A DNA stretch of 54,070 nucleotides, taken from Bacillota bacterium. Its GTDB lineage: Bacteria; Bacillota; Sulfobacillia; Sulfobacillales; JAIMBI01. Location of the stretch: assembly GCA_021818685.1 (NCBI GenBank), contig JAKATP010000006.1:1-54070 (forward strand). Reading direction: 5' to 3'. The notes beneath the pieces are model-generated. The model saw nothing but the letters and a program-made list of their open reading frames with translations. It did not search any database and had not been told where the DNA came from. Positions 1-54,070 of the stretch are shown here, piece by piece (within the stretch, counting starts at the first letter, position 1; every line of letters starts with the position of its first letter). The position numbers and the translations under genes were made by a program.

Positions 1-325
1 CGACGAGCGTCCGGTGCTCTCCGGTACCAGCCGGGTTCGGCTGAAGCCGGTTGAGGTGGCGCGGCGACGCGATCCCGCCCGATGTTCGAAAGCCGCTGAT
101 CCGGTGCGTCCCCGACTGATCGTCGAGACGCCAGCGGCTAAAACCTCGGCGGCCCCTCTCCCCCGCTTGCGCCACGGCGCATCTGTTGGAGATGACGCCC
201 AGCCCCCGGTTCCCATCCATCGACTTCCCCACGGAGCCGACTCCGGGTAGGCCCCCACCGGGGGCCCGCTGGAACTCTCCACGTCACTTCGTCCGCACAG
301 GGATCGAACCGCGCTCGCCGCCGTG
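1..325. other. Left-edge stretch with no assignable gene
   Basis: This stretch lies downstream (minus strand) of the TadC-like gene. Two minus-strand frames stay open from ATG codons at 220 and 216 to the window edge (at least 70 codons each). Neither has a convincing ribosome binding site, a prepilin-type signal or a hydrophobic segment, so I cannot say which, if either, is coding. Given the operon upstream, a pilin-like or TadE-like gene starting here is possible, but that is inference. A small perfect hairpin lies at 250-266. Confidence 0.3.
250..266. repeat. Perfect 7-bp hairpin after the TadC-like gene
   Basis: GGCCCCC at 250-256 and GGGGGCC at 260-266 are perfect complements with a 3-nt loop. 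It lies 60 nt past the stop of the TadC-like gene. No T-run follows on either strand, so it is a weak candidate for a terminator, an RNA-processing site or an attenuator inside a longer operon. Confidence 0.35.
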
Positions 326-943
326 TCACAGCCGGAGCCATGTGCCGGCAATGTCCATTCCCAAGGGAACTAACATTATGAGCAGCAGGCCGAATAGCAG
401 CGCGGCGGGCAGCACGGATGCGTAGAGCGGCTGCTTCATCAACGCCAGGCGACGCTCTGCCATGAGCGCCGCCTGCATGCCCCGCGCCTCTTCGAACGCC
501 GCCTCCGGGTCCAGCCCGTCGTGCCACGCCCGATCAATGAGCCGGGCCAGCTGATGCGCTTCGGGCACGGGGTAACGGGCCCGCCACGCGCTAAATGGCT
601 CCGCCGTCCCCGCCGCCAGCGCCGTCAGGACTCCCTCGAGATCGCGCCCGAGCTCTCCTGGGGGGAGCGCGGCCTCCAGCGCCTCTAGCACACCCAGGGT
701 GGCCGTGGCCATAAGCGCCACGGTCTCCCAGTAGCGGGCTAAGGCTAGCCGGCGCGGATACCACGGGCGCCGCTCCGGCCACCACTGGGTCGCGGCCAGC
801 GCAGCTGCTACCAGCGCCGCCGTCCCCTGGTGGTCGACGCCGAGGCCCAGGGCCACGGCCGGCCACGTGAAGCGCCTCCAGCCCGGGGCGAGCCATACTT
901 CCAGCAACAGAACTGCGGCGACGGCTGCGGCCACCGCGTTCAC
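326..943 (-). CDS. TadC-like type II secretion F-domain membrane protein
   Basis: A protein of about 205 residues resembling the second inner-membrane platform protein of Tad/Flp pili (TadC, T2SSF domain). It has an N-terminal hydrophobic segment, a cytoplasmic helical middle with a conserved-looking AWHDGLDPEAAFEEA-like stretch, and a strongly hydrophobic C-terminal segment at about residues 178-198. The GTG start at 943 is chosen because it overlaps the upstream stop as GTGA, which implies translational coupling. An upstream extension in the same frame is hydrophilic and unlikely to be coding. It would form the membrane base on which the CpaF-like ATPase acts. The family call rests on position after CpaF and TadB and on the fold pattern; individual residues are poorly diagnostic. 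Confidence 0.7.
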   Translation of the reverse strand: MNAVAAAVAAVLLLEVWLAPGWRRFTWPAVALGLGVDHQGTAALVAAALAATQWWPERRPWYPRRLALARYWETVALMATATLGVLEALEAALPPGELGRDLEGVLTALAAGTAEPFSAWRARYPVPEAHQLARLIDRAWHDGLDPEAAFEEARGMQAALMAERRLALMKQPLYASVLPAALLFGLLLIMLVPLGMDIAGTWLRL

Positions 944-1611
944 CGTACGCCTCCCAACGGCCACAACACCCACAGCACGGCCGTCTGCACGCCTGCCACC
1001 ACCAGAAGCGTCAAGGTGCCAGGAAGCGTCCGGGTCAACAGGTGAAAGAACACCGGCACCGTGAACCGCAGACCGACCACTGCGACCCACGGCGCCGGCA
1101 TTAAGAGCAGCGCCGTACTCCGTGGGCCGGCGAACGCTGCCTCCAACTGATCCCGCATGGCCCGCTCATCCCGCAGCTGCGCCAGTAGGAGGTCCACCAG
1201 CCGATCGATCCGCCCTCCCCGCCGCACGGCTGCGTGCCACAGCCCTTCCGCATACGGACGCATCCCCGCAGGCATCCTCGCAGCGAGATGGTGAACAGCC
1301 GTGTCGACGTCGGTCACCCCGTGTACCTCAAGCGTGCTTTCCAGGGCGGCTGACACGGGCTGACCTGCCCGGAGCCGCTGACGAAGCCGTCCCAACATCG
1401 CTTCTCCCGCCGCACGGGCTGTCTCATCCAGGGCCCGGTCGGTCCCATAGGCTCGGTACCGATGGATACCGACCCCGGCGACAATGCCGGTCACGGCGAG
1501 TACAGGGCCGCCGATGAGGGCGCCCAACACCCCACCCACAGCGCACTCCCAACCCGCCTCCGCGTAGACGAGGCCCAGGATGGCCACTGCCGCCGTCTCG
1601 GCCCAGGTCAT
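940..1611 (-). CDS. TadB-like type II secretion F-domain membrane protein
   Basis: A protein of about 223 residues with two N-terminal membrane segments (residues about 5-45), a charged helical cytoplasmic domain (about 60-155, including the RLRQRLRAGQPVSAALE pattern typical of T2SSF) and two C-terminal membrane segments. This is the usual layout of TadB, the first platform protein of Tad pili. The ATG at 1611 overlaps the stop of cpaF as ATGA, and the end overlaps the next gene as GTGA. The three genes cpaF, tadB and tadC are therefore one tightly coupled unit. Confidence 0.8.
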   Translation of the reverse strand: MTWAETAAVAILGLVYAEAGWECAVGGVLGALIGGPVLAVTGIVAGVGIHRYRAYGTDRALDETARAAGEAMLGRLRQRLRAGQPVSAALESTLEVHGVTDVDTAVHHLAARMPAGMRPYAEGLWHAAVRRGGRIDRLVDLLLAQLRDERAMRDQLEAAFAGPRSTALLLMPAPWVAVVGLRFTVPVFFHLLTRTLPGTLTLLVVAGVQTAVLWVLWPLGGVR

Positions 1612-2834
1612 GCCTGGGCCACCAGACGGATGCCGTCGGTCTCCCGCACGAAGACCGGGGAGACCCCGTCGGCCCTGATCGCGTCGATCCCGAAGACACC
1701 CCGCCGCCCGCGTTCGTCGCGCGCGAGAAAGACGACCAAGTCTAGGGCCGCCCGGATTTCCTCCAAGAGTGCCGGGTATGGCATGGCAGCCGTGTTGCGC
1801 ATGGCGGCTCGCGCGATGCGATGAATCGTAGCGAGTCCGCCGCCGGGACTGTGCACGGTACACAGAGAACCGGGATGGCCGCTCGCCATAGCCTCGATGA
1901 GATCCAAGGCCTCGCCTCCGCGCACCTCACCCACCACGATTCGATCAGGACGAAGCCGAAGTGCTTGAACAATAAGGTCATGGGTGGAAAAACGCCCCCG
2001 AGCCTCCAGAGCCAGGACTCCATGCCGCGCGAGATTGAGTTCCCGCACATCTTCGATCACCACGAGGCGTTCTAGCGGACCCACCTCGCGCAGGAGAAGC
2101 CGGGCGAGGTGGGTCTTGCCGGTTCCTGCCCCCCCGGCCACGATGATGTTCCGCCGCTTACGCACCGCGTCCACCAGGTAGTCCCAGACCTCGGCGCTGA
2201 GGCTCCCCTGGCGGATCAGGTCGTCGGGTTCGAGTCCCGTATCGTTGGCCCGCCGGATAGCCATCGCTGGATGCTCGCTGACCGGGGGAATGACCAGGGA
2301 GATGCGCGAGCCATCGGCGAGGCGGGCATCAGCCATCGGAGACTCCGAGTTGAGATTTCGCCCACTCCGCGCCGCGAGCCGGAGGGCGAGGGCCAACACC
2401 TCATCGTCATCCACAAAGATGGAGGCAACCGGGTCCAACACCCCGTCGCGCTCCACCATCACATCGTCAAACCGGTTCACCATGATTTCCGTCACACTGT
2501 CGTCTAAGAGCAGGGAGTCAAGCGGTCCGAGCCCCGTCAGTTGATTCACAACCGATCGCCGAATAAGCGGGCGTGCCTCCAGCGCCCGCACTCCTCGTCG
2601 GTCAAGTGCGGCATCTACGGCCTCCCCGAGACGGGCAAGCCGCTCAGGTGTCCAGACCAGGTATCCCACGCGATCGGGGAACGCCGCCTCCACCTCCCGG
2701 GCGACCTCCCGGGTCTCCTCGGGAGGTGCGAAGGGTGTCGTCGCCTCCCGCGCTACCGGGGGCAGGCTCCAGCGCCTGGCGCCATCGTCCTCGCGGCCCC
2801 TTATCTTGCCCTGCTCCTTGCTCTCCCTGGCCAT
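1608..2834 (-). CDS. cpaF: CpaF/TadA (VirB11-type) secretion ATPase
   Basis: A hexameric secretion ATPase of the TadA/CpaF family, about 408 residues, expected to power pilus assembly or secretion at the cytoplasmic membrane. Visible motifs are the N-terminal all-helical domain ending in a LGPLDSLLLDDSVTEIMVN-like stretch, Walker A GGAGTGKTHL, an Asp box near VVIEDVRELN, and the His-box/Walker B region RPDRIVVGEVRG followed by AMASGHPGSLCTVHS. The ATG at 2834 is preceded by AAAGGGG at good spacing. The earlier ATG at 2852 has no ribosome binding site. It lies 28 nt after the CpaE-like gene and overlaps tadB by ATGA. Confidence 0.93.
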   Translation of the reverse strand: MARESKEQGKIRGREDDGARRWSLPPVAREATTPFAPPEETREVAREVEAAFPDRVGYLVWTPERLARLGEAVDAALDRRGVRALEARPLIRRSVVNQLTGLGPLDSLLLDDSVTEIMVNRFDDVMVERDGVLDPVASIFVDDDEVLALALRLAARSGRNLNSESPMADARLADGSRISLVIPPVSEHPAMAIRRANDTGLEPDDLIRQGSLSAEVWDYLVDAVRKRRNIIVAGGAGTGKTHLARLLLREVGPLERLVVIEDVRELNLARHGVLALEARGRFSTHDLIVQALRLRPDRIVVGEVRGGEALDLIEAMASGHPGSLCTVHSPGGGLATIHRIARAAMRNTAAMPYPALLEEIRAALDLVVFLARDERGRRGVFGIDAIRADGVSPVFVRETDGIRLVAQA

Positions 2835-2862
2835 CGTCGACCCCTTTCCCATGCGCTGTTGG

Positions 2863-3822
2863 TCACTTAAGCGCACCCCGGATGCGTGCGAGCAGGACCC
2901 GGCCGAGGCGCCGCCTCCGCGGTAGCGTCTTGCTCGACGCCTGGGGCATCCTTGGCCAGAGCTCGCCAAGCTTTACGACCTCTGGTAGCCCCACGGCATC
3001 GTCGCCCCGATAGCCGAGCACGGCCCCTGGATTCAGGGAGCGGATAGAAAGGAGCGTCTCCCGAACCCGCAAGGGTGCATGTCCGTAACCATCTATCACC
3101 ACGACATCGAGCCGAGCGATCCAGGAGAGGGCCGGTTGGCGGCGAAAGTCTCCGCCGAGGTCCACCACGGCCCAGGGCACCGTGGAGATCAGATCTCCCT
3201 CGCCGACCGTGCCTCTCTCGTCTCCTCCTATTGCCCACGGCGGTGGTGCCGGCAGCAGCTGCCCGGCAGAGAGGGGAAGGGGATGCCCGCCTCCAAAATC
3301 CCAGACCCTTCCCCACACGTGGGCAGCCAACATCTCGGTGAGCCCGCCGCCACTCCAATCGGCATCGACGAGGAGCCCCGGCCCGCGGCGCTGTCCCAGT
3401 CGAGCGCTCCACTGCCAGGCCAGCTCCGCGACGGGCCGCCCGAGACCGAGGATCCCATGGATGCGCGCCTCGGGGGCCAAGTCGTCTGCGAGGGCGATGG
3501 AAGCCATCCAGCGGTTGATATCTTCGTCCGCGATCTCGCCCACGACGGTCTCGGCAACGGCGGAGGTTCGGGCCCACGACGGGGGTGGATCCTGCTCGAT
3601 CCAGAGCAAAACGGGCAGTCCCTGGACCGCCCACGCCTCCACCCGCTCGGGATCGAGACCTGGGAACTCCTGACTGGCCAGGATCGCAACGGCGGCACCG
3701 GAGGTTATGGCCCCCTCCACCTCCGCCACTGACGGTGCCACCAGCGCCCCGGCCTCGAGGAGGGCCTGTCGGAGGGCCTGGTGCGTGGTGGCCACCACGA
3801 TGCCGCGTGCATCGCCGATCAT
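2863..3822 (-). CDS. CpaE/TadZ-like protein with degenerate P-loop
   Basis: A protein of about 319 residues placed where Tad loci carry the MinD-like localisation protein CpaE/TadZ. The N-terminal 100 residues look like a receiver-type alpha/beta domain. The second half has MinD-like strands (GPGLLVDADWSGGGLTEML, VPWAVVDLGGDF, LDVVVIDGYGHAP). At the position expected for the deviant Walker A (KGGxGKT) the sequence reads ILGLGRPVAELA, without the Lys-Thr/Ser, so ATP hydrolysis is unlikely. Some known TadZ proteins are also degenerate. The ATG at 3822 overlaps the CpaB-like stop as ATGA. Assignment is by context plus fold pattern. Confidence 0.65.
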   Translation of the reverse strand: MIGDARGIVVATTHQALRQALLEAGALVAPSVAEVEGAITSGAAVAILASQEFPGLDPERVEAWAVQGLPVLLWIEQDPPPSWARTSAVAETVVGEIADEDINRWMASIALADDLAPEARIHGILGLGRPVAELAWQWSARLGQRRGPGLLVDADWSGGGLTEMLAAHVWGRVWDFGGGHPLPLSAGQLLPAPPPWAIGGDERGTVGEGDLISTVPWAVVDLGGDFRRQPALSWIARLDVVVIDGYGHAPLRVRETLLSIRSLNPGAVLGYRGDDAVGLPEVVKLGELWPRMPQASSKTLPRRRRLGRVLLARIRGALK

Positions 3823-4349
3823 CGTGAGGACCCGACAGTCATGACAACCCAGGTCCCGGAAGGATTCCCATCGTGCTGCACCAAGGCCAGCATCGCGGCA
3901 GACGATCCCGTAACGGTGAGCATCCCTGACAGGGATCCGACTCCTCCACCCGTCGCATCCACCACTGTCACGGGCGGCGAGAGCCATATCCGGCCGTTTT
4001 GGGCCGCACCGAGACGGACAGTTTGCCCCGGATTCAGGTCTTGGGCCGACAGCGTAGTCACAGACACCGAGAGCTCGTCACCCCCCGACCGGCGCCGGGA
4101 ACTTTCGAGACCAGGTCCGATGACCATCCCTGGGACCAGCGGAATCCTGGCCACCGCGTGACCCGTCGGGCTGAAGGTGGAAGGAATCGTCTCGTAACGC
4201 ACGTCGGCAGAGGTGATGGGAGAGCCAGCCGCCACCGGCCGCACTACGACCCAGGCCGAGCCCGGTCCGCGTGATGCCAGGCTCAACGCGGCAAACAGGG
4301 CCGCCGCCACTAGCATCGGCAGAGCCGGTTTCTTAACCCACCCGGGCAT
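3819..4349 (-). CDS. CpaB-like SAF-domain pilus assembly protein
   Basis: A protein of about 176 residues with one N-terminal membrane anchor (residues about 9-24), then a SAF domain whose VVVRPVAAGSPITSADVRYE stretch matches the start of CpaB/RcpC proteins. In Tad systems CpaB is periplasmic or extracytoplasmic and helps the pilus cross the envelope. The ATG at 4349 overlaps the end of the VirB4 gene by 17 nt; earlier in-frame codons lie deeper inside that gene. The coding order VirB4 then CpaB then CpaE then CpaF ties the two halves of the cluster into one operon. Confidence 0.8.
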   Translation of the reverse strand: MPGWVKKPALPMLVAAALFAALSLASRGPGSAWVVVRPVAAGSPITSADVRYETIPSTFSPTGHAVARIPLVPGMVIGPGLESSRRRSGGDELSVSVTTLSAQDLNPGQTVRLGAAQNGRIWLSPPVTVVDATGGGVGSLSGMLTVTGSSAAMLALVQHDGNPSGTWVVMTVGSSR

Positions 4350-5970
4350 GCGCTTCAGCCTCCTGAATGAGTGCGCGCTCCCGCGGGCTCGCGACAATCC
4401 GGATGGGAAGGCGGGATCGGTCCGCCAAGAGGAGTCCCTCACCTACACCCGCCCCCGCCAGCCACTCACGCTCCGGTACCGTGAGATGAAAAAGGCGACT
4501 CCAGTCGGTGAGCGCCTCCGGGTGCGGCTTTAAGAGAAGCACCAGCGGACTGTTCCGGAGGCACACTTCCGCAGCCGCGGTACGCAGTGCGTCATGGGCG
4601 TCCTGAGTGACAAGAACCAGGGTTGTATGCCACTTCCGCGCCCGGCGATAGAGCTCTTCGAGATAGGGAGCCAGGTCAGCGTGCAAGAGCAAGCGCCACG
4701 CCTCATCGAACACCACCCATCGGGGCCGGTTGTCGGGCAGCGTAGCCACCACATATTCCACGGCCGCTAGATATGCTGCCGCCCTCATCCCATCCGGCAC
4801 CGGCGCGAGATCGATGACGGTGAGGCCCGCGTCTGGCAAGGCCCCTTCCCCTTCACCCATCACCGCAATCCAGTGCGCCAACGCAGGGCCAACCCGCTCA
4901 TGAACCTCGGGCAGGTCTCGTGCCAGCATGCCGAGCCAGATGCCGGGCGTGAGGTCGTCAGCGGCATCGAGATGCCGGCTCAGATCGCGACGGATATCCG
5001 GCGCCAGTGTACCCGTCAGCATTTCGACCCAGCGCAGTGCGAAGAGAGACCGGCGGACGCGCTCCGTAGGACTCGGCGCTGTCCAGAACAGGGGATTCAG
5101 TCCGCGCCCCGCGCCTACCTCCACCAATCCGGTCGGGCCGGACAGACCCCGATATTCGCCCTCAGGGTCAATAACGACCACACGTTGCCCATGATAGCGG
5201 GCGCGCAGGATTTGAAGTTTGGTGGCAAAGCTCTTCCCTGCTCCTGACCACGCTGCCGTGAAGCTGTGCGGCGCCGGGAGCAGTCGCCGGTCAATCACGA
5301 TCGGTGACCGCGACAGGGCATTCTCACCCCAGATCTCGCCTCTCGGATCATGACGGTCATCGCCCACCAAGGGAAACAAGGTGGCCGCCGTCGTGGTATC
5401 CATAATCCGTGCGCCACGAATCGGCTCCCCACCGGGGAGCGTCGCCCGCACAGCCGCATCCTGCTGGTAGCGCGCCGTGCCCAGCGGCAGCATGAGGCTC
5501 GCGGCCTGGCTCATGAGGCCGTCCGTTCGCCGGTCGAGCGCGTCTTGGGTCCTCGCACGCAGCAGGAAGGACAGTCCGACCCGCACCATGCGCACGCGGC
5601 CACTCGCAATCTCTCGACGAAGGCGGTCTGCATCCTCCATCGCCTCCAGACGTCCGGCGTCGTAGAGGCGCCCCATGCCTTCCGCGGCGCGCTGAGCTCC
5701 CCGGTTCCAGACCAGTCGCCGATTCAACAGCGTCATCTGTTCCTCGCTGGCGACGGGTGTGAGGACTACGGAAACGGTCAACGCCTCATTGGCAAGAACC
5801 AGGGGCAGCACCCATCCCGGACTCACCTCGCGCGGCCAGCCCCGCACGGTCAGCCCGCGCACAAGCTCGGCGTCCGACGCCACATGATCCGATCGCACCT
5901 CCACCGCGTCTGGCCACAGACTCTCCAGTCGACGTTCCATCTCTATTTCAGCAACAGGCTCGAGTTCCAC
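4333..5970 (-). CDS. virB4: VirB4/TraC-family conjugative transfer ATPase
   Basis: A large type IV secretion ATPase, about 545 residues. Walker A is AAWSGAGKSFATK (about residues 240-250), followed by VVVIDPEGEYRGL; Walker B is RWVVFDEAWRLL, followed by the TLVLVTQDAHD motif typical of VirB4/HerA ATPases. The GTG at 5970 is chosen because AGGGGGTGA lies 7 nt upstream. An in-frame GTG at 6012 and an ATG at 5940 are alternatives without good ribosome binding sites. The start overlaps the preceding TraC-like gene by 28 nt. VirB4 energises assembly of conjugation-type channels, so its presence next to Tad platform genes is unusual. Confidence 0.92.
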   Translation of the reverse strand: MELEPVAEIEMERRLESLWPDAVEVRSDHVASDAELVRGLTVRGWPREVSPGWVLPLVLANEALTVSVVLTPVASEEQMTLLNRRLVWNRGAQRAAEGMGRLYDAGRLEAMEDADRLRREIASGRVRMVRVGLSFLLRARTQDALDRRTDGLMSQAASLMLPLGTARYQQDAAVRATLPGGEPIRGARIMDTTTAATLFPLVGDDRHDPRGEIWGENALSRSPIVIDRRLLPAPHSFTAAWSGAGKSFATKLQILRARYHGQRVVVIDPEGEYRGLSGPTGLVEVGAGRGLNPLFWTAPSPTERVRRSLFALRWVEMLTGTLAPDIRRDLSRHLDAADDLTPGIWLGMLARDLPEVHERVGPALAHWIAVMGEGEGALPDAGLTVIDLAPVPDGMRAAAYLAAVEYVVATLPDNRPRWVVFDEAWRLLLHADLAPYLEELYRRARKWHTTLVLVTQDAHDALRTAAAEVCLRNSPLVLLLKPHPEALTDWSRLFHLTVPEREWLAGAGVGEGLLLADRSRLPIRIVASPRERALIQEAEAHARVG

Positions 5971-6548
5971 GACCAGCTCACCCCCTGTTCCGCCTCGCGC
6001 CCGTTCAGACACGCGAATATGAACCGATAGAGTTCCTCCGTTCCCTGTCGTCTCACCTTGATGCCGATGGGCCGCAAGCCCTCGTCCACCACTGACATCC
6101 TGCGGGCCAACTCCCGCTCAGCCTCCTCCCACAGACCCTCTCCCCTCCGGATGGGACGCGATCGGGTGTCAGTCCCGAGCCACGACAACACGATGTAAAA
6201 ACGCCGGCGCAGGAGGTGTTCGAGATGCTGCGATTCATTGAGAAACCGCAGATAGTCGCCGAGCGCCGGACGTAAATGGGCTTCGAGGTCCGCTTCACGT
6301 GCCTTCATCTCGGCGAGATACTCGTCGAGCCGTACGACATCGGTCTTGATCAGGAGCTGCACCGGGAACGTGAGCCCGTTCAAGAATCGGGCAAAGCCGA
6401 GGATGAGCGCGCGTCGTTCCCGTTCATCCTTGAGGGCAAAACTTACGGGCGATGCTTCCAGGACCGCGAGATAGCGGTCCCGATCCATCAGGCAGAGATC
6501 ACCGCCGATCGCGCGGATTGGAAACAACCTTTGCATGGAGCGGGCCAA
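5943..6548 (-). CDS. TraC-like / VirB4 N-terminal-domain protein
   Basis: A 201-residue soluble protein whose first 80 residues (FPIRAIGGDLCLMDRDRYLA, EASPVSFALKDERERR, FARFLNGLTFPVQLLIKTD) match the TraC-like domain that precedes VirB4 ATPases in Gram-positive conjugation systems. A long helical region follows. The TTG at 6548 is preferred because GAGGTGAT sits 6 nt before it; the ATG at 6536 has no site. It probably works with the adjoining VirB4 ATPase at the membrane. It could also be viewed as the split-off N-terminal half of VirB4, but a separate gene is common in this family. Confidence 0.78.
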   Translation of the reverse strand: MARSMQRLFPIRAIGGDLCLMDRDRYLAVLEASPVSFALKDERERRALILGFARFLNGLTFPVQLLIKTDVVRLDEYLAEMKAREADLEAHLRPALGDYLRFLNESQHLEHLLRRRFYIVLSWLGTDTRSRPIRRGEGLWEEAERELARRMSVVDEGLRPIGIKVRRQGTEELYRFIFACLNGREAEQGVSWSWNSSLLLK

Positions 6549-6616
6549 TCCGAATCACCTCATCTTCCATTGGTCTTGGTCTTCGTATCTGGATGTCTTG
6601 GTATCTTGGTCTGGCT

Positions 6617-6949
6617 TTAGATTTCCCGGCTGTGCGCCTCCGACAAGGCCGTGCTGAGCCCAGTGGCGCCAGCAGCCGACGGAGGACACACATAGACCCG
6701 GGGTGTCACCACGAACCGGCCGAGAAGTCCTATCCAGACATATACGGGCATCTCGTCAAGCCGCAGGTTGGCGCACAGGGTCAGGGATGCGACCACGCCA
6801 AGCATGATCCACCGGTGACTGCCGCCGTGCAGGACTGCCAGCGCCGCCAGAAAGGCTCCTGTCAGCACCACGGCCACGGTTCCCGCCGGGATTCCGAACA
6901 GCACGTTCAATTCATCGGCTAGTGGCAGCGGAATGCGGCGGATCACCAC
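6617..6949 (-). CDS. PrgI-family (VirB3-like) membrane protein
   Basis: A 110-residue protein with two adjacent membrane segments (about residues 22-40 and 46-62), then a DEMPVYVWIGLLGRF...TPRVYV stretch. This is the size, topology and C-terminal pattern of PrgI proteins, the Gram-positive counterparts of VirB3, which sit in front of the VirB4 gene in conjugation modules. The GTG at 6949 overlaps the end of the VirB6-like gene by 7 nt. The family call relies on topology and order more than on sequence identity. Confidence 0.7.
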   Translation of the reverse strand: MVIRRIPLPLADELNVLFGIPAGTVAVVLTGAFLAALAVLHGGSHRWIMLGVVASLTLCANLRLDEMPVYVWIGLLGRFVVTPRVYVCPPSAAGATGLSTALSEAHSREI

Positions 6950-7719
6950 AGCACCAGCCGCGGACGGACCTGGGACCCCAGACCCATGAGGCGCCGGAAC
7001 TCACCGGGCACCATGACCATGAACCAGAGTGACCCGGCCGCAAACAGGAGCTCCGACAGGCTTCCCGCCGTCCCCATGTACTGAACCGCGAGCCACCATG
7101 CCGTCGCCTGCAGCGCCTGGGTAAGCGTGAGCGCCACAAGCTCCCGCACCTGCACGCCGAGCCGCCCGTCGTCGCCGCTCACGAGCCACCACAGCAGAAA
7201 CCAGGGGATAAGGCCAGCGAGCCACACGATGTGGATAAGACGCGTGACGTAGAGAAGGCTCAGGTAGGTCACGATAATCAGCAGAATGACCAGCAGGGCC
7301 AGAAGCCAGAGAGGCGCTGAGGCCAGCATCCCTGGTGAGAAGGTTCCCGACGGCACCCTCATGGGGTTCACGAACGCACTCACGATTCGGTTGTTCAGGA
7401 AGAACAGGAGGCGAAGTGCGGCCGGCTCCATCGCCATCAGACCTGCTGCCGCCACGGCCCGCACCAGGATACCGCTTGTGAACTCGGGGCGGCCGTAGCC
7501 GACGAGCCCTGGCCACAGAGCCCTCACGCCGGCCAGGATGACGGCCGCACCCGTTCCCGCCAGTGCCACGCTCCGCGACGCACCCACGAACGCAGACGCG
7601 GCCGGTAGAAGCGCGAGAGGTCGGAACACGACCAGCTGCAGGAGTGTGGCGGCACCCCCGAGCACGAGGTGGAGCAAGCTTCCGACCACAAGGTTCAGGA
7701 GACTCAGCACGGGGTTCAC
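6943..7719 (-). CDS. VirB6/TrbL-like polytopic membrane protein
   Basis: A protein of about 258 residues with several long hydrophobic segments and few charges, including a paired NNRIVSAFVNPMR loop and a broad C-terminal block ending in GEFRRLMGLGSQ. Topology and position between a VirB2-like pilin and a PrgI-like protein match TrbL/VirB6, the membrane core of conjugation channels. The GTG at 7719 overlaps the pilin stop as GTGA. The longer in-frame extension upstream is Arg-rich and overlaps the pilin gene, so it was excluded. Confidence 0.7.
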   Translation of the reverse strand: MNPVLSLLNLVVGSLLHLVLGGAATLLQLVVFRPLALLPAASAFVGASRSVALAGTGAAVILAGVRALWPGLVGYGRPEFTSGILVRAVAAAGLMAMEPAALRLLFFLNNRIVSAFVNPMRVPSGTFSPGMLASAPLWLLALLVILLIIVTYLSLLYVTRLIHIVWLAGLIPWFLLWWLVSGDDGRLGVQVRELVALTLTQALQATAWWLAVQYMGTAGSLSELLFAAGSLWFMVMVPGEFRRLMGLGSQVRPRLVLW

Positions 7720-7949
7720 GAGGCAATAAACTGGAGAAGGCTCCGAACGACACCGACCATGAGCACGAGGAGCAGCCCAACCGCTGCCCGCATCATCACA
7801 CTTTTGGCCGCTTCTACACTCCGTGGCGAGCTTGCGACCATGTACCGCACGCCTCCGTAGACCATAACCAGGGTAAACAGTCCCCCCGAAATGGTCACGA
7901 GCAGACTCGTCAGTCGCGCAATGACGGCCACCATCTGGGTATCCGGCAT
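7716..7949 (-). CDS. VirB2/TrbC-like pilin subunit
   Basis: A 77-residue protein with two membrane helices (about residues 12-35 and 52-72) separated by a short loop carrying GGVRYMVASSPRSVEAAKSVMMRAAVG. This two-helix layout with a glycine-containing first helix and a small charged loop is characteristic of VirB2/TrbC pilins of Gram-positive and archaeal systems, which may lack a classical signal peptide. The ATG at 7949 has GAGGAGG at ideal spacing. It is the first gene of the operon, so its product would be made in excess, as expected for a pilin. Confidence 0.75.
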   Translation of the reverse strand: MPDTQMVAVIARLTSLLVTISGGLFTLVMVYGGVRYMVASSPRSVEAAKSVMMRAAVGLLLVLMVGVVRSLLQFIAS

Positions 7950-8137
7950 GGCCCCTCCTCGTCGCGCACATCTACGCAACGCTTGCATGATAAGGAGGGG
8001 GAGGGCAATTTTTCGTGTCAAAGTTGACGAGACGTCTAATGCCTTGCCATATGGCAAGGTGCTTGGGGACGCCAAAGGTGCGGGCATTCGACACGATTCG
8101 ATGTTTTTACCCAGATTGCGGGTCCGGCGCCAGCGTT
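7950..8137 (-). promoter_or_regulatory. Leader region of the secretion/pilus operon
   Basis: This 188-nt gap separates the thioesterase stop from the pilin gene. It holds a perfect 18-bp palindrome (8042-8059), a small palindrome AGACGTCT (8030-8037), and an inverted repeat GTCAA-AG-TTGAC (8017-8028). A minus-strand TTGACA at 8016-8021 and a TATCAT at 7987-7992 are present but are 23 bp apart, too far for a normal sigma-A promoter. The cluster of symmetric elements suggests control by a dimeric regulator; this is inference. Confidence 0.4.
8042..8059. repeat. Perfect 18-bp palindrome upstream of the pilin gene
   Basis: CCTTGCCATATGGCAAGG is its own reverse complement over all 18 bases. It lies 93-110 nt upstream of the pilin ATG. 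No T-run follows, so a terminator is unlikely. It fits an operator for a homodimeric DNA-binding protein or a strong cruciform. No other copy was noticed in this window. Confidence 0.6.
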
Positions 8138-8599
8138 CTAAGAAGGCCGCCTGGCGCGCCGCGAAAGTCTTTCCCGACGACGGTCCTCTGCTTCCTGGAA
8201 GCGCGCCTGCTCCTCAGCCGTTGTCAGGACCAGCGGGGGGATCTCGACAGGCCGGCCGGCATCATCAATAGCCACGAAGGTCAGGTAGGCGGTGCTGGTC
8301 TTGGTTAAGGTGCCCAGCACCACGTCGTCGCAGAATACATTCACCTCCACCTCCATGGAGGTGCGACCCACCCAGTTCAGATGTGCTTTCAAACGGATGA
8401 CCTGCCCGACTCGAATGGGATGCCGGAAGTCCACGCTGTCCATTGACGCCGTAACGGCGACACGGCCCGCGTGCCGGGCCGCGGTGATGGCGCCGGCGAG
8501 GTCGATGAGGTGCATGACCCGGCCGCCTAAGATATGTCCCAGCATGTTGGAGTCGTTCGGCAGTACGAGCTCGGTCATCTCCGTCCGGCTCTGGTCCAC
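8138..8599 (-). CDS. Acyl-CoA thioesterase, hotdog fold
   Basis: A 153-residue acyl-CoA thioesterase of the YciA/BACH hotdog family, hydrolysing acyl-CoA to free acid and CoA in the cytoplasm. Typical features are the N-terminal NDSNMLGHILGGRVMHLIDLAGAITA stretch with its conserved Asp, the ASMDSVDFRHPIRVGQVIRL strand pair, and a charged helical tail. The GTG at 8599 was used; an ATG at 8578 is possible, but its GGACGGAG motif lies too close. It follows the 52-residue membrane microprotein by 11 nt and may share its transcript. Confidence 0.88.
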   Translation of the reverse strand: MDQSRTEMTELVLPNDSNMLGHILGGRVMHLIDLAGAITAARHAGRVAVTASMDSVDFRHPIRVGQVIRLKAHLNWVGRTSMEVEVNVFCDDVVLGTLTKTSTAYLTFVAIDDAGRPVEIPPLVLTTAEEQARFQEAEDRRRERLSRRARRPS

Positions 8600-8610
8600 C
8601 GTCTTGCCGA

Positions 8611-8769
8611 TTAGCGCGCCCGTGACGATCCCTCCCCGCCTGACTCATCTTGCCCGATGTCCCGCCGGCGCTCCTCGCGCTCCATCTGATAGCCCTTCTG
8701 GATGAGCCAGAAGGTGAAAAATAGCCCGAGGCCGCCAATCACCACGAGGAACCACAAAAACAGACTCAC
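8611..8769 (-). CDS. 52-residue single-span membrane microprotein
   Basis: A short gene not obvious from length alone. It has a GTG start at 8769, a GAGGGGG motif upstream, and a stop at 8611. The product has one hydrophobic helix (residues 2-23, rich in Leu, Phe, Trp and Gly) and a highly charged tail (MEREERRRD then DESGGEG), the layout of small inner-membrane proteins with a cytosolic tail. Its start overlaps the stop of the RNA methyltransferase gene as GTGA, a coupling used throughout this window, which supports real translation. Function unknown. Confidence 0.65.
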   Translation of the reverse strand: MSLFLWFLVVIGGLGLFFTFWLIQKGYQMEREERRRDIGQDESGGEGSSRAR

Positions 8770-10136
8770 GTCTCCCCGTCCCCCTCTAGCGGCTCCATCA
8801 CCAGCACGGTCTCGACGTGGTCGGTACGCGGGAAGAGGTCAACGGGTGTGACGTGAGTCACGCGGTAGCTCGACAGCCGCGCCACATCGCGGGCCAGGGT
8901 CTCCGGGTCGCAACTGACGTAAATAATCTTGGATGGTGACGCCACGCTGAGTGCAGCCGCCACCTCCGGCTTGATGCCGCTCCTCGGTGGGTCCAGAACC
9001 ACAATATCCGGACGGTAATCGTGCGCCACCAACGCGGGGAAAACCACCTCCACCGCGCCTGGCCGGAACTCGATCCCAGACCCGTTCTGAAGGGCGCTCC
9101 GCCGCCCATCCGACACCGCTGCCCGGGAGGCTTCGATCGCCAGCACCCGGTACCCTTTGTGCGCCAGGAGGCTGCCCATCACCCCTACCCCGGCGTAGAG
9201 ATCAGCGGCTCGCATCCCGGGTCCGGGGCCGATTTCCTGTGCCACGACCTCGAGCAGCACTTCCGCCTGGGGAGGATTCACCTGGAAGAACACATCGGCC
9301 CCGAGAACAAACGACATGCCGGCCAGATTCTCCCGCAACTCCGGGTCACCGGTCAGTGTGGTGGCGGGGCCACCGAGGATACGATTCGTGCGATCGGCAT
9401 TAATGCTCAGCGCCACGCCCTTCAGGTGCGGAACCCGTCGCATAAGCTCACGGCCCCACTCCATGAAGCGCGGGTCGCGGCGGCTGGCCACCAACAGCAC
9501 CACCGTGCGCGCCTCGGCCGTGCTCACCCGGGCCACCAGGTGACGGAGGAGACCACGATCCTCGCTTTCCTGGTAGGGCTCCAGGCGGAACTGATTGGCC
9601 GCCTCCACGGCTCCCCTCAGCACTTCATCCAGAAGCGGGTCCTGGACCAAGCACTGGTCGGTGTTCACCACCTCGTGGGTGCCGCGCCGGAACAGACCCA
9701 GTCGTGCCGAGCCCGGCCCTCCCGTCCATACGAAGGAGGCTTTGGAGCGGTAACGGTACGGGTACGACGGCGCCCTTACCGGCTCCACCCGGACACTGGT
9801 GAGTCCCCCGATGCGGTGGAGGGCGTCTTCTACCCGTCGGCGCTTGTACTCGGTCTCGGATTCGTAGCTCCAGTGCTGCAGGGTGCACCCACCGCACTCA
9901 CGATAGATGGGACACGGCGCAAGCCGCCGATCCGGAGCATGGGAGGCCAATGCGGTCATCACGGCACGGGCGTACCGCTGGTGCTCCTCCACCACCGTGG
10001 CCTGAACGGTCTCCCCAGGGAGGGCACCGGCAATGAAGACGACCCGCCCATCAGGGAGGCTGGCGACCCCCTCCCCATCGCGGCCCATGCGCTCGATGCG
10101 GAGGAGAAGGCTTTCGGACGACGATGAGTCGCTCAT
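8766..10136 (-). CDS. rlmCD: 23S rRNA uracil-C5 methyltransferase (RlmCD/TrmA family)
   Basis: A 456-residue SAM-dependent RNA m5U methyltransferase. It has an N-terminal TRAM domain (residues about 8-60), a 4Fe-4S cluster motif with Cys in PCPIYRECGGCTLQHW, a SAM-binding domain around ADLYAGVGVMGSLLA, and the motif VLDPPRSG followed by YVSCDPETLARD with the catalytic Cys. In Bacillus the related gene (YefA/RlmCD) also follows gatB, which supports 23S rRNA rather than tRNA as target. It overlaps gatB by ATGA and the microprotein by GTGA. Confidence 0.92.
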   Translation of the reverse strand: MSDSSSSESLLLRIERMGRDGEGVASLPDGRVVFIAGALPGETVQATVVEEHQRYARAVMTALASHAPDRRLAPCPIYRECGGCTLQHWSYESETEYKRRRVEDALHRIGGLTSVRVEPVRAPSYPYRYRSKASFVWTGGPGSARLGLFRRGTHEVVNTDQCLVQDPLLDEVLRGAVEAANQFRLEPYQESEDRGLLRHLVARVSTAEARTVVLLVASRRDPRFMEWGRELMRRVPHLKGVALSINADRTNRILGGPATTLTGDPELRENLAGMSFVLGADVFFQVNPPQAEVLLEVVAQEIGPGPGMRAADLYAGVGVMGSLLAHKGYRVLAIEASRAAVSDGRRSALQNGSGIEFRPGAVEVVFPALVAHDYRPDIVVLDPPRSGIKPEVAAALSVASPSKIIYVSCDPETLARDVARLSSYRVTHVTPVDLFPRTDHVETVLVMEPLEGDGET

Positions 10137-11599
10137 TGCGAGCCTCCCCCAGTGAGACGCTCACGCAGCAACCGGTTTGCGACGGCCGGTTCCGCCTGTC
10201 CCCGCGTCGCCTTCATCACCTGGCCGACCAGGTACGCCAGTGCCTTTTCCTTGCCGGTACGAAAATCCTCAGCCACCTTGGCATTCTCGGCTATCACTCT
10301 CTCCACAATGGCGGTCAGCGCCTGGACATCCGACACCTGCCGGAGACCCCGCGTCTCCACGATGACGTCGGGATCCTGGTCATTGTCGTACATGGCCTCT
10401 AGGACCTCTTTCGCCATGCGCCCCGACAGCCTGCCATCCTGCACCAAAGCGAGCAGCCGGGCGAGCCGCGGGGCTGTCAGTGGACCCTCTCCATAAGGCA
10501 GGTGATGGGCGTTTTGCAGGCGCGCCACATCGCCCAAGATCCAACTCACAGCCTCGGGAAAGGGAGCACCCTGCGCATGCACCGCGTCCGTGAAACGGAC
10601 GAGCGCAGGATCGGAGACCAGTACCTCCGCATCCTGGGCCCGCACGCCATACTCCGCCATCCTGGCGGCCCATGCGTCCGGCAGCATCGGGAGCGCGTCT
10701 CGGACCCCATCCACCCACGCCGCCTCCAACATCAACGGCGGCAGATCCGGCTCCGGAAAGTAGCGGTAGTCGTTGGCCGCTTCCTTACTCCGCTGCGAGA
10801 GCGTGGTGCCGCTCGCGTCATCGAAGCCCCGCGTCTCGCGCATGACGGGGCGCCCGGCGTCCAGCAGGGCCGCCTGCCGTTCAATCTCATATTCAAGGCC
10901 GCGGACCACACTCCGAATCGAGTTCAGATTCTTGAGCTCCACCCGCGGGATGTCCTCCAGATCGCCTTCGAAGTCCGCAGGCTTCAACGAGATGTTGGCG
11001 TCACAGCGCAGCGAGCCTTCCTCCATTCGCAGATCCGATACATCCAGGTAAGCGAGGGTACGGATGAGGCTGTGAAGGTAGAGCCGCCCGTCTTCAGGCG
11101 AGCGCATATCCGGCTCGCTCACGATCTCGATCAGGGGAATACCAGCCCGGTTGAAGTCGACCAGGGAGCTTTGCGCCGTCCAAAGATTCTCCCCCTCGTG
11201 GTTGAGCTTGCCGGCTTCCTCCTCGATATGGATGCGCCGGATTCGCACCTGACGGGAGGTGCCGGGGAGGGCCACGGCTCCCCGCTCCGCCAGGGGATGA
11301 TCAAACTGTGAGATCTGATACCCCTTCGGCAGGTCGGCGTAGAAATAATTCTTACGGTCAAATCGCGACAGCAGATTGATCCGGCACCCTAACGCCAGGG
11401 CTGCCCGGACGGCCAGGTGGACCGCCCCCTGGTTCAGGGCCGGCAGCACCCCCGGATGCCCCAAGCACACGGGACAGATAGATGTATTGGGTGCGGCGCC
11501 GAAGGCGGTCGGACACGGGCAGAAGAGCTTGGTCGCCGTCTTCAACTCGACATGCACCTCGAATCCGATGATCACCTCGGCCCCGTTGTCCAGGATCAT
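10133..11599 (-). CDS. gatB: Asp-tRNA(Asn)/Glu-tRNA(Gln) amidotransferase subunit B
   Basis: GatB, 488 residues, the kinase/tRNA-binding subunit of GatCAB, which converts Glu-tRNA(Gln) to Gln-tRNA(Gln) (and Asp-tRNA(Asn) where needed). The start GFEVHVEL, the zinc-type Cys pairs in LFCPCPTAFG and CPVCLGHPG, the YFYADLPKGYQISQ motif, DFNRAGIPLIEIVSEPD and the C-terminal YqeY-like tail (MKATRGQAEPAVANRLL) are all present. It is full length. ATGA overlaps join it to gatA upstream and rlmCD downstream. Confidence 0.97.
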   Translation of the reverse strand: MILDNGAEVIIGFEVHVELKTATKLFCPCPTAFGAAPNTSICPVCLGHPGVLPALNQGAVHLAVRAALALGCRINLLSRFDRKNYFYADLPKGYQISQFDHPLAERGAVALPGTSRQVRIRRIHIEEEAGKLNHEGENLWTAQSSLVDFNRAGIPLIEIVSEPDMRSPEDGRLYLHSLIRTLAYLDVSDLRMEEGSLRCDANISLKPADFEGDLEDIPRVELKNLNSIRSVVRGLEYEIERQAALLDAGRPVMRETRGFDDASGTTLSQRSKEAANDYRYFPEPDLPPLMLEAAWVDGVRDALPMLPDAWAARMAEYGVRAQDAEVLVSDPALVRFTDAVHAQGAPFPEAVSWILGDVARLQNAHHLPYGEGPLTAPRLARLLALVQDGRLSGRMAKEVLEAMYDNDQDPDVIVETRGLRQVSDVQALTAIVERVIAENAKVAEDFRTGKEKALAYLVGQVMKATRGQAEPAVANRLLRERLTGGGSQ

Positions 11600-13059
11600 G
11601 CCGCCCCCCCTTCCTTCAGGTCGGGGGCCGGCATCGGTGCCGCCGCCCGCTCAATGGCGCGCCCGATCCGGAACAGGAGCGGTTCGGACAGCCGCGGGCC
11701 CACGACCTGAACCGCGGTCGGGAGTCCCTCTTGAAGACCGACCGGCACCGACAGGCCGGGCAGGCCAGCCAGGTTGAGGGACACCGTATAGAGGTCTGAG
11801 AGATACATCCGCCACGGATCGGACAACCGTTCGCCAAGGGGGAACGGACGGTCGGGGGTGGTCGGGCACACGATCGCGTCGACCCGTTCAAAGATCCGGT
11901 CGTACCCATCGGCGATCGCCTTGCGCACCGCCGTAGCGCGTCCGTAATACGCGTCGTAATAGCCGGCCGACAGCGCGAAGGTCCCCAGCATGATGCGATT
12001 CTTCACCTCAGGGCCGAACCCGGCCGCACGGGTTTCATCGTAGAGTGCGTATAGACCTTCGGCTTCCTTCCGCTTTCCGTAGCGCACGCCATCGTACCGG
12101 GACAGATTGGAAGAGGCCTCGGCCGGTGCGATGACATAATAGGCTGCCAGTGCGCGGGTCGGATCAGGAAGGTCCACCGACACGAGACGGGCACCGGCGT
12201 CTGCTAGTGCACGCGTCATGTGATCAAGGGTTGCCCGCACCACGGGGTCCACGCCCTCGGGGTAGGACGACAATATGCCCAGGCGGAGCCCTCTCACCGA
12301 AGCCTCGTCGGATACGTCGGGCGGAGGCTCTCGCAAGGACGTCTGGTCACGCGGATCAAATCCCGCCATCACCCGCAACAACACCGCCGCATCGTCTACC
12401 GTCCGCGTGATCGGGCCCACCTGATCCAGTGAAGAGGCAAAGGCGATAAGCCCATAGCGCGACACCCGTCCATAGGTAGGAAGGAGTCCCACGACCCCGC
12501 AGTAAGCCGCCGGCTGGCGGATGGACCCGCCGGTGTCCGACCCGAGCGCGGCGAGACTAAGACGTCCCGCGACGGCAGCCGCCGAACCCCCGCTTGACCC
12601 CCCCGGTACACGAGTGGGGTCCCAGGGGTTCAGCGTGGGCCCATACGCGGAGTGTTCGGTCGAGGACCCCATCGCAAACTCATCCAGATTGGTCTTGCCC
12701 AGCACGATCGCCCCTGCCCGCTCCAGGCGCTCCACGACCGTCGCGTTATAGGGCGCGCGGTACCCTTCCAGGATGCGCGATCCCGCCGTCGTCGATCCCC
12801 GATCCATCACCAGATTGTCCTTGACCGCCACCGGCACCCCATACAAGGGGAGCCTATCACGCTCTGACGCCGACAGCGCGTCAAGCTCGTGCGCACGCTG
12901 AGTGGCCGACTCCTCCAAAACTTCCAGCAAGATATGGTAGGGGCCATTGAAACGGCCGATGCGGGACAGGTAAGCGCTCACGAGTTCACTCGTCGACACG
13001 CTCCCGCTTCGAGTGGCGCGAACGGCCTCGGTGAGCGTTAAATCGAGCAGGCCGCTCAT
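11596..13059 (-). CDS. gatA: Glutamyl-tRNA(Gln) amidotransferase subunit A
   Basis: GatA, about 487 residues, the amidase subunit that releases ammonia from glutamine or asparagine for GatB. The Ser-cisSer-Lys catalytic set is visible: Lys in VPVAVKDNLV, the two Ser in GGSSGGSAAAVAG and the nucleophile in GSDTGGSIRQPAAYCG. The ATG at 13059 overlaps the gatC stop as ATGA and begins MSGLLDLTLTEA, the normal length; a longer in-frame opening into gatC was rejected. Confidence 0.97.
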   Translation of the reverse strand: MSGLLDLTLTEAVRATRSGSVSTSELVSAYLSRIGRFNGPYHILLEVLEESATQRAHELDALSASERDRLPLYGVPVAVKDNLVMDRGSTTAGSRILEGYRAPYNATVVERLERAGAIVLGKTNLDEFAMGSSTEHSAYGPTLNPWDPTRVPGGSSGGSAAAVAGRLSLAALGSDTGGSIRQPAAYCGVVGLLPTYGRVSRYGLIAFASSLDQVGPITRTVDDAAVLLRVMAGFDPRDQTSLREPPPDVSDEASVRGLRLGILSSYPEGVDPVVRATLDHMTRALADAGARLVSVDLPDPTRALAAYYVIAPAEASSNLSRYDGVRYGKRKEAEGLYALYDETRAAGFGPEVKNRIMLGTFALSAGYYDAYYGRATAVRKAIADGYDRIFERVDAIVCPTTPDRPFPLGERLSDPWRMYLSDLYTVSLNLAGLPGLSVPVGLQEGLPTAVQVVGPRLSEPLLFRIGRAIERAAAPMPAPDLKEGGAA

Positions 13060-13349
13060 ATATCCTGCACGATTCGGGGCACGACAAATTGTCCTGCCCG
13101 GGTATTGGGGCCCAGCGCCAGCAGCCGTCCAGAATCTTGGATCGGGCACGGCCGGTCCTCTCGCAGTCTGGCTAACACATTGATGCGATCCGTCGAGAGC
13201 GGCCGCTCGCCCGCCATCTCGTCTCCCAAGACTTCCATGTGCCCCAAGACTGAGGACAGCACCTCCACCATCCGCTCACGTTCCTGCGGAGTCAGGCGCA
13301 CTCGCGCCAATGCCGCTACATGCTCCACGTCCTCGTGGCTCAACCGCAT
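13056..13349 (-). CDS. gatC: Glutamyl-tRNA(Gln) amidotransferase subunit C
   Basis: GatC, 97 residues, the small belt subunit that wraps GatA and GatB together. The N-terminus LSHEDVEHVAALARVRLTPQE is the family hallmark, and the C-terminus (RLREDRPCPIQDSGRLLALGP) matches the usual LREDEV...LLANAP region with a somewhat divergent tail. First gene of the gatC-gatA-gatB-rlmCD run, joined to gatA by ATGA. Transcription may start in the gap after the oppF terminator. Confidence 0.95.
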   Translation of the reverse strand: MRLSHEDVEHVAALARVRLTPQERERMVEVLSSVLGHMEVLGDEMAGERPLSTDRINVLARLREDRPCPIQDSGRLLALGPNTRAGQFVVPRIVQDI

Positions 13350-13407
13350 TCCTTGTCCACTCCCTGAGATTCCACGTTACACCAAGCCGCGGCGCCTCCC
13401 AAACAGC

Positions 13408-13435
13408 AAAAACGGGCGGGATGTGCTCCCGCCCG
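13408..13435 (-). terminator. Rho-independent terminator after oppF
   Basis: CGGGCGGGA (13413-13421) and TCCCGCCCG (13427-13435) form a perfect 9-bp stem with a 5-nt loop. On the minus strand the stem is followed by TTTTT (13408-13412). It sits 12 nt past the oppF stop and closes the oppD-oppF transcript before gatC. Confidence 0.88.
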
Positions 13436-13446
13436 CTGCCGCACTC

Positions 13447-14442
13447 CTACCGGAAGTGGCACGCCACCATGTGTCCGTCGCCGGCCTCGTGCAGCACCGG
13501 CACCTCCTGGCTGCAGATATCCTGCGCGATCGGACAGCGCGTGTGGAATCGGCATCCGGAAGGGGGGTTGACGGGACTCGGAACATCCCCCGACAGAATG
13601 ATGCGTTCGCGACGCATGGCCGGATTCGGAATGGGGATGGCCGAGAACAAGGCCTCCGTGTAGGGATGCAGGGGCTTTTTGTACAGGTCAGCGGCCGCGG
13701 CCGTCTCCACCATGACCCCCAGATACATGACGCCCACCCGGTCGGAGATGTGGCGGATGACGTTGAGGCCGTGGGCAATGAAGAGATAGGTGAGGTGGAA
13801 TTCCTTTTGCAGTTGTCCCATCAGGTTCAGGATCTGCGACTGGATGGACACGTCCAGAGCGGAGACGGGCTCGTCGGCCACGATAAGCTTAGGATTCAGG
13901 GCCAGTGCCCGCGCAATGCCAATGCGCTGCCGCTGGCCCCCGGAAAACTCATGCGGGAACCGGCGAGCATGATAGGACGCGAGACCCACTACCTCCAGCA
14001 GCTCCTTCACCCGCTTCTCACGGACCTCACGGCTCCCCATTTTGTGAATGGCGAGCGGCTCCATGATAATCTCACCCACCGACATACGGGGATTCAGCGA
14101 ACCGAAGGGATCCTGGAAGATGATCTGCATCTCACGACGCATGGCGCGCATCTGTCCGCGATTGAGCTTCAGCAGATTGGTGCCTTCAAACTCCACCGAA
14201 CCGGCCGTCGGCTCGACGAGCCGCAACACGGCCCGTCCGGTCGTGGTCTTGCCGCATCCGGACTCGCCCACGAGCCCCATGGTTTCCCCGGGGAGGATAT
14301 CGAAACTCACGCCATCGACGGCGTGCACATACCCGACCGTTCTGGACAGGAGCCCGCCCCGGATGGGGAAGTGAACCTTCATGTCAGTGACCCTGAGGAG
14401 GGGTTCGCCCTGGCGCGGGACGGTTTGTTCGGCGGCGCTCAT
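13447..14442 (-). CDS. oppF: Oligopeptide/dipeptide ABC transporter ATPase, OppF type
   Basis: A 331-residue ABC ATPase of the OppF/DppF class, which with OppD drives import of peptides or related solutes. Walker A is [15 protein letters not shown] (about residue 55), the Q-loop lies near [12 protein letters not shown], the signature is [18 protein letters not shown] and Walker B is [14 protein letters not shown]. The C-terminal oligopeptide-transporter tail ([17 protein letters not shown]...C) carries the Cys residues seen in many OppF proteins. ATGA overlap with oppD. No permease or binding-protein gene is nearby. Confidence 0.92.
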
Positions 14443-15428
14443 GATACGGCCTCCTGACCTTCGGCGTGTAGCCAACAACTGACCTTGCGGCCCTCGCCGA
14501 TCTCCGACAGCACCGGCTCCTTCTGACGACAAATATCCATCACATGCGGGCATCGCGGGGCAAAACTGCACCCGGTCGGCAGATGCAAGAGGTTCGGCAC
14601 CACGCCTTCAATGACGTGCAATTGACTGTGGGCTTCTTGGTCAAGTCGGGGAATGGAGGCGAGCAGTCCCTGGGTGTACGGGTGCAGGGGTTCCCGGAAC
14701 AGATCCAGGGTTTTGGCTTCTTCCACCACCTTGCCGGCGTACATCACGATGACGCGGTCCGTCATCTCCGCCACGACCCCGAGGTCGTGAGTAATGAGCA
14801 TGATGGCCGTGTGGAACTCGCGCTTCATGTCCTTCATGAGTTCCAGAATCTGTGCCTGGATCGTGACGTCGAGCGCGGTGGTGGGCTCGTCGGCAATCAA
14901 AAGTTTAGGGTTACAGGATAGCGCCATGGCAATCATCACGCGCTGGCGCATGCCGCCGGACAACTGGTGGGGATACTCCTTGACACGGCGTTCCGGAGCC
15001 GGAATCCCCACGAGCCGCAGCATCTCCACGGCGCGCTGGAGAGCCTCTCGACGGTCCATCTTCTGATGCAGCTGGACAGCCTCCGTGATCTGATCGCCGA
15101 TGGTGTAGACCGGGTTCAGTGACGTCATGGGTTCCTGAAAGATCATCGCCATGCGGTTTCCACGAATCTTGCGCATCTCGTCTGGGCTCTTACTGAGCAG
15201 GCTTTCACCTTCCAGAGAAATTTCACCCGCGACGATCTTTCCCGGGGGAGACGGCACCAGCCGCATCACCGACAGCGAGGTGACGCTCTTGCCGCAGCCC
15301 GACTCCCCAACGATGCCCAGGGTCTCTTCTTCGTCCACGTAAAAGCTCACATTGTCGACGGCTCGTAGGACCCCGTCGTCTGTGGTGAACTGAGTGACGA
15401 GCCCTTTCACTTCTAGTACTCGAGCCAC
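14439..15428 (-). CDS. oppD: Oligopeptide/dipeptide ABC transporter ATPase, OppD type
   Basis: A 329-residue ABC ATPase of the OppD/DppD class. Motifs are Walker [15 protein letters not shown]-loop [11 protein letters not shown], signature [18 protein letters not shown], Walker [15 protein letters not shown] and the C-terminal Cys-containing tail ([18 protein letters not shown]). The GTG at 15428 is chosen because AAAGGAG lies 8 nt upstream; a TTG at 15434 is only 2 nt from that site. It pairs with OppF but lacks permease and binding-protein partners here, so those must be elsewhere. Confidence 0.92.
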
Positions 15429-15516
15429 CAGCAACGCTCCTTTCGGCGTATGGCCCTAAAATAAATCGAAAAAGACGGTGTGCGGCCATCCGCCCCTGCC
15501 CCGCACGATTTGGTTC

Positions 15517-15545
15517 ATTATAGGTGCACCAATTACCCTGTACAA
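15517..15545 (-). promoter_or_regulatory. Predicted sigma-A promoter of oppD-oppF
   Basis: On the minus strand a perfect TATAAT (15522-15517) is preceded at 17 bp by TTGTAC (15545-15540). An inverted repeat TTGGT/ACCAA (15510-15514 and 15528-15532) and the palindrome GGTGCACC (15523-15530) straddle the -10 box, a position suited to a repressor. The promoter lies between the ligA stop and oppD, so oppDF can be transcribed on its own. Confidence 0.6.
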
Positions 15546-15576
15546 TGGCTTCCCAATACGGATCACACAGCTAAAT

Positions 15577-17583
15577 TCAGGACATCCGCCCATTCGCCGC
15601 CCGGCGCCAAAACTCCTCTTCGTCAATAATCGCTACCCCGAGCTCCCGTGCCCGTGTCAGCTTGCTGCCCGCGTCCTCCCCGGCGACAAGCAGGGTGGTG
15701 CGCGAGGACACCGAGGACGCAACGCGCCCGCCGAGGCTTTGCACCAGCGATTCGGCCTCGGGGCGGCTCGTGCGACGAAGCTTGCCCGTTATGACCACCG
15801 TATCGCCGGAGAACGGGCCCGAAACTTCCCCGCTCAACGGTTCCACGGTATTAACACCGGCCGCAGCCAGCGCCTCCACCAGGACCCGCTCCTCCGGGGT
15901 GACAAAGAACCGTCGTACACTTTCGGCTACCACGGGGCCGACTCCCGGCACGTCCGCCAGTTCCTCCACCGAGGCATCCCGCAGCCGATCGAGTGTCTCG
16001 AAGTGCCGAGCCAGCAGCACGGCCGCCTTCTCGCCGACGTAGCGGATGTTGAGGGCCACCAACAGGCGCGAGAGAGGCCGCTCCCGACTCGCCTCGATGG
16101 CCCGCACCAGATTTTCGGCCATCACTGGCCCGAATCGCGGCAACCCTCTTAAATCGTCGACGCGAAGCCGGTAGAGATCCGCCGGCGACTGCACACGCCC
16201 CGCCTCCAGCAGAGCATCTACCGTCTTCTCTCCCAGCCCCTCAATGTCCATGGCCCCGCGCGAGCCAAAGTGAATGAGCGCCTCCCGCCGCTGCGCCGGA
16301 CAGCCGAACCGGTTCGGACACCGCCACGCCACTTCCTCCGGTTCGCGCACCAAGGGACTCTGACACTCCGGGCAGACTAATGGGTACCGAAACGGACGCT
16401 CCTGGCCGGTCCGGAGTTCGACCACCACCCGCACCACTTCCGGGATGACCTCGCCGGCCTTGCGCACCTCCACCGTGTCGCCCACCCGGACGTCTAGCGC
16501 GGCCAAGATGTCTGCGTTGTGCAGCGACGCTCGGGTAACGGTTGTGCCCTGAAGGCTCACCGGTTCCAGGTCCGCCGTCGGTGTCACCGTCCCGGTGCGG
16601 CCCACCGACAGGCTGATGCCAACGACACGGGTCACGCCCACTTCCGCAGCATACTTGTAGGCGACCTGAGCCCTCGGAGCTTTTTGGGTATGTCCCATGC
16701 GCCGCGCCGCTTCTAGATCATTTAACTTCACAACCAGACCATCGGTTACATAATCAAGAGCGCGACGCGCCGTTTCCCAGCTGACGACAAACTGGGTTAG
16801 GGCGCGAAAGTCCGGGCACAGCGCCCAATGCGGCTCCACCGGCAAACCCAAAAGGCCCAGCCGCTCCAGAGCAGCCGCCTGAGTGCCGGGAAGGGCGTCC
16901 GCCTCTCGTATCTCATAGAAAAACGCGGAAAGTCGGCGCTCGCGGGTCATGACGGGATCCAGCTGGCGGAGGGATCCGGCAGCGGCGTTACGGGGATTGG
17001 CGAGCAGCGACTCGCCGCGCGCCCTGCGCTCCGTATTGAGCTCGTCGAACGTACTCCGCCGCAGATAGACTTCGCCCCGGACCTCGAGGTTGACAGGCTC
17101 GGAGAGTCGATCCGGAACATCGGCAATCGTGCGAACGTTCTCCGTCACATCCTCGCCCGTGACCCCATCTCCCCGGGTAGCGGCACGGCGGAACCGGCCC
17201 CTCTCGTAGGTGACGATCACCGAAAGACCATCGATCTTAAGCTCGCCGACGTAAACGGGCTCGGTGCCCAATGCCTGCCGCATGCGCGCGTCAAACTCGG
17301 ACAGTTCCTCCAGCGATCGCACGTTGTTAAGGCTCAAGACCGGCCGATCGAAGTGGACGGCCGCGAGCCCGGACGCTCGCCGCCCGCCCACCTGGGCCAG
17401 GGGTGATTCCGGGTCCGCCCACTCGGGGTGCTGGGCCTCCAGCCGCTGAAGTTCGGCCGACAGGGCATCATACTCCTCGTCACTGACGGCTGGTCGGTCG
17501 TCCTCGTGATAACGCCGGGCTAACTCACGAACCATCTCCGTGAGGCGGGCCATCCGTGCGCGCACCTCGTCCGGTGCGCTCAT
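15577..17583 (-). CDS. ligA: NAD-dependent DNA ligase
   Basis: LigA, 668 residues, sealing nicks during replication and repair using NAD+. Visible parts are the Ia domain, the adenylation Lys in VYVGELKIDGLSV (about residue 117), RGDGVTGEDVTENVRT, the OB fold, the four-Cys zinc site (CPECQSP...CPNRFGCPAQ), helix-hairpin-helix repeats and a C-terminal BRCT domain (about 590-665). The ATG at 17583 overlaps the pcrA stop as ATGA. Full length, with all key residues seen. Confidence 0.97.
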   Translation of the reverse strand: MSAPDEVRARMARLTEMVRELARRYHEDDRPAVSDEEYDALSAELQRLEAQHPEWADPESPLAQVGGRRASGLAAVHFDRPVLSLNNVRSLEELSEFDARMRQALGTEPVYVGELKIDGLSVIVTYERGRFRRAATRGDGVTGEDVTENVRTIADVPDRLSEPVNLEVRGEVYLRRSTFDELNTERRARGESLLANPRNAAAGSLRQLDPVMTRERRLSAFFYEIREADALPGTQAAALERLGLLGLPVEPHWALCPDFRALTQFVVSWETARRALDYVTDGLVVKLNDLEAARRMGHTQKAPRAQVAYKYAAEVGVTRVVGISLSVGRTGTVTPTADLEPVSLQGTTVTRASLHNADILAALDVRVGDTVEVRKAGEVIPEVVRVVVELRTGQERPFRYPLVCPECQSPLVREPEEVAWRCPNRFGCPAQRREALIHFGSRGAMDIEGLGEKTVDALLEAGRVQSPADLYRLRVDDLRGLPRFGPVMAENLVRAIEASRERPLSRLLVALNIRYVGEKAAVLLARHFETLDRLRDASVEELADVPGVGPVVAESVRRFFVTPEERVLVEALAAAGVNTVEPLSGEVSGPFSGDTVVITGKLRRTSRPEAESLVQSLGGRVASSVSSRTTLLVAGEDAGSKLTRARELGVAIIDEEEFWRRAANGRMS

Positions 17584-19697
17584 GCCTGCTCGCGCTCCAA
17601 CTGGGCGTAGCGAGCGAGCAGCGAGCGCACGCCTCCGCCGGGAAAGGCCACGGTGACTTCCAGATCCTCCCCCGCGCCCCGCTGGGCCACCACTGTCCCC
17701 CAGCCGAATCGGGGATGGCGCACCCGCTCTCCGGCCCGGAAAGTTCCGGTCACCACCACCCCGGCACTCCGTCCGCGCGCAGCGCTGGTCCGCACGACCT
17801 CTTTCATCTCTTCGGGTATCTCCTCGAGGAACCGTGACGGCGGATTCTGCATCGTGCGCCCGTTCATCGTCCGGCTGCGGGCGAACAGGAGGTGCAGGCG
17901 GTCCCGCGCCCGCGTAAGGCCCACGTACATGAGACGCCGCTCCTCCTCCACGTCCCCATCCTCCATGGCGCGAAGGTGCGGGAAGACCCCTTCCTCCAGA
18001 CCGGTGAGAAACACCACCGGAAACTCGAGGCCCTTGGCACTGTGAAGGGTCATCAGCCAGACGCCGCCCGAGTTGTCCACCTGATCAAGGTCGCCGAGGA
18101 GCGCCACCCAGCCGAGAAAGTCGCCGAGGTCGGCTGACCCTTGAGTGTCACTAAAGCGCTTCGCCTCTGACGCCAGCTCGCCCAGGTTCGCCAGCCTCTC
18201 TTCAGCCTCCCGGGTCCCCTCGGTGCGCCAGTAGGGAGCGAGGCCACTTTCCTCGGCCACGGCCATCACCAGGTCTGCCAGGGGTACCCCCACTCGGTTC
18301 CGCCAACTGTTGAACTGCTGCGACAGGGTCTCTGCGGCACGAGCCGCCGGCGGTGCCAGCTCCGGGATTCTGAGCGCCTCGGTCATCGCCTCGGCCAGCG
18401 TGAGCCCCTGGTCCGAGGCGTAGCCGCGAAGACGCGAAAGAGCTACCTCGCCGATCCCACGGCGCGGCATATTGACGACCCGCACCAACGAGAGATCGTC
18501 GCCCGGGTTGTAGACCACCCGCAGATAGGCGATGAGGTCCTTGACCTCTTTCCGCTCGTAAAAGCGCGCGCCGCCCACCAGGCGGTAACCGATCCCTGAC
18601 CGCGACAGAGCCATCTCCAGCGCCCGCGACTGCGCATTGGTCCGGTACAGCACCGCGATGTCGGCGGCCGCGTACCCCTGCTGCACATGATCATGGATGC
18701 TCTGGGCCACATACCAGGCTTCGGTCTCCTCGTCCGCAGCTTCATAGACCCGAATCCGCTCCCCATCCTCGCGACGTGTCCACAGTTCCTTGCCGAGACG
18801 GGAGTCATTGTGGCGGACGAGCGCGTTGGCGGCGCCTAGAATGACGCCTGTGGACCGATAGTTCTCCTCCAGCCGAATGATGGACGCAGCGGGAAAGTCG
18901 CGCTGAAACTCCAAGATGTTGCGAACGTCGGCCCCGCGCCAGCCGTAAATGGACTGGTCGTCGTCGCCGACGGCGCACAAGTTGCGAAAACCGTCCGCCA
19001 GCCGTTTAATCATCCGATACTGCGCATGATTCGTGTCCTGGTATTCGTCCACCAAGATGTACTGAAAGCGGTGTGACAGCCGGTCGGCTATCTCGTCCGT
19101 TCGTTCCAGGAGCCGCGCTGTCTGCATAATGAGATCGTCAAAGTCGAGGGCATTAAGCCGTCTCAGCCGATCCTGGTAACGGGAGTACGCCTCGGCCAGG
19201 CGCCGCCCCAAAAACGTGGTGTCATCCACATCGTCCGGCCCCTGACAGAGGTTCTTGGCCCGCGAGATCTGGCCGAGCAGGCTCTGGGGCGACCACTGCC
19301 GTTCATCCCAGTTGAGGGACCTGACCACCTCCCGCATCACCGCGCGCGAGTCTTCCTGGTCGTAAACCAAAAAGCGTGGATCACGGTCGAGCAGCGGAAA
19401 GGTCTCCCGCAGCAGGCGGACGGCGGTGGCATGGAAAGTGCCGACCCAGACCCTGCGGGCCTCGCTGCCGACCAGGCTCTCAACCCGCTCGCGCATCTCC
19501 GCGGCGGCTTTATTCGTAAAGGTAAAGGCTAAAAGGCGTCCCGGATCCACGCCGAGCCCGTGCACCAGATACGCGATCCGCTGGGTAAGGGTGCGGGTCT
19601 TGCCGCTGCCGGCGCCTGCCAAAATCAGGACGGGGCCCTCAGTCAATTCGACGGCGCGGCGCTGTTCGGCATTGAGTCCCTGAAACCAATCCTGCAC
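17580..19697 (-). CDS. pcrA: ATP-dependent DNA helicase PcrA/UvrD
   Basis: A 705-residue superfamily 1 3'-5' helicase for repair and rolling-circle replication. Motif I is AGAGSGKTRTL, II is VDEYQDTNHAQ, III is VGDDDQSIYGWRGAD, IV begins EENYRS, and V/VI are TLHSAKGLEFPVVF and RLMYVGLTRARDRL. The C-terminal end has the short Tudor-like PcrA segment (VRHPRFGWGTVVAQ). The start is GTG at 19697 with GGGGGGA 6 nt upstream. Adjacent ligA is the usual Firmicutes partner. Confidence 0.96.
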   Translation of the reverse strand: MQDWFQGLNAEQRRAVELTEGPVLILAGAGSGKTRTLTQRIAYLVHGLGVDPGRLLAFTFTNKAAAEMRERVESLVGSEARRVWVGTFHATAVRLLRETFPLLDRDPRFLVYDQEDSRAVMREVVRSLNWDERQWSPQSLLGQISRAKNLCQGPDDVDDTTFLGRRLAEAYSRYQDRLRRLNALDFDDLIMQTARLLERTDEIADRLSHRFQYILVDEYQDTNHAQYRMIKRLADGFRNLCAVGDDDQSIYGWRGADVRNILEFQRDFPAASIIRLEENYRSTGVILGAANALVRHNDSRLGKELWTRREDGERIRVYEAADEETEAWYVAQSIHDHVQQGYAAADIAVLYRTNAQSRALEMALSRSGIGYRLVGGARFYERKEVKDLIAYLRVVYNPGDDLSLVRVVNMPRRGIGEVALSRLRGYASDQGLTLAEAMTEALRIPELAPPAARAAETLSQQFNSWRNRVGVPLADLVMAVAEESGLAPYWRTEGTREAEERLANLGELASEAKRFSDTQGSADLGDFLGWVALLGDLDQVDNSGGVWLMTLHSAKGLEFPVVFLTGLEEGVFPHLRAMEDGDVEEERRLMYVGLTRARDRLHLLFARSRTMNGRTMQNPPSRFLEEIPEEMKEVVRTSAARGRSAGVVVTGTFRAGERVRHPRFGWGTVVAQRGAGEDLEVTVAFPGGGVRSLLARYAQLEREQA

Positions 19698-19717
19698 CGA
19701 ATCCCCCCGCTGTCCTC

Positions 19718-19726
19718 ATTATAGCA
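19718..19726 (-). promoter_or_regulatory. Extended -10 promoter of pcrA-ligA
   Basis: TGCTATAAT on the minus strand (19726-19718) is a perfect extended -10 element (TGN plus TATAAT). No good -35 is seen 17 bp upstream, which an extended -10 can tolerate. Transcription would begin about 15 nt before the GTG of pcrA. Confidence 0.55.
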
Positions 19727-19883
19727 GGGGGGTCGTCCGGAACTGCGGCACACGTCAGAACTCACCCGGCGACGTGCCAAAATCCCTCCTGGCCTCGCAC
19801 CGGAACCGCAGGAGGCCCCACGAATTTGCCCGGCGACGTCCCGCCGCACCGAAATTCACGTCGGTTTATTGGCGCCGCGTCAT
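19727..19883. repeat. Intergenic gap with 11-bp direct repeat
   Basis: The gap between the lipoprotein stop and the pcrA promoter holds CCCGGCGACGT twice (19775-19785 and 19829-19839), each followed further on by a GCACCG(G)AA motif. CCTCCTG and CAGGAGG arms between the copies can pair. No T-run terminator was seen. Role unknown; a partial tandem duplication is the simplest reading. Confidence 0.4.
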
Positions 19884-20456
19884 CTAAGAACCGGCGCCGC
19901 CACCGCCTCCAGTCCCGCCGCCGCCCCCCGAGGAACCGCCCCCCGAGGCTCCGCCGCCAGAAGACCCTCCACCTGAGGACGAGGAGCCTGAAGACGATGA
20001 GGAGGAAGACGACGCCATTTTCATAACGGCCTGCCGCACCATATACTCCACCTCTTTCGCAGTCGTGGGCGACTTCAGGACGGTCTTCACCGCGGACTCC
20101 ACCAGGATGCTGCCGGTGGGACTGGCCAGGATCAGGCTCACCGAATGTTCCAGGGCTTTTTGACCCTCTGGTGTGCTGAGCGCGGCTCTCATCTGCGCCG
20201 TATGAATGGACTCGGCAATGAGACGCTGCATTTTCGGGGTTTCCAGTTCATCCTTCACCGCCTTCTGCAGGGCCAGAGAAGGCTCCGAGCCGGACGATGC
20301 ACCTGACGATGAACTTCCGCCGGAGGAACCCCCACCCGGGGACGACGCACTGGCGGAGCCGTGCTGCGGAGAACCACCGGAACTCCCGAGCGAGCACCCC
20401 GCCAGGATTCCGAAGGCCATCAACAATCCCAACCAGCGCCAATGCATGCGCGCCAT
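19884..20456 (-). CDS. Ser/Gly-rich lipoprotein, possibly GerD-like
   Basis: A 190-residue predicted lipoprotein with a signal sequence and lipobox ILAGC (Cys about residue 21), a Ser/Gly-rich linker, a helical core of about 85 residues (residues about 60-147, with KDELETPKMQRLIAES, TPEGQKALEHSV and EVEYMVRQAVMKMAS), and a Ser/Gly tail. The core has the repeated 'delete-a-few, x-T-P-E-G-x-K' rhythm of GerD, a spore inner-membrane lipoprotein needed for nutrient germination. This match is from memory of the family pattern and is tentative. It lies 52 nt after purB. GGGGGA precedes the ATG at 20456. Confidence 0.6.
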   Translation of the reverse strand: MARMHWRWLGLLMAFGILAGCSLGSSGGSPQHGSASASSPGGGSSGGSSSSGASSGSEPSLALQKAVKDELETPKMQRLIAESIHTAQMRAALSTPEGQKALEHSVSLILASPTGSILVESAVKTVLKSPTTAKEVEYMVRQAVMKMASSSSSSSSGSSSSGGGSSGGGASGGGSSGGGGGTGGGGGAGS

Positions 20457-20507
20457 GGCGACATTCCCCCGGGCGAAGCATGCCCGCCGTGGAGGAGGCT
20501 CACGCTG

Positions 20508-21833
20508 TCAATCGATGGCCACTGGTCTGTCTCCTTCCAGGCCGAGCCGCGCGAAAATCGTGTCGGCATGGCGTACGTAGGGTCGAAGGTCAAACAGCGA
20601 CGCCCACTCGTCTGCATCGAACAGCCCGGTGACCGCCGGCTCCTGGGCGACCCGGTCGCGAAAACTGGCGATCTGGCCATCCATCACGGCGTGCGCGGCC
20701 CGTTGCACGACCGAGTATGCGTCATCCCGGTCCATCCCGTGCTCGACCAAAGCCAGAAGCACCTTGCCCGAAAAGGCGACCCCGCCCCCTCGCTCCAGAT
20801 TCGCCCGCATGCGTTCCGGATACACCTCGAGGCCCTGGGCGATCCGGGCCATCTGGTCGAGCATGTAGTCGGCCAGAATGGTTACGTCGGGCAGCATGAT
20901 GCGCTCGACAGAGGAATGCGAGATGTCGCGCTCGTGCCAGAGCACCATATCTTCGAGGGCCGGGACGACGTAGCCGCGCAGGATGCGAGCCAGACCAGAC
21001 AGCTGTTCGCACGAAACGGGGTTCCGCTTGTGCGGCATGGCCGAAGACCCTCGCTGGCCCGCAGCAAACGGCTCCGCTGCCTCCCCCACCTCGGTTCGCT
21101 GCAGGTGGCGCACTTCGGTCGCCCACTTGTCGATGCTGGTGCCGACCAACGCCAGCGTCGTCACGAGCTCTGCATGGCGGTCACGCTGGATGACCTGATT
21201 GGAGATCGGATCCACACCGAGACCGAGTGCCCTCGCCACATACGCCTCCACGTCGGGGGGCACATTGGCGTAGGTGCCGACGGGCCCTGAAATCTTGGCC
21301 ACGGCGATGGTCGACCGCGCCCGGGCCAGGCGCTCGCGATGCCGCGTGAACTCGGCCCAATAGAGCGCCATCTTCAATCCGAAGGTCGTCGGCTCCGCAT
21401 GAATTCCGTGAGACCGGCCCATAATGGGCGTGTCCCGGTATCGTCGAGCGAGCGACGAGAGCGCCTCCCGGACACGTTCTAAATCCTCCAGCAAGAGGTC
21501 GACCGCATCCGTGAGGATCGTAGCCTGGGCCGTATCCACCACGTCCGTAGAGGTGAGCCCAAAATGAAGCGCCCGCGCGTCGTCGGCATCCAGATTCTCG
21601 GCCATGGCGGTCAGAAAGGCGATGACGTCGTGGCGGTAGGTCCGCTCGAGTTCCGCGACCCGTTCCGGCGTCACCCGGGCTGATCCTCGGATACGGTCTG
21701 CCGTCCCGGGCGGGACTGTGCCAAGCTCCTCATAGGCTTCGACCGCCAAAATCTCCACCTTCATCCAGCGGGCGAAGCGTTCCTGGTCGGTCCACAGACG
21801 CTGCATCGCCTCACGGCTGTAGCGCGCAATCAC
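20508..21833 (-). CDS. purB: Adenylosuccinate lyase
   Basis: PurB, about 441 residues, catalysing two fumarate-releasing steps in AMP and IMP synthesis. The family signature GSSAMPHKRNPV is present with its flexible catalytic loop Ser, as are MGRSHGIHAEPTTFG with the catalytic His and the LTSTDVVDTA stretch. The GTG at 21833 is chosen because it gives the standard N-terminus (M)IARYSREAM; an ATG at 21854 would add seven residues. It begins about 30 nt after guaA and forms a purine operon with guaA and hpt. Confidence 0.95.
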   Translation of the reverse strand: MIARYSREAMQRLWTDQERFARWMKVEILAVEAYEELGTVPPGTADRIRGSARVTPERVAELERTYRHDVIAFLTAMAENLDADDARALHFGLTSTDVVDTAQATILTDAVDLLLEDLERVREALSSLARRYRDTPIMGRSHGIHAEPTTFGLKMALYWAEFTRHRERLARARSTIAVAKISGPVGTYANVPPDVEAYVARALGLGVDPISNQVIQRDRHAELVTTLALVGTSIDKWATEVRHLQRTEVGEAAEPFAAGQRGSSAMPHKRNPVSCEQLSGLARILRGYVVPALEDMVLWHERDISHSSVERIMLPDVTILADYMLDQMARIAQGLEVYPERMRANLERGGGVAFSGKVLLALVEHGMDRDDAYSVVQRAAHAVMDGQIASFRDRVAQEPAVTGLFDADEWASLFDLRPYVRHADTIFARLGLEGDRPVAID

Positions 21834-21864
21834 GAGATGCCCCGCCTCCCCCATGTGTCACGGT

Positions 21865-23391
21865 TCACTCCCACTCGATGGTCCCCGGGGGCTTGGAGGT
21901 CACGTCGTAGACGACTCGGTTGACCCCTGGAACCGCGCCGATGATGCGCGCCTGGATGCGGTCGAGGACGGCGGGGTCAAGCGCCGCCCAATCGGCGGTC
22001 ATGCCGTCCAGGCTCTCCACGGCCCGCACCACGACCGGATGGCCATACGTTCTTTCATCACCCATCACCCCGACGGCGCGCATGTCGAGCAGGACGGCAA
22101 ACGCCTGCCAGATCTTGCGCTCAAGCCCTGCCTTGCGAATCTCCTCTCGCACAATGCTGTCGGCCGCGCGCACCATGGCCAGCTTGTCCTCCGTCACCGC
22201 TCCAATAATGCGGATGGCAAGGCCGGGGCCCGGAAACGGCTGCCGCCACACCAGAGCTTCGGGCAGGCCCAGTGCTGTCCCGAGCTCGCGCACCTCGTCT
22301 TTGAAGAGCCAGCGCAAGGGCTCCACCAGGCGGAACTTCACGTCATCCGGCAGGCCGCCCACGTTGTGATGGGATTTGATCGTGCGGCCGTCCCTGCCGC
22401 CAGACTCAATCACATCGGGATACACCGTGCCCTGAACCAGCACGCGCGCTCGAGGGAACCGGGTGAGCGCTCGCTCGAAGGCGCGGATGAACTCGCGTCC
22501 AATAATCTTCCGTTTTGCCTCCGGATCGGTTACGCCCGCCAAGGCGGAGAGGAAGACGGGCGCCTCCTCCAGCACCGTCAGATCGAGGTGCGTGAAGGCC
22601 CGGCGGACTTCTTCCACCTCTCCGGCCCGCATCAAGCCATGGTCGACCAAAATCGCATGAAGGCGATCGCCGAGCGCACGGGCTGCCAGCGCTGCCGCGA
22701 CAGCCGAATCGATACCGCCTGACAGCGCAATGATCGCGTCATCGCTCCCGACCGCTTCCCGGATCTCGGCCGTTCGCGCGGCGATGTCTTGCGCCGGGTG
22801 CCAGTCGGGCTTGATGCCCGCCAGCCGCTCCAAGAAATTGTGGAACACGCGTTGGCCGTGCGGGGTATGGACAACCTCGGGATGAAACTGCACGCCATAA
22901 AGCCGACGGCGGTCGTCACAGGCCGCCGCTACCGGACAGTCTTCGGTCTCCGCCACGATACGAAAACCATCCGGGACGTCTTTGACGCGGTCACCGTGCG
23001 ACATCCATACCTGATCGCCATCCGGTACACCGGCGAGAAGCTCGCAGGCTGCCCGCACATGCAGCTGACGTTTCCCGTACTCGCGCAAGGGCGCCCTCTC
23101 GACGGGGGCGCCCAGCGCGAGCGCCATCGCCTGAAAGCCGTAGCAGATCCCGAGAACCGGCACCCCAAGCTCGAGAATCATGGGATCGAGCCGGGGAGCC
23201 CCCGGCAGGTACACACTATCGGGCCCACCCGACAGAACCAGGGCCGAGGGCGCGCGCGCTCGAATGACCTCGGGCGGCGTGTCATAAGGAATCACTTCGC
23301 AAAAGACGTGGGATTCGCGGACGCGGCGGGCGATCAGCTGATTGTACTGGGCTCCGAAGTCGAGCACCAAGACAGGATGCTCGGCGGTCAT
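21865..23391 (-). CDS. guaA: GMP synthase (glutamine-hydrolysing)
   Basis: GuaA, 508 residues, converting XMP to GMP. The N-terminal class I glutamine amidotransferase has [18 protein letters not shown], the nucleophile Cys in [12 protein letters not shown] and the His-Glu pair in [11 protein letters not shown]. The ATP-PPase domain has the P-loop [16 protein letters not shown]. The C-terminal dimerisation domain ends in the invariant PPGTIEWE. The ATG overlaps hpt as ATGA. Confidence 0.97.
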
Positions 23392-23933
23392 TCGGCGTCC
23401 CGGTGCAACACGGCTACGTACGGAAGATTGCGGTAGCGCTCAGCAAAATCGAGTCCATAGCCCACGACAAACTCGTTTGGAATCTCAAAGCCTTTGTAGT
23501 GAACAGGCACGGCCACCATGCGCCGGTCAGGCTTATCAAGGAGGGCACAGATGCGGACACTGGCCGGTCCACGCGCCTTCAAGTGCCCGAAGAGATAGTT
23601 GAGCGTGAGGCCCGTGTCCACGATGTCCTCCACGATGAGGACATGCTGCCCTTCAATCGAATCGTTCAGGTCATTTTGAATGCGGACCACGCCGGACGTC
23701 CGCGACGAGGGGCCGTAGGAGGAGAGTGCCATGAAGTCGACGTGCAGCGGCAGATCAATGTATCGGATAAGGTCGGCCGCAAACACGTAGGCACCCTTCA
23801 GAATCACAACCAGGACCAGGGGCTTGTCCTGGTAGTCGAGCGTGATACGGTGCGCCAGTTGTTGAACCTTATGGGTGATCTGCTCGGCTGAAACCAAGAC
23901 GTTGGTGTGTTCGCCCGGGTATGTTACTGCCAT
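23388..23933 (-). CDS. hpt: Hypoxanthine phosphoribosyltransferase
   Basis: Hpt, 181 residues, salvaging hypoxanthine and guanine to IMP and GMP with PRPP. The PRPP-binding motif [17 protein letters not shown] (about residue 100) and the [16 protein letters not shown] loop are clear, as is the C-terminal purine-binding segment [23 protein letters not shown]. First gene of the hpt-guaA-purB unit. It begins just after the MerR gene stop, so the regulator may be upstream in the same transcript. Confidence 0.95.
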
Positions 23934-23942
23934 CGTGAAGCT

Positions 23943-24332
23943 TCACTCCCGCGAAGTGTCATCATCCGGCTTGAGCCTCCGGCCCAAATCCGGGCGTTCG
24001 GTAAGATCGTAGAGAGCGGGATCGGTGTGTCCGGAACGTACCCAACTCTGGCCCCGGAAATAGGACGCCGCGTCGCTATCTTCATGCTCAGAGGGCCCCG
24101 GGTCTCGGACGAGCCACTCGTGGATCGTCTTCAGTGCCACTCCAGCCTCCATCCATTCTTTGATCTGCCGGAGGCGCTCCACATCAGCGGGTGTATAAAG
24201 CCGCTGACGCCCCTCGGACCGACCGGGACTCACGAGCCCGAGGGTCTCATAGTAGCGAATCTGACGCTCGGACAGACCGGTCTTACGGCGCACCTCGGCC
24301 ATGGACGCTTGTGAGGCAGAGCGGGTCGCCAT
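23943..24332 (-). CDS. MerR-family regulator, GlnR/TnrA-like
   Basis: A 129-residue one-domain MerR regulator. The winged-helix region reads MAEVRRKTGLSERQIRYYETLGLVSP-type, then RSEGRQRLYTPADVERLRQIKEWMEAGVALKTIHEWL. The RQIRYYE-GL-P-RSEG-R pattern is closest to GlnR/TnrA, nitrogen regulators of Firmicutes. The acidic C-terminal tail is short and lacks metal-binding Cys, as in GlnR. GGGGAGG precedes the ATG at 24332. The stop lies 9 nt before hpt, so co-transcription is likely. Its targets cannot be told from the sequence. Confidence 0.8.
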   Translation of the reverse strand: MATRSASQASMAEVRRKTGLSERQIRYYETLGLVSPGRSEGRQRLYTPADVERLRQIKEWMEAGVALKTIHEWLVRDPGPSEHEDSDAASYFRGQSWVRSGHTDPALYDLTERPDLGRRLKPDDDTSRE

Positions 24333-24412
24333 AGGTTCCTCCCCTGCGGCCGCTGCGGCTCCAAAGAAACCCGCCGCCCCTCCAGTGTACCGGAGTGACC
24401 CGGCAAGCGAAA

Positions 24413-24439
24413 CCAGGGCTCCTGTTATCGGAGCCCTGG
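24413..24439 (-). terminator. Perfect 10-bp hairpin after the DUF1540-like gene
   Basis: CCAGGGCTCC (24413-24422) and GGAGCCCTGG (24430-24439) form a perfect stem with a 7-nt loop, 2 nt after the stop of the small Cys-rich gene. Only TTT follows on the minus strand, so it is a T-poor terminator or an RNA-stabilising 3' hairpin upstream of the MerR gene. Confidence 0.6.
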
Positions 24440-24441
24440 CC

Positions 24442-24609
24442 TCACTTGGACGCGTAGCTTTGGCAATCGGCACCCCACGCCTGACCGGTGCCGTCCCCAT
24501 CGGGGGCGCCCCGTGTCCGGGGGACGATCACCACTTCGACGAGCGCACACCGCCCGTGTTCGTTAAACCGGCAGCGGGTCACGGCGCAGTGGACAATTTG
24601 AGCGCGCAC
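24442..24609 (-). CDS. DUF1540-like small Cys protein
   Basis: A 55-residue protein from GTG 24609 to TGA 24442. It has four Cys in the pattern HCAVTRC (Cys 8 and 13), GRCALVEVVIV (Cys 21) and GADCQSYASK (Cys 49). This matches DUF1540, a short domain common in spore-forming Firmicutes (C-x4-C-x7-C-x-A-x2-I-x-V ... C-x-(S/T)-(F/Y)), likely metal-binding. It starts 5 nt after the coiled-coil gene and is followed at once by a hairpin, so the pair forms an operon. Role unknown. Confidence 0.7.
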   Translation of the reverse strand: MRAQIVHCAVTRCRFNEHGRCALVEVVIVPRTRGAPDGDGTGQAWGADCQSYASK

Positions 24610-24614
24610 ACGCT

Positions 24615-25103
24615 TTAGGCTTCTTCAGCGCGGGCAAGCCGGCGTTCCGCCAGCTGGCGCTCGAGTCGGCCGATCTCCTGATGCGCCTGCCCGAGCTTGT
24701 AATGGAGCTGCTGAAGCTCCTCCTGCACGCGATTCAGGCGATGCTCCCGCTGGTCGGAGTCGCGGGCCATGCTCTCCACCAAGGTTCGCAGCATAGACGA
24801 CTGGCTTTCCATGATGGTGACGAGGCGTCCCATCTGATCATCGTCCGCCCCGGAACCGCCAAGCGTGCGCGACAGGCGCCGCGGCCGGGACAGGCGATCC
24901 AGTCCGCCCCCGTTCTCCAACTGCTGTACGATGGGTTTCAGGCTCGGGTCCCACTCCAGCAGGGCCTCAGTCGTAAGCGTATAAGGTCGTCCGGCCACGC
25001 CGGTCCGACGCTCGGCCTTAATCTGACTCTCCCGGATGGCATCTCGCAACCGCCCCGCGACTTCTGGCGATACTCGAGCAATCTGCGTCAACGTTACGTT
25101 CAT
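24615..25103 (-). CDS. Putative HTH plus coiled-coil protein
   Basis: A 162-residue protein I cannot name. Residues 1-55 look like a small DNA-binding fold (LTQIARVSPEVAGRLRDAIRESQ, then RPYTLTTEALLEW). A basic linker (LSRPRRLSRTL) follows, then a long coiled coil (residues about 90-155, ending LEEQLxxER-like repeats). The layout resembles RacA-type chromosome-anchoring proteins or MerR-like proteins with a coiled coil, but this is inference. It shares an operon with the DUF1540-like gene. Its 5' leader contains inverted repeats (25204-25288). Confidence 0.5.
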   Translation of the reverse strand: MNVTLTQIARVSPEVAGRLRDAIRESQIKAERRTGVAGRPYTLTTEALLEWDPSLKPIVQQLENGGGLDRLSRPRRLSRTLGGSGADDDQMGRLVTIMESQSSMLRTLVESMARDSDQREHRLNRVQEELQQLHYKLGQAHQEIGRLERQLAERRLARAEEA

Positions 25104-25203
25104 CGGTCTCCCGGAAGGGAGTCCCCCCTCTCTCTCCGTGTCCTATCCCAAGCCTTCCCAGTGCCGCCAGTGGCTATGCGGCCTCCATCAAACTCTTGAT
25201 TGC

Positions 25204-25288
25204 GGATTGGGAACGCTTTGGCATCCCCAATCCCCCTCCCGCCTCTTCGGAGAACCATTGGCCACGGAATTCCCAGTTCCTGCCAAAG
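25204..25288. repeat. Nested inverted repeats in leader of coiled-coil gene
   Basis: GGATTGGG (25204-25211) pairs with CCCAATCC (25226-25233). CTTTGGCA (25216-25223), in the loop of that hairpin, pairs with TGCCAAAG (25281-25288) 57 bp away. The two pairings compete or form a pseudoknot-like fold in RNA. The rest of 25104-25323 shows no coding potential. A structured leader or an operator array is possible. Confidence 0.4.
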
Positions 25289-25323
25289 TGATTGGCGGCC
25301 CGGGAAATCTTTTAGATATAAAG

Positions 25324-25351
25324 AAACCCGCGGGCCTTGGCCCGCGGGTTT
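25324..25351 (-). terminator. Rho-independent terminator after groEL
   Basis: A 13-bp GC-rich stem, AAACCCGCGGGCC (25324-25336) with GGCCCGCGGGTTT (25339-25351), around a tight loop. On the minus strand a T-rich tract (TTTCTTTAT) follows. It lies 13 nt past the groEL stop. Confidence 0.88.
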
Positions 25352-25364
25352 TCTTGAAGCAACC

Positions 25365-27044
<1,680 letters not shown>

Positions 27045-27347
27045 CTACACCGACACCGGCTGGGTGGCGAGGACGGCCACGATGTCCCGTTCCGCTAACA
27101 CCAAAAGTTGGCGGTCCTCCACCTTTACGCGCGTCCCGGCGCCGGTGTCGAACAGGACCAGGTCCCCCACCGCCACCTCGACCGGCTGCCGCTGCCCGTT
27201 GTCGAGCCAGCGCCCCCGGCCCACTGCCACGACCCGCGCTCGCTGAGGCTTGTCCTTAGCCACGTCCGGCAGGACGATGCCGGAGGCGGTCTTTTCCTCC
27301 TCGATAACTTCCACCACGACCTTGTCCCCAAGTGGGCGGATGTCCAT
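27045..27347 (-). CDS. groES: Co-chaperonin GroES (10 kDa)
   Basis: GroES, 100 residues, the lid of the GroEL chamber. [26 protein letters not shown] gives the N-terminal strand and the mobile loop. [32 protein letters not shown] is the normal C-terminal half; the usual YAG.E is replaced by DTGAGT. The tail extends about six residues past the usual end. The ATG at 27347 follows AAGGAGGGG; an earlier GTG at 27377 lacks a site and lies against the CIRCE element. Confidence 0.96.
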
Positions 27348-27378
27348 CCCAGAGCCCCTCCTTCTCACCAGGTTCACA

Positions 27379-27405
27379 TTAGCACTCCACCCTCGAGAGT
27401 GCTAA
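27379..27405. promoter_or_regulatory. CIRCE operator (HrcA site)
   Basis: TTAGCACTC (27379-27387), nine bases, GAGTGCTAA (27397-27405): a perfect match to the CIRCE consensus bound by the heat-shock repressor HrcA. It lies between the groES promoter -10 box and the start codon, so HrcA binding would block transcription. HrcA itself is not in this window. Confidence 0.97.
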
Positions 27406-27419
27406 CCGTTCCACCGGTA

Positions 27420-27448
27420 ACTATACCGGCCCAGCTCCTGGGAATCAA
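27420..27448 (-). promoter_or_regulatory. Sigma-A promoter of groES-groEL
   Basis: On the minus strand TTGATT (27448-27443), a 17-bp spacer, and TATAGT (27425-27420). Both boxes are close to consensus, and the CIRCE operator starts 15 bp downstream, around the expected start site. This is the classic arrangement for HrcA-controlled chaperonin genes. Confidence 0.85.
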
Positions 27449-27601
27449 ATCTCCGTGACACGCCCTGGGCCGCTGTGAGGAACCGCGCGCAAGGATTGGC
27501 ACCGATTTAGGGGGGAACACGGGGAGTTTATGCGAATTTGCTCCCTCTTGCGCGCCAGCGCAGGTCTCGGGCGCGCCCTTCTATGTCTTCTAGGCGGGAT
27601 G

Positions 27602-28102
27602 TCAGGCTCTACCCGAGGACGGCTCGCTACGATGCTGCGTGTGGCCGGCGAGGAGCTCCAGGGCGTGGGGCACGGCGGGCGCGATCGCTTCCCATCCCTC
27701 CCGGACCGCACGCGGCGATCCCGGAAGCGCCACAATCAGTGTGGCGCCGCAGGCCCCCACCACCTGGCGGGACAGCATTGCGTGAGGGGCACGGCCGATG
27801 AGGGGTACCCGCATCGCCTCGGCCATGCCTGGAACCTCCCGCGTGATGACGGCCCGCACCGCCTCCGGCGTCACGTCGCGCGGACCGAGACCGGTTCCGC
27901 CCGTGGTTACGACAAGGCGCGCCTGCCGGACCCATGCCCGTAGCTGAGCCTCAATCTGATCGCGTTCATCCGGAACCACCGCGCGCCACTGCACGAAGAA
28001 CGCGGGGCCGAGCCCCTGGGCCAGCCAGTCCCCGCTTTTATCGGCGCGGGTCCCGTGAAACACGCCATCACTCACCGTAAGGACACCGGCAGGGTAGGTC
28101 AC
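27602..28102 (-). CDS. mog: Molybdenum cofactor protein MogA/MoaB family
   Basis: A 166-residue MoCF-domain protein (MogA/MoaB), acting in adenylylation of molybdopterin before metal insertion. Motifs are VLTVSDG at the N-terminus, VVTTGGTGLGPRDVTPEA (the nucleotide-binding GGTG.g..D.tpea signature) and VALPGSPRAVREGWEAI near the end. The GTG at 28102 overlaps the moaC stop as GTGA. Which of MogA or MoaB it equals functionally cannot be settled here. Confidence 0.9.
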   Translation of the reverse strand: MTYPAGVLTVSDGVFHGTRADKSGDWLAQGLGPAFFVQWRAVVPDERDQIEAQLRAWVRQARLVVTTGGTGLGPRDVTPEAVRAVITREVPGMAEAMRVPLIGRAPHAMLSRQVVGACGATLIVALPGSPRAVREGWEAIAPAVPHALELLAGHTQHRSEPSSGRA

Positions 28103-28590
28103 GACGACGTCCGGCGGTACCGGCCGGACCGCCCGCCCGATTTCTCCAACAGCTTCACCTCTTCCAGCACCATGCCTCGCTCTACCGCCTTTAACATGTC
28201 GTAGACGGTAAGGAGGCCGGCCGATACAGCCGTGAGCGCCTCCATCTCCGCGCCCGTCGGTCCTGTTGTCCGGACCTTCACGGTCATCTCCACAGCGTCC
28301 TCTTGGAGGTCGACCGACACTTCGATGCCCGAGAGAAGCAGTGGGTGGCACAGGGGTATCCACTCCGGAGTGCGCTTGGCCGCCATAATGGCGGCTACCC
28401 GAGCCACGGCCAACGCGTCGCCCTTGGCGACATGGCCGTCACGTATGGCTGCCACCGCGTCGCGACCCGTCCGGAGTCTCCCCCAGGCAATCGCCTCCCG
28501 GCGGGTTAGGTTCTTCTCTCCCACATCCACCATGCGCACGGCACCCGCATCATCGAGATGGGTGAGCTTTCTAATAGGGCCTTCTGCCAC
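28099..28590 (-). CDS. moaC: Cyclic pyranopterin monophosphate synthase MoaC
   Basis: MoaC, 163 residues, second enzyme of molybdenum cofactor synthesis. MVDVGEKNLTRREAIAWG, AAIMAAKRTPEWIPLCHPLLLSGIEV and the GPTGAEMEALTAVSAGLLTVYDMLKA signature with conserved Lys are present. The GTG at 28590 has GGGGAGGAG at good spacing. It overlaps the preceding membrane-protein gene by 20 nt and mog by GTGA. MoaA is not in the window. Confidence 0.96.
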   Translation of the reverse strand: MAEGPIRKLTHLDDAGAVRMVDVGEKNLTRREAIAWGRLRTGRDAVAAIRDGHVAKGDALAVARVAAIMAAKRTPEWIPLCHPLLLSGIEVSVDLQEDAVEMTVKVRTTGPTGAEMEALTAVSAGLLTVYDMLKAVERGMVLEEVKLLEKSGGRSGRYRRTSS

Positions 28591-28963
28591 CGAATCGCTC
28601 CTCCCCGGCGGGTGTCCGAGAGCGCGTGGGCGCCATCCGTGCCACGTCCAGCAGGCAGCGCGGCAGGATCCCGAGCACGCCAACGGCGGCTCCTATCGCA
28701 ACCCCGCGCGTCACCCCGGTGGCCGGCCACGCCAAAATCCCAAGACCAATCACCGTCGTCGTCATGCCCAGGACCACCGGTCCCACCCTGCCTCCGCGCG
28801 CCAGTCCGAGCCCCAGCATGCCCAAGAAGACCAAGACCAGTCCGAGCATCAATACGCCCCGCAGATGGTGCCCTGCCGGCAGCGGCAGGCGGAGCCACAA
28901 GCCCGCCGCGATAACCAAGGCGAAACCACCAGCTGTATAGACGGCTGTCCGTCGCTCCCGCAC
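28571..28963 (-). CDS. Four-helix integral membrane protein, unknown
   Basis: A 130-residue protein with four hydrophobic segments (about residues 10-26, 35-53, 61-80 and 85-105) and an Arg-rich tail. I do not recognise the family. The GTG at 28963 follows GGGGAGGA. It overlaps moaC by 20 nt, so it heads a short moaC-mog operon. A link to molybdate or cofactor metabolism is only suggested by that position. Confidence 0.6.
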   Translation of the reverse strand: MRERRTAVYTAGGFALVIAAGLWLRLPLPAGHHLRGVLMLGLVLVFLGMLGLGLARGGRVGPVVLGMTTTVIGLGILAWPATGVTRGVAIGAAVGVLGILPRCLLDVARMAPTRSRTPAGEERFGGRRPY

Positions 28964-29111
28964 ATGTCCTCCCCGAATGCCACGCTGTTTCCGTCCCAGC
29001 ATCCACTTACGAGTCCGTCCACCCACTATGGCGCCCGGGACTCCTTCGCGGGCGCGGGCCTACCATCCTGAACGAGCGTGCTCGTTCATACCCATCTGCG
29101 GAGGTGCTTTC

Positions 29112-29795
29112 ATGCGTCGCGCGCTCTTGGCCATCCTCCTCTTGGGTCTCCTCTTGCTGACGGTGCAGCGGGCCCGCGGCGCCCCCGCCATCTCACGCGT
29201 ACCGACATACGAGCGCCTCGCAGCCCTTACCTTCGACGACGGGCCTCAGAACCCCTACACGTCTCAGATCCTCGCGCTCTTGGTGCACGCCCACGCCCAG
29301 GGCACTTTCTTCGTACTAGGTGACAAGGTCGCCAAGGACCCAGGCGCTCTTTTGGCCGAGGCCCGTGACGGCATGGAAATTGCGCTCCACGGGATGACGC
29401 ACCTGAATCTTTATCGGGTGGGCGCCGCCGCCATGACGTCGGACGCGGTGCGCGAGCTCGTCTATCTGCACACGTTCGTGCCTAAAGCGCGGATCATAGC
29501 CTTCCGCCCGCCGTACGGTTACCAGAGTCCGGCCCTCAAGCGATCGCTGTTTGCCGCCCACCTGGAGCTGGTGTTGTGGGACGTCGACACCCGCGACTGG
29601 ACCCGACCTGGTGTGTCCTCCATTGTCAGCACGGTGGAACGTCTGACCAGACCCGGCAGCATCATCCTGTTCCACGACGGCGGGGGTAATCGAAGTCAGA
29701 CCGTCCTGGCCTTAAGAGATCTGCTACCGTGGTTTCACGCCCACCACTACCGGCTCGTCACCATCTCGGCCCTCCTGCGCCAGCTGGGGCGTTGA
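29112..29795 (+). CDS. Polysaccharide deacetylase, NodB/PdaB type
   Basis: A 227-residue secreted carbohydrate esterase family 4 protein with an N-terminal signal or anchor (residues 4-22). NodB motifs are ALTFDDGP (Asp 42 and 43), ALHGMTHLNL (metal His 93 and 97), FRPPYGYQ, WDVDTRDW and ILFHDGGGNRSQT. The metal-His motif reads H-GMT-H. It would remove acetyl groups from peptidoglycan or another glycan outside the membrane; in spore formers PdaB-like enzymes act on spore cortex. GGAGGTG precedes the ATG at 29112. Confidence 0.9.
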   Translation: MRRALLAILLLGLLLLTVQRARGAPAISRVPTYERLAALTFDDGPQNPYTSQILALLVHAHAQGTFFVLGDKVAKDPGALLAEARDGMEIALHGMTHLNLYRVGAAAMTSDAVRELVYLHTFVPKARIIAFRPPYGYQSPALKRSLFAAHLELVLWDVDTRDWTRPGVSSIVSTVERLTRPGSIILFHDGGGNRSQTVLALRDLLPWFHAHHYRLVTISALLRQLGR

Positions 29796-29818
29796 CTCTT
29801 AAAAACGCATGCTACAAT
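29792..29818 (+). promoter_or_regulatory. Predicted promoter for the small membrane protein
   Basis: TTGACT (29792-29797) overlaps the stop codon of the deacetylase gene. TGCTACAAT (29810-29818) is an extended -10. The spacing is 15 bp, short for a full -35/-10 pair, but the extended -10 compensates. A start near 29825 would exclude the ATG at 29809 as start codon of the next gene. Confidence 0.5.
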
Positions 29819-29880
29819 CGTCGGCGAAGGCGCCCCGAGGTGCGTCGTCGGCGAATGCAGGGCGGAAGAGGGTGATTCCC

Positions 29881-30165
29881 GTGTGGGTGCGTGCCATCCT
29901 CCTCGCGCTGGTGGCGCTCGTGCTCATCAGTGTGCTGGTGCACGTTGTGATATGGGCGCTCGTGGTCGGGCTCGGCGTGATCCTGCTGCTGGAGGCATGG
30001 TCGCTTTCTCATCGCCATCCGTTGGCCGCCGTGGCGCTCGGTGTGGTGGGGGTTCTCATCCTCTTTCGGTTCGGCGGCCTCTGGTTCTGGTTCATGCCGG
30101 TGCTGGTGGTGGTGGCCCTCGCCGTTGCCGCCTACGAATTCGTGATCGGACACCGACACGCCTGA
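29881..30165 (+). CDS. Small integral membrane protein, unknown
   Basis: A 94-residue very hydrophobic protein with three to four membrane segments, a Trp/Phe-rich GGLWFWFMPVLVVV stretch and a short cytosolic tail. I do not recognise a family. The GTG at 29881 is chosen because AAGAGGGTGAT, close to the full anti-16S sequence, lies just upstream. An earlier in-frame ATG at 29809 falls before the predicted transcription start. It lies between two exported-protein genes, which suggests an envelope role. Confidence 0.6.
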   Translation: MWVRAILLALVALVLISVLVHVVIWALVVGLGVILLLEAWSLSHRHPLAAVALGVVGVLILFRFGGLWFWFMPVLVVVALAVAAYEFVIGHRHA

Positions 30166-30216
30166 CCCTCCGACGCTGGCAGCGAGCGATTACATAACAA
30201 AGGAGGATGGTCGCGC

Positions 30217-31410
30217 GTGCATGCTCCTCGCATGAGTACCGCCCGACGCATGGCAGGATTGGGATGTCTTCTCGGAGTCAGTGTAGCCCTGGCAGCCTGT
30301 GGGACGCAGGGGGCGTTACCCACGCCGTCTTCTACGGCCGCCTCGTCGTCCCGGGCGCGCGCTCCGGTGAAGTCCGCCCGGGCAGTGCCGCCCCGGCCGT
30401 GGAAGAGTCAGGGCACCAATCCCTACCTGCCGGGCGATGTCCTCATCGCTGATTCCCACAACAACCGGATTCTCCTCGTGACGCCGCAGAAGAAAATCGT
30501 GTGGCAATTCCCACCCCCGGGACAACCCTCTCCCCTGGTGGACGATGACGATGTGTTTTTCGGACCCCATTTCGACTCCATCATTACGAATGAAGAGGGC
30601 AATGACGTTCTCGCCATCGTGAATTTTAAGAAGGAGAAGGTCGTCTGGCAGTACGGACATCCCGGAGTGCCGGGAAGCGCTCCGGGGTATCTCAATACAC
30701 CCGACGACGCCTTTTTGTACGACCGCTCCGGTCAAGACATCATCACGGTGGCCGACATCAGAAACCAGCGCATCTTATTCATCAACCGGGCCACCAAGCA
30801 GATTATCAAGCAGTACGGCCAGACCGGAGTGGCGGCCATAAACCCGCCCGTGAGCTACTCGGCGCCCAACGGCGATTTCCCGGCCCCGAACCAGGGCACG
30901 CTCGTTACCCAGATCAACGGCGATGACGTCATCCTGCTGAATCGCCACAATCAGGTCGTGTGGACCCTACACCTGCCGACCCAGGCTCAGCTGCCGGGTC
31001 TTACATCCTTTCCGTACCCCTCCGACGCCAACTTCACGCCCGGTGGCAACGTCATCGTGGCTTTCTACAACAACCCCGGTTACATCGTGAAGATGAATCC
31101 TCACACGGGACAGGTCCTGTGGGAATACGCTGTGACCCAGGGACCCGGGCGCTTGAATCAGCCGTCCTTGGCGGTCGAGTTGAAGAACGGCATGGTGCTT
31201 TTGAACGACGACTACAACGACCGTGTCATTCTCATTGACCCGAAGACCAACAAGATCGTCTGGCAGTACGGGCACACCGGGGTGCCCGGAAGCGCCCCCG
31301 GCTACCTCAACATTCCGGACGGCATCGACTTTTTGCCCGCCGGTATTGTGCCTGGCGGTAAAAACCCTATTGGCCACCACCTGTGGAGCTATCCCGGCAA
31401 CGGGCTCTAA
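30217..31410 (+). CDS. Beta-propeller lipoprotein with repeated blades
   Basis: A 397-residue predicted lipoprotein (lipobox LAAC, Cys 28), then a low-complexity linker and an outer-surface domain of NHL/PQQ-like beta-propeller blades, each ending in a V-W-Q/T/E strand (residues about 95, 144, 249, 302 and 349). Two segments far apart, residues 144-164 and 349-369, are nearly identical (shared WQYGH, GVPGSAPGYLN and PD). Function unknown; surface ligand binding or cofactor binding is possible. AAAGGAGG lies 8 nt before the GTG at 30217. Confidence 0.75.
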   Translation: MHAPRMSTARRMAGLGCLLGVSVALAACGTQGALPTPSSTAASSSRARAPVKSARAVPPRPWKSQGTNPYLPGDVLIADSHNNRILLVTPQKKIVWQFPPPGQPSPLVDDDDVFFGPHFDSIITNEEGNDVLAIVNFKKEKVVWQYGHPGVPGSAPGYLNTPDDAFLYDRSGQDIITVADIRNQRILFINRATKQIIKQYGQTGVAAINPPVSYSAPNGDFPAPNQGTLVTQINGDDVILLNRHNQVVWTLHLPTQAQLPGLTSFPYPSDANFTPGGNVIVAFYNNPGYIVKMNPHTGQVLWEYAVTQGPGRLNQPSLAVELKNGMVLLNDDYNDRVILIDPKTNKIVWQYGHTGVPGSAPGYLNIPDGIDFLPAGIVPGGKNPIGHHLWSYPGNGL

Positions 31411-31503
31411 GGCGGCTTCACACACGCGGAGGCGGCACCGGCCAATTGGCTTCGGCGTCGCCCCCGGGTCTCGTCGTGGTCCCCGCCACCGGGCGGCCGG
31501 GAT

Positions 31504-32685
31504 TCAGTCCACCCGGACCACCGTGGCTTCCCCCTGTCCGCCGCCGCTGCAAATCGCGGCGAGGCCATACCCCCCGCCGCGGTGCCGAAGCTCCTGGATA
31601 AGCGTCATCAGGATGCGGCCCCCGGACGCGCCGATGGGGTGACCAAAGGCGACGGCACCGCCGTTCACGTTCACAATCTCGGGGTTAAGGCCCGCAATTT
31701 TCATGCTGACGAGGGTCACGGCAGCAAACGCCTCGTTGATCTCCGCCAAGGCGACGTCTTCGATACCAAGCCCCGCCGCGGCGAGGGCCTTCATCCCCGC
31801 GTGCGCCGGGACCGTGTGCAGGTACTTCGGCGCCTCCGACACCTGGCCCTGGCTCACGATGGTGGCCAGGATCGGCAGGCCGCGGCGCGAAGCTTCCGCG
31901 CGTTCCATCAATACCAGCGCCGAGGCCCCATCATTGAGCCCGGGCGCATTGCCGGCCGTCACGGTACCGTCCTGGTCAAAGACGGGCCGAAGCGCCGCGA
32001 GGCGCTCGAGTGAGGTGTCGCGGCGGGGTGCTTCATCGTGTTCCACGCGCGTGACCCGTCCCCGCCGGTCCTGCACCTCGACGGGGGCAATCTCTTCGGC
32101 CATCCGCCCCGAGTCGATGGCGGCGATGGCGCGCTCATGGCTCCTTAGCGCCCAGGTGTCCTGCTCCTCCCGGGAAATGTCAAATTCCCGCGCCACCACG
32201 CTGCCGTAGACACCCATGTGACAGCCGCCGAACGAGCACCAGAGCCCGTCGTGCACGACACTGTCGATAAAGGTCGTGTCTCCCATCCGGAGGCCGAAGC
32301 GCGCGCCCTCGACGAGATAAGGCGCTCGCGACATGCTCTCCATGCCCCCCGCGACCACGATCGTCTGGACGCCGAGGCGTATGCCCATATCAGCCAGATT
32401 GACCGCCCGCAGGCTTGATGCGCACACCTTGTTGATGGTGTCGGAGGGCACCCGGTCGGGCAAGCCCGCTCCGATGCTCGCCTGACGCGATGGGATCTGC
32501 CCGGCCCCGGCTTGCACCACCTGGCCCATGTACACGTAGTCGACATCCTCGCCCGCCACGCCCGCCGCGGCCAGCGCCGCTCGAATAACGTGTGCGCCGA
32601 GCCTGGTGGCCGGCACCTCGCGAAGCCCTCCGCCAAGCGTTCCGAACGGCGTCCGCGCGAAGCCCACGATCACGGTTTCGCCCAT
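31504..32685 (-). CDS. Acetyl-CoA C-acetyltransferase (thiolase)
   Basis: A 393-residue thiolase that condenses two acetyl-CoA or cleaves 3-ketoacyl-CoA. The acylated Cys is in INKVCASSLRAVNLAD (about residue 88), with the usual GSG changed to ASS. GGMESMSRAPYL, the NEAFAAVTL helix, NGGAVAFGHPIGASG with its His, and the second catalytic Cys in AICSGGGQGEA are present. GGGAGGA precedes the ATG. It lies near no other fatty acid genes, so biosynthetic versus degradative use is open. Confidence 0.94.
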   Translation of the reverse strand: MGETVIVGFARTPFGTLGGGLREVPATRLGAHVIRAALAAAGVAGEDVDYVYMGQVVQAGAGQIPSRQASIGAGLPDRVPSDTINKVCASSLRAVNLADMGIRLGVQTIVVAGGMESMSRAPYLVEGARFGLRMGDTTFIDSVVHDGLWCSFGGCHMGVYGSVVAREFDISREEQDTWALRSHERAIAAIDSGRMAEEIAPVEVQDRRGRVTRVEHDEAPRRDTSLERLAALRPVFDQDGTVTAGNAPGLNDGASALVLMERAEASRRGLPILATIVSQGQVSEAPKYLHTVPAHAGMKALAAAGLGIEDVALAEINEAFAAVTLVSMKIAGLNPEIVNVNGGAVAFGHPIGASGGRILMTLIQELRHRGGGYGLAAICSGGGQGEATVVRVD

Positions 32686-32717
32686 CCTGTCCTCCCTAAA
32701 GCCATGAGTCCCCTACC

Positions 32718-33995
32718 CTATTCGACCCGCCGCACCCGCGCGCCCAGCGCCTCGAGCTTCGGGGCCAGCCCTACATAACCACGATCCACGTGCTCGATGC
32801 CCAGCACCTCCGTCTCGGACTCGGCGCCCAGGCCTGCCAGCACCAGCGCGATGCCCCCCCGCAGATCCTGCGCCTCCACCGGCGCTCCTGAAAGCCGCTC
32901 CACGCCCCGGATGATGGCGGTGTCACGCTCCACCTTGATATTGGCCCCCATCCGCGCCAGCTCGTGGGTATAGGAAAATCGGCTCTCAAACACCGTCTCC
33001 TGAATCACGCCCACGCCGTCGGCGCTGGCGAGCACCGCGACCATCGGCGGGTGCAGATCGGTGGGAAAGCCCGGATGCGGCAGGGTCTCGACATCCACGG
33101 CTCGAGGGCGCGCGTCAAAGGTGACGCGCACCCGATCGGGCCCTTCCTCGACTTGCGCCCCCGCCTGTTCCAGCTTTAGGAGCACGGTGCGGAAGTGCTC
33201 GGGAATCACGCGCTCGACCTCGACCGAACCGCGCGACACCGCCGCCCCCATGATGTAGGTCGCCGCCTCGATGCGGTCGGGAATCACCTCATGACGGATA
33301 CCCCGTAGTTTCTTTACGCCATCGACCCGCACGAGATTGGTACCGGCCCCCCGGACCCGTCCCCCCATGGCGTTGAGGAAGTTGGCTAAGTCCACAATTT
33401 CCGGTTCCATGGCCGCATTCTCCAAGATCGTCGTACCCTCGGCCAGGGACGCACCAATCATGAGATTGACCGTCGTACCGACGGATGCTCGCTCTATGTA
33501 GATACGGGCGCCGCGCAGACGTCCAGATACCTGCCCGTGGATCGAACCGTGGTCCAGCGACATTTCTGCACCCAGGGCCTGAAAGCCGCGGATATGATAG
33601 TCGACCGGGCGCGATCCGATCTGACAGCCGCCCGGGAAGGCGACCTCCGCCTTGCCGAGGCGCGCGAGCAGAGCTCCGACGACGTAATAAGACGCGCGAA
33701 ACTTTCGGGCCAGTCGGTAGGGGGCCGCATACTGGGAGATGGGCGCAGACCAGATCTCAAGCGTCGTAGCGTCATCCCAGCGCGCATCTCCGCCCAGGGA
33801 GGTCACGATCTCGCACAAGTCCTGCACGTCGCGTCCGGGCGCGACGTTCTCCAGAATCACGCGCCCTTCCTCTGCCAGCATGGCGGCTGAAATGAGGGCC
33901 AGCGCACTGTTTTTGGAGCCGCCGATGGGAACCTTCCCCCGGAGCGGAATCCCTCCCTCAATAATTAATTTCGCCAGTCGGATCCCTTCTCCCAA
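32718..33995 (-). CDS. murA: UDP-N-acetylglucosamine 1-carboxyvinyltransferase
   Basis: MurA, about 420 residues, the first committed enzyme of peptidoglycan synthesis and target of fosfomycin. KLIIEGGIPLRGKVPIGGSKNSALAL gives the start, and the catalytic Cys is in FPGGCQIGSRPVDYH, so fosfomycin sensitivity is expected. The start is uncertain. TTG 33995 gives six extra residues; CTG 33977 has AGAAGGG at proper spacing and yields the family's usual N-terminus. The gene abuts the guaB stop. Confidence 0.95.
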   Translation of the reverse strand: MGEGIRLAKLIIEGGIPLRGKVPIGGSKNSALALISAAMLAEEGRVILENVAPGRDVQDLCEIVTSLGGDARWDDATTLEIWSAPISQYAAPYRLARKFRASYYVVGALLARLGKAEVAFPGGCQIGSRPVDYHIRGFQALGAEMSLDHGSIHGQVSGRLRGARIYIERASVGTTVNLMIGASLAEGTTILENAAMEPEIVDLANFLNAMGGRVRGAGTNLVRVDGVKKLRGIRHEVIPDRIEAATYIMGAAVSRGSVEVERVIPEHFRTVLLKLEQAGAQVEEGPDRVRVTFDARPRAVDVETLPHPGFPTDLHPPMVAVLASADGVGVIQETVFESRFSYTHELARMGANIKVERDTAIIRGVERLSGAPVEAQDLRGGIALVLAGLGAESETEVLGIEHVDRGYVGLAPKLEALGARVRRVE

Positions 33996-35543
<1,548 letters not shown>

Positions 35544-36653
35544 TTAGTCGGACGACTCCGGCAGATTCTGCACGAATTGTCTGAGATGGTCTAGGAGCTC
35601 CGCCCGCGAACGTCCCTCGCCACCGTCCGCCAGCATCCGCCGCTGCTCGCGCAAGACCTGACCCAGCACCCGGCCGGCGGGGATCTGCAGGCACCTCATC
35701 AACTCTCCTGCCCGCAGGAACCGGGCCGGATCCGGCTCGCCCAGCCAGCTGGCCAGCTCTTGCGCGGCGACGCCCTCACTTCCTTCGACGGGATCGGTGC
35801 CGGCTAGCACGCGGGCGATCTTGCGTGCGCGGGCGCGCAAGGGGCGGGGCCATTCGGGACGCCCCCAGGTCTCGAAGTCGTAAGCACGCGCCAACGCGAG
35901 AAGACGCGCGCCCGCGTCCCCGAGACGGCTCAGGCGACGGCCAGGCAGGCGCGACGGTGCCCACAGCCCGAGCCGCGCGCCCTCAGCCAGCGCACGGTCG
36001 GGGCAGGGGTGAGACAGGATCGCGGCCAGTTCCACCCCGAGCCTTCTTGACGAAATCCCCCGCAGGACCCCGCGGCGGGCGGCGACAGCCTCGGCGAGAC
36101 CGGGATCGAGCCGCATGGGGCCGAGGCGATAGGACAGGAACCGGATGGCCCGCAACACCCGCAGGTGGTCCTCGTCGAGCCGCCGTCCCGGATCTCCCAC
36201 CGCGCGGATGACGCCGTTCTGTAGATCCCGCAGGCCCCCCGTGGGGTCGATCAAGCGGCCGTCTACGGACAGGGCCATCGCGTTCATGGTGAAATCGCGC
36301 CGCCGGAGGTCTCGGATTCCGTCATCCGTGAAGCGCACGCGGGTAGGATGGCGGGCATCCTCATAGGCGCCTTCCTCCCGAAACGTGGTGACATCCACCA
36401 GACCCTGAGCGGTCTGCACCCCGATCCGCCCGAACGCCTCGCCCGTCCGCACCACAGCCAGACCATGGGCGCACGCTACCTGACGCACCTCGTACGGTCG
36501 CAGCGCGGTGGCCAAATCTACGTCTTCGGGGTCCAGACCGGCCGCCAGATCCCGCACCGCTCCCCCCACGAGCCACGTGGGCGCCCGTCCATCCAGGACG
36601 GCCCATAGACAGCGCGCGGCGGCCGGCAGCCGCTCTACCCGAAAGGCCGGCAC
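35544..36653 (-). CDS. cca: CCA-adding / poly(A)-type tRNA nucleotidyltransferase
   Basis: A 369-residue class II nucleotidyltransferase that adds CCA (or its A) to tRNA 3' ends. The GG motif LVGGAVRDLAAG and the metal-binding DVDLATAL are near the N-terminus. RRDFTMNAMALS, DPTGGLRDLQNGVIRAVG and EDHLRVLRAIRFL follow as the family's B to D motifs. The C-terminal arm is short and Arg-rich, with no HD domain. Class II enzymes may be CCA-, A- or CC-adding; the sequence alone does not decide. It overlaps murC by 19 nt. Confidence 0.9.
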   Translation of the reverse strand: MPAFRVERLPAAARCLWAVLDGRAPTWLVGGAVRDLAAGLDPEDVDLATALRPYEVRQVACAHGLAVVRTGEAFGRIGVQTAQGLVDVTTFREEGAYEDARHPTRVRFTDDGIRDLRRRDFTMNAMALSVDGRLIDPTGGLRDLQNGVIRAVGDPGRRLDEDHLRVLRAIRFLSYRLGPMRLDPGLAEAVAARRGVLRGISSRRLGVELAAILSHPCPDRALAEGARLGLWAPSRLPGRRLSRLGDAGARLLALARAYDFETWGRPEWPRPLRARARKIARVLAGTDPVEGSEGVAAQELASWLGEPDPARFLRAGELMRCLQIPAGRVLGQVLREQRRMLADGGEGRSRAELLDHLRQFVQNLPESSD

Positions 36654-38059
36654 CCACGCACCCGCTCTCCGAGTGTGCTGGCAAGCCGCGAGACGTCTCC
36701 GGCCCCGAGCGCCAGGATCGTGTCTCCGGAGCGCATTTCCTTCAGCAAGCGCGCGATGGTAGCGTCTACCGACCCGCTGTATTCGATATGGGCGCCCGGG
36801 CGCCGCGCCCGCCCGGCGGTCGCCAACCGGCGGGCCAGGCCGTCCGCACCGTCCGCAGGCGCTGCCGTCCCGGGGGGGATGTAGACGTCCGTCACGAAGG
36901 TGACATCGGCCTCAGCCAGCACGTCCTGAAACTCCGGCCACAGATTCTGCACCCGTTCGGTGCGGTGCGGCTGCACGACCGCCAGCACGCGGCCCGGCGT
37001 CAGTTGGCGCGCCGCTTGAATCGTCGCCCGAATCTCGGTGGGATGCACGGCGTAGTCGTCCACGATCCGGATCCCATCTTGCAGCGCCACCGTTTCAAAG
37101 CGCCGCCGCGCGCCGACAAAATTTGCCAAGGCCCGCACCGCGAGCTCGGTCCCGACCCCGACGTGGCGGGCCACCGCCACCGCTGCCAGGGCATTATCGA
37201 CGTTGTGCCGCCCAGGCAAGCGCAGGTGAACGGTCCCGAGCGGATCGCCGCGCCAGGAGATGTCAAAAGTGGACCCGTCCGGCGCCAGCACGACCTGTTC
37301 CGCCGTGACGTCACCACCCGCCCCGAACGTCAGCACCGGGGTGGCGGTACGCGCGGCGACACCCGCCAGCACCGGATCCTCGGCCGACAGCACGGCGACC
37401 CCTCCCTGCACCACCTGACCGACAAACCGGTCCACCGCCTCCACGACCGCGCTGAAACGGCCCCCATAATGTTCCAGATGTTCGGGCTCCAGATTCATGA
37501 CGACGGCCACGTCCGGGGCATAGCGGAGAAACGAACCGTCGCTTTCGTCCGCCTCCGCGACCGCCCACCCACCCTCTCCGAGATGCACGTTCCGGTTGCC
37601 AAAGTCGGCCACGTCGGCCCCCACCAGGACCAGGGGGTCCCATCCCGCCTCCATCAGGATGGCGCCCACCATGCTGGTGGTGGTGGTCTTGCCATGCGTG
37701 CCGGTAACGCACACGGCCCGGCGGGGCGCGATAAGCTGCGCCAGCATCTCCGACCGGTGGCGGATGCGCAATCCGCGCTCCCGGGCCGCCGCCAGCTCGG
37801 GATTGTCGCGGGGCACGTCGGTGCTGAACACCACTTCGGTGGCGTCGCCGATATTGACCGCATCGTGACCGTAGCTCACGCGGATGCCTGCCTCTTCGCA
37901 TCGGAGAGTTCGTTCCGAGCGGCGATGGTCGGAACCGGATACCAAGGCCCCTTGGGCCTGCAAGGCGAGCGCGAGGCCACTCATGGAGTAGCCTCCAATG
38001 CCGATAAAATGGATGCGGGACGGTCCGTTGGACTCCGTCTCCGCCTGCGCTCCCGTCAC
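36635..38059 (-). CDS. murC: UDP-N-acetylmuramate--L-alanine ligase
   Basis: MurC, about 474 residues, adding the first amino acid of the peptidoglycan stem. HFIGIGGYSMSGLALALQ is the Rossmann start, CVTGTHGKTTTTSMVGAIL the ATP loop, then NLEPEHLEHYGG, and the C-terminal ligase domain begins near VDDYAVHPTEIRATIQAAR. The GTG at 38059 overlaps the previous stop as GTGA, with ACGGAG upstream. The long in-frame extension beyond it is out of keeping with the family and lies inside another gene. Confidence 0.96.
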   Translation of the reverse strand: MTGAQAETESNGPSRIHFIGIGGYSMSGLALALQAQGALVSGSDHRRSERTLRCEEAGIRVSYGHDAVNIGDATEVVFSTDVPRDNPELAAARERGLRIRHRSEMLAQLIAPRRAVCVTGTHGKTTTTSMVGAILMEAGWDPLVLVGADVADFGNRNVHLGEGGWAVAEADESDGSFLRYAPDVAVVMNLEPEHLEHYGGRFSAVVEAVDRFVGQVVQGGVAVLSAEDPVLAGVAARTATPVLTFGAGGDVTAEQVVLAPDGSTFDISWRGDPLGTVHLRLPGRHNVDNALAAVAVARHVGVGTELAVRALANFVGARRRFETVALQDGIRIVDDYAVHPTEIRATIQAARQLTPGRVLAVVQPHRTERVQNLWPEFQDVLAEADVTFVTDVYIPPGTAAPADGADGLARRLATAGRARRPGAHIEYSGSVDATIARLLKEMRSGDTILALGAGDVSRLASTLGERVRGCRPFG

Positions 38060-38562
38060 ACCCACGCTCCGTTCTTCCACAACATCCGATAATGCTCTGC
38101 CGACCAGCGTATGAAGGCAACCTCGGAATCCGTGACGGTCCGCACCACGCGTCCCGGAGCCCCCATCACCATGCTGCGGGGCGGGATGACCGCACGGCTC
38201 GTTACCAGTGTGCCCGCGGCGAGGATCGACTCTTCGCCCACCTCTGCGCCAGTCAGGACGATGGCACCCATCCCTACCAGCACGGTGTCGGCGATCCGGC
38301 ACCCGTGGACGACCGCATTGTGCCCGACGGTCACGTCGCGGCCGATATAGCAGGGCATTCCCGGGTCCGTGTGCACCACGACCCCATCTTGGAGGTTGCT
38401 CCGGAACCCCACTCGGATCTCGTCCTCATCTCCGCGCAAGACGGCGTTAAACCACACGGAGGCCTCCGCCTCCAAATGCACGTGCCCGATGAGGTGGGAG
38501 CCCGGCGCCAAAAACACCGGATCCTCAACGGTAGGTTCAAACTCCCCGTAACGCAGCAGCAT
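38056..38562 (-). CDS. Gamma-carbonic-anhydrase-like hexapeptide protein
   Basis: A 168-residue left-handed beta-helix protein of the gamma-carbonic anhydrase/PaaY/YrdA family. The repeated hexapeptide pattern runs over residues about 15-135. Metal-ligand His candidates are in DGVVVHTD and DVTVGHNAVVHGC, the expected trio. APGRVVRTVTDSE and a C-terminal helix end it. Whether it is an active anhydrase, a thioesterase-like relative or structural cannot be told. It sits between tsaD and murC and overlaps murC by GTGA. Confidence 0.88.
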   Translation of the reverse strand: MLLRYGEFEPTVEDPVFLAPGSHLIGHVHLEAEASVWFNAVLRGDEDEIRVGFRSNLQDGVVVHTDPGMPCYIGRDVTVGHNAVVHGCRIADTVLVGMGAIVLTGAEVGEESILAAGTLVTSRAVIPPRSMVMGAPGRVVRTVTDSEVAFIRWSAEHYRMLWKNGAWV

Positions 38563-38577
38563 CCGCCCCGCCCCTTT

Positions 38578-39609
38578 CTACACCCGTGCCGATCCGAGCG
38601 GCCACGGCGTCCGCGGGCCCGCCTCGAGCGACAGCCGGATACCCGCCGAAAAACCATAGTGTGCTGCCAGCGCCACCATCACCCCATTGTCCGTACAATA
38701 CCGGGGTTCCGGCACGAAGGCCCCGATGCCGTGCTTTCGGGCGACGGCATGCAGGCGCTCTTGAAGAGCGCGGTTGGCCGCCACCCCCCCAGCCGCGTAC
38801 ACAGCCCTAGCCGAAAACGCGTCCAACGCCAGCTCCACCCGTTCCACCACGGCATCAACAACCGCCTCCTGCAGCGACAGGGCGTAGCGGGCGGCATCCG
38901 GCGTCGGATCACGATCCAAGATTTGTCTCAGGGCCGTCTTCAACCCGCTGAAGCTCATGTCATACGGACTGCCGCCGCGGATGTGGCCAATAGGCAGACG
39001 GGGCCCCGGGCCTTGAGCCGTCAGCGCCAAACGTTCGATGGCCGGTCCCCCGGGGTAACCGAGGCCGAGCAGACGCGCGCCTTTGTCAAGGGCCTCACCG
39101 GCAGCGTCATCCAGCGTTTCACCGATCCGCACCAGATCCCCATGCCCCCGCCACAGCCACAGGCCGGTATGACCACCGCTCACCAGGAGCGCCAGGCTGG
39201 GAAACACGATCGGGCCCGTGAGGGCATTGGCGTACAGGTGCGCCTCCAGATGATGCACGGCCACGAGCGGGCGCCCCCAAGCCACCGCCAGTGCCTTGGC
39301 GGCGGTCATGCCCACTAAAAGCGCCCCGAACAGGCCGGGACCGGTCGTCACCCCGATGGCCGCGATCTCCTGCGGCTGCCGATGGGCCTGCTGCAACACG
39401 GCCGCGACCAGGCCCGGCAGAACGGCCACATGCTCGCGGGCCGCCACCTCCGGCACGATCCCGCCATACCGGTCCTGCTTCCCGGCCGAAGACGCGACGG
39501 CCTCCCCTTCCACATTCCGCCCGGAACTGACGAGCCCAACCGCCGTCTCGTCACAGGAGGTTTCGATGCCCAGATAGAGTTGCCCAGCTTCGTCTGGTCC
39601 CTGGTCCAC
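38578..39609 (-). CDS. tsaD: tRNA N6-threonylcarbamoyladenosine transferase TsaD
   Basis: TsaD, 343 residues, transfers the threonylcarbamoyl group to A37 of ANN-reading tRNAs. GIETSCDETAVGLV is the N-terminal ATP fold, VHHLEAHLYANAL the metal-binding His-x3-His, LLVSGGHTGLWLW the phosphate loop, and AGGVAANRALQERL the second nucleotide motif. The start is GTG 39609 with GAAGG upstream. tsaB, tsaE and rimI lie to the right on the same strand beyond one plus-strand gene, so the t6A set is nearly contiguous. Confidence 0.96.
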   Translation of the reverse strand: MDQGPDEAGQLYLGIETSCDETAVGLVSSGRNVEGEAVASSAGKQDRYGGIVPEVAAREHVAVLPGLVAAVLQQAHRQPQEIAAIGVTTGPGLFGALLVGMTAAKALAVAWGRPLVAVHHLEAHLYANALTGPIVFPSLALLVSGGHTGLWLWRGHGDLVRIGETLDDAAGEALDKGARLLGLGYPGGPAIERLALTAQGPGPRLPIGHIRGGSPYDMSFSGLKTALRQILDRDPTPDAARYALSLQEAVVDAVVERVELALDAFSARAVYAAGGVAANRALQERLHAVARKHGIGAFVPEPRYCTDNGVMVALAAHYGFSAGIRLSLEAGPRTPWPLGSARV

Positions 39610-39680
39610 ATCATCGCCTTCTTCCGGGACACCCTAAGTGTTCGAGTCTAGCCGACACGTCTTGACCCGGAGGGATGGGC

Positions 39681-40157
39681 ATGCCTGTTCTGTTTGCCGT
39701 GCTGCTCGCCATACTGATAGCTGCACCGGGCCTTTTGGCACTGAGTCCTCGTGGCTATGATCTCATGAATTCGGCGCATTTTGTCGTACTGCTGCTCACG
39801 ATCGCGGCGCAGGTGGGGCTTGGGCGACGTCAGGCGCGGCGGGGGCGACGGGCCGGACGGGTCGGAGCGCTCGTGGGGATGGCGGCGGGCGCGGCCGGCT
39901 CGTTGGGAGCCGCCGTGATCACCGAGACGACCCCGGCCCTGTCGGCCTTCGTCCAGTACGCTGGGCGCAACGGTGTGCCGCCGACGGCGGCCGTTACCAT
40001 GCACCAACTGCATCTCGTCACGTCGGCGGTCCTAGATGCCCTGTTGGCAGCCGGCTTCTACGGAGTACTCGGAGGGTTTGCGGCCTGGTGGGGCGGACGC
40101 GCCTCCGGGCGCCGTCCGGGTTCGGCGGCAGCTCCTAAAGCGGATCCTTCCACATGA
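39681..40157 (+). CDS. Integral membrane protein, unknown
   Basis: A 158-residue protein with four probable membrane segments (about residues 3-20, 31-47, 62-85 and 110-135) and a Ser/Pro/Ala-rich basic tail. I do not recognise it. The ATG at 39681 is favoured because CGGAGGG lies 6 nt upstream; the ATG at 39675 abuts that site. It is the only plus-strand gene among the minus-strand t6A genes. Its last 23 nt overlap the 3' end of rimI, a convergent overlap. Confidence 0.6.
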   Translation: MPVLFAVLLAILIAAPGLLALSPRGYDLMNSAHFVVLLLTIAAQVGLGRRQARRGRRAGRVGALVGMAAGAAGSLGAAVITETTPALSAFVQYAGRNGVPPTAAVTMHQLHLVTSAVLDALLAAGFYGVLGGFAAWWGGRASGRRPGSAAAPKADPST

Positions 40158-40605
40158 TAAAGGCGTCCTCATGAGTGTCCGTGTAATAGCCCTTGCGGAC
40201 ACCCAGCTGGACAAATCCGAGCTTCTGGTACAGATTCTGCGCCACCAGGTTGGAGCGCCGCACTTCGAGGGTCATCCGATGGCAGCCCTGGGACCGGGCA
40301 CGATCGATGAGCCCATTCATCATGGCCTCCCCGAAGCCGTGGCCCCGGAAGAGGGGATCGATGGCGACATTGGTTACGTGGGCTTCATCGAGGATGAGCC
40401 ACATTCCCCCGTATCCCGTGATGCGTCCGTGCAGCTCCAGCACCAAATAGACCGCAAAGGTGTTGTCGACAAGCTCGGCCTGGAAGCTTTGCCGCGACCA
40501 GGGCGTCGGGAACGCCTGGCGCTCGATGCTGATTATGGCATCAAGGTCCGTGAGATACATATCACGGACGACCAGGGCCTGCGCATCCTGCTCCGAAATG
40601 GCCAT
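40135..40605 (-). CDS. rimI: Ribosomal-protein S18 N-acetyltransferase-like GNAT
   Basis: RimI family N-alpha-acetyltransferase, 156 residues. The acetyl-CoA motif A is VAIDPLFRGHGFGEAMM, with LEVRRSNLVAQNLYQKLGF and GYY in the usual C-terminal places. Location between tsaB and tsaD is the normal setting for RimI, though its substrate in Firmicutes is often not S18 alone. The ATG at 40605 fits the family length. Convergent overlap with the membrane-protein gene affects only the last residues. Confidence 0.93.
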   Translation of the reverse strand: MAISEQDAQALVVRDMYLTDLDAIISIERQAFPTPWSRQSFQAELVDNTFAVYLVLELHGRITGYGGMWLILDEAHVTNVAIDPLFRGHGFGEAMMNGLIDRARSQGCHRMTLEVRRSNLVAQNLYQKLGFVQLGVRKGYYTDTHEDAFIMWKDPL

Positions 40606-40648
40606 CTCACACCCCCGTTAGACATCCCTTAGCTTGGGGCGGGTGTCC

Positions 40649-41305
40649 TTAGGCACCGGCGGTGGCGAGCAACGGTCCGCGTAGATAGTGGGGCTCCAGC
40701 GTAAAGGGGTCAGCTGCTGCCAGCATCCCTGCCGCCGCCAGCGCGACCAGGCCCGGCGCCGCCCGCACCCCCTCACTAAGCGCCAGGCCCCCGACCCGCT
40801 CCACGAACCCTGCGTCCGCCGCCAGCGCTCCCACCACCAAGACCGCATCGCCGGGGCGACGCGGTAGGTTCGGCACCTCCGGAAGCTGCCAGCGGCAGTC
40901 CTCGGCCAGGGCCTCGGCCCCGCTCTCCCCCCGAAAATACCGCCCGATGTACACCTGATCACCACGACGCTCCGTCGACGCAAGGACGGTGCAGGGGGCC
41001 TTTGGGACCGCGGCCGCCAGAGCCTGCAGGCTCGACGCGGCCAGCAGGGGAACGCCCCATGCCCAGGCCAACGCCTTGGCGGCCGTCACCGCTACACGTG
41101 TGCCGGTAAAGGATCCGGGGCCCACACCGACCGCCACCCCGTCTGGGATGGCCCGACCGTCCACGACCTCTTGCACCCAAAAGAGGAGCCGTTCTCCAGC
41201 GATTCGGGCTTCCCGCCATTCGACCGCGGCGATGATGCGTGCCCCATCGGCGAGGGCGATCGACACACCTTCCAGAGCGGCGTCAATCGCCAGGATCCGG
41301 GGCAC
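40649..41305 (-). CDS. tsaB: t6A synthesis scaffold protein TsaB
   Basis: TsaB, about 218 residues, an inactive TsaD paralogue that holds the t6A complex together. ILAIDAALEGVSIALAD, GVGPGSFTGTRVAVTAAKALAWAWGVPLLAASSLQAL and ASTERRGDQVYIGRY are the family blocks. The GTG at 41305 is preferred for its AGGGAGGTGG ribosome binding site; an adjacent GTG at 41308 is possible. It overlaps tsaE by 23 nt. Confidence 0.94.
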   Translation of the reverse strand: MPRILAIDAALEGVSIALADGARIIAAVEWREARIAGERLLFWVQEVVDGRAIPDGVAVGVGPGSFTGTRVAVTAAKALAWAWGVPLLAASSLQALAAAVPKAPCTVLASTERRGDQVYIGRYFRGESGAEALAEDCRWQLPEVPNLPRRPGDAVLVVGALAADAGFVERVGGLALSEGVRAAPGLVALAAAGMLAAADPFTLEPHYLRGPLLATAGA

Positions 41306-41795
41306 CACCCCCACCTCCCTCCGATCCTTCGGCGGCCCATAAGCTGAGGCGCTCGGCCCAGCGGCCCACACCCTTCATGCTAAGCCGCCGTACGCCATCC
41401 GCCAACTCCATCCGCACCTCCAGGCGGTCCGCAAACCAGGCCGTCCAGGCCCGACCCCATTCCACCAGCACCAAGGCATCCTCCGCGTCAATATCGAGCT
41501 CCTCCGGAGGCGGCGGCGGGTCTAGCCGGAAGAGGTCGACGTGCAGGTAGTTCCCCCACGGTCCCTGATGAGGATGGACCAGATCAAAGCTAGGCGACTT
41601 GACCCGGTCCTTAACACCCGCGGTCCGGAGAACGGCCCTGATAAGCGTCGTCTTCCCAATGCCGAGCGGGCCCTCAATCAAGACGGTGCCCGGCGGCCGC
41701 CACAAGCTTTCCAGAACGATCGCCAGACGCTCAAGTTCGTGGAGGCTCTTCCAGCTTCCTGCCCAGGCGAAAGTGCTCGAAGATCGCTCGCTCAA
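41283..41795 (-). CDS. tsaE: t6A synthesis ATPase TsaE
   Basis: TsaE, about 170 residues, the ATPase that powers cycles of the TsaBD complex. Walker A is LIEGPLGIGKTTLIRAVL, where the usual GAGKT is GIGKT. SPSFDLVHPH and HVDLFRL, then EEL and VLVEWGRAW, complete the family pattern. The TTG at 41795 follows GAAGGGAG at good spacing and overlaps the end of thiL by 65 nt. The C-terminal tail is Gly-rich and ends inside tsaB. Confidence 0.93.
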   Translation of the reverse strand: MSERSSSTFAWAGSWKSLHELERLAIVLESLWRPPGTVLIEGPLGIGKTTLIRAVLRTAGVKDRVKSPSFDLVHPHQGPWGNYLHVDLFRLDPPPPPEELDIDAEDALVLVEWGRAWTAWFADRLEVRMELADGVRRLSMKGVGRWAERLSLWAAEGSEGGGGGAPDPGD

Positions 41796-42783
41796 TGCGC
41801 GTCTCCCTTCCGGCCTCGCGCCAAAACAGTCCGGCTGAGGCCGTCACCTCCCCGATGGGGTAGAGAACAAGTCCGAGCCGTGCGAACGTCCGCCAGAGAG
41901 CGGGCACGCGGCGCGGGGCCACGGCGGCCAGGAGCTCATACTCTTCACCGCCGTCGATGATGAGACGGTCCGGATCTTTTTGCAGGCGTCCGGCCACCTG
42001 GCGCAGTCCGGCGGCTACTGGAATCTGCTCGCGGTCGAGGCGCGCCCCAAGACCTCGGTCTTCCGTCAGGAGGCTCAGAGCCGTCCCCAGGCCATCGGAG
42101 AGATCGGTCATGGCGTGGGCATATCGGGCGAGTGCCCGTCCCTCGCGCACACGAGCGTGCGGCGAGAGCTGAGCGGCCAGGAGCGCACGTTCTGTCTTAT
42201 CCGACCCGGGGAAACGTGATCCCGCTTCCAAGAGCGCCAGACCGACGGCGGCGCCCCCGACAGGGCCCGTCAGGACCAGCACGTCCCCCGCACGAGCGCC
42301 CCGCCGGCGTACCGCCGCCTCCTGGAAGCCTGCGACGGTAACGTCCACGACCACCGGCCCCGGGCTCGCCACCGTATCCCCGCCCGCCAGCTGGCAGCCA
42401 TACGCCGCCAGCTCCGCCGTAAGGCCGGCGAAGAACTCGTCGACAAAGCAGGCTCTCGTCTCTCCGGGCGCGGCCAGGGACACGAGAGCGATGGCGGGCT
42501 CCCCTCCCATGGCCGCAATGTCAGAGAGGTTGACCGCCGCCGCTTTGCCGCCAATCTGACGGGCCGTGCTCCAGTCGCGGCGAAAGTGCACACCCTCCAC
42601 CAGCATGTCGCAGGTGAGGGAAAGAAGCTTGTTCGGAGGGGGGGTCAAGAGTGCCGCATCGTCCCCGATGCCGAGCAGGAGCGGGGCACGCCGCCGCCCG
42701 GCGTGACGGCGTGCCTGCTCGATAACCCCCCGCTCGCCCAATGACAGGAGGGTCGTGCCTTCGTCGGCCGATTGGTGTTCCAT
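41731..42783 (-). CDS. thiL: Thiamine-monophosphate kinase
   Basis: ThiL, about 350 residues, phosphorylating thiamine monophosphate to the diphosphate. LLLGIGDDAALL is the nucleotide-binding N-terminus, DMLVEGVHFRRDWSTARQIGGKAAAVNLSDIAAMGGEP the PurM-type core, AGGDTVASPGPVVVDVTVAG and TDLSDGLGTAL follow, and DGGEEYELLAAV is the ThiL C-terminal signature. The ATG at 42783 has only a weak site (GGAAAA). It overlaps tsaE at the end, so the t6A genes and thiL form one transcript. Confidence 0.94.
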   Translation of the reverse strand: MEHQSADEGTTLLSLGERGVIEQARRHAGRRRAPLLLGIGDDAALLTPPPNKLLSLTCDMLVEGVHFRRDWSTARQIGGKAAAVNLSDIAAMGGEPAIALVSLAAPGETRACFVDEFFAGLTAELAAYGCQLAGGDTVASPGPVVVDVTVAGFQEAAVRRRGARAGDVLVLTGPVGGAAVGLALLEAGSRFPGSDKTERALLAAQLSPHARVREGRALARYAHAMTDLSDGLGTALSLLTEDRGLGARLDREQIPVAAGLRQVAGRLQKDPDRLIIDGGEEYELLAAVAPRRVPALWRTFARLGLVLYPIGEVTASAGLFWREAGRETRIERAIFEHFRLGRKLEEPPRT

Positions 42784-43063
42784 AAGGGAAGTTTTCCGGC
42801 TTTGACCAAGAAAATCCTCCGCCGCTGGCTCGGAGTCCCGGGACTGGCCGGAGTTCTTCGACGCCGAGCCCGTGTACGATCGCACCGCGTCGGCTCCCGT
42901 CGGCGAGTCAGAACTCACCGCGCGGCTCCGACTCCCATCGCGCGATGACAGCCGCTTCCGGCGATGAGCCACATCGGGTGGATGGCTCGTCCCCCCGCCG
43001 GGTGCCAGTGCTATACCATGAAGAACACCGCCGCGGCCGGCAGGCGCCCGCCGAACCCACGAA
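42784..43063. other. Gap between sigma pseudogene and thiL
   Basis: This 280-nt stretch carries no recognisable gene. The thiL frame stays open through most of it, but with a Ser/Arg-rich composition unlike a ThiL N-terminus. No clear promoter, terminator or anti-sigma gene was found. Given the decayed sigma factor upstream, it may be the remnant of a lost partner gene. Confidence 0.4.
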
Positions 43064-43548
43064 TTAGGCTTTCCGCTTCCGCGCCGGGAACTGGTAATGG
43101 GCGGGTCGTAGACGGGCCCGATGAAGCCACTTTTTCGCGGCACTTTCCGTCAGATGCAGAACCCGCCCGATGTCGCCCAGAGACCAGTCGAGGGCATAGT
43201 GGATCACGATCACCTCGCGGTCCGTGTAGGGGAGCCGGCTTACCAGATCCCACATGATGAGCGCGTCTGTGAAGGAACGGGTCGGATCGGCCGCCGCCAG
43301 CGCGAGCGCCGCCGGCACCTCCCGCCGCCGCCAGGTAGGCCGGACCACGTTGTGGGCCACCGTTAACGAGAGCGCCCGGTCGTATCCGGAGACGCCGACT
43401 CCACGGACCGCAGATAGCGGATGAAGGTTTCTTGCACCAGATCGTCGACGATGTTCGCACGCATCGCCTAACATGCCGATCTCCCGTCGCACAGAGCCTC
43501 GTAGCGGTGATAGAAGCGTTCGAACTCCTGGTGCGGCTCGGCCTTCAT
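43064..43548 (-). pseudogene. Frameshifted ECF-type sigma-70 factor
   Basis: All parts of an ECF sigma factor are present but in two alternating frames. From ATG 43548 (strong site GAGGGGTGAT) one frame gives EFERFYHRYEAL. A second frame continues with VRREIGMLGDA. The first frame returns with NIVDDLVQETFIRYLRSVESASPD (region 2, core binding). The second frame then gives ALSLTVAHNVVR and region 4 (LVSRLPYTDREVIVIHYALDWSLGDIGRVLHLTESAAKKWLHRAR) to the stop at 43064. Three frameshifts are needed, near 43500, 43464 and 43380, so no single reading is intact. Decay is the simplest reading; sequencing error is the alternative. Confidence 0.72.
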
Positions 43549-43662
43549 GAATCACCCCTCGAGATGTTCCCCCCTCTAACACGCGCTCCGGATAACGGGG
43601 GTTTTGCGCCGACCAGGAGAAACCATGCCGCGTGAGCTCTGTGGGTGCCATCCTGGCTCAAG

Positions 43663-43692
43663 TTGACACCCCAGATCGCGCGTCCGTACAAT
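43663..43692 (+). promoter_or_regulatory. Strong sigma-A promoter of hppA
   Basis: A perfect TTGACA (43663-43668), an 18-bp spacer and TACAAT (43687-43692) on the plus strand, about 45 nt before the hppA ATG. This is one of the best promoter matches in the window and suggests high expression. Confidence 0.82.
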
Positions 43693-43737
43693 GGTTGACG
43701 GCATTTCATCCGACGAGAGGAGCGATTTTTTCTAACT

Positions 43738-45771
43738 ATGGCAACCTGGAGCGCGCTGGCGTTCCCGCTGATCGCCGCGCTCTTGGCTTTGGTTTATGGT
43801 GCGGTGCTCACGGGCTGGGTCGTTCGTCACAATCCCGGTACCGACGCGATGCAGCGCATTGCCAAGGCCATTCAAGACGGAGCAATCGCCTTTTTGAACC
43901 GTCAGTACCGGACCATCGGCATGGTCGCCGTCGTCCTCTTTATTGTAATCTGGCTCGTCCTCGGGGCCGAGACCGCCATCTTCTTCCTCATCGGTGCGGT
44001 TCTTTCCGCCGGGGCCGGCTACATTGGCATGAACGTGTCGGTCCGCGCCAATGTCCGTACGGCCCAGGCGGCCGAGGGAGGGCTCGGCCCGGCCATGGCA
44101 GTGGCCGTACGCGGCGGAGCCGTCACGGGACTGTTTGTGGTAGGTCTCGGACTGTTGGGCCTTTCCATTCTGACCAAAGTCGCGACGACACCTTCAAGCC
44201 TCCTGGGCTTTGCGTTCGGGGCCAGTCTCATCTCCGTGTTTGCACGGCTGGGCGGCGGCATTTACACCAAAGCCGCGGACGTGGGCGCAGACCTTGTGGG
44301 CAAGGTCGAGGCCGGAATCCCCGAGGATGACCCGCGGAATCCCGCCGTGATCGCGGACAATGTCGGCGATAACGTGGGAGATGACGCGGGGATGGCAGCC
44401 GACCTCTTTGAGACCTACGCCGTCACGGCGGTCGCCGCTATGGTTCTCGGCTACCTCACGCATCCCTCGATGAACATCGTGACCTTTCCGCTCTACATCG
44501 GTGCCGTGTCCATCATCGCCGCCATCATCGGGGTATTGCTGCTGCGGGCCCCGCGCGGCAAGAACATCATGGCCACGCTCTACACGAGCTTGTGGATCAC
44601 GGCCATCATCGCAGCCATTGGCTTCTACATCGTCACGACCCGCGTCATCGGCGGCCCGCATGCCATAGACCTCTTTGGCGCCGCCTTGATCGGCCTCGCC
44701 GTGACCGTGCTTCTCATGTACATCACCGACTTCTTCACGTCCTCGCAGTTCAGCCCCGTGCGCCGGATCGCGGCCGCGTCGCAGACGGGGCATGCGACGA
44801 ACATCATCACCGGCCTGGCGGTGGGCATGAAGGCGACCGCGCTCCCGGTTTTGGTCATCGTCGCCGGCATCCTCGGGTCCTACGTCTTTGGCCAGCACTA
44901 CGGCCTTGGACTCTACGGGGTCGGGGTAGCGGCCATGGCGATGCTGTCGATGACCGGCATCATCATTACCATCGACGCGTTCGGCCCCATCACCGATAAC
45001 GCGGGCGGCATTGCGGAGATGGCCGGCATGAGCGAGAGCGTGCGGGGTGTGACCGACCCCTTGGACGCCGTCGGCAACACCACCAAGGCGGTGACCAAGG
45101 GCTACGCTATCGGTTCGGCGGGACTGGCCGCGATCGTGCTCTTCGCCGCCTACACCCAGGAGCTCCTCGTCAAGAATCATCTCCATCTCGTGTTCAATCT
45201 GGCCAACCCGCTCGTCCTCGTGGGCCTGTTTTTGGGCGGCATCCTGCCGTTTCTGTTCGGCTCCCTCGCGATGGAAGCGGTCGGGCGGGCTGCCATGGCG
45301 GTCGTGGAGGAAGTGCGTCGGCAGTTCCGGGAGATCAAAGGCATCATGGAAGGCACGGCCACACCCGACTACGCCCGGGCCGTGGACATCGTGACGCGCG
45401 CGGCTCTCCGTGAAATGGTCCTGCCGGGGCTCATCCCGGTCCTCTCCCCCATCATCGTCGGCGTGGTGCTGGGTCCCTTGGCCCTTGGCGGCATGCTGGT
45501 GGGATGCATCGTCACGGGCCTCTTCCTGGGCTTCCAGATGACAGCCGGGGGCGGTGCCTGGGACAACGCCAAGAAGTACATCGAAGAGGGCCATTACGGG
45601 GGCAAGGGCACGGACGCGCATGCCGCAGCTATCACCGGCGACACGGTCGGGGACCCCTACAAGGACACGGCCGGCCCGGCCATCAACCCCATGATCAAGG
45701 TCATCAACATCGTGGCGTTGTTGATCGCGCCCGTGGTTGCCGTGCACTACCTCATCCATCTGCATGGATGA
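43738..45771 (+). CDS. hppA: Membrane-bound proton-translocating pyrophosphatase
   Basis: HppA, 677 residues, about 16 membrane helices, coupling pyrophosphate hydrolysis to cation pumping. The Asp-rich pyrophosphate site is in [45 protein letters not shown]-type blocks. [10 protein letters not shown] has Lys450 and Thr453, the residues that define K+-independent enzymes, which pump H+. The C-terminal [14 protein letters not shown]...[21 protein letters not shown] is intact. The AGGAG site is about 15 nt from the ATG, longer than usual. A strong promoter lies upstream and two hairpins downstream. Confidence 0.97.
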
Positions 45772-45793
45772 GCCGGCTTGGACGGGCCGGCTC
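45770..45793 (+). repeat. Hairpin at the hppA stop codon
   Basis: GAGCCGGC (45770-45777) and GCCGGCTC (45786-45793) form a perfect 8-bp stem with an 8-nt loop, beginning inside the TGA stop codon. No T-run follows. It may stabilise the hppA mRNA 3' end ahead of the true terminator 30 nt further on. Confidence 0.55.
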
Positions 45794-45822
45794 GGTCGGG
45801 AACGGCGCTGAGGCGCGAGAGG

Positions 45823-45861
45823 CGGTCCCGCTCTCATGAAAGGGAGCGGGACCGTCCTTTT
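45823..45861 (+). terminator. Rho-independent terminator after hppA
   Basis: CGGTCCCGCTC (45823-45833) and GAGCGGGACCG (45844-45854), an 11-bp perfect stem with a 10-nt loop, followed by TCCTTTT. It ends the hppA transcript 52 nt after the stop. Confidence 0.88.
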
Positions 45862-45902
45862 GCCTGACATGCGAACGGCATTCAGGAATTAAGGAGGAAG
45901 CC

Positions 45903-46691
45903 ATGGAGATAGAGGTCGAACGGGTGGAAACGGTCTGGCACGGTGTCCGGCTGTGGCACCGGGAGGCAGGCCGGGGGTGGCCGCTGGTACTGCTGCACGG
46001 GGGTGGCGGCACCGGCAAGGCCTTCTGGTACCAGCTGCAAGCGCTTTCCGGTCGGTGGCGGGTGCTGGCTCCGGACCTACCAGGGTTTGGGCGCTCCGAG
46101 CTCGTCCCCGGCGTAACCCAGATCGATGAACTGGCCGGGGTGCTGCTCGACTGGATGGCCGCCATCGGCATCACGCGGATGGCTCTCGGCGGCAACTCCA
46201 TGGGCGGCCGCGTGGCGCTGGCGGCGGCGGTATCGGCGCCCGACCGGTTAAGTCACCTCATTCTCCTCGATGCCGTGGGCGTGCATCTCCCGGACGTTCC
46301 CATCTTAAATCCGCTCACCGTTCCCCAAGAGCGCTATGTGGCCGCCCTGGTTCGAGACCCGGCTCACTATCGGAAGACCACGCCCTACCGGACCCTGGAA
46401 GACGCGCAGGAACTGAACGCCGGACGCGCGAGCTTTGCCCGGTACCTGTCGGCCGCTCCCATCGGGCCCGATCGCTCCCCCGACTTGAAGCGGGCGGTGA
46501 TGCCCACCCTGCTCATCTGGGGGCGTCATGACCAGATTGTGCCCCTGGCCTATGGACGCGCGCTCGAGGAACGGATGCCCAACGCCGAACTGGCGGTGCT
46601 GGAGACGGCAGCACACCTGCCCCACATCGAGGAAGCGGCACTCGTCAGCCATTTAATTGCAGACTTTCTAGAGCGCCACTCGCCGGGCTAA
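45903..46691 (+). CDS. Alpha/beta-hydrolase
   Basis: A 262-residue alpha/beta-hydrolase. The oxyanion region is LLHGGGGTG, the nucleophile Ser99 is in GGNSMGG, the acid Asp210 in WGRHDQIVP and the base His238 in AAHLPHIE. The cap region (about 125-190) is helical. Close relatives include C-C bond hydrolases (MhpC/BphD type) and haloperoxidase-like esterases; substrate cannot be told. AAGGAGG lies 6 nt before the ATG. No promoter is seen between the hppA terminator and this gene. It converges on the glycosylase gene with a 10-nt gap. Confidence 0.88.
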   Translation: MEIEVERVETVWHGVRLWHREAGRGWPLVLLHGGGGTGKAFWYQLQALSGRWRVLAPDLPGFGRSELVPGVTQIDELAGVLLDWMAAIGITRMALGGNSMGGRVALAAAVSAPDRLSHLILLDAVGVHLPDVPILNPLTVPQERYVAALVRDPAHYRKTTPYRTLEDAQELNAGRASFARYLSAAPIGPDRSPDLKRAVMPTLLIWGRHDQIVPLAYGRALEERMPNAELAVLETAAHLPHIEEAALVSHLIADFLERHSPG

Positions 46692-46701
46692 ACCTTGCCG
46701 C

Positions 46702-47283
46702 TCACCACCCGCGATCCGCAGATCCGTCACCTAAGGCAATTCCGAGCCGTGCTGCCACCTGCTGCAGATCCTCCCATACAAGCCGTTTCTGGCGGGGGTC
46801 GCGGAGAAGAAATGCCGGATGAAAGGTCGGCATGACGGCCCGCTCGCCGAGCGTGTGCCACTGCCCGCGCACCCGGGTGATGCGGGCGTCGCCGCCCAGA
46901 AGGAGACGTGTCGCCGTCGCCCCCAGCGTCACGATCACGTCCGGGTCCACAAGCGCAATCTGACGCGACAAGAAGGGCGCACAGCATAGCGCCTCCTCTT
47001 CTGATGGTGTGCGGTTATCCGGCGGCCGGCACTTCACGACGTTCGCGATGTAGACGTTAGTTCGGTCGCGGTGAATAGCGGCCAGCATCCGATCAAGCAG
47101 CTGGCCCGCGGCTCCCACAAAGGGCCGCCCCTCCGCGTCCTCCTGGCGACCCGGACCCTCCCCGATTAGCATCAGCGAGGCGGGCGCAGCCCCTTCGCCG
47201 GGAACGGTCTGGGTGCGATAGGACGCCAGCGCGCAGGCGCTACAGGCGGCCACCTCGCGGGCCACCAACTCGAGACTGTCCAT
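46702..47283 (-). CDS. Uracil-DNA glycosylase, family 4 (Fe-S)
   Basis: A 193-residue family 4 uracil-DNA glycosylase, removing uracil from DNA. 4Fe-4S Cys are in CSACALASYR near the N-terminus and in KCRPPDNRTPSEEEALCCAPFL. GEGPGRQEDAEGRPFVGAAGQLLDRML is the active-site block, and MPTFHPAFLLRDP the C-terminal His motif. The ATG at 47283 begins MDSLELVAREVAACSAC, the standard start; an ATG four codons earlier is possible. Such enzymes are common in thermophiles. Confidence 0.94.
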   Translation of the reverse strand: MDSLELVAREVAACSACALASYRTQTVPGEGAAPASLMLIGEGPGRQEDAEGRPFVGAAGQLLDRMLAAIHRDRTNVYIANVVKCRPPDNRTPSEEEALCCAPFLSRQIALVDPDVIVTLGATATRLLLGGDARITRVRGQWHTLGERAVMPTFHPAFLLRDPRQKRLVWEDLQQVAARLGIALGDGSADRGW

Positions 47284-47396
47284 GGCTCCCACCATTTACA
47301 TCTGCCTCTCGCCTTCGGTCCCAGCCGTCCAGAAGGCCTTCGCCGCCGGCATGCCAACCCGTCATTCCGTTCCGCCCAGCCGTGGCGCAGGGGTCC

Positions 47397-48419
47397 TCAG
47401 TGCGCGATCTGTCCCCGCGTCAGCCGGAACACCGGCAGCATCTCACCAACCTCGCGGCCGGCGACGTTATAGATTGGGGATCGCGCCATGTCCAGCAGAC
47501 GTCCATTGCTCTCCTCGTCAAAGATGCCGAGGAGCGCCAGTACAGCGGCCGCGACCGTCGGCAGCGTGCGCGGATTGCCATCGTCCATCTTGATGGCCAC
47601 CCCGAGACCACGCTCCGGAATGCCCAGGCACAGTACGGCCTCCGCCCCTTCCTTGGCCATCAGGCGTGAACCGGACGCCTTAGCGAGCCGGACCTCGATG
47701 GTGTCCCGCCCACCCACCACCTCAGGATAAAGTCGCATGGCTTCTGCCACCACCTGACCGGCGCGGCCCTCGGCCTCGGGAATGCCCCGTGGGTCCACGA
47801 GGCGCGCATACGCCCAGGCCATGCGGCTGAGCGACAGGTAGAACGTGGGAACTCCGCAGCCGTCCATGCCGGTTACGAGCCGCGCCCGCTCACTTCCGTA
47901 GGCATAGAGCCGGATGACCCGCGCAATCGCCTGCTGGACCGCATGTTCGGGCTCATGATAATTCGAGATGGGCGCCCCGAGATGGACCGCCAGCCCCAGC
48001 ATGCCGGTATGCTTGCCGGAACAGTTGTTGTGGAGGGCCGAAGGGGTCTCGAATCCCCGGATCATGGCATCGCGACTCTCATGGTCCGACGGCCAGTGAG
48101 AACCACACACGAGGTCATCGGGCGTAATGCCGATCCGCTCCATGAGGCCTCGCACCCGGGCCAGTTGATCCGGCTCGCCATTATGCGACGAAGCGATGGC
48201 GGCTAGCTCGTCGGGCAAAAGACCCCACCGTTCAGCGGCACCCGACACCACCACCGGAATCGCCTGAAACGGTTTGGCACTTGAACGCCAGTACGTTGTC
48301 CGATCCGGGTCGCCCACAAAAGCGATGAGCCGTCCCGTGCTGTCGACCACGGCCACGTCGGCCCGTGCCACGCTCTCCACCTGGTCCCCGCGCCGCAACT
48401 CGACCGCTGCCTCGGCCAC
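47397..48419 (-). CDS. Asparaginase II family protein
   Basis: A 340-residue protein of the asparaginase II family found in Rhizobium and many Firmicutes (distinct from the common AnsA/AnsB fold). Blocks are VESVARADVAVVDSTGRL, YWRSSAKPFQAIP with Ser-x-x-Lys, ASSHNGEPDQL, LHNNCSGKHTGML, GMDGCGVPTFYLSL, and KASGSRLMAKEGAEAVLC. It would release ammonia from L-asparagine. The GTG at 48419 abuts the stop of the upstream gene, with GGAGG upstream, so the two are co-translated. Confidence 0.9.
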   Translation of the reverse strand: MAEAAVELRRGDQVESVARADVAVVDSTGRLIAFVGDPDRTTYWRSSAKPFQAIPVVVSGAAERWGLLPDELAAIASSHNGEPDQLARVRGLMERIGITPDDLVCGSHWPSDHESRDAMIRGFETPSALHNNCSGKHTGMLGLAVHLGAPISNYHEPEHAVQQAIARVIRLYAYGSERARLVTGMDGCGVPTFYLSLSRMAWAYARLVDPRGIPEAEGRAGQVVAEAMRLYPEVVGGRDTIEVRLAKASGSRLMAKEGAEAVLCLGIPERGLGVAIKMDDGNPRTLPTVAAAVLALLGIFDEESNGRLLDMARSPIYNVAGREVGEMLPVFRLTRGQIAH

Positions 48420-49142
48420 CTAGGAAGCCTCCGCTGAAAGGCGCTTGGAAGCCGCCTCGATGAGCGCTGCAAACAGGCGGCGGGCGTGCTCTTCGACCCG
48501 GATCAGATTCTCCGGGTGCCACTGCACGCCGAGACAAAAGGGGCGCGCGTTTGTTTCGATGCCTTCGATGAGTCCGTCGTCCGCCCAAGCCACCACCCGG
48601 AAGCCGTCCGGAACCCGGTCCACCGCCTGATGATGAAAGGAGTTCACGCGAATCTCCTGCGCGCCCAAGATCGCGCCAAGCTGTGAGTCGGGGGCGACCC
48701 GCACACCATGGGTGCGGGCATCACGAGCACCTGTCTGGGCATGCACGAGCTCACTCGGACGCTGACTGGGCACATCCTGGATTAGCGTGCCGCCGTAGGC
48801 GACAGCAATGGCCTGGATACCCCGGCAGATGCCGAGAATGGGCAGATCAGGCGCGGCCGCCCGCAAGAGAGCGATCTCTGTCGCATCACGCTCAGCGGAG
48901 ATCCCCTCCATATGCGTGCCCCGAGGCTCTTGTCCAAACTGCGCAGGATCGAAGTCGGCGCCGCCCGAGACCACGAGACCATCCAGCGCTGAGAGCGCCG
49001 ACGCATCGCCCACGTTGGGCACCAAAAGCGGAATCCCTCCCGCCTCCTTTACCGCCAGGACATAGGACAGCGATAGGCGGTCGTGAGGCAGGGCCCCCTC
49101 GGCCACATGGTTGACGGTAATGCCGATGACCGGTTTCTTCAT
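48420..49142 (-). CDS. Gamma-glutamyl-gamma-aminobutyrate hydrolase-like amidotransferase
   Basis: A 240-residue class I glutamine-amidotransferase-like hydrolase (PuuD/peptidase C26). The nucleophile Cys is in ILGICRGIQAIAVAYGG, and the His-Glu pair in GVQWHPENL. VVSGGADFDPAQFG and NSFHHQAVDRVPDGF are family features. Members cleave gamma-glutamyl bonds, as in putrescine or polyamine breakdown. The ATG at 49142 has GGAGGG upstream; a TTG one codon earlier was not used. It forms an operon with the asparaginase, suggesting a shared role in amide nitrogen use. Confidence 0.9.
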   Translation of the reverse strand: MKKPVIGITVNHVAEGALPHDRLSLSYVLAVKEAGGIPLLVPNVGDASALSALDGLVVSGGADFDPAQFGQEPRGTHMEGISAERDATEIALLRAAAPDLPILGICRGIQAIAVAYGGTLIQDVPSQRPSELVHAQTGARDARTHGVRVAPDSQLGAILGAQEIRVNSFHHQAVDRVPDGFRVVAWADDGLIEGIETNARPFCLGVQWHPENLIRVEEHARRLFAALIEAASKRLSAEAS

Positions 49143-49240
49143 CAAAATCCCTCCGCGTTTGACAGATCACATCGGATCCAAACCGAAATAAGGCTTCCCA
49201 CGGCAAGCATTCGGTAGGCTGGATGGTATCCCTCTCGAAT

Positions 49241-49624
49241 TCAGAGTACGGTGAGGCCGACACTGATGGCGAGGGCGCGGTCTACCTTGACCATGATGTG
49301 ATCGGGGAGCCGGCCCACCCGGTTCCGGAGCCGCCGCTTATCGAGGGTGCGGATCTGTTCCAGCAGGATGAGACAGTCTCGCCCGAGCGCCGAATCCTGG
49401 GCGCTGACAGGCACATGAATCGGAAGCCGGGTCTTGCCCCGTTGGGCCGTGATGGCCGACACGATCACGGTCGGGCTGTACTTGTTGCCGATGTCGTTTT
49501 GGAGGATGAGGACCGGGCGGACTCCACCCTGCTCCGAGCCTACGACAGGTGAGAGATCGGCAAAAAAGAGGTCGCCGCGCCGGATTCCGGCTTCTATTCC
49601 CCGGGAGGGCCGATCGGGTTCCAC
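49241..49624 (-). CDS. mazF: MazF/PemK-family endoribonuclease toxin
   Basis: A type II toxin, about 127 residues as called, cutting mRNA at short motifs. [43 protein letters not shown] is the diagnostic N-terminal block, closest to EndoA/MazF of Bacillus; [18 protein letters not shown] and the C-terminal helix follow. The start is uncertain. GTG 49624 overlaps the antitoxin by 31 nt and gives about ten extra residues; the expected start near 49597 would use ATA. It follows the antitoxin directly, as in the alr-ndoAI-ndoA locus. Confidence 0.92.
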
Positions 49625-49842
49625 GCGTCTTCGCCCAGTTGGGCGTATAGCTGACTCCACTCCTGATATCCCTCGATGAGCGCCTGACGAATTCGCTCGC
49701 GGCGCGAGTCGGCGACGTAACGCGCAACGCTCTCGCGGATGAGCTGGCTCCGTGGCCGCTTCAAATCCCGCCCCAAGGCGTCGAGCGCCTCCAGTAGTTC
49801 TTGTGACAGACGCACCATCACGCGGGTATCCGATTGCGCCAT
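49594..49842 (-). CDS. mazE: CopG/RHH antitoxin (EndoAI-like)
   Basis: An 82-residue ribbon-helix-helix antitoxin that binds DNA as a dimer and neutralises the MazF-type toxin. The [44 protein letters not shown] block is the RHH fold and helical extension. The C-terminal acidic/Trp-rich tail ([13 protein letters not shown]) is the usual toxin-binding part. The ATG at 49842 gives the standard length; a long upstream extension inside the gap to alr was rejected. Gene order alr then antitoxin then toxin is conserved in Bacilli. Confidence 0.85.
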
Positions 49843-49867
49843 CGTGACCCCCCATCCCGGCACGCCA

Positions 49868-51034
49868 TTATAGGCTGGCCAAAAATTCGGCGTCAACGCT
49901 TGCGGCCGCACGCCATTGCTCCCCGATCCGATACACGCGCGGGACCCGCGGACCAATTCCGCACAGTATTTCGTACGGGATGGTATCGGCCCATGCCGCC
50001 CAATCCTCCGCCGTAACCGCCTCGCCACCGGCCGCGCCGAGAAGCACGACCGGGTCTCCGACAGCGACCGACGCCGTCTTCGGCAACGCAAACACCGTCT
50101 GGTCCATGGACACCCGCCCGGCTGCCTGTGCCCACGTCCCGCCTACGAGCGCCCGTGCCCGGTTGGAAAAGGCCCGCCGATAGCCGTCGGCATATCCGAC
50201 CGGCACCGTGACCAGCACCGCCTCGTCCGCGGTTGCAAACGTCTCGCCGTATCCGACCCGGAATCCAGGGCCGACCCGCTTCACCTGCGCCACCGCGCTG
50301 GTGAGGGACAGCGCCGGCCTCAGGCGCGCGGGCGCCGGACCGGGGACTATCCCGTATAGCGCGATCCCCACCCGCACCTGGCTGCCCTGCATACCGGGCC
50401 AGCGCAGGGCCGCCGCTGAGTTGGCGCCGTGCACGAACGGAACCTCAATGCCCGCTCGCCGCAAGGCTTCCACCACATCGAGAAAGCGACTCCATTGCCG
50501 CTCGGCCGATCCGGAATCCGCAGAGTCGGCCGACGCCAGATGGGTCATCAGCCCGACAAGCCGGAGCGATGGCTGCCGCACGATCTCTGAGGCCAGGTCG
50601 AGGACTGGGCCGTCGTGGGCCACCCCGATGCGTCCCATGCCCGTGTCGACTTTAAGGTGCACCGAAGCTCGAACGCCTTCGCGCGCCGCCGCTTCCGCCA
50701 GCAATTTGGCCGAGGCGACGTCGTAAATCGTCGTCTCGAGATCCGCCCGGAGGGCGATGGCAGCCTGTCCACCCAACGTAGGCCCCATCACCAGGATGGG
50801 CGCGTCAACGCCCTCGGCACGCAGAGTCGCTCCCTCCTCCGCGAGGGCCACTGCCAGCGCGCCGGCCCCGCCCGCCAGCGCCGCTCGCGCCACAGGCCCC
50901 GCGCCATGGCCATAGGCGTTCGCCTTGACTACCGCCATAAGCCGGACTCCCGGTCCGAGGTGCCCCCTCACGGCATGCGCATTGTCCCGGATAGCGACGA
51001 GATCGACTTCGGCCACCGTCGGTCGCCCGTTCAC
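49868..51034 (-). CDS. alr: Alanine racemase
   Basis: Alr, about 388 residues, making D-alanine for peptidoglycan using PLP. The cofactor Lys is in MAVVKANAYGHGAGPVARAAL. HLKVDTGMGRIGV and RVGIALYGIVPG are typical, and the C-terminal catalytic Tyr region is VGYADGYRR. The GTG at 51034 overlaps the nnrD stop as GTGA with GGAG 8 nt upstream; an ATG at 51052 is possible. A very long in-frame opening into nnrD was rejected. Confidence 0.95.
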   Translation of the reverse strand: MNGRPTVAEVDLVAIRDNAHAVRGHLGPGVRLMAVVKANAYGHGAGPVARAALAGGAGALAVALAEEGATLRAEGVDAPILVMGPTLGGQAAIALRADLETTIYDVASAKLLAEAAAREGVRASVHLKVDTGMGRIGVAHDGPVLDLASEIVRQPSLRLVGLMTHLASADSADSGSAERQWSRFLDVVEALRRAGIEVPFVHGANSAAALRWPGMQGSQVRVGIALYGIVPGPAPARLRPALSLTSAVAQVKRVGPGFRVGYGETFATADEAVLVTVPVGYADGYRRAFSNRARALVGGTWAQAAGRVSMDQTVFALPKTASVAVGDPVVLLGAAGGEAVTAEDWAAWADTIPYEILCGIGPRVPRVYRIGEQWRAAASVDAEFLASL

Positions 51035-52536
51035 CGTATCGTCTCCGGCCATTCGGCGGGCCGGGCTCCCGCGCCCAGCACGAGGGCCGCAGCTCCCAGG
51101 CTGTCGGCCACGTCTACCGCCGTGACACTGAAAGGACCGTGGGCCCGACGAGCTTCTTCGCCCGCCATCCCGTGCCACAGCACGGCGGCGCGGGCGGCGT
51201 CCCAAGCCGTCCAGCCCCGCGCCAGCAGTGCGGCCACCACGCCCGCCAAGACATCTCCTGTCCCCATGGTGGCAAGTTCCGACCCTCCGGCCAGATTCAC
51301 CGCCACGGCACCGTCCGGACTCGCGGCCAGGGTGTGCCGCCCCTTGAGGACGACAATACCGCCGGTGGCTCTCGCCAGCCGGCGCACCGTCTCCATCCGA
51401 TGCCCCTCCACCCATGATGCGGGCAGGTCCAGCAGAGACGCCGCTTCTGCCGTGTGCGGCGTGAAGATGGCCGTGGGCCAGAGCGGACTGCCGAGGGCCT
51501 TCCAACTGGCAAAGGCGCCGGCATCCACCACCACCGGCGCCCCGCAGCCCCGGACCAGGCGCACCAGGGCGGGCGCCGCTTCGAGGCCCGGTCCCAGGAC
51601 GACAGAACGTGCCGCTCGCAGGCGCTCGGAGAGCTCATCCGACACCATGAGCACCCCGTCGCCGGACTCGTCGCCCGGCCGGATGACCAGCGGCAGACTC
51701 GACAGCGTCCGCAGGCCCGGCTCCACCGATTTCGGTACGTAGAGCTCGACGTAGCCAATCCCGCTCCGGAGGGCAGCCAGTCCCGCCAGTGCGGGCGCGC
51801 CCGCGTAGGGTCGCGATCCGCCGATCACCAACACGCGGCCGGCTTGGTACTTGTGCGCTCCCGGCTCCCGTTCGAGTCCCTTCCAATCGAACTCCTCCGG
51901 TGCTATCAAGGCCAATTCGTGTCCCGCTCGCTCCGGAAGACCGATATCGGCGATCGATATCCGCCCCGAAAGAGACGCCCCCGGCTCCAAAATATGTGCC
52001 GGCTTCAGGGCTTGAAAGGTGACGGTCTCCACCGCAGGCAGGACCGCGTCTCCCAAAATGGCACCCGTATCGGCGTCCACCCCGGAAGGAAGGTCTACGG
52101 CCAGCACGGGTTTGGCGGCGGCACTGACCCGTTCGGTGAGGCCCGCCCAGGGCGCTTGCAGGGGGCGTGACACGCCTGTACCAAACATGGCATCGACCAC
52201 CAAGTCGGCCCCGGCCAGGACCCCTTCCATCGTGTTCTCCTCCACCTGCCGGGCTCCGCACTGGAGGGCCGCGTTTTGCAGCGCCGAGGGCGGCCGGCCG
52301 CCACTGAAGAACGCCACCTCCACCCCCACACTCGCCAGACGGCGGGCGGCGACCAGCCCGTCACCACCGTTCTTGCCCGGGCCCGCCAGCACCAGCACCG
52401 CCCGCGCTCCTCGTCGCATGACCGCCCGGGCGACCGCGGCCCCGGCGGCTTCCATCAGCCAGGATTCTTCGACGCCCCGCTCGCTGGCTTCCCGGTCAGC
52501 CGTCCGCGCCTCCGCCGCCGTCCAGATTACCGGCAT
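51031..52536 (-). CDS. nnrD: Bifunctional NAD(P)H-hydrate epimerase/dehydratase
   Basis: A 501-residue two-domain repair enzyme. The N-terminal YjeF_N domain (residues 1-210; GPGKNGGDGLVAARRL, ADLVVDAMFGTGVSRP, VDLPSGVDADTG) epimerises damaged NAD(P)HX. The C-terminal YjeF_C domain (215-501; HKYQAGRVLVIGGSRPYAGAP, VVLGPGLE, FTPHTAEAASLL, VLKGRHTL, MGTGDVLAGVVAALLARG) dehydrates it using ADP or ATP. GGAGGTGA precedes the ATG. It overlaps acpS by 41 nt and alr by GTGA. Confidence 0.96.
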   Translation of the reverse strand: MPVIWTAAEARTADREASERGVEESWLMEAAGAAVARAVMRRGARAVLVLAGPGKNGGDGLVAARRLASVGVEVAFFSGGRPPSALQNAALQCGARQVEENTMEGVLAGADLVVDAMFGTGVSRPLQAPWAGLTERVSAAAKPVLAVDLPSGVDADTGAILGDAVLPAVETVTFQALKPAHILEPGASLSGRISIADIGLPERAGHELALIAPEEFDWKGLEREPGAHKYQAGRVLVIGGSRPYAGAPALAGLAALRSGIGYVELYVPKSVEPGLRTLSSLPLVIRPGDESGDGVLMVSDELSERLRAARSVVLGPGLEAAPALVRLVRGCGAPVVVDAGAFASWKALGSPLWPTAIFTPHTAEAASLLDLPASWVEGHRMETVRRLARATGGIVVLKGRHTLAASPDGAVAVNLAGGSELATMGTGDVLAGVVAALLARGWTAWDAARAAVLWHGMAGEEARRAHGPFSVTAVDVADSLGAAALVLGAGARPAEWPETIR

Positions 52537-52906
52537 CCGTCACCTCCAGCACCGCGACCGCCGCGGCCATCGTCTTCTCGTGGCTGAGACTGACCAGGAT
52601 ACGGCCGCCACGGTCCTTTATCCAGACCCCGAGCGGTCCGCGGATCTCGACCACGGGCGGGCGGTTCAATTCCCCGTGTACCACGAGCTCACGCCAGGCC
52701 GAGCCCCGAAAGCCGTGGCAGGCCTTCACGATGGCTTCCTTGGCCGCCCAGCGCGCCGCCAGACGGTACACGTAGTGCGGTCCCTCGGCATACCGCACCT
52801 CGTCTTCGTCAAAGACCCGCTCCAAAAGCCGGGGCCGCCGCTCCAGCGCCGCCTGAAAGCGCCCGAGCTCGACCACGTCGATCCCCACCCCGTAAATCAC
52901 GGGCAT
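52496..52906 (-). CDS. acpS: Holo-acyl-carrier-protein synthase
   Basis: AcpS, about 136 residues, attaching 4'-phosphopantetheine to ACP. YGVGIDVVELGRFQAAL and RWAAKEAIVKACHGF are the two signature motifs with the metal-binding Asp and Glu; SLSHEKTMAAAVAVL is the usual C-terminal block. The tail of about 20 Gly/Asp-rich residues is longer than normal and overlaps nnrD. The start could be the ATG at 52906 or the GTG at 52900, which overlaps the previous stop as GTGA and gives the classic short N-terminus. Confidence 0.93.
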   Translation of the reverse strand: MPVIYGVGIDVVELGRFQAALERRPRLLERVFDEDEVRYAEGPHYVYRLAARWAAKEAIVKACHGFRGSAWRELVVHGELNRPPVVEIRGPLGVWIKDRGGRILVSLSHEKTMAAAVAVLEVTDAGNLDGGGGADG

Positions 52907-53547
52907 TCCAGCACCAGCAGCCAGCATGCATCGCTGATGCGATGCGGAGGATCGGGCAGTTCTTGCAGACCCGCGGCCAGTGCCGCCTCCCGGGCCTCTT
53001 CGCGGCCGACGCGTGTCTCGGGCGGAGGGCCCATGGCTTCGACAGCGTCCGGGTCAAAGTCCACGATCACCAAACGGCCCCCCGTCTTTAACACCCGCCT
53101 GGCCTCCGAAAACGCGTCTTCTGGTCGTTCGATCTCATGGTACACGGCCAGCCAGACCTCCCGGTCGAGAACCTTGTCACCGATCGGCTGGGACTCGCAC
53201 CGCCCCTCCAGAACCGTCACCTGGGGGAAGGTCCGAGCGGCGCGCTCCTTCAGGTGTTGCCGTGCCGCCGCGGCCGGGTCGATGGCGAACACCTGACCCG
53301 CCCGACCGACGGCTACCGCGAGAGATCCCGTCAGGTAACCGCTCCCGGCCCCCACGTCGGCCACTTTCGCACCTTCGGACAGCTGCAGGGCTTGCAGGAT
53401 GGGCCCGTGGGGAAAGTGCGTCTGCCGTTCGGGCTCCAACAGGCGCTGCAGTCGTTCATAGTCGTCCCAAGGATTGTGTTGGTGGTTGTGTCCCGACCGT
53501 TGGCCGGTCTCATCAGGCGCCAATCCGCCCACCCCTTCCAGAGCCAT
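52897..53547 (-). CDS. SAM-dependent class I methyltransferase
   Basis: A 216-residue methyltransferase of unknown substrate. Motif I is KVADVGAGSGYLTGSLAVAVG, acidic motif II lies near VFAIDPAAAA, and VLKTGGRLVIVDFDP is the post-II block of UbiE-like enzymes. The N-terminus has a His/Asn-rich HNHQHNPWDD stretch seen in relatives that act on arsenite or small molecules, but no Cys triad for arsenic is present. An ATG at 53547 is used; a TTG at 53523 is possible. It begins the acpS-nnrD-alr-mazEF run. Confidence 0.82.
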   Translation of the reverse strand: MALEGVGGLAPDETGQRSGHNHQHNPWDDYERLQRLLEPERQTHFPHGPILQALQLSEGAKVADVGAGSGYLTGSLAVAVGRAGQVFAIDPAAAARQHLKERAARTFPQVTVLEGRCESQPIGDKVLDREVWLAVYHEIERPEDAFSEARRVLKTGGRLVIVDFDPDAVEAMGPPPETRVGREEAREAALAAGLQELPDPPHRISDACWLLVLECP

Positions 53548-53574
53548 TATAACGGGGCGGGTCGAGCACGCGGT

Positions 53575-53603
53575 TTGCCCCTCCCATGTGGGTCAGCTAT
53601 AAT
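53575..53603 (+). promoter_or_regulatory. Predicted promoter of the cytochrome c gene
   Basis: TTGCCC (53575-53580), a 17-bp spacer and a perfect TATAAT (53598-53603) on the plus strand. The expected start leaves a leader of about 110 nt before the ATG at 53719. Confidence 0.65.
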
Positions 53604-53718
53604 CCGTCTGGGATTTGGTATCCAGGCCCTGGTCATCTATCCGGATTTGCGGCCTCCAGGGCGGCTGTCCATATTTTGCGTGATATCCGTCATCACCGCG
53701 GTTTCAGGAGGGGTCTAG

Positions 53719-54070
53719 ATGCGGTTCCATTGGCTGGCCGCTGGCGTGGCCGCGGCCGCCTTGATGGCCGGTTGCGGCGCGACGACCGCAGGCCCGGCTC
53801 ACCCGTCGTTTCCGACTGGCAACCCGATTCGCGGCGCCAAACTATTTGCCAGCACCTGTGCAGCGTGCCATGGACCCCAGGCCCAAGGCACTCCCGGTCT
53901 CGCCCCGAACCTGACCGCAAAGTCCCTCACGACCCTGTACACGGCCGAGTGGGAGCTCAGCGAATTCATCTACCAGTACATGCCGAAGACCAGTCCGGGT
54001 TCCCTCACCCGCCAGCAGGCGTCTGACCTAGGTGCCTTTTTGTGGGGACTCAATGGCAAGCTTGGGGTCG
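53719..54070 (+). CDS. Cytochrome c-type lipoprotein (partial, runs off edge)
   Basis: An incomplete gene; 117 codons are visible and the frame is open at the right edge. The product has a lipoprotein signal (lipobox LMAGC, Cys 19), a linker, then a class I cytochrome c domain: NPIRGAKLFASTCAACHGPQAQG with heme motif CxxCH (Cys 47 to His 51) and a likely axial Met in YQYMPKTSPG. It would carry electrons on the outer face of the membrane. CAGGAGGGG lies 5 nt before the ATG. Confidence 0.93.
   Translation, partial: MRFHWLAAGVAAAALMAGCGATTAGPAHPSFPTGNPIRGAKLFASTCAACHGPQAQGTPGLAPNLTAKSLTTLYTAEWELSEFIYQYMPKTSPGSLTRQQASDLGAFLWGLNGKLGV

What the first reader, a model, noticed from the sequence alone, without database searches (positions are those of the whole stretch)
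326..7949. Hybrid of conjugation-type T4SS and Tad pilus machinery in one operon
Ten consecutive minus-strand genes encode a VirB2-like pilin, VirB6/TrbL-like, PrgI/VirB3-like, TraC-like and VirB4 components, followed by CpaB-, CpaE-, CpaF-, TadB- and TadC-like components. Standard T4SS lack TadB/TadC platforms, and standard Tad systems lack VirB4, VirB6 and PrgI proteins. Overlaps and short gaps tie all ten together. No relaxase or VirD4-type coupling protein is visible, and the flanks are housekeeping genes, so this may be a domesticated DNA-uptake, DNA-export or adhesion machine. A precedent in spirit is the domesticated VirB2/VirB4/VirB6 set used for archaeal DNA import.
Basis: partly seen in the sequence, partly recalled or inferred. 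Interest (0 to 1): 0.82.

Follow-up and report, generated by a model that had tools for sequence, protein, structure and literature searches.

The report
Domesticated conjugation-plus-pilus motor operon
An entire order of acid-loving bacteria keeps, at a fixed place on its chromosome, a ten-gene machine that joins the DNA-transfer channel of conjugative plasmids to the motor of a different pilus; because the order also lacks the standard DNA-uptake gene comEC, it may exchange chromosomal DNA by a tamed conjugation apparatus.

Summary
Ten same-strand genes (326-7949) encode a VirB2-like pilin, VirB6, PrgI/VirB3, VirB4, CpaB, CpaE, CpaF/TadA, TadB and TadC. One correction: the 'TraC-like' and 'VirB4' genes are two halves of one split VirB4. 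Orthologues occur in 40 of 42 genomes of the order (15 genera, 3 families, Sulfobacillus included), mostly at the same address (gatAB-trmA-thioesterase), and the VirB4 tree follows the rpoB tree. The operon is vertically inherited, not an integrative element.

No VirD4 or relaxase is nearby. However, 35 of 42 genomes carry a single-copy chromosomal VirD4-like ATPase, next to a Replic_Relax (MOBC-relaxase family) gene with a conserved PD-(D/E)xK-like motif in every pair read. ComEC is absent from all 42 genomes but present in 78 of 107 sampled relatives in the class.

My reading: a domesticated conjugation machine moving chromosomal DNA, with a Tad motor in the role of VirB11, a bacterial counterpart of archaeal Ced/Ted. 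Function and direction are inferred, not shown. Mobile T4SS+TadA/B/C hybrids on Sulfobacillus plasmids are already published, so this is a new variant of a known kind; I found no description of the order-wide chromosomal system.

The parts
7716..7949 (-). VirB2-like T4SS pilin, 77 aa, no obvious signal peptide
   Evidence: PF18895 1e-8 over cut-off; orthologues in all complete loci read
6943..7719 (-). VirB6/TrbL-like polytopic membrane protein, 258 aa
   Evidence: TrbL_4 in 13 relatives, best 6e-8; fold matches TrwI/VirB6, Z 11.3
6617..6946 (-). PrgI/VirB3-like membrane protein, 109 aa
   Evidence: PrgI PF12666 in 7 relatives, best 6e-7 over cut-off; hhalign to plasmid PrgI E 5e-6
5943..6548 (-).
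   Evidence: aligns to columns 44-217 of single-chain VirB4; TraC_F_IV 0.002
4333..6012 (-). VirB4 C-terminal half with Walker A and B, up to 559 aa (an ATG at 5940 is an alternative start)
   Evidence: NF045971 2e-52; columns 235-797 of single-chain VirB4, E 2e-69; GxGKS and DE invariant in 22 sequences
3819..4349 (-). CpaB/RcpC-like SAF-domain protein, 176 aa
   Evidence: SAF in 11 relatives, best 4e-5; TIGR03177
2863..3822 (-). CpaE/TadZ-like degenerate ParA-family protein, 319 aa
   Evidence: GGxGTTT in two family members, lost in the window copy; weak ParA/CpaE matches
1608..2852 (-). CpaF/TadA secretion ATPase (VirB11 superfamily), 414 aa
   Evidence: T2SSE 2e-34, TIGR03819 7e-65; Walker A GK[T] and GEVR invariant in 19 copies
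940..1611 (-). TadB-like inner-membrane platform protein, 223 aa
   Evidence: T2SSF 4e-6 over cut-off
326..943 (-). TadC-like inner-membrane platform protein, 205 aa
   Evidence: T2SSF in 6 relatives; position after TadB in relatives
8138..13349 (-). Conserved chromosomal neighbours upstream: thioesterase, small ORF, TrmA-like methyltransferase, GatB, GatA, GatC (address marker, not part of the machine)
   Evidence: at least one of thioesterase, trmA, gatB or gatA upstream of the operon in 16 of 20 relatives

Best explanation
A domesticated, chromosomally encoded conjugation machine that moves chromosomal DNA between cells. Shown by sequence: a Gram-positive-type T4SS core (VirB2 pilin, VirB6, PrgI/VirB3, split VirB4) followed by a Tad motor block (CpaB, CpaE, CpaF, TadB, TadC), vertically inherited throughout the order; and at a second fixed locus a VirD4-like ATPase next to a Replic_Relax/MOBC-family protein with a PD-(D/E)xK-like motif. 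Inferred: the nuclease and VirD4 select and feed single-stranded chromosomal DNA; VirB6, VirB3 and VirB4 form the inner-membrane channel; the VirB2-like pilin makes the contact filament; CpaF with TadB/TadC supplies the VirB11-like energy source that Gram-positive T4SSs otherwise lack and powers filament extension or retraction; CpaB and CpaE scaffold and place the apparatus. Direction is not established; I lean to donor-side export in kin mating because VirD4 and the nuclease are retained.
For: Operon and component identities. VirB4 orthologue in 40/42 genomes, mostly at one address, tree congruent with rpoB. Walker residues of VirB4, CpaF and VirD4 invariant. VirD4-like orthologue in 35/42 genomes, 28/30 of the good ones, single copy; Replic_Relax neighbour in 26/26 read, with conserved PD...E.D...K residues. 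MOBC relaxases are PD-(D/E)XK nucleases (PMC12857230) and PF13814 is MobC (PMC5357655). The VirD4-like gene is never found without VirB4; both are missing together in two genomes. The CpaF-TadB-TadC block is kept even where it has moved away.
Against: No function has been tested. The VirD4/Replic_Relax pair is at another locus, and its link to the operon is only co-occurrence (p 0.02, not corrected for kinship). No oriT was sought. No VirB8-like or wall-hydrolase gene is in the operon, and no Tad-type pilin accompanies the Tad motor, so how a filament crosses the wall is unexplained. The Replic_Relax matches cover mainly the second half of the profile and several are just under cut-off. CpaE lacks a recognisable Walker motif in most members.
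Confidence: 0.47

Rival explanations
1. A DNA importer that replaced ComEC: pilus extension and retraction by CpaF/TadBC draws in free or donor DNA, and VirB6/VirB4 carry a strand into the cytoplasm, as proposed for archaeal Ced.
For: ComEC 0/42 in the order against 78/107 of sampled genomes elsewhere in the class. Outside the order this VirB4 type is in 22/29 ComEC-negative but 7/78 ComEC-positive genomes. Two ComEC-less families nested among ComEC-positive ones keep pilin-VirB6-PrgI-VirB4, with ssb in five of six loci. Ced (VirB2/B4/B6) and Ups (type IV pilus) play the same two roles in thermoacidophilic archaea (PMC9905601, PMC11868833).
Against: VirD4-like and Replic_Relax-like genes, export components, are retained. 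The ComEC association rests on about three independent changes and is not significant after correction for kinship; some of the VirB4-positive genomes carry mobile elements. ComEC is also lost in many bacteria without any replacement.
Confidence: 0.27
2. A contact or adhesion pilus, or a protein-secretion machine, built from conjugation and Tad parts without DNA transport.
For: Precedent for T4SSs that only make pili or secrete proteins (Bartonella Trw, Ptl; PMC12857230). Tad motors usually make adhesive pili. No DNA-processing gene lies in the operon itself.
Against: Most genomes already have a separate canonical Tad locus. No effector or adhesin genes travel with the operon in relatives. The conserved VirD4/Replic_Relax pair would be unexplained.
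Confidence: 0.2
3. Part of an ordinary or decaying integrative conjugative element.
For: Mobile T4SS plus CpaF/TadB/TadC hybrids exist in the same order (PMC6803676).
Against: Same address in most genomes of three families, vertical tree, no relaxase in the neighbourhood of relatives, intact catalytic residues, and VirB4 and CpaF clades different from the mobile ones.
Confidence: 0.04
4. Two unrelated operons (T4SS and Tad) that merely lie next to each other.
For: In seven relatives the CpaF-TadB-TadC block is displaced.
Against: CpaB and CpaE stay directly behind VirB4 in all loci read. The displaced CpaF is kept and still belongs to the hybrid CpaF clade. T4SS with CpaF recurs in other lineages and in mobile elements.
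Confidence: 0.02

Closest known systems
Archaeal Ced and Ted DNA-transfer systems (Sulfolobales, Thermoproteales; PMC9905601)
   Same: Chromosomal, vertically kept VirB2/VirB4/VirB6 set derived from conjugation; Sulfolobales also pair it with a type IV pilus machine (Ups); thermoacidophile hosts
   Different: Bacterial lineage; PrgI/VirB3 present; VirB4 split; Tad motor in the same operon; VirD4-like and MOBC-family genes retained. Sequence homology with Ced was not tested
Sulfobacillus plasmids pL15/pY0017 and the Kr1 integrated element (PMC6803676)
   Same: T4SS plus MinD/CpaE-like, CpaF, TadB/TadC in one system, in the same order
   Different: Mobile, with MOBP-type relaxase and TraG; VirB4 and CpaF belong to other clades
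Gram-positive conjugation operons (pCF10/CD1110 type)
   Same: Gene order pilin-VirB6-PrgI-VirB4 is the same
   Different: No VirD4 or wall hydrolase in the operon; VirB4 split; Tad block added
PAPI-1 of Pseudomonas aeruginosa (chimeric T4P/VirB4/VirD4; PMC12857230)
   Same: DNA transfer that needs a type IV pilus machine together with VirB4 and VirD4
   Different: Mobile island, diderm host, complete T4P with pilins, not a domesticated operon
Helicobacter ComB
   Same: T4SS used by the cell itself rather than by an element
   Different: ComB hands DNA to ComEC, which is absent here; no Tad motor; no VirD4

Membership tests
Type IV secretion system (T4SS) | VirB4 ATPase with intact Walker motifs | tested here: met
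Type IV secretion system (T4SS) | VirB6 and VirB3/PrgI membrane channel parts | tested here: met
Type IV secretion system (T4SS) | VirB2-type pilin | tested here: met
   PF18895 1e-8
Type IV secretion system (T4SS) | VirD4 coupling protein (in conjugative members) | tested here: met
   not in the operon; separate chromosomal locus in 35/42 genomes; its partnership with the operon is not shown
Type IV secretion system (T4SS) | Wall hydrolase (VirB1/NlpC/M23) beside VirB4 | tested here: not met
   none among the ten genes; present in plasmids and mobile hybrids. Many T4SSs work without a linked one, so this does not exclude membership
Conjugation system | Relaxase | tested here: inconclusive
   Replic_Relax/MOBC-family protein at a second locus with PD...E.D...K residues; activity unknown, several matches just under cut-off
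Integrative and conjugative element | Relaxase or integrase in the neighbourhood, variable insertion site | tested here: not met
   conserved address in 16 of 20 relatives, vertical tree; integrases were not searched by profile
Tad/Flp pilus system | TadA/CpaF ATPase with TadB and TadC platform | tested here: met
Tad/Flp pilus system | Flp pilin, TadE/TadF and prepilin peptidase in the locus | tested here: not met
   none among the ten genes; one prepilin peptidase elsewhere in most genomes, canonical Tad locus elsewhere
Ced/Ted-like domesticated DNA importer | Chromosomal VirB2/VirB4/VirB6 set inherited vertically | tested here: met
Ced/Ted-like domesticated DNA importer | Transfers chromosomal DNA | not testable with these tools
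   needs mating or uptake experiments
ComEC-dependent natural transformation | ComEC channel | tested here: not met
   0/42 genomes; controls positive in 10/14

The most novel reading that the evidence does not exclude
A whole bacterial order has lost ComEC and exchanges chromosomal DNA through a domesticated, two-locus conjugation machine in which a Tad motor does the work of VirB11. Related ComEC-less families of the class independently keep smaller domesticated T4SSs with ssb, which would make this a recurrent bacterial alternative to natural transformation and a convergent counterpart of the archaeal Ced/Ups pair.
Probability: 0.33. Interest if true: 0.92.

Novelty: new variant of a known kind. 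Interest (0 to 1): 0.76.

Why it matters
By the account of the authors who described Ted, domestication of conjugation machinery for cellular DNA transfer had not been reported outside archaea (PMC9905601). A vertically inherited bacterial version in an order without ComEC would be a further route of gene exchange besides transformation and plasmid conjugation, and would show how industrially used acidophiles could exchange genes. It would also show that a Tad ATPase can serve a Gram-positive T4SS, a class said to lack VirB11 universally (PMC12857230). It can be tested with gene deletions in cultured Sulfobacillus.

Tried and rejected
Ordinary integrative element: rejected by address and tree. 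Descent from the mobile Sulfobacillus hybrids: not supported, as the CpaF and VirB4 clades differ. The Tad half as the genome's only Tad pilus: rejected for most genomes, because a canonical Tad locus exists. Structure of the VirB4 N-half was too poor to use (pLDDT 46). A phylogeny-aware test of ComEC loss against T4SS had too few independent events. A shared operator between the two loci was sought: an 18-bp palindrome upstream of the operon was not found upstream in relatives nor in the few own-genome loci read. My first search with VirB6 failed because of a frame error (start taken at 7717 instead of 7719); corrected. A solved-structure sequence search with the VirB6 profile gave nothing. 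Literature on domesticated T4SS in Firmicutes: no hit in the open-access library; subscription papers could not be searched.
Full report
Observation. The window is one whole contig of a 3.09-Mb draft genome, and the finding sits at its left end. Ten minus-strand ORFs from 7949 down to 326 form one operon-like unit: 4-bp overlaps at pilin/VirB6, VirB6/PrgI, CpaB/CpaE, CpaF/TadB and TadB/TadC, 17 bp at VirB4/CpaB, and gaps of 10-68 bp elsewhere. The window's own proteins reach curated models for the pilin, VirB4, CpaF and TadB. VirB6, PrgI and TadC pass only through relatives, and CpaE remains the weakest call. For VirB6 the predicted structure, though only pLDDT 61, has R388 TrwI/VirB6 as its five best Foldseek hits (none individually significant) and matches it at Z 11.3 over 221 residues, with the best unrelated chain at 7.8.

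One correction of anatomy. Profile alignment puts the 'TraC-like' ORF on columns 44-217 and the 'VirB4' ORF on columns 235-797 of single-chain VirB4 from Gram-positive plasmids. They are two halves of a split VirB4. The split is found in the relatives read, and similar splits occur in other Bacillota elements. The order pilin-VirB6-PrgI-VirB4 is that of Gram-positive conjugation operons, which carry VirD4 upstream and continue with a wall hydrolase. Here CpaB-CpaE-CpaF-TadB-TadC follow instead.

Conservation. The VirB4 orthologue is found in 40 of 42 genomes of the order, in all 15 genera. A profile search over the class gives more than 660 bits in 39 of these (fragments in the fortieth, which is 61% complete) and at most 367 bits outside the order. 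Genome G027 has exactly the 3,317,203-bp chromosome published for Sulfobacillus thermotolerans Kr1 (PMC6803676), which ties the order to Sulfobacillus. Of 22 copies examined, the window included, 13 have the whole set in a row, two are cut by contig ends, and in seven the CpaF-TadB-TadC block has moved: a few kb away in three, and 24-32 kb away or on another contig in four Sulfobacillus genomes. At least one of gatA, gatB, trmA and the thioesterase gene lies upstream in 16 of 20 relatives from three families; several of the rest are short contigs. The VirB4 tree has one 100/100 clade whose family-level branching agrees with rpoB. The hybrid CpaF is likewise one 100/100 clade, apart from the order's canonical Tad CpaF and from the CpaF of mobile elements. 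Nucleotide-binding residues of VirB4 and CpaF are invariant. This is a vertically inherited chromosomal machine under constraint.

The missing conjugation parts exist elsewhere. A search for VirD4 gave, besides element-borne copies, a weaker ~490-aa protein in most genomes. With its own profile this protein is single copy in 35 of 42 genomes and in 28 of 30 good ones. It has hydrophobic N-terminal segments and intact Walker motifs. In all 26 genomes read it is followed on the same strand, usually with a short overlap, by a protein of the Replic_Relax family (PF13814 7e-6 in this genome) that keeps a PD...E.D...K pattern. A phosphomannomutase gene lies just upstream in 14 of the 26 stretches, from three families; several other stretches are too short to show it. 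PF13814 corresponds to MobC relaxases (PMC5357655), and MOBC relaxases belong to the PD-(D/E)XK superfamily (PMC12857230). That this pair serves the operon is inference from co-occurrence: both in 35 genomes, VirB4 alone in 5 (four of them under 90% complete), VirD4-like alone in none, neither in 2.

Setting in the cell. ComEC, which the transformation literature calls required in all competent bacteria (PMC12455585, abstract), is absent from all 42 genomes but present in 78 of 107 sampled genomes of the same class outside the order. Among those 107, this VirB4 type occurs in 22 of 29 ComEC-negative and 7 of 78 ComEC-positive genomes. Two ComEC-negative families, nested among ComEC-positive ones on the rpoB tree, keep a minimal pilin-VirB6-PrgI-VirB4 set, and ssb accompanies it in five of the six loci read. 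The raw association is strong (Fisher 3e-11), but a kinship-aware test finds only about three independent changes and cannot reach significance, and part of the VirB4-positive genomes carry mobile elements. I treat it as a lead, not a result.

Precedents. Hybrids of T4SS with CpaF and TadB/TadC were noted on Sulfobacillus plasmids pL15 and pY0017 and in the integrated element of strain Kr1, with relaxase and coupling protein (PMC6803676). I found the same kind in plasmid and integrated elements of this order and in MobL-relaxase elements of other Bacillota, plus another hybrid without adjacent VirD4 or relaxase but with an M23 peptidase and a TadE-like gene (L088, L089). T4SS and Tad parts have therefore probably been joined more than once. 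What seems undescribed is the order-wide domesticated version with its separate VirD4/Replic_Relax pair. [quoted passage not shown] a 2025 review says Gram-positive T4SSs universally lack VirB11 (PMC12857230). Only open-access papers could be searched, so an earlier description elsewhere is not excluded.

Verdict. Anatomy, conservation and vertical descent are shown. A DNA-transfer function is the best-supported inference (0.47 for conjugation-like transfer, 0.27 for import), with adhesion or protein secretion as the main alternative (0.2). It is a T4SS by membership. It is not a Tad pilus system, since no Tad pilins accompany it, though it appears to work with a Tad-type motor.

Noticed in passing
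window 8042-8059: Perfect 18-bp palindrome CCTTGCCATATGGCAAGG about 90 bp upstream of the pilin start, a possible operator; not found upstream of the operon in relatives.
   Followed up: partly
L134-L137, L149, L150 (families f177, f172 of the class): Minimal pilin-VirB6-PrgI-VirB4 clusters among housekeeping genes (thiamine genes in L136/L137), with ssb in five of six and no relaxase, VirD4 or Tad genes, in ComEC-negative families: a second domesticated T4SS.
   Followed up: partly
L088 8143-18599 and L089 (genus g28): Another hybrid in distant Bacillota: pilin, VirB6, PrgI-like ORF, split VirB4, M23 peptidase, CpaB- and CpaE-like ORFs, CpaF, TadB, TadC, then a TadE-like and a further small ORF; no VirD4 or relaxase adjacent.
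   Followed up: partly
L038 102-4583 (genome G007): Second, near-identical but frame-broken copy of the pilin-VirB6-PrgI-VirB4 part, about 12 kb from the first copy: a recent decaying duplicate or an assembly problem.
   Followed up: no
L066 16492-19089, L067 11496-14090 (Sulfobacillus): The hybrid-clade CpaF-TadB-TadC block has moved next to cobalamin-biosynthesis-like genes, 24-32 kb from the T4SS part, yet is retained.
   Followed up: partly
L102 (and partly L093): Mobile elements with MobL relaxase, VirD4, split VirB4, M23 peptidase, CpaB-, ParA/CpaE-like and CpaF genes followed by small TadE/TadF-like membrane ORFs: mobile T4SS-Tad hybrids outside Sulfobacillus.
   Followed up: partly
G000:C58 (L068): Canonical Tad locus fragment (CpaB-, CpaE-, CpaF-, TadE-like) cut by a contig end in the window's own genome; the close relative G006 shows only the hybrid CpaF.
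   Followed up: no
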